A stretch of 44,116 bases of DNA from a virus. The notes under the pieces are model-generated. The model was not told where the DNA came from, made no database searches, and worked only from the letters and a program-made list of their open reading frames with translations. Positions 1 through 44,116 of this stretch are shown piece by piece. The stretch is taken from positions 1 through 44,116 of the IMG/VR virus record IMGVR_UViG_3300015242_000010. The stretch is one strand, 5' to 3'. Positions within the stretch are counted from its first letter, which is position 1. Each line of letters opens with the position of its first letter. The position numbers and the translations under genes were made by a program.

Positions 1-77
1 AACTCAAGGACGGCAGGTTGGGTGAGGTAGGTCCAAGGGCTTGACTCGTCTTGCCCGTACCACTCTGGCTTCTGGAT
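1..77. repeat. Terminal direct repeat, left copy (circular join)
   Basis: Bases 1-77 are identical to 44040-44116. The repeat lies inside the terminase coding sequence, which is open and in frame when the ends are joined. It therefore marks a circular assembly rather than a packaged terminal repeat. A 77-base overlap equals a common de Bruijn assembler k-mer length (inference). Confidence 0.95.
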
Positions 78-1007
78 CTCAGAGTAAAGCTCAACTGGCG
101 CAAGGCGAGTCCCAACAAGAAGAAGCGTTCCACCTGGATACGACAGTCGGTTGATGACCTCTCGCTGGATCCAGTCGATCTGCTTTTCGAACTCATGGGC
201 GTTCTTTCCCGTCACGGTGTCGTCAAGGATAATGAGGTCTGCACGGTTACCGTAGATCTGACCGTTCATTCCGAGGGCCTGCACTGTAGGTGTCGGCTCA
301 CCAGAGTCACGCGTCTCTGCGTTTACGTAGATAGAGTCGGCAGTCCATGAAGCAGAATTGGCATCAAAGCCCCCTTCGGGGGCGAAGTCAACCTGAAGCT
401 TCTTGTAGGCATGGTTGGCTCCAGCCAACCTATCCTTAATAGCGCGAAGGAACCTCTTTGCCATCTCCTGGGTCTGGGAGACGATGATGATACGAATATT
501 TGGATCCTGACAAATCTTCCATGTAGTGTAATTAACGGTAATCGTCGTAGACTTCGAATGTTCTGGTGGCGTGTTAACGATGATCATTCCAGGATCTCCC
601 TGATGGAAGATCTGGCTTGAGTGAAGGTCTCGTGGAACTCGACCTTCTAGAATGTCATACCACTGAAGCTGATGCCAAAAGAGTGTGGTGTCCAAATAGT
701 CCTGGCAGAACTCTGGAAAGTCAGGTATGCCTTCTCTTACCTCCGCCTGTCCGGCGGAGGTCTTCATCATCTTGACACGATCATAGTCTTGACGAAACCT
801 AGTGTCAGACTTGCGGTAGTAGGCTACAGATTTTTCATGGATGTCAAGATCCCTACATGCAGCAGCAGCAGTTTCTCCAGCTTTGAGGTAAGCAATGATC
901 GTGTCCTTCTTCTCCTGGACACTTTTGTTAACCTTCCTGCCAGGCTTCTTCTGACGAGGGATGAACTTAACCTCATTGCCATCATCGTCTATATAGATCT
1001 TAGCCAT
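1..1007 (-). CDS. terL: Terminase large subunit, N-terminal part (TerS-like HTH plus ATPase), continues across the join
   Basis: This is the packaging motor that hydrolyses ATP to drive DNA into the prohead. Starting at ATG 1007 and crossing the join into 44039-43091, the whole protein is about 651 residues. Residues 33-78 form a helix-turn-helix with the look of a small-terminase DNA-binding domain (AAACRDLDIHEKSVAYYRKS). A Walker-A-like NTPPEHSKST lies near 145-154 and the Walker B LIILDD near 258-263. The nuclease domain is in the other piece at the right end. The upstream bases GGGGTAGGCTGG give only a weak ribosome site. Usual large terminases have 450-600 residues, and the excess is the HTH-bearing N-terminus. 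No separate terS gene is visible, so the HTH may take its place (inference). The break at base 1 is an artefact of linearisation. Confidence 0.93.
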   Translation of the reverse strand, partial: MAKIYIDDDGNEVKFIPRQKKPGRKVNKSVQEKKDTIIAYLKAGETAAAACRDLDIHEKSVAYYRKSDTRFRQDYDRVKMMKTSAGQAEVREGIPDFPEFCQDYLDTTLFWHQLQWYDILEGRVPRDLHSSQIFHQGDPGMIIVNTPPEHSKSTTITVNYTTWKICQDPNIRIIIVSQTQEMAKRFLRAIKDRLAGANHAYKKLQVDFAPEGGFDANSASWTADSIYVNAETRDSGEPTPTVQALGMNGQIYGNRADLIILDDTVTGKNAHEFEKQIDWIQREVINRLSYPGGTLLLVGTRLAPVELYSEIQKPEWYGQDESSPWTYLTQPAVLE

Positions 1008-1046
1008 CCAGCCTACCCCACCTTATCCGTATCTATATATGAATAT

Positions 1047-1075
1047 ATTATAGATACACTTATACAAGTAAGTTC
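1047..1075 (-). promoter_or_regulatory. Possible promoter for terL and the late operon
   Basis: On the minus strand a perfect TATAAT (1052 down to 1047) lies 40 bases before the terL ATG in an AT-rich tract. The hexamer 17 bases upstream (GAACTT) is a poor -35. Late genes may use the phage sigma-like protein instead, so the weak -35 is not decisive. Confidence 0.35.
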
Positions 1076-1081
1076 GAATAT

Positions 1082-1105
1082 CTCCACGGCCGAAGGGCCG
1101 TGGAG
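1082..1105. repeat. Hairpin, 10-bp stem with GAAG loop
   Basis: CTCCACGGCC (1082-1091), loop GAAG, GGCCGTGGAG (1096-1105) form a perfect stem. It has no U tract on either strand. A second GC-rich hairpin (GAGGCTGC/GCAGCCTC) lies at 1150-1169. Both are upstream of terL on the minus strand and could lie in a longer late leader. Confidence 0.6.
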
Positions 1106-1355
1106 CTTAGGGCGGGGGATGATTCCGAGAGGAAGACCTTGTAGTGGGGGAGGCTGCTTGAGCAGCCTCTGTCAACCTATCTTAATACGTTAGGGGCTAG
1201 TCTTCGTTGTGACGGTGAAGCGCCCCCTAGGGGGGTCGCTACCGTGAGTTCGAAGCAGTTCCCCTTACTTGTAGTCTCATATATAGAGTGGGCCGTCTTG
1301 ATGTGCGTTTCGCCGGGCACCCTTTAATATTTTATCAAACCTATACCAACTATCA

Positions 1356-1396
1356 CTCTCTGTATATGATGATGCCTACTCTTGATATACAGAGAG
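1356..1396. repeat. 12-bp perfect inverted repeat
   Basis: CTCTCTGTATAT (1356-1367) and ATATACAGAGAG (1385-1396) are exact reverse complements separated by 17 bases. There is no U tract, so it may be a protein-binding site or cruciform rather than a terminator. Confidence 0.65.
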
Positions 1397-1525
1397 TTGC
1401 TAGGTGCTACAATCTATGCTACATTTCTAGGAGGTCTCACACACACTGTGCCGCCCCGTTTTAAACATCCCCGGGTCACTCTGAGTCACGAGCCCCCATC
1501 ATTTACTCACCCTCAGCTACGTCAG

Positions 1526-1596
1526 GACATGCTGACATCATGACATCACAACACGGCTGAGCTGGGCACGGATGAGCACGAGCTGGCACAGATGAG
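1526..1596. repeat. Clustered short direct repeats
   Basis: GACAT occurs at 1526, 1534 and 1542, exactly 8 bases apart. An imperfect pair follows: GAGCTGGGCACGGATGAG (1559-1576) and GAGCTGGCACAGATGAG (1580-1596). The word ATGAGTATG occurs in the second copy and again about 50 bases downstream. The pattern is iteron-like and supports an initiator or regulator binding region (inference). Confidence 0.5.
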
Positions 1597-1955
1597 TATG
1601 TATATCCAAGGGCACAGCATGTATATGTATACGAGCCAATGCATGAGTATGCACATGTCCCATATTGTCGGGAGTATACAAAGATAATCCCTGATTATTG
1701 TGGAATGTTGCTAGTTTGAGGGCGGATGGAGGGGCGGACTATCACATGCATGCATACGCGCAGGCGCACTCCACTCCCCTCCGCCCTGGTCCTCCATGTC
1801 CTGACATACTCAATCTTCGGGAGGTGTTGACAATCCCTGGGAGGTCTGGCATTGTTCTACCTGTCGCCACCAACGGACAGCGGTAAGTCAGCCAGGCACC
1901 CTATAAGGGCTAAAGCGAGGCTGATGAACGCAAGATCTGGGGGAAGCGACAGGGA

Positions 1956-1984
1956 TTGACAAGCAAAACCAGATCCGCTAAGAT
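1956..1984 (+). promoter_or_regulatory. Strong sigma70-type early promoter
   Basis: TTGACA (1956-1961), a 17-base spacer, and TAAGAT (1979-1984) match the actinobacterial vegetative consensus (TTGACA and TANNNT). Transcription should start near 1991 and run rightward into the early genes, whose first start is at 2316. A second TTGACA at 1827-1832 lacks a good -10 (CATTGT at 1850). Confidence 0.85.
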
Positions 1985-1989
1985 AGGGA

Positions 1990-2300
1990 TCAGAACGAAG
2001 GCCAAGCCCGGAGAGAGCACCTGAGCAGGACTCTCAAAGGAAGCCTCTGGCCGGTCCTTGGCAACTCAACAGCAGTGCCACCGAGGAAGGTGGCCGGTAG
2101 ATACGCCTCTACTAGGCAGCGAAACGCACTGATCGTAGGTGCAGCGCAGTGAGGCACACCGAGTAGACCGACGCACAGGTCTTCAAACAACAATCCTCTA
2201 GGGCTCTAGGTGGTCTAAACAGCCGTCTAAGGCCCTGGAGAGTGGTGGGTGACCCCCTGGTTCATCCTCCGCTCTAGGCGCCGCTACAGGCGGCGCTTTG
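1990..2300 (+). ncRNA. Structured early leader RNA (candidate)
   Basis: About 325 bases separate the promoter from the first coding start. The transcript can fold a stem around TTGGCA/TGCCA (about 2056-2083). It ends in a GC-rich hairpin, GCGCCGC (2278-2284), loop TACAG, GCGGCGC (2290-2296), followed by TTTG. That short U run is weak for termination, but it would suit an attenuator or a processed leader. No known riboswitch is recognised. Confidence 0.3.
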
Positions 2301-2315
2301 ACTCAGGGAGAGACC

Positions 2316-2492
2316 ATGAACCAACACTCCAACGTCACCGAGGACGAGCTGGACACTGTCTGCTACGCCCTCGCTGCCTTCTCCCGGACAGACGGCCTTG
2401 CCGAGTGGGAGCAGGTAGCAGCCCTCGCTGCGTACAACAAGATGTTCGATCTGCGCGCCAAGCTCTACCCCGCACCGGCAGTACATCACTGA
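2316..2492 (+). CDS. Small early protein, 58 aa, unknown
   Basis: This is the first gene after the early promoter. ATG 2316 is preceded by AGGGAGAG, which decides the start over an upstream TTG. The product is short, acidic in its N-half and predicted helical, with a central EDELDTVCYALAAFSRTDG stretch. That stretch resembles the EELYLLYNGLSAFRG region of the 69-residue protein at 2965-3174, so the two may be diverged paralogues (inference from sequence likeness). No catalytic motif is visible. Early position and size suit a host-takeover factor. Confidence 0.65.
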   Translation: MNQHSNVTEDELDTVCYALAAFSRTDGLAEWEQVAALAAYNKMFDLRAKLYPAPAVHH

Positions 2493-2538
2493 CCAACCTT
2501 TGTCGGCAGCCCTCGGGCTGCCGGTATTGGCGGCATCA
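2491..2538 (+). repeat. Leader RNA element, family 1, copy A (48 nt)
   Basis: The conserved left flank GACCAACCTTTG (2491-2502) and right flank ATTGGCGGCATCA enclose a variable hairpin, CGGCAGCC/GGCTGCCG with a 4-base loop. CCAA in the left flank can pair with TTGG in the right flank to close the structure. It sits 23 bases before the start of the gene at 2561. Copy B is at 3184-3231 with the same length and flanks but a different stem. Confidence 0.7.
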
Positions 2539-2560
2539 GTGCCGAAGTAAAGGAGAGGCC

Positions 2561-2932
2561 ATGCTCAGGCAATATGTCAACGACGCCGTTGATCAAGCTA
2601 TCGTCACGCTCCTGAGGAGCGAAGTAGACGACGACGGCAATCCCCTAAGCGACAATCACAGCCCGCATGACGTGTTCATCTCGATATGGATGGAGTTCGG
2701 GTCATACATCGCAGCCATGCTTGAAGATGATCGTTCGTGGAGCATCGCGAAAGAGAAGTTCAGCGCCAAAGACTTCGGGCACTTCTTCATCCTCTCCGCC
2801 AAGGGGTATGGCTCAGGCTTTTTTAGCGACGACGGAGGGTGGGGCGAAGATAGCCTTTACCTACACGATCGAGCCATGACTTTTGGCGCACCCGAAGTCT
2901 CCATCGGACTCGATGGCAAGATTTACATCTAG
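2561..2932 (+). CDS. Early protein, 123 aa, unknown
   Basis: ATG 2561 has a strong AAAGGAGAG ribosome site and follows a conserved leader hairpin. The N-terminal 40 residues look helical (LRQYVNDAVDQAIVTLLRSE). The centre holds alternating aromatic and Gly residues (FGHFFILSAKGYGSGFF) and the C-terminus is beta-like. No signal peptide or recognised domain is seen. Confidence 0.7.
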   Translation: MLRQYVNDAVDQAIVTLLRSEVDDDGNPLSDNHSPHDVFISIWMEFGSYIAAMLEDDRSWSIAKEKFSAKDFGHFFILSAKGYGSGFFSDDGGWGEDSLYLHDRAMTFGAPEVSIGLDGKIYI

Positions 2933-2964
2933 TCATTAAGTAACTGCAAGTGAAAGAGGATCTC

Positions 2965-3174
2965 GTGAGGAGCTTCACCAACGAGGAGCTATACCTCTTG
3001 TACAACGGCCTAAGCGCCTTTAGGGGCGAGTATGACTGGTCCCTAAGGGAGGGTGAAGCTAGGCTGCTAGCGGCCCTTCAGGACCGCATACAGAACGAGC
3101 TGGAAGCTCGTCATTCAGAACGCGAAGTTGCAGAGGCTTGGCGGCTCGTCTTTGATGAGCCCGAAAAACAATAG
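2965..3174 (+). CDS. Small early protein, 69 aa, unknown
   Basis: GTG 2965 is chosen because AAAGAGGA lies six bases upstream; an in-frame GTG at 2950 has no ribosome site. The product is charged and helical (EELYLLYNGLSAFRG, then a Glu/Arg-rich helix to the end). It may share ancestry with the 58-residue protein at 2316-2492. No motif indicates a function. Confidence 0.65.
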   Translation: MRSFTNEELYLLYNGLSAFRGEYDWSLREGEARLLAALQDRIQNELEARHSEREVAEAWRLVFDEPEKQ

Positions 3175-3183
3175 ATCTTCTGT

Positions 3184-3231
3184 GACCAACCTTTGGGCAG
3201 GGCCTATGGGCCCTGCTTATTGGTGGCATCA
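3184..3231 (+). repeat. Leader RNA element, family 1, copy B (48 nt)
   Basis: GACCAACCTTTG (3184-3195) and ATTGGTGGCATCA (3219-3231) match copy A at 2491-2538. The enclosed stem is GCAGGGCC/GGCCCTGC (3197-3204 with 3209-3216), unrelated in sequence to that of copy A. It lies 26 bases before ATG 3258 and its AAAGGAG site. Confidence 0.7.
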
Positions 3232-3257
3232 CAGCCAGGTCAACAAAGGAGAAAACA

Positions 3258-3440
3258 ATGAGTCCTTACGCCGTCAAGCAAGCGTCCTACAACCTCGCAA
3301 AGGTTGTGGCTGACCAAGGATTCAATCCAGCAGAGATCAGCGCTTACGACCTCAATCGTCTGGCTCTGGTTGTTCAATTTGATGGTTCCACATCTGCTCT
3401 AGTTAGCTTCGCTCACGCAATCGTAAAGGCTGGCCGATGA
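3258..3440 (+). CDS. Small early protein, 60 aa, unknown
   Basis: ATG 3258 follows CAAAGGAGAAAACA. The product (SPYAVKQASYNLAKVVADQG) is a small helical protein without Cys pairs or membrane spans. Its stop overlaps the start of the next gene (ATGA at 3437), which implies translational coupling. Confidence 0.65.
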   Translation: MSPYAVKQASYNLAKVVADQGFNPAEISAYDLNRLALVVQFDGSTSALVSFAHAIVKAGR

Positions 3441-3526
3441 GCCTTGTCGAGCTCATTTTTCTCGCTCCGCCAGCTCTTCTGGTAACGGCAGTCATCATCG
3501 GTCTCAAGTTTAGGAACTCAAAATGA
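3437..3526 (+). CDS. Micro membrane protein, 29 aa
   Basis: ATG 3437 overlaps the preceding stop and its own stop overlaps the next start (ATGA). The product is almost entirely one hydrophobic helix (LIFLAPPALLVTAVIIGLKF) with a short basic tail (RNSK). That suggests a single-span inner-membrane protein with its C-terminus inside. Coupling on both sides argues that it is a real gene despite its size. Confidence 0.55.
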   Translation: MSLVELIFLAPPALLVTAVIIGLKFRNSK

Positions 3527-3681
3527 ACCAGACAGTCAAGTATGCCAAGATTCGCCTTGATAATCATCGAGCAATCAGGGTGTACAATTACGCCATCAAC
3601 TGCAAGATGAAGCAGTCAGATGGCAATAAGCGGGTAGTAACTAGGCGAACTGGTGTAGTGAGGGTAGCCAAGACTGATTGA
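3523..3681 (+). CDS. Small basic protein, 52 aa, unknown
   Basis: ATG 3523 overlaps the previous stop as ATGA. The product is rich in Lys and Arg (KYAKIRLDNHRAIRVYNYAI) with a beta-like pattern, and could bind nucleic acid (inference). No homologue is recognised. Confidence 0.55.
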   Translation: MNQTVKYAKIRLDNHRAIRVYNYAINCKMKQSDGNKRVVTRRTGVVRVAKTD

Positions 3682-3692
3682 CGAGGAAAGCC

Positions 3693-3797
3693 ATGACCAC
3701 CAATTGCATCATCCACGAATGGACTCCGCCTCATCCGCTTCCGGGCGGGAGGAGCTTTAAGACCTGCATCAAGTGTGGAGCATCAAGGACTGAGTAG
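3693..3797 (+). CDS. Micro zinc-ribbon-like protein, 34 aa
   Basis: ATG 3693 is preceded by GAGGAAAG. The 34-residue product has one early Cys, three His and a CIKCG knuckle near the end, a layout that could bind one metal ion. Its TAG stop lies inside the next leader element (CTGAGTAGC), linking the gene end to that RNA structure. Confidence 0.5.
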   Translation: MTTNCIIHEWTPPHPLPGGRSFKTCIKCGASRTE

Positions 3798-3854
3798 CAG
3801 TCGAGCCACGCGAGCCCCACAGGGGCTCGCTGGTTCTATCGGTCACTCAGGCCG
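3790..3854 (+). repeat. Leader RNA element, family 2, copy A (65 nt)
   Basis: The left flank CTGAGTAGCAGTCGAGC (3790-3806) and right flank TCTATCGGTCACTCAGGCCG (3835-3854) are shared with the copy at 4179-4235. CTGAGT (3790-3795) and ACTCAG (3845-3850) form an outer stem. The inner hairpin GCGAGCCCC/GGGGCTCGC is specific to this copy. It lies 15 bases before the next start and its AAAGGAGAG site. Confidence 0.72.
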
Positions 3855-3869
3855 ACAAAGGAGAGTGCC

Positions 3870-4148
3870 ATGAGCAAGTACACGTTCGTAGGCGCGAAGG
3901 ATGGCGTACGCCAAGTCAAGCATGAAGGCTTGAGTATCACCGAAGTGGCATACCTCGTAGAGTGTATGTCTTGCGCGGAAGGATCTGTGGCTGACGAGTG
4001 CAGCATTCGCTGCATCTCAGACTCGTTCCTATCTGACTTGCTATGCGATGGAGAGGCGCTCATCAGTCTTCGCCAGGCAGGCGTCAAGCTAAGCGCGTAC
4101 TCCTTCAGGGAGGTTCACAACCCCCTCGCCGAAGTCGATTGCGAATAG
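3870..4148 (+). CDS. Early protein, 92 aa, Cys-containing, unknown
   Basis: ATG 3870 follows ACAAAGGAGAGTGCC. The middle holds several Cys (VECMSCAEGSVADECSIRC). Their irregular spacing is not a standard zinc finger. No membrane segment is seen. The gene sits between the two family-2 leader elements. Confidence 0.65.
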   Translation: MSKYTFVGAKDGVRQVKHEGLSITEVAYLVECMSCAEGSVADECSIRCISDSFLSDLLCDGEALISLRQAGVKLSAYSFREVHNPLAEVDCE

Positions 4149-4235
4149 CCAGGCGTCCGCTCAGCACAGTCAAGAGATCTGAGTAGCAGTCGAGCGGACG
4201 CCTGGAGGCGTCCGCTCTATCGGTCACTCAGGCCG
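4149..4235 (+). promoter_or_regulatory. Leader RNA element, family 2, copy B, with alternative pairing
   Basis: The family-2 flanks are at 4179-4195 and 4216-4235, with outer stem CTGAGT/ACTCAG (4179-4184 with 4226-4231). The inner stem is a perfect 11-bp hairpin (4192-4202 with 4207-4217, loop TGGA). Upstream, 4149-4162 is the exact 14-base reverse complement of 4192-4205. The middle strand can therefore pair either upstream or downstream but not both, the layout of an attenuator or a translational switch. There is no U tract, so transcription termination is not indicated. Confidence 0.65.
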
Positions 4236-4251
4236 CATGAAGGAGAGAACA

Positions 4252-4677
4252 ATGAGTGAAGAGTGCAATGATGGGCACTGCCCATCCCACTCAAGAGCTT
4301 CCATCCGCCAGGTAAGCATCGAGTGGGATGATGCGGTCATCATCGACTACATCGATGCGTGGGCTGTGGTAAGCCACGTCAACGAGTATGAGCTCACCAA
4401 GGCCAGCATCGATAGAACCAAGAACCTGATCCTCAACAACATGGGGTTCGATCTGGAACCGATGCCTGAAGTCCCGTTGTTCGAAACTCTGGTCATCAAA
4501 CTTCCTAGCGACACTTCAAACCTCTTGGACAATCCTCAGGTTACATACCTGAATCAGTTCGTACACTTTCGTCAAACTATCGATGACGTAGAGTTCATCG
4601 AAAGTGCTCATGACATGGTCTTGGAGGCAGTTAAGGCAGACCTCATCGACCTGTCGAAGGAGATTGAAGACGAATGA
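4252..4677 (+). CDS. Early protein, 141 aa, acidic, unknown
   Basis: ATG 4252 has GAAGGAGAGAACA before it; an in-frame ATG at 4237 lies within the ribosome site region and is rejected. The N-terminus has Cys and His (EECNDGHCPSH), followed by a soluble alpha/beta protein with an acidic C-terminus. The stop overlaps the next start (ATGA). No family is recognised. Confidence 0.7.
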   Translation: MSEECNDGHCPSHSRASIRQVSIEWDDAVIIDYIDAWAVVSHVNEYELTKASIDRTKNLILNNMGFDLEPMPEVPLFETLVIKLPSDTSNLLDNPQVTYLNQFVHFRQTIDDVEFIESAHDMVLEAVKADLIDLSKEIEDE

Positions 4678-4931
4678 AAAGACCCATAAACGTCGACGAT
4701 CTAATCACCGTAACTGAGCTAGCTAAAGAGCTTGGCGTCTCATCAAGCACGGCGGGGAAAATGGTGCAGTACCTGCCCGTCGTACAGTTCGGAAACACGC
4801 GAGTATACGAACGAAGCCTAATCCAAGCTTCACTGCTTGGAAAAAACGAGAAACTCATCAAGTTTCTCAGGCTAGACCCGTCCCCAGACTTCGACCTGGA
4901 CGTTTTGGTGCCACAAGCGTCCCATGAGTGA
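4674..4931 (+). CDS. Small helix-turn-helix DNA-binding protein, 85 aa
   Basis: This is a likely transcription or excisionase-type DNA-binding protein. Residues 10-35 (LITVTELAKELGVSSSTAGK) form an HTH followed by a wing-like QFGNTRVYERS segment, as in MerR/excisionase-like HTH_17 proteins. It is coupled to the preceding gene by ATGA. With no integrase in the window, a regulatory role is likelier than excision (inference). Confidence 0.7.
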   Translation: MKRPINVDDLITVTELAKELGVSSSTAGKMVQYLPVVQFGNTRVYERSLIQASLLGKNEKLIKFLRLDPSPDFDLDVLVPQASHE

Positions 4932-4954
4932 ATTAGGGACAGTCCAATCCCGTC

Positions 4955-5060
4955 GCTGGGCTAAGGCCCAGCACGGTTGAGTGTGCACAGAGGCTGAAAT
5001 ATAAGTAGGCACCCATCACATGCGGCTTGCTCCCGCGATGGTCATTCACTCTGTGCACAC
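4955..5060 (+). repeat. Structured leader: GC hairpin plus 12-bp inverted repeat
   Basis: GCTGGGC/GCCCAGC with loop TAAG (4955-4972) is followed by GTGTGCACAGAG (4981-4992) and its exact reverse complement CTCTGTGCACAC (5049-5060). The intervening 56 bases have smaller pairings. The structure lies about 34 bases before ATG 5094 and has no terminating U run, so it is likely a 5' leader structure. Confidence 0.6.
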
Positions 5061-5093
5061 CCATCCGTTTATGACGGAATGTTGGGAGGAAAT

Positions 5094-5639
5094 ATGGCTC
5101 TACCAACTAGGGCTAAGCAAATCGCGGCCGTAGCCGCACTCCTAGAGAAGGCCGCCGACGCCGATCCTCCACTTTCTCTTGAGGAGCTAGCGGAGGAAGT
5201 GGTTGATGGCTACCACAGCCTGATCGACTCAAGCATCAAGAAGCCCGTCAAATTCCCGCACACAGGAATGGCTTTCAAGACGCCCATCAGCAGCAAGGTT
5301 GCCCATGTGGCCTGGTCTGACGAGGAGTGGGCTTGGTGCGTAAGCGGAGACTCGCGATACGGATTCTTCGTCGCTACCGCCAAGTCAGACTACTGGTCTA
5401 AGGTTGAGGTATCTACCGCCAAATCTGGCGCACCAGGCCATAATCCCGACTGGAACGTGGGAGACCAAGTCCTTCGCGGCCAGATTAGAAAGCCGTTTAC
5501 GGTTCTTGCCACAGGCGATAAGTGCGTTCTCCTGCAAGACCTTGGGCCTATAGGGGATTATCCAACCTGGCGGCTACAGCCCGAGTCGAACGATAATATG
5601 AAGATATATTACAAGCGAGAAAGGACTCCGCTGCTGTGA
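5094..5639 (+). CDS. Early protein, 181 aa, unknown
   Basis: ATG 5094 is preceded by GGGAGGA; an in-frame ATG at 5079 lacks a site. An N-terminal helical region (ALPTRAKQIAAVAALLEKAA) precedes a beta-rich Trp-containing centre (HVAWSDEEWAWCV). A C-terminal segment (WNVGDQVLRGQIRKPFTVLA) recalls a small SH3-like barrel. No catalytic residues can be assigned. The next gene starts within its stop (GTGA). Confidence 0.72.
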   Translation: MALPTRAKQIAAVAALLEKAADADPPLSLEELAEEVVDGYHSLIDSSIKKPVKFPHTGMAFKTPISSKVAHVAWSDEEWAWCVSGDSRYGFFVATAKSDYWSKVEVSTAKSGAPGHNPDWNVGDQVLRGQIRKPFTVLATGDKCVLLQDLGPIGDYPTWRLQPESNDNMKIYYKRERTPLL

Positions 5640-5788
5640 ACGCTGTTGATTGGGTATTTGCTGGAGCCTTCATACTGATGGCTGGCATGGCAGCTCGCTA
5701 CCGCGAGCTGTATGTCTGGTGGGTTGAAGAAGCCCACCGTCAATACGATTGGATCGACGAGATCGCAAAAGAGCTGGAGGGTGAGTGA
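5636..5788 (+). CDS. Small membrane-anchored protein, 50 aa
   Basis: GTG 5636 overlaps the preceding stop as GTGA, with AAAGGA nine bases upstream. The N-terminus is hydrophobic (VDWVFAGAFILMAGMAA), followed by a charged amphipathic helix (RYRELYVWWVEEAHRQYDWI). This suits a single-span protein with a cytoplasmic tail. It is followed by another coupled micro membrane protein. Confidence 0.55.
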   Translation: MNAVDWVFAGAFILMAGMAARYRELYVWWVEEAHRQYDWIDEIAKELEGE

Positions 5789-5883
5789 AGAAGCCAGTTG
5801 ACTGGATCCTAAACGCGATGATGGTGCTTCTCGCAATTGACGCCATCATCTTTACCCTGTTTGTAATGCATGAATTCTTCTGA
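5785..5883 (+). CDS. Micro membrane protein, 32 aa
   Basis: GTG 5785 overlaps the previous gene's end and has GGAGG just upstream. After a short basic start (KKPVDW) the product is one hydrophobic helix ending in HEFF. It is the last gene before a bidirectional hairpin terminator. Confidence 0.5.
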   Translation: MKKPVDWILNAMMVLLAIDAIIFTLFVMHEFF

Positions 5884-5897
5884 GGCGTAAGACTGAA

Positions 5898-5918
5898 GGC
5901 CACCCCTGGAGGGTGGCC
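5898..5918. terminator. Bidirectional terminator between convergent genes
   Basis: GGCCACCC (5898-5905), loop CTGGA, GGGTGGCC (5911-5918) form a perfect 8-bp GC stem between the rightward gene ending at 5883 and the leftward gene ending at 5933. U runs are short on both strands, as is common in actinobacteria. Confidence 0.6.
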
Positions 5919-5932
5919 CTTGGTCTGGCATC

Positions 5933-6613
5933 TCAGCCTTCGTACTCTCGCTCCGTCTGGGCGAGAGCGTCAAGGTTTCCAGAGGGCACACGTCGCCCGC
6001 TGAAGCCCTGTCGCATGCTGCTGTAGGGCTTGCTGCCAAGCCGCCTCTGAAGGGCGGCTACAGCCCGGCTGACACGCTTCTTGGCTGCCTCTGTAGAGAT
6101 TCCAAGCTCCTCCCCTACTCCTTCCGCCGACCACTGGTCTCGGTAGACACGCAGGAGAGTGAGCTGTTGATCAACTGGAAGCTTACCAAAAGCCGACTTG
6201 ATGTCTACGTACATCGCTACGTGATCACCAGTAGCGTTAGCCAGACCCTTGGCCTTAGGCTGGCCATCTCCTCGGTCCCCAAAAGACTGCCAGTCAGCAT
6301 AGTTAAATACGTTGAGGAGCAGCTCACGGACTAGGTCGAGGGGATAGTTAAATACATCCTCTGCTGAGTAGTTGTAAGTAGCCTGATCTTCTTCCCTCAA
6401 GTGCTGATTGGCAGCTCGGACCATCATGTAATAGAGATTCCCCTCCCAGTCTGGGCTATTGCGAATCATGCTCTCAATCATGCCCCTGTTCTCAATCAGC
6501 CATACCCAGAGGGAGGACTTGGTGTCCTCTTTTGAATGATGGTCTGGGAACGAGGCGTGGACGGAGTCCACGACTCTGTCGGCTAGAGGATTCAGTTTCA
6601 GTATGTCGAACAT
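5933..6613 (-). CDS. Sigma-factor-like regulator, 226 aa
   Basis: This is a likely phage RNA polymerase sigma factor, probably switching transcription to another gene class. The C-terminal third matches sigma region 4: FGKLPVDQQLTLLRVYRDQW leads into an HTH, GVGEELGISTEAAKKRVSRA, and ends with AALQRRLG. The N-terminal part is helical and Trp-rich as in region 2, but conserved region 2 motifs are hard to place. ATG 6613 lies one base after the stop of the phosphoesterase gene, so the two are co-transcribed; an in-frame codon at 6652 is rejected because it overlaps that gene. Region 4 alone could also serve in an anti-sigma or other HTH regulator. Confidence 0.75.
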   Translation of the reverse strand: MFDILKLNPLADRVVDSVHASFPDHHSKEDTKSSLWVWLIENRGMIESMIRNSPDWEGNLYYMMVRAANQHLREEDQATYNYSAEDVFNYPLDLVRELLLNVFNYADWQSFGDRGDGQPKAKGLANATGDHVAMYVDIKSAFGKLPVDQQLTLLRVYRDQWSAEGVGEELGISTEAAKKRVSRAVAALQRRLGSKPYSSMRQGFSGRRVPSGNLDALAQTEREYEG

Positions 6614-6614
6614 C

Positions 6615-7376
6615 TTAGTACCTACGGCCTTCTGCGTAGAAAAAACCTGCATTAGCAGTGATGAGCTCCGGGAAGCAACGCTTCCCGTCGTCTCGAAGAA
6701 TAGCGAATGACTGAGTCCAGCTCACCGCTCCATCCTTGATGTAGTGAGCGTCTTCAGGGTTCATAATGCTGCCAACATTCATCACCCAGCGAGGCTTCAC
6801 CTTGCCAGCGTAGCCATAGGCGGAAGAAGTGAGGAATGGCTGGTGCGTGTGGCCGAAGATTACGTTCTTGTCTGTGCCGTAGCGCTTCAAGAATTTGAGG
6901 TCCCAAGCTTGGGGTTGGGCGCTATATCCACCAGGCTCGTGTCCGTGGATGGCAAGAGTGTTGGTGCCCACCCGAACTGGCCCCTTGACGTACTCGACAC
7001 CAAACTCCTCAAGGTCAAACAGGTTCTCCATAGAGAGGGCGTCAAGAGCTTTGAGGGGGTAGGCATACTGGTTGACAAAGTCTGAGATGCGGTCGTCGTG
7101 ATTACCTGCTAGCCAGGTAAGGGCTGCCTTCGGGGCGGCCTCTCGCAGAGGTGCGAAGAACTCTTCCTTGACGCGACCGATATGCTCCTGGAGAGTGGTT
7201 GCATACTCGCCCGCGTTGCCCTTAGACCAACGACTCACCTGAGGAAAGTCGATCAAGTCTCCAACCTGAAAGACTGCGTTTGGCTGGATGTCTTCGATGA
7301 CTCGAAAGATCTTAGTGAGCATCAAAGCCGAATGGTACGGCAGTTGTACATCCGGGATAACTACGGTCGTTTTCAC
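6615..7376 (-). CDS. Calcineurin-like metallophosphoesterase, 253 aa
   Basis: This is a dimetal phosphoesterase. The family motifs are in order: PDVQLPYH near residues 8-15, GDLIDFP near 39-45, AGNHDDR near 90-96, an IHGHEPGG histidine motif and GHTHQPF toward the end. The length is normal for phage members. Substrates in phage homologues range from nucleotides to nucleic-acid ends and cannot be read from sequence. GTG 7376 has AAAGGAAC upstream. It is the first gene of a two-gene leftward unit with the sigma-like protein. Confidence 0.9.
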   Translation of the reverse strand: MKTTVVIPDVQLPYHSALMLTKIFRVIEDIQPNAVFQVGDLIDFPQVSRWSKGNAGEYATTLQEHIGRVKEEFFAPLREAAPKAALTWLAGNHDDRISDFVNQYAYPLKALDALSMENLFDLEEFGVEYVKGPVRVGTNTLAIHGHEPGGYSAQPQAWDLKFLKRYGTDKNVIFGHTHQPFLTSSAYGYAGKVKPRWVMNVGSIMNPEDAHYIKDGAVSWTQSFAILRDDGKRCFPELITANAGFFYAEGRRY

Positions 7377-7495
7377 TTCCGTTCCTTTCGCTTAATCGGT
7401 GAATATGCAACTATAGTACCATGAGGTAATAGATGTGGAGGACTCGTGAACAGCGACCCTCCAGGGTCGCGTGACCCAAGTCACATCGCTTGGAC

Positions 7496-7524
7496 TTGAC
7501 AAGATTCTAAGGGCAGTCTACACT
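7496..7524 (+). promoter_or_regulatory. Strong sigma70-type promoter for the whiB/replication operon
   Basis: TTGACA (7496-7501), a 17-base spacer and TACACT (7519-7524) match the vegetative consensus. Transcription would begin near 7531 and read whiB, the nuclease and the replication genes. Confidence 0.83.
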
Positions 7525-7554
7525 CGTCTTTAAGAAGGTAGTTAGAACTAGTCA

Positions 7555-7577
7555 GCAGCCCCCCCCTAGGGGGCTGC
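7555..7577 (+). terminator. GC hairpin in the whiB leader (attenuator candidate)
   Basis: GCAGCCCCC (7555-7563), loop CCCTA, GGGGGCTGC (7569-7577), followed by TTGA. It lies about 25 bases after the predicted start site. It could terminate part of the transcripts or protect the 5' end; the short U run makes full termination unlikely. Confidence 0.45.
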
Positions 7578-7591
7578 TTGATAGAACAAGT

Positions 7592-7640
7592 TAAGTCTTA
7601 ATGAGTGTAATTAGTCTAACTGAACATAGTAAGTCTTAAT
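7592..7640 (+). repeat. Direct repeat TAAGTCTTAAT x2 in the whiB leader
   Basis: Identical 11-base copies lie at 7592-7602 and 7630-7640. They sit downstream of the promoter and upstream of whiB, so they may bind a regulator, possibly WhiB itself (inference). Confidence 0.5.
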
Positions 7641-7643
7641 ATA

Positions 7644-7661
7644 CGGCCCCTTCGGGGGCCG
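7644..7661 (+). repeat. UUCG-tetraloop hairpin before the whiB ribosome site
   Basis: CGGCCCC (7644-7650), TTCG, GGGGCCG (7655-7661) make a very stable C(UUCG)G hairpin ending a few bases before GGCGGAGGA and ATG 7677. It could protect the mRNA 5' segment or shape access to the ribosome site. Confidence 0.6.
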
Positions 7662-7676
7662 ACTGGCGGAGGAAAA

Positions 7677-8147
7677 ATGACAGAAGGAAAGGGTTGGCAA
7701 AGCCATGCCGCCTGTGGCGGCATGGATGCTAATAAGTTTATTCTCAATCAGGTAGGCGATGAAGACGTTAGCCACCTGGAGGTGGCTAACGGTGGTTACA
7801 CAAGTACAGTCAAACTTCGTAGCTGGAATGAACATAAGGTTAAGCAGGCACAAGAAGTGTGCTTTTCTTGTCCTGTTCGCTCCTCCTGCCTCTCCTCCGC
7901 CGAGGCTTCTGACCTCTACTGGACCGTGCGCGGTGGCGCACGGCCTACCATGCTTGATGGAAGAGGTCCTACTGGAAAGAAGTGTCGTCCTCCTCTCGCA
8001 GGTATTGATGAATATCCTGAGTACGTATGCCCTTCAGGGCATACGGGAGATGCTAATAGGGTTAGGTATCCAGGAGGCAAGGTCAAGTGTAGGGCGTGCG
8101 CTGAAGACCGTTATGAGGCATTGAAGTCTGCTAGAATTGCAGAATGA
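7677..8147 (+). CDS. WhiB-family transcription factor with extra zinc-ribbon-like tail, 156 aa
   Basis: WhiB proteins are actinobacterial 4Fe-4S regulators that bind the vegetative sigma factor. Here GWQSHAACGG supplies the first Cys, and CFSCPVRSSC supplies the C-x2-C-x5-C set. The usual G-[VI]-W-G-G turn appears altered as YWTVRGGARP. After it the protein goes on for about 55 residues with CPSGHTGDANRVRYPGG and KCRAC, a second Cys pattern that could bind zinc. Phage WhiB proteins can down-regulate host WhiB genes. ATG 7677 has GGCGGAGGA upstream. The stop overlaps the nuclease gene (ATGA). Confidence 0.88.
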   Translation: MTEGKGWQSHAACGGMDANKFILNQVGDEDVSHLEVANGGYTSTVKLRSWNEHKVKQAQEVCFSCPVRSSCLSSAEASDLYWTVRGGARPTMLDGRGPTGKKCRPPLAGIDEYPEYVCPSGHTGDANRVRYPGGKVKCRACAEDRYEALKSARIAE

Positions 8148-8965
8148 CTACGGATCATATTAGTTATTCTCAGTACAGTTCATATACTTCTTGCCCTCGA
8201 TCTTGGTACCTATCGAAGGTTGCCAAGGCTGAGGAGAAGCAGACTTGGTATATGCCAATCGGGTCGGCAGTTCATGCCATGGTTGAGTCTTATCTTGAGA
8301 GTGCTTGGCCTGCGCCAAATTATCTTTCTGCTGAATCCTTCTTTTATCCGTTGATCGAGAAGCAGATGCAGGTTGAGCCTGACTTGTCTAAGTGGATGGC
8401 GGGCGGCCCTCAGGCCGACCCGATCGTTGGAGACAAGGCTCTTCAGCTGGTTAAGGATTGCTTCGAGAGGGCCTTGGAGTTCCTGGATGATATAGATGTC
8501 TGGGAGGTGGAGTACGACGCCTCAGGCAGCCTTCCAGGACTGCCTGTGCCCATCAAGGCATACGTTGATATCATTGGGGAGCATAGGGAGCATGGCCCCA
8601 CGATTTTGGACTGGAAGACTGGTGCCAAGCCAAAGAACGCTTTCCAGCTGGAGACCTACGCGGCTCTACTGGAAGGCAAGGAGTGGAACTTCCCAGGGAA
8701 ACCCGTCCAATACAAGGGCCTCTGGGCTCTGCTCAAGCCTGGCGCAAGCAAGGCGCGTCCGATAGATTTGAGCAGCGTGGACCCGGCGGTAGTCGGGGCT
8801 AAGTATCAGGAAGTCTATGAGAAGATGCAGGCTAAGATCTATCGTACTGAGATGGGTTTCAACTGTAAGTTCTGTTTCAACCAGGACAACTGCCTGCCGG
8901 TGGCAGGCCCCACCGAACGAGCGACGTACTACGACAAGGCGGAAGAGGATGGCTACCCTTACTGA
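8144..8965 (+). CDS. RecB/Cas4-like PD-(D/E)XK nuclease, 273 aa
   Basis: A nuclease for DNA processing in replication or recombination. In order: ISYSQYSSYTSCPRSWYL holds the first Cys; GSAVHAMVESYL carries the His of motif I; VPIKAYVDIIGE carries an acidic residue; ILDWKTG is the D-x-K active site; FQLETYAALLE is the QxxxY motif. CKFCFNQDNC near the end gives the remaining Cys of a Cas4/AddB-type iron-sulphur clasp. No CRISPR array or other cas gene is present, so phage recombination is the likely role. It is coupled to whiB by ATGA. Confidence 0.87.
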   Translation: MTTDHISYSQYSSYTSCPRSWYLSKVAKAEEKQTWYMPIGSAVHAMVESYLESAWPAPNYLSAESFFYPLIEKQMQVEPDLSKWMAGGPQADPIVGDKALQLVKDCFERALEFLDDIDVWEVEYDASGSLPGLPVPIKAYVDIIGEHREHGPTILDWKTGAKPKNAFQLETYAALLEGKEWNFPGKPVQYKGLWALLKPGASKARPIDLSSVDPAVVGAKYQEVYEKMQAKIYRTEMGFNCKFCFNQDNCLPVAGPTERATYYDKAEEDGYPY

Positions 8966-9137
8966 CTACGGTCGTGAGGATAGGGAGTACTGGAATGATA
9001 AGTACTCTTGCGAGTGCTGGGATGTAGATTCGGATCTAGAGGATGAGGATGAAGACATGAGCGAAGAGAACGGCAATGACGAGAACATTGTGCTTGACGA
9101 GGAGCTTGATGATGAGACTCTTGCGGGAGACTCATGA
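8949..9137 (+). CDS. Small very acidic protein, 62 aa
   Basis: ATG 8949 overlaps the nuclease gene by 17 bases and directly follows GGAAGAGG, a close spacing. A CECWD motif near the middle is followed by a long Asp/Glu run. Such acidic small phage proteins can mimic DNA, but nothing here proves that. The stop overlaps the next start (ATGA). Confidence 0.55.
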   Translation: MATLTDYGREDREYWNDKYSCECWDVDSDLEDEDEDMSEENGNDENIVLDEELDDETLAGDS

Positions 9138-9295
9138 GTCGAAAAAGTCTCAAGGTTCAGCGTGAACGCCTTGAGGCTGGTATGGCAGATATGAAGATTC
9201 GCTTGGATCGCAGGGGCGAATGCGATGGTGAGCAAGATGATTTGTATGTTGACTGGAATGGTTGGCGCATGCGCAAGGGTCGGGAGGCCAAGTAG
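9134..9295 (+). CDS. Small basic protein, 53 aa
   Basis: ATG 9134 is coupled by ATGA. The product starts with a basic helix (SRKSLKVQRERLEAGMADMK) and ends DWNGWRMRKGREAK. The charge is opposite to its acidic neighbour; an interaction is possible but is inference. The next gene starts at GTG 9295 within the stop. Confidence 0.52.
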   Translation: MSRKSLKVQRERLEAGMADMKIRLDRRGECDGEQDDLYVDWNGWRMRKGREAK

Positions 9296-9762
9296 TGGCT
9301 GAGGTAATTTTTCGCCTGCCAAGCAAGCTGCCATATGGGTACGTGGAGCTGCACGCTACCGCAGAGGAGCTGTCGTCACTCCCTGATCCCGAGATGCTGG
9401 GCGGGGTCTATGCGGCCTTCGTGGAGGCATACAGGGCTGGCGAGAAGGCTGGCTTTGAGCGTGGCGAGGCGTCTAAGGGTAATCATGTGCTTGTGCCGAG
9501 TCGAGGAGAGGTGCTTGCTCAGACTACGGATAGGGTGGTTGCTCTATCCGAGGGCTTGAGTGATCGCCTTGCGGTGGTTGATTCCGAGAGTGATGCTGCA
9601 TCTCTTCTCGTTGCGACACTTGGTGCGACTGTGCTAGAATCTGAGGACTCCGAGGCTCCCTGGTCGCCAAAGATGGCGGAGGAGAAGGGCGCTGCGGCAG
9701 TCAAGAAGCCGTGGGAGCAGGGCGGGGCTAAGCCCAAGCCTGTGCCGAACCTGTTCGACTAA
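9295..9762 (+). CDS. Unknown protein, 155 aa
   Basis: GTG 9295 is chosen because GGGAGG lies eight bases upstream and it abuts the previous stop; an in-frame start at 9262 has no site. The N-terminus is beta-like (AEVIFRLPSKLPYGYVELHA), then helical with Glu/Arg, and the last 40 residues are disordered and Pro/Lys-rich (KPWEQGGAKPKPVPNLFD). The tail recalls partners that bind single-stranded-DNA proteins. The gene lies directly before the OB-like gene, so a role in DNA metabolism is plausible. Confidence 0.68.
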   Translation: MAEVIFRLPSKLPYGYVELHATAEELSSLPDPEMLGGVYAAFVEAYRAGEKAGFERGEASKGNHVLVPSRGEVLAQTTDRVVALSEGLSDRLAVVDSESDAASLLVATLGATVLESEDSEAPWSPKMAEEKGAAAVKKPWEQGGAKPKPVPNLFD

Positions 9763-9786
9763 TATAATAAACAAAGGAAATAAGAC

Positions 9787-10188
9787 ATGGATGCGAACGA
9801 CTTTCTTGTCCCCCCTGGCGAAGTCGTCAAGTACAAGTCCAATTGGCAGGTAGGAACCGTTATGCAGGGCACGCTTCTGCGTGCCCCCTCGATCCTCCCA
9901 GACACTGATTATCAGACTAAGGAGCAGAGGGTCAGTAAGGAGGGCAGCCTGTTCTGGAAGTTTAAGCTTACGGTTGAGGTTGACGACCAAGTGAAGATTA
10001 TCTTCGCCGAGGGCTCGCTTTATTGGGCGACGCTGAAGGCTTTCAGGGCGGCTGGCCTGCGTGATTTTAATGATTCGGTCGGTGGCACTATCGCGTTTAA
10101 GCGGGTTGAGGATGGGCCGAGCAAGACTCCTGGCTTCGCTCCTCGCAAGAACTACATGGTGAAGTTCGTCCCTCCGAAGTCTCTCTAG
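9787..10188 (+). CDS. Putative single-stranded-DNA-binding (OB-like) protein, 133 aa
   Basis: ATG 9787 follows AAAGGAAATAAGAC. The pattern is all-beta with a central helix: GTVMQGTLLRAPSILPD, FWKFKLTVEVDDQVKIIF, TLKAFRAAGL, GGTIAFKRVE, then KNYMVKFVPP. It resembles phage OB-fold or SSB-like proteins encoded beside helicase and nuclease genes in actinophages. There is no acidic SSB tail. The call rests on pattern and neighbourhood, not on a diagnostic motif. Confidence 0.5.
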   Translation: MDANDFLVPPGEVVKYKSNWQVGTVMQGTLLRAPSILPDTDYQTKEQRVSKEGSLFWKFKLTVEVDDQVKIIFAEGSLYWATLKAFRAAGLRDFNDSVGGTIAFKRVEDGPSKTPGFAPRKNYMVKFVPPKSL

Positions 10189-10195
10189 CAAGGTA

Positions 10196-10240
10196 GCCTG
10201 GATGGTCGGAGAGTGGGTTCGACTCCCACTTCAGGCACGC
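10196..10240 (+). ncRNA. tRNA-like acceptor/T-arm minihelix (no D or anticodon arm)
   Basis: GCCTGGA (10196-10202) pairs with TTCAGGC (10230-10236) as a 7-bp acceptor with one G-U. A 10-base linker leads to a T arm, GTGGG, loop TTCGACT, CCCAC (10213-10229), with exact tRNA geometry (7 + 5 bp, 7-nt loop). The discriminator would be A10237, followed by CGC rather than CCA. D and anticodon arms are missing. It is either a tRNA remnant or a processing signal in the polycistronic mRNA. A similar element is at 29366-29399 on the other strand. Confidence 0.55.
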
Positions 10241-10260
10241 AGGATGATTTAGGGAGAGCT

Positions 10261-10308
10261 ATGATTAGAATCCGTGCAGGTCAACCCAAAGAGGGGCTCT
10301 TCGAGTGA
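10261..10308 (+). CDS. 15-aa leader peptide coupled to the ATPase gene (candidate)
   Basis: ATG 10261 has a good AGGGAGAG site and encodes MIRIRAGQPKEGLFE, ending in GTGA that overlaps the GTG start of the next gene in a different frame. It may act only to deliver ribosomes to the ATPase start. Confidence 0.4.
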   Translation: MIRIRAGQPKEGLFE

Positions 10309-11180
10309 AGTCATTGCATCGTACGCTCGCTCGGGGCGTAAGCTCCGGCGAGCCTTTGCCATCACCGTGGCCCATCTTTGAACAGCGCAAGATGCACTTC
10401 CGCCGAGGCTCGATCAGCATGATCGCCGGCCCTCCTGGCAGCATGAAGACGATCCTTGCGCTCAACATTGTCAAGCAGATGGGCACCGACGTGCCCACCC
10501 TGTATCACAGCTCTGACTCAGACGATTTCACCATGGCCTCGCGCTCTCTGTCGATGCTGACAGGTGAGACTACGGATGATGCGGAGCTGATGGTCATGGC
10601 CCAGCGCAAGGCAGCCTACGAGGCGCTCAGGGCCATGGAGCACGTACGCTGGAGCTTCAAATCCAGCCCCACTTTTGACCATATGCAGGCGGAGGCTGAT
10701 GCCTTCCGCGAGATTAAGGGCGAGTACCCGTATCACACCGTGATCGACATCATGATGGACATTGACTACGATGGTGTGGGCGAACAGAACTACTGGGGCC
10801 TGATGGCTGAACTTAAGGTCATGGCGCGTGATCAACAGACAGCTATCACTGTTGTTCATCACACTTCCGAATCGACAAAGGGAGGTTCGCCTCCGCCGCG
10901 CTCGGCAATTATGGGGAAGGCGAATCAACTACCGGCGCTCATCCTTACCTTGTGGGGCGACAGCCACACTGGTAAGCTAGACATTGCTACGGTCAAGAAT
11001 CGTTTTGGTCCACAAGACGCCATGGGTAAGAATTTCTTTTCAATGAAGGCAGATCCTTCGATCTGCTTGATTGAGGAAGCGACTGAAGATTCATGGGAAA
11101 ATGTTTCGATATTGTTCAGGGACGGCACTTCAGTGCCGGCCGAAGAGAAGATTAATCCAATCGATTGGGGAGAAGATTAG
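10305..11180 (+). CDS. RecA-fold ATPase / DnaB-like replicative helicase, 291 aa
   Basis: An ATP-driven DNA motor or recombinase. A Walker A GPPGSMKT is near residues 43-50, with a basic start (HRTLARG) before it. A Walker-B-like HTVIDIMMDIDYDG is near 143-156. ITVVHHTSES is followed by PPPRSAIMGKANQLP, as in DnaB/RepA-type hexameric helicases and AAA_25 proteins. The N-terminal primase-interaction domain of DnaB is absent, so it is the ATPase core only. GTG 10305 is preceded by AGAGGGG. With the primase genes downstream it forms the replication set. Confidence 0.82.
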   Translation: MKSLHRTLARGVSSGEPLPSPWPIFEQRKMHFRRGSISMIAGPPGSMKTILALNIVKQMGTDVPTLYHSSDSDDFTMASRSLSMLTGETTDDAELMVMAQRKAAYEALRAMEHVRWSFKSSPTFDHMQAEADAFREIKGEYPYHTVIDIMMDIDYDGVGEQNYWGLMAELKVMARDQQTAITVVHHTSESTKGGSPPPRSAIMGKANQLPALILTLWGDSHTGKLDIATVKNRFGPQDAMGKNFFSMKADPSICLIEEATEDSWENVSILFRDGTSVPAEEKINPIDWGED

Positions 11181-11326
11181 TGCCTGAGGAAGTTTGTAAT
11201 GCATGTGGTGGGAGTGGTGTTCAGATGACTCCCGTCCCTGGCTATGATGAACGTGGCAATCCTGTGATTGACCATGTATACTCTGCATGTATTGGGTGTA
11301 ATGGGCTTGGGAGGATTTTTTACTGA
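11180..11326 (+). CDS. DnaJ-type zinc-finger micro protein, 48 aa
   Basis: GTG 11180 overlaps the ATPase stop by one base, with GGGGAG upstream. Two CxxCxGxG-type repeats (CNACGGSG and CIGCNGLG), spaced about 24 residues apart, match half of a DnaJ zinc-binding domain. It lacks a J domain, so it is a free zinc module. The next gene is coupled at TGATG. Confidence 0.62.
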   Translation: MPEEVCNACGGSGVQMTPVPGYDERGNPVIDHVYSACIGCNGLGRIFY

Positions 11327-11406
11327 TGAAAAATGGAACGTGCTGGTGTGGTCGGATACGTCCCTGTCCTCTTCATGGTGGTTTTCGAGGAAGTGATGAT
11401 GAGTGA
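11326..11406 (+). CDS. Micro Cys/His protein, 26 aa
   Basis: ATG 11326 overlaps the previous stop (TGATG). CWCGRIRPCPLHGG provides three Cys and a His, enough for one metal site. Its reality is supported by coupling at both ends only. Confidence 0.42.
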   Translation: MKNGTCWCGRIRPCPLHGGFRGSDDE

Positions 11407-11531
11407 GTGTTGTTTGTGATTCGTATGGTCATGCATGGGAAGAGATTGGGCGACACTCCCTGGGTGGTGGGTGGCTGGTTCGCTATGTTTGCATGAACGG
11501 CTGCGGTGCGGTCAAGGAAGAGATGCATTGA
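11403..11531 (+). CDS. Small zinc-ribbon-like protein, 42 aa
   Basis: GTG 11403 overlaps the previous stop (GTGA), with GAGGAAG upstream. CDSYGHAWEEIG near the start and VCMNGCGAVKEE near the end form a C-x(4)-H and C-x(3)-C ribbon like those in small phage proteins. Function unknown. Confidence 0.55.
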   Translation: MSVVCDSYGHAWEEIGRHSLGGGWLVRYVCMNGCGAVKEEMH

Positions 11532-11833
11532 ATGAAGTGAAGTGCCCAGTATGCAGTGAGTCCTACCCTTGTCGAGATGTTCGGCCCGACAGGCCGAACC
11601 CTTACGGCTGGGATCGAGGCTTGGAAGGGGAGCCGATCGTCTTTCATCGCATTGTGTCGGATGCGGCGCTTGGTAATATTAGGGCTACGATGAACGAAGA
11701 CCATTCTTCAGCCATCAATCCAGGCTGTGTCTGTGGACTGAATAAGGATGGGCGCACTCTAGAGCGACGGAAGGGGTATGCCAAGCATGGCAACCCGACA
11801 GGATTCTGTCAGCAGCATCAGAAAAGCATGTAA
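11528..11833 (+). CDS. Cys-rich unknown protein, 101 aa
   Basis: TTG 11528 is inferred from overlap with the preceding stop and GGAAGAG at a normal distance; GTG 11537 is the alternative. KCPVCSESYPC at the N-terminus and NPGCVCGLNKDG plus TGFCQQHQKSM at the C-terminus suggest two metal sites around a helical middle. It overlaps the endonuclease VII gene by about 56 bases in another frame. Confidence 0.52.
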   Translation: MNEVKCPVCSESYPCRDVRPDRPNPYGWDRGLEGEPIVFHRIVSDAALGNIRATMNEDHSSAINPGCVCGLNKDGRTLERRKGYAKHGNPTGFCQQHQKSM

Positions 11834-12218
11834 GGATTGCGGATCAACAACCCGGGCGCTTAAGGCGCCCGGGCCCCGCTGCGCAACATGTAGCAGAGCA
11901 CGCAAGAAGGCCCTCAGGAGCGCCGCTCACGGCGCTCACATCCTCAAGGTTTACGGGATTACCTCGGAGCAGTATGGGGCTCTCTATGAGGCGCAGGGTG
12001 GCACGTGCTATATATGTCAGCGAGCGACAGGTAAGGTTCGCAGACTCGCCGTGGACCACGATCACCAATCAGGTTACGTCCGAGGCCTTTGCTGCAAGCC
12101 CTGCAATTCTACGCTAGCTTTAGCCCGAGATGATGTGGTTTTCTTTGAGAGGGCCATTGACTATCTCAACAATCCGCCTGCATGGCGGGTGATTGGAAAG
12201 GTGAAGCCCAATGAGTGA
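11778..12218 (+). CDS. Recombination endonuclease VII (HNH family), up to 146 aa
   Basis: Endonuclease VII resolves branched DNA before packaging. KACKDCGSTT and RCATCSRARKKA form the first zinc knuckles. HILKVYGITSEQYGALYEAQ is followed by GTCYICQ, then the HNH core LAVDHDHQSGYVRGL and CCKPCNSTLALARDD, all in family order. ATG 11778 or ATG 11787 could start; both follow GGAAGGGG. An HNH homing enzyme of the same fold is the alternative, but no intron flanks this gene. Confidence 0.9.
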   Translation: MPSMATRQDSVSSIRKACKDCGSTTRALKAPGPRCATCSRARKKALRSAAHGAHILKVYGITSEQYGALYEAQGGTCYICQRATGKVRRLAVDHDHQSGYVRGLCCKPCNSTLALARDDVVFFERAIDYLNNPPAWRVIGKVKPNE

Positions 12219-12390
12219 CTGGACAATCAATCTGTCAGGCGACGAGCGTTCGCTCATTATGCGAGCGGTTGAGCGTGAGGTACTGCGCGCTCGCGACGAC
12301 CGGCACAACAAGGCAGCCCTGTCGATCTGGGAAAAGGTCGGCGTTAGCGTGGGTCCTGACTTCACTAAGAAGGTAAAGTCTGATGCATAG
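12211..12390 (+). CDS. Small unknown protein, 59 aa
   Basis: ATG 12211 overlaps the endonuclease stop by 8 bases. The product is a charged helix-rich protein (DERSLIMRAVEREVLRARDD) with a basic C-terminus. Coupled to the next gene. Confidence 0.55.
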   Translation: MSDWTINLSGDERSLIMRAVEREVLRARDDRHNKAALSIWEKVGVSVGPDFTKKVKSDA

Positions 12391-12550
12391 ATTCATCCAG
12401 CGAATTGAGCCGCAGGACATAGTGTTCGAAGATCTGAATCTTCCTACCCTGATCGCCACGATAGAGACGATGCGCGATCAGCCCGGCGGGGAGCGTGTGC
12501 AGTTCACGGTCATAGCTCACGGAAAGATGAAGTCCGATGACTCCTCTTGA
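12383..12550 (+). CDS. Small unknown protein, 55 aa
   Basis: ATG 12383 overlaps the previous gene by 8 bases and is preceded by AGAAGG. The sequence (HRFIQRIEPQDIVFEDLNLP) looks like a compact alpha/beta fold. No motif recognised. The next start lies 14 bases inside its end. Confidence 0.52.
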   Translation: MHRFIQRIEPQDIVFEDLNLPTLIATIETMRDQPGGERVQFTVIAHGKMKSDDSS

Positions 12551-12632
12551 GGTGAACGTGACGCACTTCCTGTACGGGGGCTTGGCGGCATGTCTGGTAT
12601 TTTTGGTAATCATTGGAAGGATGAGGCGATGA
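12537..12632 (+). CDS. Micro membrane protein, 31 aa
   Basis: ATG 12537 overlaps the previous gene. A short N-terminus (TPLEVNVTHFLYGG) leads into one hydrophobic helix (AACLVFLVIIG) and a basic end (RMRR), so a single span with the C-terminus in the cytoplasm is likely. Coupled by ATGA to the primase zinc gene. Confidence 0.48.
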   Translation: MTPLEVNVTHFLYGGLAACLVFLVIIGRMRR

Positions 12633-13012
12633 GGGGCGATAGGCGCGATGAGCTTCCAGTGTTTAAAATCGCACCTATCCTGGAGCACTATGGGTTTGAT
12701 TCGATACAGGATGATCGTGGATGGCATGCTGTAAGGTGTGCGTTTCATGGTGACCGACAAGCTTCAGCTTCGGTTAATACGGTGGATCAGGTCTTTAACT
12801 GTCATGCGGCAGACTGCCCTCGGGGTACGGCGACTCAGATCCTCATGAGAGAAGAAGGATTGACTTATGGCGAAGCTGTCAAACGAGCAAAGGAAATTTC
12901 TGGAGAGGGCAACCCTTCAGTACAGCGATCATCTAGGCGAGGCGGCAGGCGTTCTGGAAGCGCGAGGGATCGATCTGGAACACGCGCGTTCAAACGCACT
13001 TGGGGTGGTTAG
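12629..13012 (+). CDS. Primase zinc-binding domain protein, 127 aa
   Basis: This is the template-reading half of a DnaG-type primase. CAFHGDRQASASVNTVDQVF followed by NCHAADC matches the CHC2 zinc-binding fold of bacterial and phage primases. ATG 12629 overlaps the previous stop and has a GGAAGGATGAGG site. The C-terminal third is Arg/Ser/Gly-rich and overlaps the TOPRIM gene by 146 bases in another frame, so it may be coding by-product rather than folded protein. Confidence 0.82.
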   Translation: MRGDRRDELPVFKIAPILEHYGFDSIQDDRGWHAVRCAFHGDRQASASVNTVDQVFNCHAADCPRGTATQILMREEGLTYGEAVKRAKEISGEGNPSVQRSSRRGGRRSGSARDRSGTRAFKRTWGG

Positions 13013-13505
13013 GAACGCCTTGCCAGGGCACGAGCACCTTGAAGGCAGGCTTGCCATCCCCTACCTAACTGACTCTGGTCCTGTCAACATGAACTTTCGG
13101 TGCCTTCGGGATCACGACTGCAAAATGATTGAAGGGCATCAGAAGTACATGATGCAGAAGGGGCTGAAGTCCAATCTATACAACGTCCAGTCGCTCGCTC
13201 ATGCTGATGAGTGGATCGGCCTGACCGAGGGTGAGATCGATTGCCTTACCTTGACTCAGATCGGCGTTCCTGCTGTAGCTATCGGCGGAGCGAAGAAGTG
13301 GGTACCGTATTGGACTAACGTTTTCGAGGACTTCTCTCGCATCTACCTCTTCTCTGATGGAGACAAGGCGGGTCAGGAGTTTTATGACCGCGTGTCGGAC
13401 CACGTGCCGAACGTGATTCGTGTTAAGATGGATCCTGGTGAGGATGTCAACTCGATGTATCTTTCGAGGGGGGAAGACTACCTACTAGGCAGGATCAAGA
13501 AGTGA
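12867..13505 (+). CDS. Primase TOPRIM catalytic subunit, 212 aa
   Basis: This is the primer-synthesis half of a DnaG-like primase. GLTEGEIDCLTL gives the TOPRIM glutamate, IYLFSDGDKAGQEF the DxD motif, and MDPGEDVNSMYL the third acidic motif. ATG 12867 has its own AGAAGAAGG site inside the zinc-domain gene. Many phages encode both halves as one protein; here the frames differ by +1. Separate translation is favoured, with ribosomal frameshifting possible. Confidence 0.87.
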   Translation: MAKLSNEQRKFLERATLQYSDHLGEAAGVLEARGIDLEHARSNALGVVRNALPGHEHLEGRLAIPYLTDSGPVNMNFRCLRDHDCKMIEGHQKYMMQKGLKSNLYNVQSLAHADEWIGLTEGEIDCLTLTQIGVPAVAIGGAKKWVPYWTNVFEDFSRIYLFSDGDKAGQEFYDRVSDHVPNVIRVKMDPGEDVNSMYLSRGEDYLLGRIKK

Positions 13506-13843
13506 TATTGGATGAAGAGCGTTGGGGCCGATCTCTGCGGCCTCGTTTCCAAGAAAACTGGAAGCAGATGATTCGAGAGGAACTGGAAGAAATGACCGAG
13601 CCCAGTTACATTTACATCATCATCAATGAGTGGCAGCCTTCAAGTTCCGACAACAGCTCGCAAGAGATTGTTGGAATGAGGTACTTCTCTACCGAGGATG
13701 AGGCTTGGGATCGCTTGTATGATATTGCAGATTCTTACGGTGGTGGGCTTGGGATGAATGAGTCTAGCTTTGCCCTACCAGCCGCCGACGCCATCGACTG
13801 GCAGGAGTACCGTATCGAGGAGCTGTTTTATGGCAAAGCATAA
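13502..13843 (+). CDS. Unknown protein, 113 aa
   Basis: GTG 13502 overlaps the primase stop (GTGA). The product has an acidic helical start (FQENWKQMIREELEEM) and a beta segment (YIYIIINEWQ), then WDRLYDIADSYGGG and a YRIEELFYG end. No family recognised. Confidence 0.65.
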   Translation: MILDEERWGRSLRPRFQENWKQMIREELEEMTEPSYIYIIINEWQPSSSDNSSQEIVGMRYFSTEDEAWDRLYDIADSYGGGLGMNESSFALPAADAIDWQEYRIEELFYGKA

Positions 13844-13979
13844 ACAGAGGCAAAGGGACATCCAGAAGAAGGCTGATGATTTCGATCAGATGTGGGAGGA
13901 TTCCCTTAGGCGAGCGAGGGAAAAGGGGATTCCCGACCTGCCAGAGCCGAGTCAATACGGAAACAATCCAAATCGATGA
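13830..13979 (+). CDS. Small basic helical protein, 49 aa
   Basis: ATG 13830 overlaps the previous gene by 14 bases with GAGGAG upstream. The start is strongly basic (AKHKQRQRDIQKKADDFDQM) and the C-terminus Pro-rich. Stop coupled by ATGA. Confidence 0.52.
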   Translation: MAKHKQRQRDIQKKADDFDQMWEDSLRRAREKGIPDLPEPSQYGNNPNR

Positions 13980-14110
13980 ACGATAGGCCAGGGTGGGATG
14001 ATGCGCTTATCTTCATCGTCAAGGTCTGGCCTGACCGTGCGGCTCGCCCCCACCGCAGGGTGGGGGCGGTTGTCGTCAAAGATATCGGAAGGATTGTCAT
14101 CCATGAGTGA
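13976..14110 (+). CDS. Small unknown protein, 44 aa
   Basis: ATG 13976 overlaps the previous stop. The middle of the gene contains a GC-rich hairpin (about 14046-14066) that encodes RPHRRVGA. The sequence ends in a beta-like VVVKDIGRIVIHE. The weak ribosome site implies reliance on coupling. Confidence 0.45.
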   Translation: MNDRPGWDDALIFIVKVWPDRAARPHRRVGAVVVKDIGRIVIHE

Positions 14111-14573
14111 TGAATGGTGTTATCATTATTGTGCATGTAGTGGGGTTTGCAAGGTCGACTGTACTTTTGAGTACTGCAACCCCCTCGGGCGGAAGAGGGA
14201 AGAAGTGAGCAGTCCTAATAGTTGGATTGAGAGTTCAATTGATGAGCTCCTAGTTACTTTGGTCAATAAGAACCATGATTATCGTATTGACGGTGGAGAG
14301 TTCTCTAACTTTGAGTTCGCCGCTCAAGCGGCGGGCCTTGGGGTGCGAGATGTTTTGATGTCGCAGATCGCGATTAAGTTCGGCCGTATCCGTGGACTCG
14401 ATGACTCTTCGGCTAACTATGAATCAGTCATGGATTCCTTTGGAGATCTGGCTGGATACGCGATCATTGCTTTTGCTTATGAGCGACAGCAGATTTTTGG
14501 TGACGACATGACTCACAAGAGTGCCTGTGGGGCGGATGCGGAAGAATGGGATGAGGAAGACTATGCCAGATGA
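14103..14573 (+). CDS. DUF1599-like nucleotide-modification-associated protein, 156 aa
   Basis: Likely acts on nucleotides. The core (LVNKNHDYRIDGGEFSNFEF, then DVLMSQIAIKFGRI and a closing DSFGDLAGYAIIA) follows the helical pattern of DUF1599, the 'nucleotide modification associated domain 1' relatives of MazG. It is preceded by a Cys-rich extension (CYHYCACSGVCKVDC, FEYC) that could bind metal and is unusual for the family as I know it. ATG 14103 overlaps the previous stop. Confidence 0.68.
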   Translation: MSDEWCYHYCACSGVCKVDCTFEYCNPLGRKREEVSSPNSWIESSIDELLVTLVNKNHDYRIDGGEFSNFEFAAQAAGLGVRDVLMSQIAIKFGRIRGLDDSSANYESVMDSFGDLAGYAIIAFAYERQQIFGDDMTHKSACGADAEEWDEEDYAR

Positions 14574-14643
14574 GGACGAAGAGTCGTGGTGCACCGACGA
14601 GCCGATTGAAGAAGAGATCATCTACGTCCAGGAGGACTGCTGA
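14563..14643 (+). CDS. Micro acidic protein, 26 aa
   Basis: ATG 14563 follows GAGGAAGACT and overlaps the previous gene by 11 bases. Nearly half of the residues are Asp or Glu, with one Cys at each end of the protein. Coupled to the next at TGATG. Possible DNA mimic or spacer gene (inference). Confidence 0.42.
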   Translation: MPDEDEESWCTDEPIEEEIIYVQEDC

Positions 14644-14819
14644 TGAACAAGGATCGGGAACAGACGGCAGCACACAACTGCATGGTGGAGATCGGGCACG
14701 TGCTTCGCGCCTATGGCTTCGATCTAGAGGGGTACGCAGACGGACTCTTCCTCGTCGGGAAACAGTCGACCTGGCACATGTTCCTTGGCATCGGCGAAGT
14801 TGGGGAGTACGATGCTTAG
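14643..14819 (+). CDS. Small unknown protein, 58 aa
   Basis: ATG 14643 overlaps the previous stop by one base and follows CAGGAGGA. The product is a compact soluble protein (CMVEIGHVLRAYGFDLEGYA) with Trp/Phe near the end. No motif recognised. Confidence 0.55.
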   Translation: MNKDREQTAAHNCMVEIGHVLRAYGFDLEGYADGLFLVGKQSTWHMFLGIGEVGEYDA

Positions 14820-14943
14820 TCCGTTCCTGCTCGACCTGATCGCAAACGAAGAGGATGTTCCGATGGATGATCCGCAGCGTGACCCTAATTGGTGCCACTC
14901 GTGCGGTAGGATGGGGCCTTGCCCCGGAGAGTCAGGACACTGA
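14812..14943 (+). CDS. Small zinc-knuckle protein, 43 aa
   Basis: ATG 14812 overlaps the previous gene by 8 bases after GGGGAG. A hydrophobic start (LSPFLLDLIA) precedes WCHSCGRMGPCPGESGH, a Cys/His cluster fit for one metal ion. Confidence 0.5.
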   Translation: MLSPFLLDLIANEEDVPMDDPQRDPNWCHSCGRMGPCPGESGH

Positions 14944-15014
14944 TGACTTGGCAAGACGAGCTTCGATGCGCTGGATGTCACAAGACTTTCGATGAATGCA
15001 AGTGCGCAAAATGA
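14943..15014 (+). CDS. Micro zinc-knuckle protein, 23 aa
   Basis: ATG 14943 overlaps the previous stop (TGATG). RCAGCHKTFDECKCAK contains two CxxC-like pairs in a 23-residue product, close to the minimum for a zinc fold. Support is coupling and the Cys pattern only. Confidence 0.42.
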   Translation: MTWQDELRCAGCHKTFDECKCAK

Positions 15015-15106
15015 CTCATGACTATGCTGAAGACGAAACGACTTTCGACCCCGACGAACAGTGGCTTGAGGGTCACGACGAGGAGCTGGACGAGGATGAT
15101 CTGTAA
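15011..15106 (+). CDS. Micro acidic protein, 31 aa
   Basis: ATG 15011 overlaps the previous stop (ATGA). About half of the residues are Asp or Glu, without Cys. It repeats the local alternation of zinc-knuckle and acidic micro genes. Confidence 0.42.
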   Translation: MTHDYAEDETTFDPDEQWLEGHDEELDEDDL

Positions 15107-15254
15107 GGAATGCGCAAATGAGGAGGATGGGAAGTCGTGGCCCATCCCGTTCCGCAAGACTGAAGGCAATGGACATGCCGCCTGCAAGGGTGGTACTCAC
15201 TGCATGTGCCAGCATCGCACCGGGCCGGACTTGTACGTTAAGGGGACCAAGTGA
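15096..15254 (+). CDS. Small zinc-ribbon protein, 52 aa
   Basis: ATG 15096 overlaps the previous gene by 11 bases. ICKECANEEDG supplies CxxC, and HAACKGGTHCMCQHRTGPD supplies three more Cys and three His. This is a good zinc-ribbon candidate. The stop overlaps the next start (GTGA). Confidence 0.55.
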   Translation: MICKECANEEDGKSWPIPFRKTEGNGHAACKGGTHCMCQHRTGPDLYVKGTK

Positions 15255-15490
15255 CAAGTAGGAATGTTAAGCAAAATATTCACTACATCCCCGAGAATGA
15301 GGATCCCCACCTTAAGATTACGCTTGGAGACAAGCGTGCGGAGCTTACTGTAACGCTCTCCTTCGATGGAGACTTCCTGTCCTTGTATAATCTCCCAGGG
15401 GATAGTGACATTAAGCCCACTGAGGACTTTGCTCGTGGAGAATTGTCCTACAAAGTGCTTGCGTATGTGGCTAGACTGTTTGCGGAGTGA
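15251..15490 (+). CDS. Unknown protein, 79 aa
   Basis: GTG 15251 overlaps the previous stop. The sequence is beta-rich (HLKITLGDKRAELTVTLSFD) with a helical end (YKVLAYVARLFAE). No family recognised. Confidence 0.6.
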   Translation: MTSRNVKQNIHYIPENEDPHLKITLGDKRAELTVTLSFDGDFLSLYNLPGDSDIKPTEDFARGELSYKVLAYVARLFAE

Positions 15491-15500
15491 GGGTGGTTAG

Positions 15501-15827
15501 ATGGCAGTGCCGGAGTTGCCTACGCGTTGGGACTCGATGGGATTCGGGGAAGCACGCGACTATATGTTTGAAGCGTTCGGAGTATCGTCTGATTATTCAG
15601 GAGAAAAGGTGATCTATCGATACGACTATTACGAACAGAAGAAAATAGCCAAGGATGTTGCTTACGATCTGATTCTAAAGCATGGTGATGGTGTGGGCGC
15701 TCGGCGTATCACCAAAGCTCTTGAGGCTGCGACTGACAATGTAACCATAGAAGAGCACAAGAAGATTGAAGAATTCGTAAAAAACTACGTCAAGCACGCA
15801 ATAGTAGTGGTAAGCTTTAAGGATTAA
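15501..15827 (+). CDS. Unknown protein, 108 aa
   Basis: ATG 15501 follows GAGGGTGG. The product has an aromatic centre (EKVIYRYDYYEQKKIAKDVA) and a charged helical C-terminus (NVTIEEHKKIEEFVKNYVKH). It is the last gene of the replication operon. Its stop codon lies in the first copy of a 16-base repeat. Confidence 0.65.
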   Translation: MAVPELPTRWDSMGFGEARDYMFEAFGVSSDYSGEKVIYRYDYYEQKKIAKDVAYDLILKHGDGVGARRITKALEAATDNVTIEEHKKIEEFVKNYVKHAIVVVSFKD

Positions 15828-15934
15828 AACACTTTGAAGACCCCGAGCGGCCCCTGCGAAAGCATGCTTCCGGGGTTAGAAGTAGGTAGGCGGCTCACCA
15901 CCAAAGTGGTGGTGAGCCTTAAGGATTAAAACAC
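15817..15934. repeat. 16-bp direct repeat flanking a hairpin region
   Basis: TTAAGGATTAAAACAC occurs at 15817-15832, over the stop codon of the gene before, and at 15919-15934. With the preceding bases the match is 19 of 20. Between the copies lie CCCCG/CGGGG (15841-15875) and an 11-bp hairpin GGCTCACCACC/GGTGGTGAGCC (15892-15918). The 102-base period suggests an insertion or duplication that copied the gene end. Confidence 0.6.
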
Positions 15935-15940
15935 AAAAAA

Positions 15941-15979
15941 CCCCGATGATAGAATGATCATGTCATTCTATCATCGGGG
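15941..15979. terminator. 17-bp perfect stem terminator, strongest for leftward transcripts
   Basis: 15941-15957 and 15963-15979 are exact reverse complements with loop TCATG. On the plus strand it is followed by CCGTTTG and preceded by six As. Read leftward, the stem is followed by TTTTTTGTGTTTT, a classic intrinsic terminator tail. It can act on both strands but best stops leftward transcription. Confidence 0.8.
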
Positions 15980-16001
15980 CCGTTTGACTAAGGAGAGCTT
16001 T

Positions 16002-16160
16002 GTGACTGAGGTGCTGATCGATGGGTGGTATCGAACGTTGGATTCTATGCCATCATGGTTGCCACCCGACTTCTCCCCCGCCGACATAGGCGAGCTGACA
16101 GATGCCGAGGAAGCCAGGCTTAAGGCCTGGCTTTTGGGTAGAATTGGCGGGGTGGGGTGA
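16002..16160 (+). CDS. Small unknown protein, 52 aa
   Basis: GTG 16002 is preceded by AAGGAGAG; an upstream ATG at 15954 lies in the terminator loop and is rejected. DFSPADIGELTDAEEARLKA resembles a short helical hairpin. Coupled by GTGA to the first membrane protein. Confidence 0.58.
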   Translation: MTEVLIDGWYRTLDSMPSWLPPDFSPADIGELTDAEEARLKAWLLGRIGGVG

Positions 16161-16504
16161 AAGCCTTCGAGAGGGTTTGGGATTGGACTGAGAGTAGGAT
16201 TTCGCCTTATGGTGCAGTGATAGCCATGGCTGCGTCAGTAATTCCGATCCCCTTTGCGGGGTATAGCCTTGGTGCATTGTGGGGGTCGGTTCTTTATCAC
16301 GTTCGCATCGACATACATCCAGCGGTGGCATACATTATTGCTCTTGCCGCCATCGCTATAGCTTCTCGTCGCCTCGTCCGCCGTGTCCACGCACAAGTGG
16401 GTGCGTCATGGTCTTTGTTTCTACTATCCTGCTCGGTTGTTGGCGCCTTCTATGGCGTCATCCGATTTGTTGATATCGTGACGATAACAACTGGAGTGTC
16501 CTAA
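16157..16504 (+). CDS. Integral membrane protein, 115 aa
   Basis: GTG 16157 is coupled to the previous stop. About three hydrophobic spans are visible: AVIAMAASVIPIPFAGYSLG, then AYIIALAAIAIA, then LFLLSCSVVGAFYGVI, with Arg-rich loops. The small size and position at the end of an operon recall plasmid-spread (Spd-like) membrane proteins of actinobacteria, but this is inference. Confidence 0.65.
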   Translation: MKAFERVWDWTESRISPYGAVIAMAASVIPIPFAGYSLGALWGSVLYHVRIDIHPAVAYIIALAAIAIASRRLVRRVHAQVGASWSLFLLSCSVVGAFYGVIRFVDIVTITTGVS

Positions 16505-17007
16505 TGAACGTCCCCTTGACGATTTCCGGACTTGGATTGTCTGGCATCGTTCTGTTCCTTAACTTGCGCACGTGGTGGAGGGGTAAGAGGGAGATCAAGA
16601 ACCTAAAGTCGTTTGGGTTAGGCGCCCTGGGGGGCGCCTCTCTTCTCCTGTGCGTTGGCGGCATCTTCAGATGGGTCGCCATAAAAACTGTGTCAACCAA
16701 CAGTGCAGCTGGTGGTGTTGTTGTATCTAAGGCTACTGGAGTGCAGGGGTCTGGGTTTCTAGCCCACGGATCAATGGGGGTTATCACTGTAGCTGGAGCC
16801 TGGATCCTTCTCCTTGCGATTGTTGGTATTGGATTCATCTGGTACGGTGCTAATAAAGTAGATCGCCATCGAATGCTAGGTGGGGCTTATTGTGGCGTGA
16901 CGCTGTGCGCTACGGCTGGCATCGCTCATCTGATGGCATGGCTTCCCAGCATTTACAATGGACTAGGTGGACTGATCGCTTCCGTTCTGAGCGGTAAAGC
17001 CTTGTGA
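16504..17007 (+). CDS. Integral membrane protein, 167 aa
   Basis: ATG 16504 overlaps the previous stop. Four spans are likely: LTISGLGLSGIVLFLNL, FGLGALGGASLLLCVGGIF, VAGAWILLLAIVGIGFIWYG, and a Gly/Ala-rich one near AYCGVTLCATAGIAHLMAW. A basic first cytoplasmic loop (RGKREIKNLK) sets the N-terminus outside. No family is recognised. Confidence 0.68.
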   Translation: MNVPLTISGLGLSGIVLFLNLRTWWRGKREIKNLKSFGLGALGGASLLLCVGGIFRWVAIKTVSTNSAAGGVVVSKATGVQGSGFLAHGSMGVITVAGAWILLLAIVGIGFIWYGANKVDRHRMLGGAYCGVTLCATAGIAHLMAWLPSIYNGLGGLIASVLSGKAL

Positions 17008-17540
17008 ACATAGTGACGATCGTCAATCGAGCGGCGGAGGGGAGCAGCATTCTCGGCAAGGCCCTTGGGGGCAAGCTCGCTGACTGGTGTCAGGCTGGTA
17101 GGCGAAATGATTTAAAGGGATGGAATGCTGGACTCGGCCCGCTCTTGCGGGCCGCTACCCTCGTTGGCGCATGCATTGTGCTGGCAATGGTGCTGAACCG
17201 TCATCGGGATTTGATGTGGTTGCTGGTGGGGGTGTGGATCATCTTTGCTCTCAGGGTTCCGCAGGAGGAGAGTCCTGAAGAGGTTGTCGAAGTAGGCGAA
17301 GGGTACTCTGTTACAGATCTAGTAAGAGACCTGATTGCCAACGACGAAGGGGTGCATCTTAAAGAGCTCTATCCTGCCATGCGGGAGGAGTTTGAGGAGC
17401 TAGCTAAAGCCACAGACAAGGAGCTTCGCCAGGTCCTCGTCAACAACTCTTTGGAGGTATCTCGAACGACGCGATCTAAGGGAGTGGCAGGGCGATCTGG
17501 CATTCGCCGTTCTTCCCTGCCACTCCTTGAGGATCTATAG
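17004..17540 (+). CDS. Membrane-anchored winged-helix-like protein, 178 aa
   Basis: GTG 17004 is coupled to the previous gene. Two spans (LLRAATLVGACIVLAMVL and LMWLLVGVWIIFALRV) are followed by a cytoplasmic domain of about 80 residues (SVTDLVRDLIANDEGVHLKE, then LAKATDKELRQVLVNN and a basic beta-hairpin-like end). That pattern resembles a winged helix of the type found in actinobacterial plasmid and phage membrane proteins with a GVHL motif. If it binds DNA, it would tether DNA to the membrane (inference). Confidence 0.65.
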   Translation: MNIVTIVNRAAEGSSILGKALGGKLADWCQAGRRNDLKGWNAGLGPLLRAATLVGACIVLAMVLNRHRDLMWLLVGVWIIFALRVPQEESPEEVVEVGEGYSVTDLVRDLIANDEGVHLKELYPAMREEFEELAKATDKELRQVLVNNSLEVSRTTRSKGVAGRSGIRRSSLPLLEDL

Positions 17541-17546
17541 AGATCC
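17531..17546. repeat. Palindrome at the convergent gene ends
   Basis: GGATCT-ATAG-AGATCC carries the stops of the rightward gene (17538-17540) and the leftward gene (17535-17537), which overlap by 6 bases. There is no U tract, so it is a weak terminator at best. Confidence 0.55.
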
Positions 17547-17756
17547 GTCTGCGTGTAGCCCAATCTTCCTAAAGAAGGGGACCAGTTGTGGGATGCTCAT
17601 CAACCGTGATAGTAGGGCCGAAAGGCCCGCTACGATCGCACCCACCCCCAAGGAAGCATTCAGGCCAAGTGCAGGGAGTATCGCTGGGCTGACAAGCAAA
17701 AGGGACAGGGCTACTTGCACGCCCGTCCGAAGCGCTCTCTTCCATTCTGACCTCAC
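17535..17756 (-). CDS. Small membrane protein, holin candidate, 73 aa
   Basis: GTG 17756 overlaps the preceding gene's stop (GTGA). A basic start (RSEWKRALR) is followed by two hydrophobic spans (TGVQVALSLLLVSPAILPAL and GVGAIVAGLSALLSRLM) and a basic end. That size and topology fit a class II-type holin. It is the last leftward gene, next to a peptidoglycan-binding protein, but the amidase lies 24 kb away in the same operon, so the assignment is not secure. Confidence 0.55.
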   Translation of the reverse strand: MRSEWKRALRTGVQVALSLLLVSPAILPALGLNASLGVGAIVAGLSALLSRLMSIPQLVPFFRKIGLHADGSL

Positions 17757-17911
17757 TTCTTCCGCCTAATTTTAGGGGCCGCCTTCTTGGCGGCCTTTTT
17801 CTTTCCAGTAACCTTGCCGCCGTATTCCTTGTCCCAACGTGCGGCGATGTCGGGATGTTGGACGTGCATGAATGCACGCTGCTTGGCACTTTTATATGGA
17901 ATAGTAACCAC
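17753..17911 (-). CDS. Small basic conserved phage protein, 52 aa
   Basis: GTG 17911 overlaps the previous gene and has AGAAGG before it. SAKQRAFMHVQHPDIAARWD followed by KEYGGK is a pattern I recognise from many actinophage and other phage small proteins of unknown role. The tail is Lys/Ala/Arg-rich, suggesting nucleic-acid binding. Coupled by GTGA to the holin candidate. Confidence 0.72.
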   Translation of the reverse strand: MVTIPYKSAKQRAFMHVQHPDIAARWDKEYGGKVTGKKKAAKKAAPKIRRKK

Positions 17912-18128
17912 GCACCTTCTCTACTTGTTCGGCAGTGGCCCTGTCGAGGACTCCAGTGACGGGGAGCTTGAACAGGCTCTGAAGACCCCTCATGTGGGAG
18001 ATGGTAGATTCATCCATTTCTCCAGTGACAGTGCAGCGCAGTACGCGCTGCACGTGCATGACCGCATTTCTTTCAAACTCCGTCGTTGGTCGGATGATGG
18101 TACGCTTAAACCAAGACAGTTCCATCAT
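17892..18128 (-). CDS. Peptidoglycan-binding domain protein, 78 aa
   Basis: A single PG_binding_1-type domain: VMHVQRVLRCTVTGEMDEST then MRGLQSLFKLPVTGVLDRAT, the two half-repeats of the fold. It has no catalytic domain or signal peptide. It may target another lysis or tail protein to the wall. ATG 18128 overlaps the previous stop (ATGA). Confidence 0.78.
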   Translation of the reverse strand: MMELSWFKRTIIRPTTEFERNAVMHVQRVLRCTVTGEMDESTISHMRGLQSLFKLPVTGVLDRATAEQVEKVRGYYSI

Positions 18129-18445
18129 GCACCTACCTTGGTTGCGATTCTGTCAACGACCCCCCAGACTCCCATGACACCCTCTCGCACTGCTTCTACT
18201 TGTGCGCGTTGAGTGACCAGCCCCTCTAGGAGATCTACCCTTGAGCCGAGGTCTTTGAGTCGGGCGTCTTTTTCCTCACCGAGAGTGGTGAGTGTATCTA
18301 CGCGGACCTGGAGAAGCTCTACGGTGCCGATGGCTATATCCAAAGCCTGCCCACCAGCCACCCTGCGTCCTCCAACAAAACCACCAGCAGCACCTATAGC
18401 CCCAGCTATAGCGCTTATTGCTGCTGTGATTGTCCCTGCGTCCAT
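18125..18445 (-). CDS. Membrane-anchored coiled-coil protein, 106 aa
   Basis: ATG 18445 has GGGAGAGTAGGAAG upstream. A Gly/Ala hydrophobic N-terminus (ITAAISAIAGAIGAAGGFVG) is followed by heptad-like helix (LLQVRVDTLTTLGEEKDARL and LGSRVDLLEGLVTQ). This form is common among proteins encoded beside holins. A lysis accessory role is inferred from context. Confidence 0.6.
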   Translation of the reverse strand: MDAGTITAAISAIAGAIGAAGGFVGGRRVAGGQALDIAIGTVELLQVRVDTLTTLGEEKDARLKDLGSRVDLLEGLVTQRAQVEAVREGVMGVWGVVDRIATKVGA

Positions 18446-18460
18446 CTTCCTACTCTCCCT

Positions 18461-20422
18461 TTAAGTGCTCTCTGCAACGGTACGCATGGTAACCGTGAGA
18501 TAGCCGCCAAGGGCTCCACCATTAGGGCCAGGAGGGCCCAGTTGCGTGTACTTCCAGTCGTCGATGACTACCAGTGACGAAATGTCTTCTGCTAGTTCTT
18601 GGAAAGTGACTACGTCGCCAGCTCGGGCAAGGGCCTTGAAGTTTTCAAGCCTTTGCCTAGTCCATCCGTCGTAGCCTTGACGTTGCCCAGCCCGGTCAGA
18701 CTCTTCGTCCAACAGGAGGAACGTATGCTGGATGATCCTTTGCCTGATGGAGCCAGGCAGGGCCTTTACCTGCCAGCCATTGAGGACACCACCAACAGTG
18801 GTGTCCGACGCCCCTCGGCGGAGAGTGAACTGCAAAGCAATCCAGTTCTGCGGACCGGGGGGTTGTGGTGTTCCTACGTCGCCCGAGCTGGGAGAGAATG
18901 TCGGACTGTAGGTGATGTATGGGATAGTCGCTCCAGTCTGATCCAAGAGGGAGAACTGAATCTCACCTTGAAGCGGAGTAGGCGCACGAAGCGACACAAA
19001 CTTATAAAGTTTAGGCTCTTCAGTGTTGAACCTAATCCGACCAGTCTTTAGATACCCTTCGGGATATAGGACAGTGGCAGATTGGATGTACAGGGTGTCT
19101 TGTTGGGTCATGAAGATGAGTCGGTTGGAGGCGCCTAGTCGGGTGACCCCAATGGCTGCAGCAGTATCTGTAGGAGCGTATACGTCGCGGGCATAGGCGT
19201 ACCGTAGAGCCTGTGTAGACTGTTCTTGAATACCCTGACCTAGGTCTACCCTGAAGAGCCCGGAGAAGCCATCGTGGGCTCCTTTAGAGCCCACCCACAT
19301 AAACCTATCAAAGCCCGTAATGGATTGACATCCACTGGCGGGAGAGAAGAGCAGCGGTCCGTAACTTACATCTCCGCCTTGATCCAGCTCTCCAACTCTG
19401 AAGCCTCGGTTAGAGGCGATGCCAAGGAACGAACCTACGTATCCGTAGATCGTGTTGATGACTTCGCCAGTAGGCATGGTTGCCGTGACGGTTTGCGTCA
19501 TGGTTGGCGTGGCTGGTTGGGTATCCACTACGAACCTGAAGATAGAGGATGTAGTTCCGTTAGTGCCAGCTGCATAGATTGCGGAAGGTCCTTCAGAGAT
19601 TGACACCCATCGCCAGTTGGGGTCGGTGTGTACGTAGAATGGAATGCCGGCACCGGGTGGGTTGAGGGTGACCGGGAGTCCTGCCGTGGCAATTGGTGCA
19701 AAATAGATGCCGTTGTTGAAGGCAGCTACAATGCGATCTTTGGCGAAGGCGATAGTCCCGGTGATAATGGTTCCAGCTGGTGGACTGTACATTTTTACGG
19801 CAGCAGCTGTATCAATGCCACTCCAAATGCCGTCAGTCATTAGAGCAAAGTACCTCGTTCCGAACGAGGCTAGGTCTAGCGGCGTGCCAATAGACCCAAG
19901 GGTGATGGGGGTTAGCGCGGATGGGGTTACCTTGAAAAGGTTTCCTCCATCCATATAGAATGCAGCGTCGGCCCCTGAAGGGTCGACGTATCCCGATGCC
20001 CTATTGAATGAAGAAGTGAGGGCTACCCGGTTGTCCATCTGTCGGAGTAGCTGGAGAGATCCAGCAGTCCACGAATCAACCCCAAGGGAATCGGCAAATC
20101 TTAGGTCGAATGCTCGAACGTAAGGGTTCTGGGTATCGGGGTCCTGGTAAAGAACTCCTGCACCTGATGCGAAGCTGGACTGGGAGCGAAGCCACCAGCC
20201 CTGAAGGGATTGCTCTCCCGGTTCCGCCGAGTTATCGAACTGGTCTTTCCTGATGGGCGCCATTCCCTCAGTGTACGGCCATTGATCGCGTGTTGCCGAG
20301 AGGAAGGGAATGCCACCTACTGCATAATCATACGCATAATTCTGGAGGCCATAGGAGCCACCGACTCCAGAACCACCAAAGCTAGAGATTTCGAATGGTA
20401 TCCGGTGGACGATGTCTGCCAT
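18461..20422 (-). CDS. Large beta-rich tail protein (nozzle-like candidate), 653 aa
   Basis: A virion tail component. ATG 20422 follows TAAGGAGAATC. The protein is almost all beta, with recurring short blades (for example LASFGTRYFALMTDGIWSG, AFAKDRIVAAFNNGIYF, WRWVSISEGPSAIYAAG, GYVGSFLGIASNRGFRVG). Their regular spacing of about 45-60 residues suggests a beta-propeller, as in T7 gp12-type nozzles. It lies downstream of the adaptor-like gene, fitting that role. A receptor-binding minor tail protein is the alternative. Confidence 0.62.
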   Translation of the reverse strand: MADIVHRIPFEISSFGGSGVGGSYGLQNYAYDYAVGGIPFLSATRDQWPYTEGMAPIRKDQFDNSAEPGEQSLQGWWLRSQSSFASGAGVLYQDPDTQNPYVRAFDLRFADSLGVDSWTAGSLQLLRQMDNRVALTSSFNRASGYVDPSGADAAFYMDGGNLFKVTPSALTPITLGSIGTPLDLASFGTRYFALMTDGIWSGIDTAAAVKMYSPPAGTIITGTIAFAKDRIVAAFNNGIYFAPIATAGLPVTLNPPGAGIPFYVHTDPNWRWVSISEGPSAIYAAGTNGTTSSIFRFVVDTQPATPTMTQTVTATMPTGEVINTIYGYVGSFLGIASNRGFRVGELDQGGDVSYGPLLFSPASGCQSITGFDRFMWVGSKGAHDGFSGLFRVDLGQGIQEQSTQALRYAYARDVYAPTDTAAAIGVTRLGASNRLIFMTQQDTLYIQSATVLYPEGYLKTGRIRFNTEEPKLYKFVSLRAPTPLQGEIQFSLLDQTGATIPYITYSPTFSPSSGDVGTPQPPGPQNWIALQFTLRRGASDTTVGGVLNGWQVKALPGSIRQRIIQHTFLLLDEESDRAGQRQGYDGWTRQRLENFKALARAGDVVTFQELAEDISSLVVIDDWKYTQLGPPGPNGGALGGYLTVTMRTVAEST

Positions 20423-20430
20423 GATTCTCC

Positions 20431-20631
20431 TTAGACGGAGGTGTTGGTGACGGTACTCTTCACGGCGCTAGAGTAGGTGACGCCAGGTAGGCCGAGAATG
20501 TAATCCTTGATCAGAGTGACGAGGTCACCCTCCATGCTCTCGTTACCGAATTCGTTGTTGATGTGGAACTCGATCGAGAAACCAGTTTCGCCCTGGTTCC
20601 GCATACTGATGTTATAGTAGGGGTAGTCCAT
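20431..20631 (-). CDS. Small virion-region protein, 66 aa
   Basis: ATG 20631 follows AAGGGGATTGA. The product (FSIEFHINNEFGNESMEGDL, then LIKDYILGLPGVTYSSAVK) is compact alpha/beta. It sits between the fibre and nozzle-like genes, so it may be a tail accessory. No family recognised. Confidence 0.6.
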   Translation of the reverse strand: MDYPYYNISMRNQGETGFSIEFHINNEFGNESMEGDLVTLIKDYILGLPGVTYSSAVKSTVTNTSV

Positions 20632-20640
20632 TCAATCCCC

Positions 20641-22203
20641 TTATGCCACGCGCACGATGCGCAAGTAAGAGTTGGTCCGAAGGGTGGTTGCGCCAGCATC
20701 AGATGCAGCCTGAGCCCAGTCGACCGTTAGGTTGCCTGCAGTGCCCGCCGTAATCACAATGCCCTTAACGTGAGCGGTGATATCGGTGGTATCACCACCG
20801 TACGTACGGTTCTGGTTGATGGTGTTGTCGTTGGTCCGAACCGTGAAGCCATCAACTCCAACTGATGCGCCAGCTCCTCGCCCCCATGCAATAGCATTCC
20901 AGTTGCCAGTGGCGCCAGCAGGCGTACCAAACTGCATGCCAAAGTCGCCTGCAGTGTTGGCGTTATAGATGATATATGCATCAATCGTGTATGTTGCGTT
21001 CGCTTGCATGGCACAAACAAGGTGGGGGTCAGCGGTTGCGGTAATCGTGCTAGCGCGAGCAGTGTCAGCAGTCTTGCGAGCGAAAACTTGACCACCAATA
21101 CCAATTGTGCTGAAATTTCCAGCCTCGGTCATGGTAGCTACCGTTGTGCCGGCAGGGTTCACCCACGCCGTAAGATTGCCGGTATAGCCAGCATTGGTTG
21201 CTCCTACTGTGAGCAGGGTTCCCGAGGTTTGGCCAGTCCTTGCGATAGTGGCGCCCCGGTTGGCTAGAGCCAACCCGGTGGACTGAACGGTGAACATTGC
21301 AGTGTTGGCCGTGTCAACAATCCTGAACATGTCTGCGGTAGGCGTAGCTGGAGCCTTGATGAACAAGGGGTTCTGTGCAGCAGAGCTGTTGGGCGGGGTG
21401 ATGGTGGTGTGGCCGTCTCGGAACGTAGCGAAGTAACTAACAGATCCAGCTACGTTACTTACTAGGTGGGCTGTCTTAGTGGTGCTCACGCCATCATCTC
21501 GAACCCAGAAGCTGGGTAGCGTGGTGGTGGCGTTAGGAGATACCGACATCGAGCCAGACTGGTAAATAGCACTGCGTTCAGTTACTCGATCGGGGGCAAA
21601 CGACTGCCACCTAAGATCAGTATCAATAGCTCCAGCGAGCGGGAAGGAGAAGACGCCACCAGCAGATCCGACCAGCATCATTTCCTGCAATGAGATTTCG
21701 TTGTCGAGAACTTCAAACTTGGATATGGTTGGCTGCGTAGAGTCCCCCACTACTGCAGTAATCCACGCCCCAACATTAAAGATGTCGATGTTCTTCAGTG
21801 TTCCCGTGGCCCTATCAAGAGTCTTGTTGGAGAGTGTTTGGGTATCGATGGTGCCCACCAAGGCCGAGCCGGGAGCGAGGCCGTGAATGCCAGTAGAGGC
21901 GTTTTCGTGAGCCCTGCTATCGGAGAAATCTCGACCCGAGCTGACGTGTCGAACAACTGCGCCAGGGTTGTGTGTGCCAGCAGAAGTTCCATCCACGCCA
22001 CGTGTGACTGTAAGGCTAAGCGCGGCCACCATAGTGACGTCGACAAGTTCTTCGTTGGCCGACCCGTAGTCGAGAGCCAGGGTGAACGGCGTTGATCCCG
22101 GAAAGCCAGTCGTGCTAGCTACCTGGATGGTGGTGGATGACGCGGTAATGCCATTGGTGAGCGTGGTTTGCAGTGCGATCGAAGAGTAATACCTGACAGT
22201 CAC
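20641..22203 (-). CDS. Tail fibre/spike protein, 520 aa
   Basis: A likely receptor-binding fibre. GTG 22203 has TAGGAGGA upstream. The N-terminal 80 residues form a beta attachment domain (ITASSTTIQVASTTGFPGST, then ELVDVT and TRGVDGTSAGTH). Next comes TGIHGLAPGSALVGTIDTQT and LSNKTL, a segment typical of phage fibres. The Gly/Thr-rich shaft and C-terminal jelly-roll-like tip (NATYTIDAYIIYNANTAGDF) end in a hydrophobic SYLRIVRVA. Confidence 0.8.
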   Translation of the reverse strand: MTVRYYSSIALQTTLTNGITASSTTIQVASTTGFPGSTPFTLALDYGSANEELVDVTMVAALSLTVTRGVDGTSAGTHNPGAVVRHVSSGRDFSDSRAHENASTGIHGLAPGSALVGTIDTQTLSNKTLDRATGTLKNIDIFNVGAWITAVVGDSTQPTISKFEVLDNEISLQEMMLVGSAGGVFSFPLAGAIDTDLRWQSFAPDRVTERSAIYQSGSMSVSPNATTTLPSFWVRDDGVSTTKTAHLVSNVAGSVSYFATFRDGHTTITPPNSSAAQNPLFIKAPATPTADMFRIVDTANTAMFTVQSTGLALANRGATIARTGQTSGTLLTVGATNAGYTGNLTAWVNPAGTTVATMTEAGNFSTIGIGGQVFARKTADTARASTITATADPHLVCAMQANATYTIDAYIIYNANTAGDFGMQFGTPAGATGNWNAIAWGRGAGASVGVDGFTVRTNDNTINQNRTYGGDTTDITAHVKGIVITAGTAGNLTVDWAQAASDAGATTLRTNSYLRIVRVA

Positions 22204-22211
22204 TGTTCCTC

Positions 22212-23147
22212 CTACGAGTTGAAAGTTTGGTACCCGTCAAACAGACGGAACAGGCGGTCGCGTTCTTCGTTCAAGCGCTTCATGTACAGGTTCATGTAGA
22301 AGTTGGTTGCTTGAGTAGCCGATCCAGCGGGCACCAAAGGTGCTCGTTCGGTAGCTTCGATGGCTTGCTGCTGGAGTCGTGCTGGTTCGAGTGCTGGCAA
22401 GAGGCGCCAGCAGGCGCCATACACCATCATGTCTACATAGCGTTCGGGAAAGCCTGTAGACGTAAAGAGATCGGATCCCAGCGTAAGGGTGGACGGCTTC
22501 TTCGTGTAGGTAACGCGAACGTTACGGCCAGGTACGATGCGATCACGCATGAGCTGGATTGTCTTGCCAGTGGGCGTAGGCGTAGGCTTCACCTGTCCAG
22601 CCGTGGTGGATGCCACAGTATTGAATCGCCATGAAGTGAGAGGGAACCAGACTGCAGACGGACCGATGGTGTTGACTACCACCTTGTAGACATCGTCTGC
22701 GTCGGCCGGAATGGGATACTCATAACGCGCTGCTACGTACGGAAATTCATATTCAGCGAACACGAATAGGTCTGGGTAGACGCCATTGATGGTATCGTTC
22801 AAAGCTTCCTTGATCCGACTTACGGGATACTGTGGGTTGTTGGTGATAAGCGAGTCGATGGTGTGGCTAGCAGCCGTCGTCCCCTCCACTCCCCGCCCAG
22901 TTCCTGTAAGTCCACCCATGACAGTGACCGTCCCTGAGGGACGGTCGTACTTCTTAACGAGAATCATCTCGTCACCTATTTCCACAAGACCCCGAGATAG
23001 GTTGGTTACTGTCTCAGGGTCTGCGAGAAATGTGGTATCAGACGCTGTCATTGAAGCGACCAAGTACGAGATGGATGCCTGGTCTCTCGAATAACCAAGA
23101 AGCTGTTGCTTCACTCGGGCCACAAGGTCGTTAAACGTGACAGCCAT
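22212..23147 (-). CDS. Head-tail adaptor/connector-like protein, 311 aa
   Basis: ATG 23147 follows TAGGAGAAATA. The N-terminus (FNDLVARVKQQLLGYSRDQA) leads into a beta domain with EIGDEMILVKKYDR and GLTGTGRGVEGTTAASH, a motif common in actinophage connector or minor tail proteins. SRIKEALNDTINGVYPDLFV and a helical C-terminus (YMKRLNEERDRLFRLFDGYQ) follow. Position between capsid and nozzle-like genes fits a T7 gp11-type adaptor (inference). Confidence 0.65.
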   Translation of the reverse strand: MAVTFNDLVARVKQQLLGYSRDQASISYLVASMTASDTTFLADPETVTNLSRGLVEIGDEMILVKKYDRPSGTVTVMGGLTGTGRGVEGTTAASHTIDSLITNNPQYPVSRIKEALNDTINGVYPDLFVFAEYEFPYVAARYEYPIPADADDVYKVVVNTIGPSAVWFPLTSWRFNTVASTTAGQVKPTPTPTGKTIQLMRDRIVPGRNVRVTYTKKPSTLTLGSDLFTSTGFPERYVDMMVYGACWRLLPALEPARLQQQAIEATERAPLVPAGSATQATNFYMNLYMKRLNEERDRLFRLFDGYQTFNS

Positions 23148-23155
23148 TATTTCTC

Positions 23156-23515
23156 CTAGATGAAGAAGCCGCTAATAGACACCGAACTGATGCCAGTAGC
23201 GCCAGCGGTGAAGGTGAGAGTTACGTCATTTTCATCCGGGGCCCTGACTAGAATTTCGCTTGACACAACTTCAGAGGATGTGCCAAGAAGGCTTCCAGTC
23301 AAATTCAATCTAAGCAGAACAGATCCTGCTACGGGAGCTACGTTAGTTCCAGCTGTAGCTACTGAAGAGATGGAAGTTCCAGCAAGAGTTCCAATGCTGG
23401 CGGAGAGGGAGAGGGTTCCTGCGAGCCATCGTCCAGCAGGAATCGTAATGAGTGTTCCGCTGGACGAAATCGTATTGGCTACAATGTCTTCTGAGCGAAC
23501 AGCGTTAGGATACAT
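23156..23515 (-). CDS. Beta-rich virion protein, 119 aa
   Basis: ATG 23515 lies one base after the preceding stop. The product is Ser/Thr/Gly-rich beta sandwich-like (SSGTLITIPAGRWLAGTLSL, VLLRLNLTGSLLGTSSEVVS). Size and fold suit a decoration or fibre-tip protein. Exact role unknown. Confidence 0.6.
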   Translation of the reverse strand: MYPNAVRSEDIVANTISSSGTLITIPAGRWLAGTLSLSASIGTLAGTSISSVATAGTNVAPVAGSVLLRLNLTGSLLGTSSEVVSSEILVRAPDENDVTLTFTAGATGISSVSISGFFI

Positions 23516-23516
23516 A

Positions 23517-24293
23517 TTAGAACTCCGCCCATACGAAGGTAAGGTTCCATAGCTGGTCTACATCGCCAGCCGAAGTGCGCATCACAAGGCCTTCCCCGGG
23601 AAGGCAGACGAAGGTGGCTCCAGGCGGAGGATTTCCACCAGCTCCAGCACTTACGCCCGCACCAGAAGAAGTGACAGCTGGCGCAACACCGAGGGTAGTA
23701 GTACCTACCGTAGTCACGGTGGGATTTCCAACCCTAACCTCTGCGATAGAGTTAGGCTGAGAGGTGGCGAACTTATTTATGTTAGCTGCAGCGATAAGGG
23801 TTCCAGCGCTAGCGGCACTGGTCCTAAAGGTATCCATAGAGGCCGCAGATGAAGCTGCAGCTGTAGCGAAAGACTGGATGATTGATTGGTAAAAAACGAT
23901 AGTCTTGCCACTGCCCACTGGATTGAATACTGACAAGAAGTTATTGCCCGCAACGACTCCGACAGCGGAGGAAAGGGAATGCAGGTAGAAGTTATATCCA
24001 GCTGGCACCCCTGGAACCGATGTCACTGTTCCGGATACGGCCTGTGTGCCAGACGGCAAAGCTGTGACGGTTCCGGAGACGGTTTGAGTTCCAGAAGGGG
24101 TGGTAGTTACGGTGCCGCTGACTGCCTGAGTTCCGGAGGGTAGGGCTGTGACGGTACCTGATACAGGGATTGTGGCGGGGCTTACGATGTTAACGTCCTG
24201 GATTCCACTGGGAGCAGAAGCGACGGTACCCGATACGGGTAGCGTTCCTGCTACTGCGGTTACTCCATCAATCTTTACTGTCTGTTCTGCCAT
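23517..24293 (-). CDS. Repeat-containing virion fibre protein, 258 aa
   Basis: ATG 24293 follows AAGGAGGAG. Residues about 20-95 hold a tandem repeat with consensus VTALPSGTQAVSGT (14 residues, three clear copies and degenerate ones before them). It is encoded by 42-bp DNA repeats near 24010-24160. The C-terminal 160 residues are a globular beta domain (FYQSIIQSFATAAASSAASM, then FVCLPGEGLVMRTSAGDVDQ). The form matches head or tail fibres with a repeat shaft and terminal knob. Confidence 0.72.
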   Translation of the reverse strand: MAEQTVKIDGVTAVAGTLPVSGTVASAPSGIQDVNIVSPATIPVSGTVTALPSGTQAVSGTVTTTPSGTQTVSGTVTALPSGTQAVSGTVTSVPGVPAGYNFYLHSLSSAVGVVAGNNFLSVFNPVGSGKTIVFYQSIIQSFATAAASSAASMDTFRTSAASAGTLIAAANINKFATSQPNSIAEVRVGNPTVTTVGTTTLGVAPAVTSSGAGVSAGAGGNPPPGATFVCLPGEGLVMRTSAGDVDQLWNLTFVWAEF

Positions 24294-24305
24294 TACTCCT
24301 CCTTG

Positions 24306-24542
24306 TTATGCTGCTTCGGCCTCCTTGATGGCTTTATCGATCTTGCTCTGCTTCGTGCCTTCGGGGTATACACCTTGACGTATGGCAGATTCGTAGCTAT
24401 TAAGCTCTTTGTCCCACGCGCGTTGGCGCGTAGAGTATGCATCGTTAATTGACGGACTTATCTTGAGACTCTTGGAGCGGATGCATTCACCCCATGAATT
24501 ATGATTCCGAGTGGGGCATCCAGCTGAGCAGTTAGCGGACAC
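24306..24542 (-). CDS. Small conserved phage protein with CSAGCPT motif, 78 aa
   Basis: GTG 24542 overlaps the preceding gene. SANCSAGCPTRNHNSWGECI has three Cys and a His in a pattern I recognise from many actinophage structural operons. A helical end (AWDKELNSYESAIRQGVYP) follows. Function unknown; zinc binding is plausible. Confidence 0.68.
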   Translation of the reverse strand: MSANCSAGCPTRNHNSWGECIRSKSLKISPSINDAYSTRQRAWDKELNSYESAIRQGVYPEGTKQSKIDKAIKEAEAA

Positions 24543-24759
24543 CGACTAGTCCAATCGCTTCGATCTGAGCATGGGGAATCAATACAACCTCGGTCTGCGG
24601 AGCAACGGTCATATTTCCACGAAACTTGACGTACACGTCGTCGAAATCAAGGATCTCGTACGACGGGAGGGTTCGCCCTCCCGATACGATATTGACGAGC
24701 ATGCCAACCTCAAGGAAGGACTTCTTGCTTTCGGGGGTAGTTCGCTTTGCGGGTGGCAT
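24532..24759 (-). CDS. Small SH3/Sm-like barrel protein, 75 aa
   Basis: ATG 24759 overlaps the previous stop (TAATG). After a basic start, LEVGMLVNIVSGGRTLPSYE then DDVYVKFRG and EVVLIPHAQIEAIGLV form a five-strand barrel pattern. The same pattern occurs twice in the 123-residue protein at 26578-26949. Confidence 0.62.
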   Translation of the reverse strand: MPPAKRTTPESKKSFLEVGMLVNIVSGGRTLPSYEILDFDDVYVKFRGNMTVAPQTEVVLIPHAQIEAIGLVGVR

Positions 24760-24938
24760 TAGTACAGATACCCCTCACTGGTTCGATAGATGTCAGGTCG
24801 ATACGTGTTGTGTCCGCTAAGGTTCATGAAATCGAGCGGACCGATCGGCATGGCTGGTGCCATGTTCTTTATGAGCTTAGGCTTAGTCGAAGTCTCCGAC
24901 GCTGTTGGTGCCGTAAGTTCCTTGTCGATAGGGGTCAT
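24759..24938 (-). CDS. Small unknown protein, 59 aa
   Basis: ATG 24938 has TAGGGAGTAATC upstream. The sequence is Thr/Pro-rich then NMAPAMPIGPLDFMNLSGHN, ending YRTSEGYLY. It overlaps the upstream gene by 56 bases in another frame. Confidence 0.55.
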   Translation of the reverse strand: MTPIDKELTAPTASETSTKPKLIKNMAPAMPIGPLDFMNLSGHNTYRPDIYRTSEGYLY

Positions 24939-25131
24939 GATTACTCCCTAGCATAGCCCTCTGCGGAACGGTCAGGGGGTGGAGGTGAGTTTCCAGAATC
25001 CCCTTTTCGTTATGGTCAATAAGGGTGGTATTGCCGGAGGGTCCACAGATTGCACAGTGAACGCTCATGCAACCATGGAATTCGATATCACCTTCAGCCT
25101 TGGCTGGATCGTAAAGTCTGTCGCCGTTCAT
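24883..25131 (-). CDS. Small Cys/His protein, 82 aa
   Basis: ATG 25131 follows GGGAGGAAGAAGTA, a strong site. FHGCMSVHCAICGPSGNTTL and ILETHLHPLTVPQRAML give Cys and His enough for a metal site. It overlaps the next gene by 56 bases, and both have good ribosome sites. Confidence 0.6.
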   Translation of the reverse strand: MNGDRLYDPAKAEGDIEFHGCMSVHCAICGPSGNTTLIDHNEKGILETHLHPLTVPQRAMLGSNHDPYRQGTYGTNSVGDFD

Positions 25132-25307
25132 TACTTCTTCCTCCCCGCTGCAGACATCTTGGCCATCTTCTTGGCGCCATACTTCTTGCGCCCTACAGCC
25201 GCAGCTACAGCTGCGGGATTGCTGGCCCCCGACTTCTTTGCCGCAGCCTTGACGGCTGCGAACCTTCCACCCTGACCCAGTTTTGCCTTAGCGTTTGGCT
25301 TAGCCAT
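25131..25307 (-). CDS. Small basic conserved phage protein, 58 aa
   Basis: ATG 25307 follows AAGGAGAATT. GQGGRFAAVKAAAKKSGASN then AAAVGRKKYGAKKMAKM is a Lys/Ala pattern seen in many phage structural operons. It likely binds DNA or RNA. The stop overlaps the next start (TAATG). Confidence 0.7.
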   Translation of the reverse strand: MAKPNAKAKLGQGGRFAAVKAAAKKSGASNPAAVAAAVGRKKYGAKKMAKMSAAGRKK

Positions 25308-25315
25308 AATTCTCC

Positions 25316-25846
25316 TTAGGTCTGCTCAATGAGGTGCCAGGCAACTGTGCTAGTGTCTGTGCCGCTTGAGCTGTTGATTGTGAACGAGGTTCCATTGATC
25401 CTCGTTGAAGACAGGTTTCCTGTAGTTCCGCCAGTGGTTTCGCGGGAAAGAAAGATCCTGGTATTGGCGGAGGTGGAAGTATTGGCAACGGTCACCGTTC
25501 CACCCACGAGAGTAGATACTCCAATTCGAGCGTTGGCTCCAGCCTTGATGGCTATTCCGCCACCAGCGGTGCCAAGATTGAGCGTGTCCTTCAGGCCGCC
25601 AAAGATATTCCACTGCCCGTTGGACTGGCCAGCGTTAGCGACAAAATAACCACCGATTGTAGCATTAGTATCTACTGTGAGATTGGTGGTGATCTCCACA
25701 TCTCCAGTGATGGTTCCACCTGCACTGGCGAACTTTGTTGCTACAGTATTAGTGTTGGTGGTAGTTCTTGCGTCGATGTCGACGAGTGCCGCATTAAGCG
25801 GCACATCCCAGTTGATTGCTCCTGGAGTTATGGGTGTATAGCTCAT
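25316..25846 (-). CDS. Beta-rich tail appendage protein, 176 aa
   Basis: ATG 25846 overlaps the previous stop (ATGA). SYTPITPGAINWDVPLNAAL is followed by a Thr/Asn/Gly-rich shaft, and the protein ends SSSGTDTSTVAWHLIEQT, an ending I associate with phage fibre tips. Likely trimeric. Confidence 0.65.
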   Translation of the reverse strand: MSYTPITPGAINWDVPLNAALVDIDARTTTNTNTVATKFASAGGTITGDVEITTNLTVDTNATIGGYFVANAGQSNGQWNIFGGLKDTLNLGTAGGGIAIKAGANARIGVSTLVGGTVTVANTSTSANTRIFLSRETTGGTTGNLSSTRINGTSFTINSSSGTDTSTVAWHLIEQT

Positions 25847-26226
25847 GATCCGAATCCTCCCTGTCCGAATCCACCCTCACCGAATCCGGGACCATCAATT
25901 AGAGTGAAGTTACTTTCTGTTGCCACGCCAGAAGAGATGAGGCACGCTTTGACTGCATCGTTTACCGTGTGTTCGTATCCACCACGAAAGTAATGCAAGC
26001 CTGCGCTGGGCGCAGGCCAGAAGTCCGTATCTTGAGCATTCGGATTTGGGGGCAGGTTGATTGCGCCTATCTCGTTTGAGTAGGAATCGTAGCGAACTTC
26101 TTCGTAAACGCATGGAGAGACTTCCTGAACGGAAATTCCTCTATTCATGCGATATCGAAACATCAAGGTATTCCATGCGAATGGAGCTTCAGCCACGGTG
26201 TTAGTTGTGTAAATCCATGACGCCAT
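25843..26226 (-). CDS. Virion protein with Gly-rich tail, 127 aa
   Basis: ATG 26226 is chosen over GTG 26244 because AAAGGGGC lies before it at normal distance. AFAWNTLMFRYRMNRGISVQ and an aromatic middle are followed by a C-terminal repeat GFGEGGFGQGGFGS. Gly-rich ends of this sort occur on fibre-tip adhesins. Confidence 0.58.
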   Translation of the reverse strand: MASWIYTTNTVAEAPFAWNTLMFRYRMNRGISVQEVSPCVYEEVRYDSYSNEIGAINLPPNPNAQDTDFWPAPSAGLHYFRGGYEHTVNDAVKACLISSGVATESNFTLIDGPGFGEGGFGQGGFGS

Positions 26227-26244
26227 GGCCGAAGCCCCTTTCAC

Positions 26245-26568
26245 TTACTGCGAATAGAACGTGAACCACTGAGTGCCGTCAGACACAATGCCTGCACGGC
26301 CAGTGGAGCCACCAACAGTGCCAGCAACCATGGCAAACGTGGCAGCGCCATTAATGGTTTCTGCACCATTACCATCGAGGGTCAGAACACCAGTGTTCTG
26401 GCAGATGATCTCGTACTTGCGACCCGGCTGAGTCGTAGCAACTGGCGGCAGCGTGACTGTCTTAGTCGCGCTGTTGGTATAAATCATGACGTAGTCGTTC
26501 GCGGTCAGCGTGTCAGTCGTAGCGGCCACAGTGCGAACGGTGAACGACGTATTGTCGAGACCGGACAT
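26245..26568 (-). CDS. Beta-rich capsid-decoration or fibre-like protein, 107 aa
   Basis: ATG 26568 follows AAAGGAGAACA. DTLTANDYVMIYTNSATKTV then TLPPVA, YEIICQNTGVLTLDGNGAET and QWFTFYSQ is a pattern common to short phage beta-sandwich tips. Two genes after the capsid gene, so decoration is possible. Confidence 0.6.
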   Translation of the reverse strand: MSGLDNTSFTVRTVAATTDTLTANDYVMIYTNSATKTVTLPPVATTQPGRKYEIICQNTGVLTLDGNGAETINGAATFAMVAGTVGGSTGRAGIVSDGTQWFTFYSQ

Positions 26569-26577
26569 TGTTCTCCT

Positions 26578-26949
26578 TTACATGGGAGCGGGGGGAGACT
26601 GGAGCACCACCAGGTCCGTAAGGTTCTCCCAGGAGACGGCCTTGATAGCGCCATCAGCCACGTTCTGGAATTCCACGTACTCCAGATGAACACCAGTAAC
26701 CCGGTACTGAACTCCGGCGGTGTCAATAGTGACTACAGACCCAACGCCGAACTTGAGCTCCGGGTTTGACCCCGGAGCCGTAACATCGACAGAGGTGATG
26801 CGATCCCAGCCAAGAACCCTACGGACATGTGGGGTTTCGGAGGTGTCGAATTCAAGGTAGCGAGAGTCAACCTTTACGACGACAGCGCCAGTATAATTGG
26901 CGCCTTCAGCGCTGATGTTCACAATGGAACCAGGGTGAATGTAATTCAT
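26578..26949 (-). CDS. Tandem SH3/Sm-like barrel protein, 123 aa
   Basis: ATG 26949 follows GGAGGTAAT. The first half (IHPGSIVNISAEGANYTGAV, then YLEFDTS and LGWDRITSVDV) and the second half (FGVGSVVTIDTAGVQYRVTG, then YVEFQNV and VSWENLTDLVV) align strand for strand, an internal duplication. It is directly after the capsid gene, so a capsid decoration or head-completion role is likely (inference). Confidence 0.65.
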   Translation of the reverse strand: MNYIHPGSIVNISAEGANYTGAVVVKVDSRYLEFDTSETPHVRRVLGWDRITSVDVTAPGSNPELKFGVGSVVTIDTAGVQYRVTGVHLEYVEFQNVADGAIKAVSWENLTDLVVLQSPPAPM

Positions 26950-26976
26950 ATTACCTCCAATTGATTTATATTACTG

Positions 26977-27306
26977 TTACGCAGACGGGCGAGCGGAGGA
27001 CGAGTTCTGAGCCACGATAAGCGCCTCAGGACGGTAGAGCGTCCAGCCAGCCACGCCGTACCAGCCAAGAGGCTGGAAGCGGGTCAGCTTGTCAACGACC
27101 GGACCTCGGACGGTGTGGAACTCTTCCGCAACGGCCTCGGCAAGAGCCTGCTGGCCGGTGTAGTAGGTGTTGAAGACGCGAGTCTGAGTGGCGCCAGCGC
27201 CAGAGCCAGACTGCACGTTCTGCGCACGAGGAGTTTCGATGTAGCAAGCACCCTCGTACTCGCCAATCTCGCCTGCCCAGATGTTTCCAGCAGCCGAGTA
27301 GTTGTG
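26977..27306 (-). CDS. Major capsid protein, exon 2 (residues 223-331)
   Basis: This is the C-terminal part of the HK97-fold capsid protein. It starts at HNYSAAGNIWAGEIGEYEG, the conserved strand and loop that follow WRDP in the first exon. The open frame extends upstream to 27363 into the intron with an in-frame ATG, but that stretch does not resemble capsid protein. Pairing of bases 27306-27301 (CACAAC) with the intron guide fixes the splice site after the intron's terminal G. Confidence 0.85.
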   Translation of the reverse strand, partial: HNYSAAGNIWAGEIGEYEGACYIETPRAQNVQSGSGAGATQTRVFNTYYTGQQALAEAVAEEFHTVRGPVVDKLTRFQPLGWYGVAGWTLYRPEALIVAQNSSSARPSA

Positions 27307-28055
27307 CTTTCTGTTACCCCTCACGACGTTTCGCGTTGGGCGAAACGATAGCTCGTAGATCATCCATTTTGCAGAGAGTTTCCTCGTTGCGGGGCTTGCC
27401 GTTCAGTTCCTCAACCAGTAGTAGGAACTCGTGCATGGCCTGTACCTTCGGAACCTTCTTATCAATGTAGAAGGATTCCTCCCGAAGGATATCGATGATC
27501 TGCCGACACGTACTGTTCGTCCTGCTCATCCAAGTAAAGACGAGTTGCTTGGCACCCCGGGAGCTGTAGGTCGATTTTCGCTCATAGAGCGTTCCACCAA
27601 GGATTTCCTGGATATGGACCAGCATGCTCTTGCTGTCTTCGGCCTGTGCGATCTGAATGCTAGGACGGTGCGCCACATACATCTTTCCATGGCGACGATT
27701 CTTGTACATGTCGATACCGAGCCAACCCTCTCCCCAGAACAGGCCACGAAATTCGGCACGCCAAATCGGGTCTTCTGCAAGATGAGGTTTGATCGAGGTG
27801 TTTATGGACGGGGCCATACTTCACGCTCCTTATTTGTGAGTGACTAGGTCATTTCTGCCTAGTTCATACGGTTGAATTTCCGTATGTTCGGACTGTCGCA
27901 TCTCCAGTGCATCACTAGAGTCTCTTCACTCAGTCTCTGCAACTGCACGGGCCTCAGGGCCCTGCTTGTTGGGGGTTGGCATCTCAGCGTTCCCCATTGA
28001 TCAGAAGAGATTTAAAGACCCCCACAACTTACGCTGCAAGCGCGTAATCTACGAA
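27307..28055 (-). ncRNA. Group I intron in the capsid gene, 749 nt
   Basis: A self-splicing intron. The internal guide GUUGUG-GGGGUC (28028 down to 28017) pairs with exon 1 GACCCU (P1, U-G at the splice site) and with exon 2 CACAAC (P10). P3 is UCUCUUC (28010-28004) with GAAGAGA (27927-27921). P7 is GACUG (27935-27931) with CAGUC (27895-27891). P8 is CUCUAGUG/CACUGGAG with loop AUG (27920-27902). These are in the canonical order, and the intron ends in G27307. Further stems follow (CATACGG/CCGTATG and ACTAGG/CCTAGT). An endonuclease gene fills the 3' part. P4-P6 were not resolved in detail. Confidence 0.9.
27314..27817 (-). CDS. LAGLIDADG homing endonuclease, 167 aa
   Basis: The intron-encoded mobility enzyme that cuts intronless capsid alleles. 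ATG 27817 follows AAGGAGCGTGAAGT. One LAGLIDADG-type motif (FRGLFWGEGWLGI, residues 23-35) is present, so it should act as a homodimer. After it come beta strands (HRPSIQIAQAED), the VHIQEILGGTLY helix and QIIDILREESFY, as in the family. The stop is 7 bases before the 3' splice site, so its C-terminus spans the intron's end. It overlaps the open frame of exon 2. Confidence 0.88.
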   Translation of the reverse strand: MAPSINTSIKPHLAEDPIWRAEFRGLFWGEGWLGIDMYKNRRHGKMYVAHRPSIQIAQAEDSKSMLVHIQEILGGTLYERKSTYSSRGAKQLVFTWMSRTNSTCRQIIDILREESFYIDKKVPKVQAMHEFLLLVEELNGKPRNEETLCKMDDLRAIVSPNAKRREG

Positions 28056-28721
28056 AGGGTCTCGCCAGGCGGCAGCACCAGTCTCACGGCGCAGGTCGTA
28101 AGAGACCTGCGGGTGAATGTAGGCGGTGTAGTAGCTGCCCTTGTTCGGGTGTACCTTGTTGGTGCGAAGCTGGACAACCGCAAACCGAGCTACATCCGAA
28201 GATATGCGAGAGTTCGCAGTCTGGTCGATTGCCGTAAGGGCAGTCGGGTTAGTAGGCGTAGTACCAAAACCATAGGTGACGTTGCCCGTGGCAGGGTCAC
28301 GACGAACGGTCTGAGTACCAGCCGCCAAGACGTTCTGAACGATAAGGTCGACAGAGTCAACCAAGTTCCACGCCACCTGGTTAACCAGGCCAGCAGTAAC
28401 GTCGGTGAAGCTGAACAGGTCGAGCTTGTTGGAGACCAAGATTGCGTTGCCATACTCGTTAAGAGTAACGGACACGGTGGTCGGATTGCCGGCCGCAATG
28501 GCGTCCGGGTCAACAAGCTCGTTGAGCGGGGTGATCTGCTGAGCAAGATCCTGATACAGTTCAAATACAACACTAGAACCGGGCATGGCCTGCTGAACGG
28601 GTTGCTTGTCGGCGACCATGCGGAACATGGGCTGAGCACGCAGTGCGAACTCAAGAGCCCTGTCATACGCGGTCTGGACAAGATTCCCCATTGCTGAGGT
28701 GCCGGTAAAGGCGTTAGCCAT
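28056..28721 (-). CDS. Major capsid protein, exon 1 (residues 1-222)
   Basis: HK97-fold shell protein. ATG 28721 follows AAGGAGTGACA; an in-frame GTG at 28727 is rejected. TAYDRALEFALRAQPMFRMV, an E-loop-like PGSSVVFELYQDLAQQITPL, GNAILVSNKLDLFSFTDVTA and HPQVSYDLRRETGAAAWRDP follow the capsid pattern. Unspliced reading would end 8 residues later (FVDYALAA), removing the C-terminal third. Spliced to 27306 the protein is 331 residues, a normal length. Confidence 0.87.
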
Positions 28722-28753
28722 TGTCACTCCTTGAGAGGTAGTGACCTCTATCG

Positions 28754-29245
28754 CTAGCCGTGATTAAGCCTGCGGAACATGGCGACGAGGTCATCATTAG
28801 ATTTAGCGTCGCCGACAGCAGCAAAGGCAGCGTCCATAGCACCCATCGGGGTGCCAGCCTGCCCTGCTTCGGTCATTCGCTGAAACTGTGCTTGCTGCTC
28901 CGGGCTAATGCCCGGAGTGCTGTCGGCAACAGGTGCGGGGTTATCGCCCTGCGCGTTGCCATTTCCACCAAAGACAGAAGACATGGCTTCAAACCATTCC
29001 TTCGCCTTTGCCGGATCGGGCTCTCCCGTATAGACCTTTGCGGCCTGCGGGGCACCCAGAGATTCAAAGACGGCAGCAAGCTGACTCTGCTTCTTTTCGT
29101 TTAGCAGCTCGCGGACCATGGCCGTGGTCTCTTCGTTCTGCTTCTTCAGTGCTGCGTACGCGTCGCGGAGAGCCTTAGGACCATTGAGTTCGTTGTCATT
29201 GTCCTGGCCCGCGTCATCGTTGCCTTCGTAACCCCACTGCGTCAT
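28754..29245 (-). CDS. Scaffolding protein, 163 aa
   Basis: A capsid assembly chaperone. ATG 29245 follows GGGAGGTG. It is acidic and helical with a coiled-coil middle (LRDAYAALKKQNEETTAMVR), a Pro/Asp/Gly-rich linker and a C-terminal helix-turn-helix (DDLVAMFRRLNHG) suited to bind capsid subunits. Its place directly upstream of the capsid gene is diagnostic. Confidence 0.82.
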   Translation of the reverse strand: MTQWGYEGNDDAGQDNDNELNGPKALRDAYAALKKQNEETTAMVRELLNEKKQSQLAAVFESLGAPQAAKVYTGEPDPAKAKEWFEAMSSVFGGNGNAQGDNPAPVADSTPGISPEQQAQFQRMTEAGQAGTPMGAMDAAFAAVGDAKSNDDLVAMFRRLNHG

Positions 29246-29280
29246 GAGACGCACCTCCCATTAGGTTGAGTGCCATACGT

Positions 29281-29300
29281 CCGGGCCTGGGGAGGCCCGG
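29281..29300 (-). repeat. Hairpin upstream of the scaffold gene
   Basis: CCGGGCCT-GGGG-AGGCCCGG is a perfect 8-bp stem. It lies between the tRNA-like element and the scaffold ribosome site on the leftward transcript and has no U tract. It may block decay or separate expression of internal protein and head genes. Confidence 0.55.
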
Positions 29301-29365
29301 TGCAGCTCACTCGTATTGGTTTACCGGTCTTCTGGTACATGGCTAACTGCCGGTGATGTTGCCAC

Positions 29366-29399
29366 GGAGAGACGGAAGGGAGTCGAACCCTTCCGTCCC
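29366..29399 (-). ncRNA. tRNA-like acceptor/T-arm minihelix (minus strand)
   Basis: On the leftward transcript GGGACGG (29399-29393) pairs with CCGTCTC (29375-29369) as a 7-bp acceptor with one G-U. It stacks without linker on a T arm AAGGG-TTCGACT-CCCTT, giving a 12-bp acceptor/T helix and the canonical 7-nt T loop. It begins 6 bases after the stop of the 360-residue protein gene. CCA is not encoded (TCCG follows). RNase P and RNase Z recognise such helices, so processing of the late mRNA here is plausible. Confidence 0.55.
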
Positions 29400-29405
29400 G
29401 ATCTG

Positions 29406-30488
29406 CTACTTCGCTCCGCCTACCTGGGAGAGTCCACCACCCCGGGATGCCGCTCCAGCGGCTCCCGAGAAGGCTCCTCGCTCTTGCGAAACGAGCTTCT
29501 GCTTCTTCTGCAACGCAGCAGCGTTTCCCTCAAAGACCCCTTGCTCTGAGGTGCGTTGATCCCACTGCTGACCATAGATGCTGCCGAGCGCTTTCATGGT
29601 GTCCAATTCTTGGGCGACATTGGAATAACCTTGACGCGCTTGATCGGCGCTAACTCCTTCAAGGGCAAGCTGTTCAGCATATGCCTTATCGAAGGTGAGG
29701 CCCTGACCAAGAGCCGCTGCACCTACGGCAGCCGTTGCTGCAGACTTCTGGAGATGAGGCATTGCCTTATTCGGATCCAAGAAGTAAGCAGTCAGGTCGT
29801 TGTCTGCTATGCCCATCTGATTAAGGGCCTTGCGATAATTTGGATTTGCTAGCGTAGTTGCTTGGGACGCTAGGTCGACTCGGTTTTGAATCTCTGAAGG
29901 GCTGACATTTTTACCAATCCACTGAGTGAAGTCTGACGACTGATCATAAAAGCCGGACGGAAGTCCGGCTTGTCTCATGATCTGTTGGTAGCTAGCTTCT
30001 GTAGCCAGATACTCGCCAGGAGTTAGAACAGGAAGGCCTGCCTTCTTGCGGGCTTCGTTGCCAGAGAACCTAGCCTTATACTCCTTGGTGTCTTGGAGCA
30101 GAACAGAAATCGTATCTCCGGAATATCCATTCTTCACATAGTCGTAAATCTTTGGAGCTAGAGAATCAAGTCCGTAGGACTTGAACAAGGCGGAGACGGC
30201 AGAGTAGGCGTCGCGCTCGCTGCCAGAAAGCAGCTTGTCGTACTGGCCATTTCGTACGTAGATCTTATTCTGCGTAGAAGCAATCTCATCTTTATAGCGA
30301 CCGATCTCCTTGGTTACGTTGGAGATCTGACTCTGAAAGTACTTAACTCTCTCGCTATTGGGATTCCTCTTCTTCTGCTCTGCAGCAAGGGAGGTTTTAA
30401 ACTTGGCTATATTCCGATTGCCTGTAGTTACATACCTTTGATACGTATTGATCCAGCCCTCTAGGCTGGATGGTCTAGTAGCTGCCAT
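29406..30488 (-). CDS. Internal virion / DNA-ejection protein, 360 aa
   Basis: ATG 30488 follows TAGGAGAACTG. A coiled-coil N-terminus (VKYFQSQISNVTKEIGRYKD) is followed by APKIYDYVKNGYSGDTISVL then PGEYLATEASYQQIMRQAGL, a helical module I know from actinophage structural proteins beside hydrolase proteins. The C-terminus is Ala/Gly/Gln-rich. It lies in the internal-protein block next to two hydrolase proteins. Confidence 0.68.
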   Translation of the reverse strand: MAATRPSSLEGWINTYQRYVTTGNRNIAKFKTSLAAEQKKRNPNSERVKYFQSQISNVTKEIGRYKDEIASTQNKIYVRNGQYDKLLSGSERDAYSAVSALFKSYGLDSLAPKIYDYVKNGYSGDTISVLLQDTKEYKARFSGNEARKKAGLPVLTPGEYLATEASYQQIMRQAGLPSGFYDQSSDFTQWIGKNVSPSEIQNRVDLASQATTLANPNYRKALNQMGIADNDLTAYFLDPNKAMPHLQKSAATAAVGAAALGQGLTFDKAYAEQLALEGVSADQARQGYSNVAQELDTMKALGSIYGQQWDQRTSEQGVFEGNAAALQKKQKLVSQERGAFSGAAGAASRGGGLSQVGGAK

Positions 30489-30496
30489 CAGTTCTC

Positions 30497-31882
30497 CTAG
30501 TACTTGACGCCGAAGTCCGAGAGGACTTGATGTGCAACCTGCATCATGCTATCCTGGGCATTCTTGGTTTTCTTCCAGCGCTGTTCGCCACGAAGGTCGT
30601 TCTCAAACTGCCAGAGAGGCTTAACCTTGGTTTCTCCAGTCTGAGGATCTTTATATTGGAGAGCTTTTTTGATGTCTGGATCGAACGGGTTGATCGAACC
30701 GGAAGGTATCTCCAGAATCTGAGACATACTCTGCATGTAGGGAGAGGCTAGGTCGGCTATCGTTTTGCCGGCATCAATCTGAGTAGCCCACTCAGAATAA
30801 GTAGCTTTGGCCTGACGCCTAATCTCATCCTTATAGTCTTCTTCTGCAGCAACTCCGCGAATGATATTGCGAGACTTGTCGGCATACCATTGACTGGACA
30901 TTGTTACGCCCATATTGTAAGCGTATGACCTAAGCTTGTCCTGCTCTTCTCCGCCCTGGCCCTGATGAACATCATGATCAAAGTAGACATACTTACCTAT
31001 GTCGTACCGAAGCTGGTCATCACTCCAGCCCTTTGCTACCACGTTGTATGCCCAAGTATTAAGTCGGGCCTTGTTGCCTGGAGTTTCTCGCATGCCTAAC
31101 TGGTTCGCCAGCTGGCGAACCTTTACGTAGGCAGCTGAAGATTCAGCCTTGGCTGTAGCTGGATCTCCGTACCTTTTGGTTAGGTAATCTCGCTCAGTTT
31201 TACTGTGCGACTTCCACCAATTGGTATCGCGAAGTTCTGCTTGGAATCTCTGAGGTGACCATGTACTTTTAACCGCCTCAGCAAACTTCTCTTTTAGTTC
31301 GGAATTAGAGTTAAGGAGAGCCTGAACGAAGCCGTACTCTTCTGCTGATTCTGCGGCGGTCATGGGCTTTTTCGCCTCCTCCGGAATTCCCGAACTTGAA
31401 CTTGCTGGCGTGGATCCACCGCTAGATGAATATCTGTAAGCTTTATTGATTACCGAATCTACGTAGCCCTTGACTGATGGGCCCCCATATTGGGACCGAG
31501 TAGACTGATCAAGATTTGGATTGCCTGAATACCATGCAGATGCGGCGCCTCGGGCGCCGTATTTATTGTAATAAGACTTTAGGACACCTCTAGCTACGGC
31601 ATCCTGGGCGGCTGGAGAATTAAGGTACTGCTGGGGGCTGAGGCGCTTACCGTAATATGTAGCGGTCCATGAGGGAATGTTTGCCCCCATTACTTGATAC
31701 TTCCCGTAAGCCCTGTCGCCGCCAGTCATCACACCTAGAGCAGAATATCGACCACCAGATTCTTGCTCAGCAATTGCCGAAAAGAACTGTTCAAAACTTG
31801 GCTGCGACACGGCGCCACCTCCCCTCAGTATTGATATAGCAAGGGCCAGGAAGACGCCTAAACTGCGGAATATCAATAGCAT
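30497..31882 (-). CDS. Virion lytic transglycosylase protein, 461 aa
   Basis: Opens the host wall during DNA entry. FEQFFSAIAEQESGGRYSAL carries the catalytic Glu of a lysozyme/SLT-like fold, followed by AYGKYQVMGANIPSW and AWYSGNPNLDQS. The remaining 300 residues are helical and homologous to the C-terminal part of the next protein (LNSNSELKEKFAEA, TWSPQRFQAELRDTNWWKSH). Two starts are possible: ATG 31882, coupled as TAATG and giving a hydrophobic N-terminus (LIFRSLGVFLALAISIL), or GTG 31810, which has a better GGGGAGG site and gives a soluble form. Confidence 0.82.
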   Translation of the reverse strand: MLLIFRSLGVFLALAISILRGGGAVSQPSFEQFFSAIAEQESGGRYSALGVMTGGDRAYGKYQVMGANIPSWTATYYGKRLSPQQYLNSPAAQDAVARGVLKSYYNKYGARGAASAWYSGNPNLDQSTRSQYGGPSVKGYVDSVINKAYRYSSSGGSTPASSSSGIPEEAKKPMTAAESAEEYGFVQALLNSNSELKEKFAEAVKSTWSPQRFQAELRDTNWWKSHSKTERDYLTKRYGDPATAKAESSAAYVKVRQLANQLGMRETPGNKARLNTWAYNVVAKGWSDDQLRYDIGKYVYFDHDVHQGQGGEEQDKLRSYAYNMGVTMSSQWYADKSRNIIRGVAAEEDYKDEIRRQAKATYSEWATQIDAGKTIADLASPYMQSMSQILEIPSGSINPFDPDIKKALQYKDPQTGETKVKPLWQFENDLRGEQRWKKTKNAQDSMMQVAHQVLSDFGVKY

Positions 31883-33195
31883 TATTGACCTTCAGCACCG
31901 CCAGATACCAAGCCCATACTTTTAAGAACACTGTCGGCAGCACTCATGGTGGTATTCATGGCTTGCGTCGTCTTGTTCCAACGAGGATCATTTCTCAACT
32001 GAGACTGAAAATCTGTTAGGGTAGACCCCGCAGGCTTACCGTTTGCATCGAGCGCATTAAGCGCTCGCTTGATCTGTGGATCCATAACATCGATTGACAT
32101 ATCAGGCATCTGAAGTTCTGAAGCCATCATTTGAATGTAAGGTCCAGCAACATCACGCATCGTTGAACCTGCATCAATCTGCTTTGCGTAAGCAGGAAAC
32201 ATAGACTTCGCCTGATCTCTTACGTCAGACTCAAAGTCTTGAGTAGTAGCAACCTTTCGAACAATCCTCTGAGCTTGGTCTTTGACTGCTTGGTCGCTAA
32301 GCTTAATCCCCATGTCGCCTGCATATTGCTTAATGGTGTATTCATGCATGGCCGCTTCTCCTCGCAAGGTGCCATCCTTGGTGAAGTTAACGTAATCACC
32401 AAGAGCCATGCGGATTTGACCCTCATCAAGTCCACCGTCCACGGTTGATGCAGCTATCTTTTTCATTTTGTCGGTAGGCACCGCCGCTCCCACTTCTGCG
32501 GCGAGTTGTCGAACCTGAATCTCGGCAGCTTGAATGCTAGCATTGTATGTGGCAGGATCTGTTTTCTTCATCACCTGAGCTTTACGTCTAGCGTTCGACG
32601 TGGTCTTCCACCAGCTAGTATCGCGAAGTTCTGCTTGGAATTTTTGGGGTGACCATGTACTTCCAATCGCCTCAGCGAACTTCTCTTTTAGTTCGGAATT
32701 AGAGTTAAGAAAACCATAAGCCCAACCATAATTGGCTGCCAGCTCTTCAGGTGTAAGTTTGGAGGTCTGGCCATCAGCAAAATCTGAAGCGCTTGATCCG
32801 ACTGCAGACACTCCACTAATTCTACGACCACCCATAAAGCGGTCCATGTAGTAGCCCTTAGCCATATCCACCACCTCGACCGCCTTGCCTGGTCGAGGAT
32901 TATGGATCATCTTCCCGTCCCCCAAGTAGATACCTACGTGATCAGGACCACCAACATTACGGTCTGTATCAAAGAAGACTAGGTCTCCTGGGCGGAGACC
33001 TTTGGCGGAGACGGCAGTACCTTCCCCGATCTGATCATACGTAACGCGAGGAAGGCCAATGCCAAAGTGCTTAAATACCTGCTGGACCAAGCCCGAGCAG
33101 TCAACGCCAGACGTGAGGCTATTGCCGCCCCAAACGTATGGGGTACCTAGGAATTGCTGTGCGTAGGACCCGATATCCTGACCGTTGACTGCCAT
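31882..33195 (-). CDS. Virion NlpC/P60 peptidase protein, 437 aa
   Basis: A cell-wall endopeptidase carried in the particle. ATG 33195 follows GGAGGAAGTTAGC. AQQFLGTPYVWGGNSLTSGV then DCSGLVQQVF gives the catalytic Cys33. DHVGIYLGDGKMIHNPRPG gives the His near 86. The remaining 280 residues share the helical module of the transglycosylase protein (FLNSNSELKEKFAEAIGSTW). The two proteins may form a pair with complementary bond specificities. The stop is coupled to the next gene (TAATG). Confidence 0.87.
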   Translation of the reverse strand: MAVNGQDIGSYAQQFLGTPYVWGGNSLTSGVDCSGLVQQVFKHFGIGLPRVTYDQIGEGTAVSAKGLRPGDLVFFDTDRNVGGPDHVGIYLGDGKMIHNPRPGKAVEVVDMAKGYYMDRFMGGRRISGVSAVGSSASDFADGQTSKLTPEELAANYGWAYGFLNSNSELKEKFAEAIGSTWSPQKFQAELRDTSWWKTTSNARRKAQVMKKTDPATYNASIQAAEIQVRQLAAEVGAAVPTDKMKKIAASTVDGGLDEGQIRMALGDYVNFTKDGTLRGEAAMHEYTIKQYAGDMGIKLSDQAVKDQAQRIVRKVATTQDFESDVRDQAKSMFPAYAKQIDAGSTMRDVAGPYIQMMASELQMPDMSIDVMDPQIKRALNALDANGKPAGSTLTDFQSQLRNDPRWNKTTQAMNTTMSAADSVLKSMGLVSGGAEGQ

Positions 33196-33196
33196 G

Positions 33197-34123
33197 CTAA
33201 CTTCCTCCAACCATCTGCATCAATGCATCATAATACGTAGTAGCAGCCTGATACTTGCCATACTCCTTAGTCCCCTCGGTTGGGGACTGGACAAGCGACG
33301 CCCTGGCGGCGTCGGAGACCCCGCCGGAAGTGGTTGAAGACTCATCAGTGACATTAAGGTTTCCAGTAGCAAGGTCTGGGCTGAGCTGCTGGGTCGTGGT
33401 AGTAACGGTAGGATTGGCTTTTTCGTAGCCATTAATACTGGCCTTGAACTGCGCCAATTCCTTGTCGTTTGGTGCGCGACCAAGCAGCTCCCTCAAAACT
33501 TGTGTAGTAAGAGCCTTGACATCCTCTGGAGAGGAAAGGTTGAAGTCCTTTTTGGTGCTGGTCTTCGTAGTCTTTCCGACATACTTGATGCGCTCTCCAG
33601 TGGCTACGTCAAAGACCCAGTCGCCTTTAGTGACCGTGCCATACTTGCCCTTCTGATTTGCATAGGTGTCAAGCACGTCCCATGGGGTCCACTTCTTTCC
33701 CCCCCCGCCGGCGTTGAATATTGCCGAGGCATCAACCAGGCGGCCCCAAGCCGCCTGGACTTCGGGAAGACCCATATTGACATCGAAACCAGGCACCTTC
33801 TGAAGGATGCCCTTGTTGACAAACTCCCTCACCTCCTTCTGGCTCCACGTCGCAGGCAGGGCTTGCGCCTGGTCGTATCCCATAATGTGAGGAGTTGAGG
33901 ACCCCGCCTGCATACCACTATACGGTGCTGCGGACTTCAGGAGAGGTTGACCTCCAGCCATAAGGGGGGCCGTACTGGGTCCTCCAAACATGTTGAACTT
34001 TGATCCCATGTATATATTAGGTTTCTTGCCTCCGCTGGATCCTTGACCAACTGCAGAAGCAATCATTTGTTGAATGAGCTGATCGGTGCCCCCGGAAGAG
34101 CTGGGGTCTGGTGCTTTTACCAC
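33197..34123 (-). CDS. Internal virion protein, 308 aa
   Basis: GTG 34123 follows TAGGAGGGTTC. The N-terminus is Gly/Ser/Pro-rich and disordered. Residues about 90-140 are helical (WSQKEVREFVNKGILQKVPG). LSSPEDVKALTTQVLRELLG and RAPNDKELAQFKASINGYEK form a module common in actinophage tail or ejection proteins. The C-terminus is flexible. Role inferred from the operon. Confidence 0.62.
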   Translation of the reverse strand: MVKAPDPSSSGGTDQLIQQMIASAVGQGSSGGKKPNIYMGSKFNMFGGPSTAPLMAGGQPLLKSAAPYSGMQAGSSTPHIMGYDQAQALPATWSQKEVREFVNKGILQKVPGFDVNMGLPEVQAAWGRLVDASAIFNAGGGGKKWTPWDVLDTYANQKGKYGTVTKGDWVFDVATGERIKYVGKTTKTSTKKDFNLSSPEDVKALTTQVLRELLGRAPNDKELAQFKASINGYEKANPTVTTTTQQLSPDLATGNLNVTDESSTTSGGVSDAARASLVQSPTEGTKEYGKYQAATTYYDALMQMVGGS

Positions 34124-34131
34124 GAACCCTC

Positions 34132-37100
34132 CTAGGACAGGTTATCGTTAACAAGGTATCGGTGGTAAAGATCCCCGAACCTAGTGTCATTATGGACCAG
34201 CATCATAGAGATGTCCTTCAGGGCATTGCCGAGATCTACATTTTGCCCTGACGGATTACCTTCCAAATCAAAACTAATCTTGGAAGAGCCGCGCTTGGTG
34301 AGAATATCCTTGATGGAGCTCCTTGCAGCGAGATATGTCCGCAAGGCCTTAAGGTCAGTCCTCATCGGGTCAGCCATGAGCTTTTTATCAGAGGTAATCT
34401 GTTCCATGCCCTTGATGGTGATGGGCATTTTATTCATTTGGACATCGCCGTAATCTTTGAACCATGCGGCATTTTTGTCACCTAGAATGTCTATAATCTT
34501 CTGCTTGATTTCCGAGAAGTTAGAAGCGCCAGGATCCGAATAAGACTTAAAACCGCTTCGAAACATCGCAGCATCTAGCATGTGCATATATCGATTGTAT
34601 TGCTGCCACCCTAGATCCTTTTGATTATTGGCAATGGCTTCTTGGGCAGTGATCTTCTCTCGGACGGACTGCCCAGCAATAAGTTGATCCATCTGCTTTG
34701 CGTAGACCGATGAGCTAAATTCACCCTTATTGTAGATATCGCCAACAATCAATGATGCAAGGTCGGGATTCTTCTCGATCAGATCACCATACTGTGTAGC
34801 CACATGGTCTGCACTTACCGTAGAAGCGATACCCATGGACTTGCTCATGCTGGCAGTGAAGGCGAAATAGTCCTTGCCATACCTTTGCATGAACATGTCC
34901 TGAGCATTTTTCGGATCTAGATCCTGCATAACCTTGTACTGGTCTATAAAGAACTGGTATGGAGAGCCAGTTAGTGGAGTATTCTTAACCTGGGCCGGAG
35001 AGGCCCAGGATGTGAATGCCTGAAGGAACATAAACTGCTTAGCGTTACTCTCGACCTTCTTCATGTCAGGAGCTGGGCCACCGTTTGCATAATCACCCAT
35101 CTGCCTTTGATATTCAGCAAGATAAGCTTTCTGATAAGCGTCATTGCCCTTATCTCCCGCAGTGAAGGCGTTCCACGCATCCTTCATATACTTCGGAAGG
35201 AGGGGGTCAGTCCAGCTTGCAGACGGGCCGTTCGGAAGAACCTTACTCCACTGAAGGAAATCGCCAATCGAAGGAACCTTCTTGGCTATGGCTGATGCTG
35301 CAATCTGAACATACGGACCGGCTCCAGGGTTGAACCATGGATCTCCTGGCAAGATGGTGTTCAGGGCGGACAGGCTGATTCTCGTACCCCCAGAAGGTAC
35401 CTTACCAATGCCCTTAACATTAGTAGTATCTCCCGGCATCCGGAGAGTTATCATTCGACCATCCAGGGGAACGAAGACCTTAATCTTCTTTCCCGTTGCG
35501 GGATCTACTCCATCCGCCATGCCATTCTCATCGACGTGCTGACCATTCTGGTCAGTAATGAGATTGGCTGCAACGGGTGCATTGTAAATCTTGGCTGTAG
35601 TACCTACAAACTGAGGACGCTCAGCGATCAATCCACCCCATCTTTGAAGTCCATCGATATGGGCGGAGAGGAATGGTGTGACGAAACGAAGGGCTTCAGT
35701 CGCTGTAGTTCTGATTGGGTCATAAACAACCTGAGAGATGTCCTTGCGGGCAAGCCTGTCGGACTTCTCTAGCAGTTTGTTCATTTCATCCAACGTCAGA
35801 TGCTCTTCTGCTCCAACCGTTCTTCGGTATCCAATCTCTTGACTGATGAGATCTCGCATACGCGCCTCCTGGGCGCGTAGGTAGATAGGCTGCCTAGCCA
35901 TGACATCGTTGGGGATTGTTGAAAGCTTCTGAAATCCCTTGGCGATAATGTCATCCACTGCACGAGAGGCGGTTTGCTTGGAGTATCCAGCAGTCAGCCC
36001 CTTGACTTCTTCGCCATGAACGGCCGGAAAGTCCTCCTTGGCGATAGCACCCCGAAGTTCATGCTCCATAATCTCTTCGCCATTGGCAATTTTTGTTTGC
36101 AACCCAGTTCCCGCAGGGAGATACTGATCCAGCGTTGCCTTAATGGCGTCAAGAGTTCCATTGTAATCTCGGGCTCGCGGCCCGAGAAGAGACATGTGAT
36201 ACTTGCCGGCTGGAGTTTTCAGCCAGCTCTTGGCTTCCTTAAGGGTTGGATCCTTTGCTACCAGCCTATAAAGATCGTCCTGTCGAAATTGCTTATTCAG
36301 GGCGCCAAGCCAAGAGTCCATGTGATTGGCTTCATTTGGAGTGACAGACTTCCATGAGCCAGTCTTGATGAGGCGACCGTTATCGATAGCCTCACCTCTA
36401 GCGAACACAGTCTCCATGGCCAGCCCGGATGTGATCTGATCACGAGGGATCGGATTGCTCCACTCTGAACTAAACGCTTGTGGAACCTTCACGCCTTCGT
36501 GCTCAAATTCTCCCTCTCCGAGACGCTTTCCCTTGGAGTCTTTAGCTTCCTGAAGTAGGGCATTAGCATAATCAGTATGTTCATCAATGACGCGTCGATG
36601 ATCGATCGCCTGATCAGTCAAGCTGTTAAGCAATTCCTCATCGGAATTAGGCTTTGCTTTTAGCTTGGCAATCTGACCCTCAACCCCCTTGAGCGAATCT
36701 CGCTCATCGGAGATTCGCTTCTTTATGAGAGGCCAAGCATTGCTGATCGAGATGCGCTCAGTTGGAAGGCCAAGCTTTTCAGCGTTGGCAACAAGCGATT
36801 CATCCTCAATGCGAAAAATGCCTTGGCCTGGCTTGGTCGTGCTGGTATAGCTTCCCTTTCCGACGATAGCCTTTATCTGCTGACTGCGATTGAGCATCCA
36901 GTTAACGCCGCCTTGTCCGGCATCCGCCATGGAGGAAATGATTCCAAACTTGACTGCACTCGCAGCCTGGTCATCACTCATGGCTCGAAGGACATAGCCA
37001 GGACGCAGTAGGGTAGCGGCCTTCCACATCGTATTTAGTGAATCAGAAATAGAAGTAACAGCATCCTTGGCACTCCCTCCGCCCTTGCGGATCGTACGCA

Positions 37101-39315
37101 AATACCCAGAATTGCGAGATAGAATCCTATTCAATTCATTAACTGGAAGGAGTGGTTCGGCCATGCTGAGTTGAGTTTTAGCCAATGGAGAAATTACATA
37201 ATGCTCTCCATCTTCATACAGATCTACCAACCTGCCGGTAGGCAAACCCTGTTCATCAAGTTGTCGTGCAGCGCTGAAGCGCTGCGACGTAGGAGCAAAG
37301 CCCGTCAACTCAGTCATCGCCTGACCAAAGCCAACTTTGCGAATATCATTTATCAAACTTGCCGTGTGCGAGTCAAGATTATGAAGATTCTGAGTCATGT
37401 GATAAGTGATTCGACTATGAATTGAATCAAGCACATCGGATCTGGAAACCTTGTCAGCAGCCCTCGAATATTCATTTACCATGTCAAGACGTGCATCTGC
37501 TCCAAGCCCAGGAACTCGCTTCAGCATTTCAGCAACACGCATGTAAGCATCATCATCATTGTGGTTGATGAACTTTTCAGGAGTGCGCTCACCGAATGAA
37601 TCAACAAAGCGAACGGCTGGACTATAGATGCCATTCTGTAGCAGCCGAGTAACAAGCCCTCCTTGGGCATTTTTGTTAAAAATATCGCGAAGGGGTCGAT
37701 CCCCAACGCCAGACCCAATCTTAACTATGGCCTTAGTGGCTGCAAGGTTGGCATCTCTAAGCGCAGCTGGGCCCATGCGGTACAGCTGCTTAACGGTTCC
37801 AAATATATTTGACACGCCCGGAGAGAATTCCTCAATAGACTTACCAAGGTTCTCTTGACCAAGAACCTGTCCATAGTAAGGAACCTTCTGCTGAAGATCA
37901 GCAAGCTGCTGCTCTGTCGCGTCAGACTGTCCCGCCTTCCACTCCTGCGCTCGCATAATGTCAGAAGATGCTGCTGGTGCAGCACTACCCAAAGGGCGCA
38001 CGCCATTAAGGCCATGATAGATCTGCTCTGCGGCCTGCTGGTTAAGTGCCTCACGCTCAGTTGCAATAGGCGCCTTGTAAGGCGCCTGGACGCCCACTTC
38101 GGCCGGGGCAAATCCCTGAAAGAGTTCAGAGTTATATTTAGCCGTATCCACCAAGACTCGATTGTCTTGCATCTTGCCAAGCTCGGTCAAGGTACTGCGA
38201 GACTTATCAGCAAGCTCTGCGGCAGCAGCATTATCTCCAGCTGCAAAGCGAAGGATGAGAGGCATGTCTTCGCGAGACGTGTTTGAAAGAACCTGAGACA
38301 GCTGCTCCTTTGCGGGATTCGCCCTGCGACCCGAACCCCAAATTGGATGCTGGGCAATCTCGGCAGCGCTCTTGCCCTCCATCCAGTCAAAGGCATTGTT
38401 AACCTTAGTCGCCTGGCTTGCTTCTTCCTGGGTCTTAGCTGCAGGAGTTAGAGCATGAGCACCCTTGGCGACGGCTGTGCCAAGCAGCGAAGCTGCCTTG
38501 GAAATCTTAGGTGCAGCCTCAGCGCCCTCAGTTGCAATCTCTATTGCCCTCAAGCCCTTGGTGACCTTGGATGCCGCACCCCCAACAAGCATGACGGGGT
38601 CGGCTCCAACGTTGAAGATGAAGTCAAGGGAGCCAGTTCCTACGGTATACTTCCAGTCTCCCTTTTGGCGCCAGAAATCCGTATCATAAAGGAATCGTTC
38701 TGAGTTTCGCTTGACGTCTTCCTTCTCCTGAGAACTAAGCTTGTCAGCACCGCTAGCGAAAACGCTAGCGAACATACCAGGTTCGCCTGCGGCAGAAGCG
38801 ACATTCTCGTAGTTAACGAGCGCTTGGCCAGGGGAAATGTGTTCGGCCTTGCCATAAGCGTCGCTCCATTCACTTCCAGAAAGCAAGGTGCCAAAGTAGC
38901 CCTTGTCGCCAGGAGCAATCTCTGCCTTAGCTGCCTGCAGAAAGAGCGTAGAAAGTGGCTGCGATACAGCGTTGGAATATATCCAGTAAGCGCCAGAAGC
39001 AGCCTTGTCTACGGGCCACCACAAAGTCTTACCCACATCCTTGGCTACGCCCCATCCAGGAATGTGGGACAACGCACCGTCAATATCGTGGCCAACACTG
39101 CCGATGCCCTGCATGATGTTCTGCATGAATCCGCCGCGCGCTTTACGCGCGTCTTCTTCCATAGCGTACTTTTGTGAAAGCACATCCTTGGGGACAGTGG
39201 CAGTATTGATTGCGGTCTGGGGGTCAACAAACAAGCCCTGTCCAGCGTCGGACATATCCTTGTTCCACCAGTCCGAAGTCTTTGCCTTACCCCAAAAGTC
39301 GGTCTCGTACGCCAT
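34132..39315 (-). CDS. Giant internal virion / DNA-ejection protein, 1727 aa
   Basis: The largest gene, 5.2 kb. ATG 39315 follows CAGGGAGATGCA. It is helical throughout. Visible parts include DIDGALSHIPGWGVAKDVGK near residue 80, FIFNVGADPVMLVGGAASKV near 220, a central GYVLRAMSDDQAASAVKFGI, and a C-terminal half with many charged helices (KDISQVVYDPIRTTATEALR). No hydrolase motif is seen. Size, lack of signal and neighbours with wall hydrolases match T7 gp16-type proteins that form a transenvelope channel (inference). A tape-measure role is unlikely without tail-tube genes. Confidence 0.68.
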   Translation of the reverse strand: MAYETDFWGKAKTSDWWNKDMSDAGQGLFVDPQTAINTATVPKDVLSQKYAMEEDARKARGGFMQNIMQGIGSVGHDIDGALSHIPGWGVAKDVGKTLWWPVDKAASGAYWIYSNAVSQPLSTLFLQAAKAEIAPGDKGYFGTLLSGSEWSDAYGKAEHISPGQALVNYENVASAAGEPGMFASVFASGADKLSSQEKEDVKRNSERFLYDTDFWRQKGDWKYTVGTGSLDFIFNVGADPVMLVGGAASKVTKGLRAIEIATEGAEAAPKISKAASLLGTAVAKGAHALTPAAKTQEEASQATKVNNAFDWMEGKSAAEIAQHPIWGSGRRANPAKEQLSQVLSNTSREDMPLILRFAAGDNAAAAELADKSRSTLTELGKMQDNRVLVDTAKYNSELFQGFAPAEVGVQAPYKAPIATEREALNQQAAEQIYHGLNGVRPLGSAAPAASSDIMRAQEWKAGQSDATEQQLADLQQKVPYYGQVLGQENLGKSIEEFSPGVSNIFGTVKQLYRMGPAALRDANLAATKAIVKIGSGVGDRPLRDIFNKNAQGGLVTRLLQNGIYSPAVRFVDSFGERTPEKFINHNDDDAYMRVAEMLKRVPGLGADARLDMVNEYSRAADKVSRSDVLDSIHSRITYHMTQNLHNLDSHTASLINDIRKVGFGQAMTELTGFAPTSQRFSAARQLDEQGLPTGRLVDLYEDGEHYVISPLAKTQLSMAEPLLPVNELNRILSRNSGYLRTIRKGGGSAKDAVTSISDSLNTMWKAATLLRPGYVLRAMSDDQAASAVKFGIISSMADAGQGGVNWMLNRSQQIKAIVGKGSYTSTTKPGQGIFRIEDESLVANAEKLGLPTERISISNAWPLIKKRISDERDSLKGVEGQIAKLKAKPNSDEELLNSLTDQAIDHRRVIDEHTDYANALLQEAKDSKGKRLGEGEFEHEGVKVPQAFSSEWSNPIPRDQITSGLAMETVFARGEAIDNGRLIKTGSWKSVTPNEANHMDSWLGALNKQFRQDDLYRLVAKDPTLKEAKSWLKTPAGKYHMSLLGPRARDYNGTLDAIKATLDQYLPAGTGLQTKIANGEEIMEHELRGAIAKEDFPAVHGEEVKGLTAGYSKQTASRAVDDIIAKGFQKLSTIPNDVMARQPIYLRAQEARMRDLISQEIGYRRTVGAEEHLTLDEMNKLLEKSDRLARKDISQVVYDPIRTTATEALRFVTPFLSAHIDGLQRWGGLIAERPQFVGTTAKIYNAPVAANLITDQNGQHVDENGMADGVDPATGKKIKVFVPLDGRMITLRMPGDTTNVKGIGKVPSGGTRISLSALNTILPGDPWFNPGAGPYVQIAASAIAKKVPSIGDFLQWSKVLPNGPSASWTDPLLPKYMKDAWNAFTAGDKGNDAYQKAYLAEYQRQMGDYANGGPAPDMKKVESNAKQFMFLQAFTSWASPAQVKNTPLTGSPYQFFIDQYKVMQDLDPKNAQDMFMQRYGKDYFAFTASMSKSMGIASTVSADHVATQYGDLIEKNPDLASLIVGDIYNKGEFSSSVYAKQMDQLIAGQSVREKITAQEAIANNQKDLGWQQYNRYMHMLDAAMFRSGFKSYSDPGASNFSEIKQKIIDILGDKNAAWFKDYGDVQMNKMPITIKGMEQITSDKKLMADPMRTDLKALRTYLAARSSIKDILTKRGSSKISFDLEGNPSGQNVDLGNALKDISMMLVHNDTRFGDLYHRYLVNDNLS

Positions 39316-39330
39316 TGCATCTCCCTGTTA

Positions 39331-39756
39331 CTACATCTGTGACTTGAGCTGCCTTACAAGGTTGCGGGCAGCATCGCTAGAGCCTGGCTGATTAGCCATA
39401 AATTCAAGAGCCCCAAGATAGGCGGCTGTATAGTTAGAACTGTTTGCCTTCTGACTAGAGGACAAAATGTCCGATCCAGCACCAGGGCCAGCATCTGCAC
39501 CATCGGTAACAGGAACGTCAGGCATTGTAGTGTCTGCGCCCAGAGGAACTACTCGGTCTGACGGATTGCCGAAAAGGTCAGCAAAATTCATACCACTAAC
39601 ATCTTGACCAGAATCCTGCGCCATGGGAGCGCCAGACTTAGCTTCCTGGTAGTCCTTATTCTCTCCATACTGGGCATCGGGAAGAGTCGCGTTAGCGGCA
39701 CCAACAGCCTTGTCGGTTCGCTGACTGAACTTGCCGGGGCCTGCTGGTGTAGTCAT
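39331..39756 (-). CDS. Disordered structural-operon protein, 141 aa
   Basis: ATG 39756 follows AAGGAGATCGC. TTPAGPGKFSQRTDKAVGAA opens a long low-complexity Asp/Gly/Pro region, ending in a helix (YTAAYLGALEFMANQPGSSD, then LVRQLKSQM). This layout recurs next to portal genes in actinophages. It may be an internal head or accessory scaffold protein. Confidence 0.62.
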   Translation of the reverse strand: MTTPAGPGKFSQRTDKAVGAANATLPDAQYGENKDYQEAKSGAPMAQDSGQDVSGMNFADLFGNPSDRVVPLGADTTMPDVPVTDGADAGPGAGSDILSSSQKANSSNYTAAYLGALEFMANQPGSSDAARNLVRQLKSQM

Positions 39757-39803
39757 GCGATCTCCTTAGAAAGGGGGCGTTTGGCGGCATTCCAAACATT
39801 AAG

Positions 39804-39817
39804 CTGTTTGCAAACAG
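39804..39817. promoter_or_regulatory. 14-bp perfect palindrome in a late-operon gap
   Basis: CTGTTTGCAAACAG is a perfect palindrome in the 76-base gap between two late genes. It may be an operator or simply a short hairpin. No promoter hexamers are obvious beside it. Confidence 0.45.
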
Positions 39818-39832
39818 TACCCCCGACACGCT

Positions 39833-40114
39833 CTACTTGGGCATGTGCTTGTCGGTGCCTCGGGTCAGCGCAAACGGGCTGTAGGGGCCAGTCTCGACGA
39901 GCGACGCTTCCCAGCTAGAACCACCAGAGACTTCCTGATTAAGACGATCCGGACCATCGTTGTGATCCTGGATATCAAAAGAAAGCTCGGGCGGGATGAG
40001 GGTCATACCCTTAAGCGAATTGAAAACGCCATCGGGAGTGTGGTCCCCAGCGAAAAGAGCGCCCTTGAGGTCGCCTTCGTGACCGCTGGAAGAGTTCACC
40101 TGAGAATAAGCCAT
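39833..40114 (-). CDS. Small structural-operon protein, 93 aa
   Basis: ATG 40114 follows AGGAGGAACC. It is soluble and acidic (AYSQVNSSSGHEGDLKGALF, then LSFDIQDHNDGPDRL and PYSPFALTRGTDKHMPK). It lies directly after the portal gene. No family recognised; a head component is possible. Confidence 0.6.
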   Translation of the reverse strand: MAYSQVNSSSGHEGDLKGALFAGDHTPDGVFNSLKGMTLIPPELSFDIQDHNDGPDRLNQEVSGGSSWEASLVETGPYSPFALTRGTDKHMPK

Positions 40115-40129
40115 GGTTCCTCCTGCTTG

Positions 40130-41950
40130 TTAGATGGGAGACTGACGCTGGGTCCGGGCAGACATTTGAACTTTCCCTCCGCTGGTCAATCCAGTAAGCA
40201 AGGATTGGAGGTCCATTCCTTGCGGCTGTTGTGGCTGCCCAGGCGAGGCGCCCCCCTGAGGGGGCTGTGCACCTTGCTGTGGACCTCCGGGGACCCCTGG
40301 CGTACCCTCTCCAGGGGCTGCACCTGGCAGCCCCTGAGAAGGCTGCTGAGGCTGTTCCTTAGGCTTGAAAATCTTAAGCACTGCATCGTGCACAGGCTCA
40401 CCCTTTTCACGCAGCTGGATGAGCTGTGCGACCTTTGACAAAGAGTCCATGGGGTCTTGGCCCTGAAGGGCCATCTGGGGGATGGCCTGCATGAATCCCA
40501 TCATGCCCTGTTTGAGGGCATCAGTAAACTGCTCATTATCAATCTGAGCCTGCATCTGAACAACATCAATGTTCATTGGCAACTGACGCTGGAAGAAGTC
40601 ACGAGAGATGAGCTGATCACCCCTGAGCTGCAAGAGGCCGACGATCGCCCTTGCTGGATCCTGTCCTGCAGCAAAACCGTATGTAACATCTACTGTGTAA
40701 TCTCCACTGATGTCCTTGCGGGGAACATAGGTCTCTTCGTAAGGAGTGCCCTGAGCCGTTCCTCGAATAGTCTTCTTCTCGTTGGGCCAAAGCTTCTCGT
40801 CCATCTCGAAGCACAGCATGATGGCCCTACGGAGAGCTTCAGCAAGAACGGTCTGCCCTGTGGTGACTACAGTATTAAAGCCACCCATCAAAGCTTGCAC
40901 GCCGCGACCAGTCACAATCGAAGCATCAATATTCCCCGAACGAGCCTCGGGGGTGCGCGTGCCAACGCGCAACTCCTGCTCCAGCATCTGACCTTCCTGG
41001 AAGGCGGCCTGCGGAACATCGATACCCACTCGTCGAATCTTGTCAGGACTATCAGTGCGAATGATTGCGTCATCCCCGAACGTCATCTTCTGCACGTCCC
41101 GAGGTACTGCAAGTGGTGCCCTAACAGTCTTCTCTGTCGCCTCTAGCCCAAGAAGGGCCATGCGAGCCTTCGCAAGCTGAACCCAGATGGCGTCATCAAA
41201 CGAACCGCGAATCTCATTGTCGTAGCCAGGACGCTTGCCGATGGAGATCATGATCTTACCCAAAGGGTTAGGCATGTGATCAACGATCGATTCACCGTTC
41301 TGCGGCAGATACATCAACATCTGATCTGCGTCTACGTACTTGACAACCTCGATCTCCCGCTCCGCCCAGCCGCCCTCGCCGGGACCACCAGTCTCATTCG
41401 ACTGAAGATAACGAAGCAGGTGAGGAAACTTCGAGGCGAGATGAATGGCCTCTTCTCTCCACACCTTAGTGTAGGACTTGAGACGCCCATACAGATCAAA
41501 CTCTGGATAGACGCCCATCGGATTCTCTACTCGAATATGCGGACGCTTATCTTCGAAGTCCGCCTCTATGACATAGATCGCCATGCCGTAAGTTACGTAA
41601 TGATCAGCTAGCGTGATCTGACGTCCGGCGTTAAGGCCGGACGACTCTACATAGTAGTTAGCAGCCTTAGTCTTTTTAGACGAAAACCTCTTCGCCTTAT
41701 CGGTCGTAAGGATGCCAGCAGAACAGTTAATGCTAGGCATGGCACCCATGACCTCAGCCACATCCCTAGCTGAGGTGTCAATCAAGTTAGCTACAATAGG
41801 CTTAGGCCAAGCGTCTGGCATGCTACCCGGCACAACCGAATCAACATCCCCAGACCGTACGTCATGTACATCCCTATGACGCTGATCCCTATCCGAAGCT
41901 GCTCTACGCAGTGATTCGACACGCTTAGTAATCTGTTCGATATTCAGCAT
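40130..41950 (-). CDS. Portal protein, 606 aa
   Basis: The dodecameric DNA gate of the head. ATG 41950 follows GGAGGTGACTCT. DVAEVMGAMPSINCSAGILT, GRQITLADHYVTYGMAIYVI, RVENPMGVYPEFDLYGRLKS, RSGNIDASIVTGRGVQALMG and the KEQPQQPSQGLPGAAPGEGT tail follow phage portals of this class. The C-terminal 100 residues are Gln/Pro/Gly-rich and disordered. Size is within the usual 450-750 range. Confidence 0.87.
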   Translation of the reverse strand: MLNIEQITKRVESLRRAASDRDQRHRDVHDVRSGDVDSVVPGSMPDAWPKPIVANLIDTSARDVAEVMGAMPSINCSAGILTTDKAKRFSSKKTKAANYYVESSGLNAGRQITLADHYVTYGMAIYVIEADFEDKRPHIRVENPMGVYPEFDLYGRLKSYTKVWREEAIHLASKFPHLLRYLQSNETGGPGEGGWAEREIEVVKYVDADQMLMYLPQNGESIVDHMPNPLGKIMISIGKRPGYDNEIRGSFDDAIWVQLAKARMALLGLEATEKTVRAPLAVPRDVQKMTFGDDAIIRTDSPDKIRRVGIDVPQAAFQEGQMLEQELRVGTRTPEARSGNIDASIVTGRGVQALMGGFNTVVTTGQTVLAEALRRAIMLCFEMDEKLWPNEKKTIRGTAQGTPYEETYVPRKDISGDYTVDVTYGFAAGQDPARAIVGLLQLRGDQLISRDFFQRQLPMNIDVVQMQAQIDNEQFTDALKQGMMGFMQAIPQMALQGQDPMDSLSKVAQLIQLREKGEPVHDAVLKIFKPKEQPQQPSQGLPGAAPGEGTPGVPGGPQQGAQPPQGGASPGQPQQPQGMDLQSLLTGLTSGGKVQMSARTQRQSPI

Positions 41951-41987
41951 AGAGTCACCTCCTTCAATCTAAGAGTGGGCCATCCGA

Positions 41988-42776
41988 TCAAGACTTTGGG
42001 ACGCGCAAGCGATCCCAACTTTTCTTGCCCGGCACACCATCAGCAGCGGAGCCGGAATATCCAACCTTGCGCTGCCATGCAGCATAGGAAGACTTGTCTC
42101 CCGAGCCCCACGTGTCAGCTCCTGTACTAGACTTGTACTTGCCGCAACCCTCAGCGACTAGACGCTTATGCATCGCTGCAATTAGTGGATGCTTCCTGCC
42201 GTTCTTAAAGAATGCCGCACCTGGAAAAGGTGCGTAAATCGGAGTTGGCTTCGGGGTCGGCTTGGTCGAGAGGGGTAGTGGAATGTCATTAATCGCCTTG
42301 GCTAGATCCAAGATCTGATTGAGCTGTGCAACAATCCTCGCGCCAGGGCATGAGGTGTGGCCGCCCCAGGCGGCCCCTCCTAGGGCGTGGTAGGCAAGAC
42401 CCTCATCTCCAACCTTGGCAGCAAGTTGAAGCTTAAAGCCATAAGTCCTGCTGGCCCAGGCGAGAACCTTTGCACAGCTTTCAATCTGGACAGGGGTCAG
42501 CTCGTCCCCGCCGCGTCCTTCATTCTCGATAGAAAGATAGTCGTGATTTCCAGCAGCCTGGGCCCAAGCCCGATCCTTGGTGTCAACCCACTGCAGCAGG
42601 CCGCCAATGCGGCCTGTGCCAAAATGACTAGATGCCTGAGCGGAAGAGTTATCAAACCAGGACTGGGTACCCGAAAGAGTTCCATCCATAATGTGAATGA
42701 CGATTCCCAAGACTCGGCCCTGCCCATCTTTGGTATAATTTCGGACGGCGTGCCACGTCGCCTCATCAAACTTCAT
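41988..42776 (-). CDS. Endolysin, N-acetylmuramoyl-L-alanine amidase, 262 aa
   Basis: Cuts the amide bond between muramic acid and the stem peptide for lysis. ATG 42776 overlaps the DUF1003 gene end. An Amidase_2 fold is visible: VLGIVIHIMDGTLSGTQSWF (first zinc His), SSHFGTGRIGGLLQWVDTKD, then NHDYLSIENEG, and HTSCPGARI (last zinc His and Cys). A Pro/Lys linker leads to a peptidoglycan-binding tail, SSYAAWQRKVGYSGSAADGV then PGKKSWDRLRVP, very like Streptomyces wall-binding domains. No signal peptide, so a holin is needed. Confidence 0.92.
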   Translation of the reverse strand: MKFDEATWHAVRNYTKDGQGRVLGIVIHIMDGTLSGTQSWFDNSSAQASSHFGTGRIGGLLQWVDTKDRAWAQAAGNHDYLSIENEGRGGDELTPVQIESCAKVLAWASRTYGFKLQLAAKVGDEGLAYHALGGAAWGGHTSCPGARIVAQLNQILDLAKAINDIPLPLSTKPTPKPTPIYAPFPGAAFFKNGRKHPLIAAMHKRLVAEGCGKYKSSTGADTWGSGDKSSYAAWQRKVGYSGSAADGVPGKKSWDRLRVPKS

Positions 42777-43107
42777 TGCCTTCAATCCCCAACCTATCAG
42801 CGATGGCCCTCACGAGCCTATTAGTTTCAGAGTCTTCTTCGAGATCTTGGCGAAGAACTGCACGGTCTTCTGCATCGGAACGATTACTTGACATCAAAAT
42901 AACTGGTCCAGTAAAGGCTGCCTCTGCAGACATGAAAAGATTGGCGAGCACAAATGGATACTCATCCCAGTGAGTAAACCAAGCTACAGTGTTCAGAATA
43001 AACCAGGCGGAGAGGAGGGCGGCCTGAGCCACAACAAACGTCCACGACCCCACGGCTTTGGTAAGAGCATCTGCGGCCCTAGCCCCACGATCACGACCAC
43101 CACTCAT
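42766..43107 (-). CDS. DUF1003 membrane protein, 113 aa
   Basis: ATG 43107 follows GGAGGTAGCTCAC; it overlaps the terminase end by 17 bases. WTFVVAQAALLSAWFILNTV, THWDEYPFVLANLFMSAEAA and GPVILMSSNRSDAEDR carry the DUF1003 signature (two spans, then an SxNR-x-x-x-DR motif). It is placed between terL and the amidase, so it may act in lysis as a holin-like or regulatory protein; DUF1003 function is unknown. Confidence 0.85.
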   Translation of the reverse strand: MSGGRDRGARAADALTKAVGSWTFVVAQAALLSAWFILNTVAWFTHWDEYPFVLANLFMSAEAAFTGPVILMSSNRSDAEDRAVLRQDLEEDSETNRLVRAIADRLGIEGNEV

Positions 43108-44116
43108 GTGAGCTACCTCCAACGGCTGAGGCCTGTGCCATGTAATCTAGATCAACTGTAATTTGCTTATTGCGGTCTCGCTCAGAGGCGTACTCGTTAG
43201 CAACGTGAAAGATACTCTCCACCTCATTCACCATCTCCCTAGCTCGGGTCTCGGCGAACCAAAGGGCCATGACGGTATCCTGCTTAGCCTTGGTTTGCGG
43301 GAACCAGGTAGTGAGTTGCTCAACTAGCATCTTAACGCCTTCTTGCTGACTCCGGCTTGGAAGCCGGATCAGCCCCTTGTCCTCCTTTGACCCATCAAAG
43401 AGCATGGACATTGAGGCGACGCCAAAGTCAACATCGTTCTTGTTATTGCCAGTAAAGTGCTCCCGCAGAAGCGAGCCACGTGAACCCAGAAAGTTTCTCA
43501 AGTCTCGGTTCTGTGTAACCATCAAGTTCATCGCGTTCTTCTCGATCGCCCATTCGTTAATGTGGTACTTGACCGTTAGCTCCTTGATCTTGTTGAAGAG
43601 ATCGTCAGGCTTGCAGTTAGGCCGAGTCCACACATCCAGCACCCATCGAATGCCAGACATCCGATCAACGCCAAGGATGATCGCTGCTGAATGCCCTGTA
43701 ATGGCAGGATCAAAGCCCCCTATAATATATAGACCATCCATTCCGTAATCTCGGTGCCCGGGCGCTCCACGCTGCATAACGCCTGCAGCCCGCATGCCGT
43801 CGATCGAAGCAATAACCTTGTCTGTTGGAAAGATCGCGTCTTCAACTACTTGCTCTTGCTGGTAGACCATAGCCCAGTTGGTAGGCGACGACGTTGCTCG
43901 TCGTCGAGCTAGAGACTTTCCAGAGTGCCACGGAAAGAGTCCATCTTCGTTTGGAACAACCAGCTTTCTTGCTCCAAGCGATACTGGTGGCCTGTTGGTC
44001 CAGGGTGCGAGAACATGCCAATCATCAGGAGACTCTGCGAACTCAAGGACGGCAGGTTGGGTGAGGTAGGTCCAAGGGCTTGACTCGTCTTGCCCGTACC
44101 ACTCTGGCTTCTGGAT
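43091..44116 (-). CDS. terL: Terminase large subunit, C-terminal part (nuclease), continues from base 1
   Basis: This is the headful or site nuclease half of the packaging motor. Counting from ATG 1007, this part begins at residue 337. GGFDPAITGHSAAIILG carries the first metal Asp near 446. INEWAIEKNAMN carries the Glu, and TKAKQDTVMALWFAETRA the last Asp, all in RNase H-like order. Bases 44040-44116 duplicate 1-77. The C-terminus (SSHEWWS) overlaps the DUF1003 gene. Whether packaging is headful cannot be read from the sequence. Confidence 0.92.
   Translation of the reverse strand: MQKPEWYGQDESSPWTYLTQPAVLEFAESPDDWHVLAPWTNRPPVSLGARKLVVPNEDGLFPWHSGKSLARRRATSSPTNWAMVYQQEQVVEDAIFPTDKVIASIDGMRAAGVMQRGAPGHRDYGMDGLYIIGGFDPAITGHSAAIILGVDRMSGIRWVLDVWTRPNCKPDDLFNKIKELTVKYHINEWAIEKNAMNLMVTQNRDLRNFLGSRGSLLREHFTGNNKNDVDFGVASMSMLFDGSKEDKGLIRLPSRSQQEGVKMLVEQLTTWFPQTKAKQDTVMALWFAETRAREMVNEVESIFHVANEYASERDRNKQITVDLDYMAQASAVGGSSHEWWS
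44040..44116. repeat. Terminal direct repeat, right copy (circular join)
   Basis: Identical to bases 1-77; removing one copy gives a 44,039-base circle with an intact terminase gene. Confidence 0.95.

Follow-up and report, generated by a model that had tools for sequence, protein, structure and literature searches.

The major capsid gene of the virus in IMG/VR record IMGVR_UViG_3300015242_000010 (44,116 nucleotides, the whole of which is referred to here as the window) is interrupted by an insert for which a mobile group I intron is, on the available support, by far the best reading, and the loop of its P1 helix probably encodes an ssrA-like degron by which truncated capsid protein would be tagged for Clp. 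The anatomy of the intron, the tail encoded in its P1 loop, the recurrence of such tails in other phage introns, their reading frame and the freedom of their codons are direct observations, whilst splicing, homing, proteolysis and benefit are inferred. It is the tail, rather than the intron itself, that is the most interesting part, and it is absent from an earlier, sequence-only reading of this DNA, in which an intron was recognized and described as uncommon in such a gene. That rarity could not be upheld: capsid-gene group I introns are of a kind already known, as the intron in LittleE has been shown by RT-PCR (PMC3706429), that of Tuc2009 is annotated, and many of the introns surveyed below lie in major head protein genes.

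The two capsid fragments proposed in the sequence-only reading were placed at the right coordinates, and both match the PHROG 1357 (major head protein) profile on neighbouring stretches, exon 1 covering 18-232 and exon 2 the adjoining 233-347. Joining position 28056 to 27306 restores WRDP/HNYSAAGNIW in frame (the slash marks the junction) and gives a protein of 331 aa, as had been claimed. Exon 1 shares ~72-78% identity with capsid genes of Streptomyces phages, among them Percastrophe, Immanuel3 and WRightOn. In 76 of 80 related viral-contig loci the gap between the two exons is exactly 0, so that intronless relatives do join these segments; their failure to do so had been named in advance as an outcome that would refute the intron. 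Three loci carry an insert at exactly the exon junction, namely L003 (749 nt, identical to the window intron), L007 (760 nt, homologous) and L056 (281 nt, homologous), and the last locus is cut off. One criterion for a group I intron, the exact in-frame interruption of a gene that has intact empty sites elsewhere, is met by these relatives. No relative was found when genome contigs were searched with the capsid exon, nor was any relative of the intron or its ORF present in the annotated phage collection, and a core pattern specific to this intron family matched only in the three known contigs. Elsewhere in the window (5933-6652, minus strand) the phage encodes a sigma factor-like protein (PHROG 354, sigma-K factor, 1.8e-15).

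The structural elements of the intron RNA are set out in Table 1. The guide GUUGUG-GGGGUC (28028-28017) pairs as originally proposed, with CACAAC of exon 2 and with GACCCU of exon 1, the terminal U of which lies opposite a G; the intron-terminal G is also present, and the P1 and P10 criterion for group I is met. P3, P7 and P8, likewise part of the original proposal, are paired over 7/7, 5/5 and 8/8 positions in all three related introns, in which P9 (7 bp), P9.1 (6) and P9.2 are present as well. Compensatory changes among these introns were found in P3 (U-A to C-G), P7 (G-C to A-U), P9.1 (U-A to C-G) and, in large number, P8. The canonical order of P3, P4-P6, P7 and P8, a further group I criterion, is thus met with covariation, on three sequences and with P4-P5 only weakly defined. 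The fold of the intron RNA is better than that of shuffles, with a z of -3.5 in the window and -3.7 in the ORF-less relative, and minimum-energy folds yield P1, P3, P6, P8, P9 and P9.1. Intron positions 68-107 have a 36-nt counterpart of 80% identity at window 3200-3235 (minus strand; E 3e-4).

Table 1. Coordinates of the split capsid gene, its intron and the elements within the intron (window numbering).
Feature	Coordinates	Strand	Basis or partner
Major capsid protein exon 1, residues 1-222	28721-28056	minus	PHROG 1357 match and relatives' junctions
Major capsid protein exon 2, residues 223-331	27306-26977	minus	PHROG 1357 match and relatives' junctions
Group I intron, 749 nt	27307-28055	minus	Empty site in 76 relatives; identical L003; homologous L007, L056
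In-frame read-through tail F V D Y A L A A stop, in P1 loop	28055-28029	minus	Like ssrA tag end
P10 guide GUUGUG	28023-28028	minus	Pairs with exon 2 CACAAC
P1 internal guide GGGGUC	28017-28022	minus	Pairs with exon 1 GACCCU, U-G at splice site
P3 5' strand UCUCUUC	28004-28010	minus	Helix comparison, three introns
P4 5' strand GGGG, tentative	27992-27995	minus	Partner CCCC about 27971-27975
P6 hairpin GCAGGGCC...GGCCCGUGC	27945-27965	minus	Intron comparison and fold
P7 5' strand GACUG (relatives GACUA)	27931-27935	minus	Compensatory change
P3 3' strand GAAGAGA	27921-27927	minus	Helix comparison, three introns
P8 hairpin CUCUAGUG AUG CACUGGAG	27902-27920	minus	Several compensatory changes
P7 3' strand CAGUC (relatives UAGUC)	27891-27895	minus	Helix comparison, three introns
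P9 hairpin CAUACGG...CCGUAUG	27865-27886	minus	Intron comparison and fold
P9.1 hairpin ACUAGG...CCUAGU	27843-27863	minus	Helix comparison, three introns
P9.2 arms	27840-27836 and 27324-27320	minus	Encloses LAGLIDADG ORF
LAGLIDADG homing endonuclease ORF, 167 aa, within P9.2	27314-27817	minus	Pfam LAGLIDADG_1

The ORF enclosed by P9.2, which like the tail is absent from the sequence-only reading and whose final codons contribute to the 3' arm of that helix, matches PF00961 (LAGLIDADG_1) at 3e-6 with 28.5 bits, above the curated cut-off of 23.1, and gives a weak match to I-OnuI (0.002). The window and L007 copies differ by 56 synonymous and 25 nonsynonymous codons, and this comparison of codons suggests that the ORF is under purifying selection. 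It is absent from intron 1 of L056, the 281-nt version of the same intron. The enzyme would presumably cut intronless alleles and so spread the intron, homing being an inference. The exact empty sites, the P1/P10 guide, the compensatory core helices, the LAGLIDADG ORF and the ORF-less relative are the grounds for reading the insert as a mobile group I intron.

Read-through from exon 1 ends in FVDYALAA-stop in the window, FVENYALAA-stop in L007 and FVKNYALAA-stop at site 1 of L056; between the window and L007 three third positions and one whole codon of the tail differ, with YALAA-stop kept. The capsid gene of L056 has a second intron of a different type (after WYGV, 5633-5890; RF00028 E 2.7e-11), and its tail is NRLGEYALAA-stop. 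The tmRNA tag of E. coli is ANDENYALAA and that of C. glutamicum is AEKSQRDYALAA (PMC4046766), whilst in certain bacteria the natural tags consist of Ala-Ala only (PMC11915505); in Mtb, ssrA-tagged proteins are degraded by mycobacterial Clp proteases (PMC4416901). The sequence criterion for an ssrA-type degron (a C-terminal LAA, preferably YALAA) is met by FVDYALAA, degradation itself being inferred.

At least 12 other phage introns, the majority of them in shell-protein genes, carry such tag-like tails, and we lean towards the view that phage capsid-gene group I introns have repeatedly evolved an ssrA-mimicking P1-loop degron, which would make the fragments translated from unspliced messages self-destructing. 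For the survey, viral contigs were searched for introns with core motifs that take no account of P1, and frames of at least 100 codons whose ends lie 40-300 nt upstream of the core were compared with the other frames of the same contigs. An LAA-stop end was found in 15 of 95 such frames against a background of 2/4357 (Fisher p 4e-24), and an AA-stop end in 26 of 95 against 42/4357 (Fisher p 2e-27); these p values are approximate, as related introns were incompletely collapsed and some open frames are spurious. By a second route, based on RF00028, AA-stop was in an open frame in seven of eight cases, compared with 56/576 for other stops. A replicate that used the AT-rich core pattern AGACTATACG gave no AA end among only six informative frames. 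One candidate, L200, was set aside: its frame stops only 49 nt short of the core motif, which leaves no room for P1-P3.

The tail could instead be devoid of protein function, belonging to an ordinary mobile intron in which ALAA is a by-product of the P1-extension hairpin or of shared P1 ancestry. We consider this unlikely, although the tail region of the window does form a perfect 6-bp P1-extension hairpin (UUACGC/GCGUAA), and the introns of LittleE and BAKA have a 5' segment in common (PMC3706429), which implies that P1 regions are exchangeable. Against a by-product, the codons for Leu, Ala, Ala and stop vary freely between introns: the 16 LAA-stop tails comprise 15 different 12-mers, use all three stop codons and have a third-position entropy of 1.65-1.78 bits, from which the constraint looks to act on the protein rather than on the RNA. 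A by-product would also have to account for the frame of the motif, since within the survey region 19 of 24 LAA-stop motifs share the frame of an ORF at least 100 codons long, as against 75/3627 other stops, and for its absence from introns of the same core in genome contigs. These control introns are of rRNA type and mostly without a long upstream ORF (109/120), and Leu-GCN-GCN-stop occurs in 0/114 of the genome-contig introns versus 14/93 of the viral ones.

The tailed exons that could be named come mostly from major head protein genes, with L102, L113, L153, L203, L240, L245, G046 and G061 belonging to PHROG 1357 and L104, L148, L190, L193 and L251 to PHROG 10; whether the PHROG 13692 cases (L116, L248) are capsid genes is uncertain. 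In a scan of capsid genes that was blind to tails, LAA-stop ended five of six distinct introns with verified exon pairs, at several sites (EDYCLAA-stop, ELALAA-stop and ELAA-stop), but L597 reads SDGNI-stop. A tail is likewise lacking in Tuc2009 (FPAWS-stop), in T4 nrdB (VSFA-stop) and at the further capsid exons of L106, L108, L305, L319, L338 and L346. A capsid query taken from L193 recovered only L193 itself. An 82-nt tmRNA match in L203 (3858-3939, minus strand) lies barely over threshold at 49.2 bits, is absent from a narrower scan and from ARAGORN, and is probably spurious. In the viral contigs L665-L667 (record G059), L675 (G068) and L681 (G074), between 5 and 12 group I introns are clustered in stretches of 4 to 36 kb.

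It is less probable still that the tail has been selected only for a stop before the guide, which would keep P1 folded, and that its alanines reflect composition or an imitation of capsid ends. The stop codon does lie immediately 5' of the guide in the clearest cases, splicing and translation are linked in T4 introns (discussed in PMC11878797), and intact proteins of the window capsid family frequently end in AA (19/76 counted). The endings of these intact proteins are, however, NAA, PAA and IAA, and no LAA end was found among the intact capsid relatives save for one count, which we take to be L056, where the exon runs into its second intron. Ala-Ala alone is therefore not diagnostic in this family and was dropped as a criterion in capsid genes, whereas LAA is diagnostic. 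A need for a stop alone would moreover leave LAA-stop unexplained (15/95 versus 2/3107 in the background from contigs with G+C of at least 0.45), and the intron in the BAKA tail gene also ends in AAA-stop. As a separate matter, the C-termini of intact capsid proteins are Ala-rich (SSSIAA, NAA, PNA; L004-L082, L538-L617), and an interplay with Clp proteolysis is possible.

The check proposed in the sequence-only reading, a search with Rfam Intron_gpI (RF00028), was run on the window and was negative, with no intron match in the Rfam search either at the gathering threshold or at E<=10. At the gathering threshold RF00028 found nothing over the T4 nrdB, Tuc2009, BAKA and LittleE introns either, so its silence in the window is not a refutation; a match to this model is a detection tool and not a defining property of group I introns. 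That silence and the lack of transcript data would suit an assembly artefact, or a capsid gene that is split or broken and has a free-standing endonuclease beside it, but the absence of any intron is hardly credible when the insert recurs in three further contigs, as an identical copy, a homologue and a version that lacks the ORF, its site is exactly empty in 76 relatives, and P1/P10 and compensatory core helices are present.

The closest comparisons are with the RT-PCR-proven introns in the LittleE capsid gene and the BAKA tail gene of Cluster J mycobacteriophages (PMC3706429), which are also actinophage structural-gene introns with Ala-rich tails, LittleE having a LAGLIDADG gene too; they differ in site and in the intron itself, and in LittleE the opposite strand carries the endonuclease gene. 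Their read-through tails (LAAAAA-stop in BAKA, ATAAA-stop in LittleE) fit the LAA-stop pattern loosely, and the tail is not mentioned in that paper. The Lactococcus phage Tuc2009 has an annotated group I intron with an endonuclease ORF in its major head protein gene, but the enzyme is of the HNH type and the read-through carries no tag. The nrdB intron of T4 and other T-even introns similarly combine a phage group I intron with a homing endonuclease, nrdB being a different host gene with a different read-through. In tmRNA (ssrA) tagging, a C-terminal YALAA or LAA marks incomplete proteins for Clp proteases, as is proposed for the window; the ssrA tag is added in trans on stalled ribosomes, whereas the window tag is encoded in cis in an intron. 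No description of intron-encoded ssrA-like tails was found in the open-access literature, subscription journals being outside the scope of the search.

In the proposed mechanism, P1 would pair the end of exon 1 with the internal guide and P10 would align exon 2, after which two transesterifications would join residues 222 and 223 to give the 331-residue protein (splicing being inferred). The P1 loop would have a second, coded function besides its role in the RNA: a ribosome leaving exon 1 before splicing would read eight more codons and stop just before the guide, releasing the 222-residue capsid fragment with a DYALAA end, as in actinobacterial tmRNA tags. The tagged fragment should then fall to the Clp proteases of the host, although proteolysis is inferred, and so is the benefit, which would lie in sparing capsid assembly a fragment that could poison it. 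The stop of the tail would also keep ribosomes off the guide and thereby protect P1. For annotation, an intron is signalled by a premature LAA-stop in a structural gene of a phage. If the mechanism is true, a catalytic RNA element also codes for a protein-level safety device, and this cis-encoded quality control would let a selfish ribozyme inhabit the most strongly expressed structural gene, which would account for the survival of introns in genes that are highly expressed and may yield dominant-negative truncated products.
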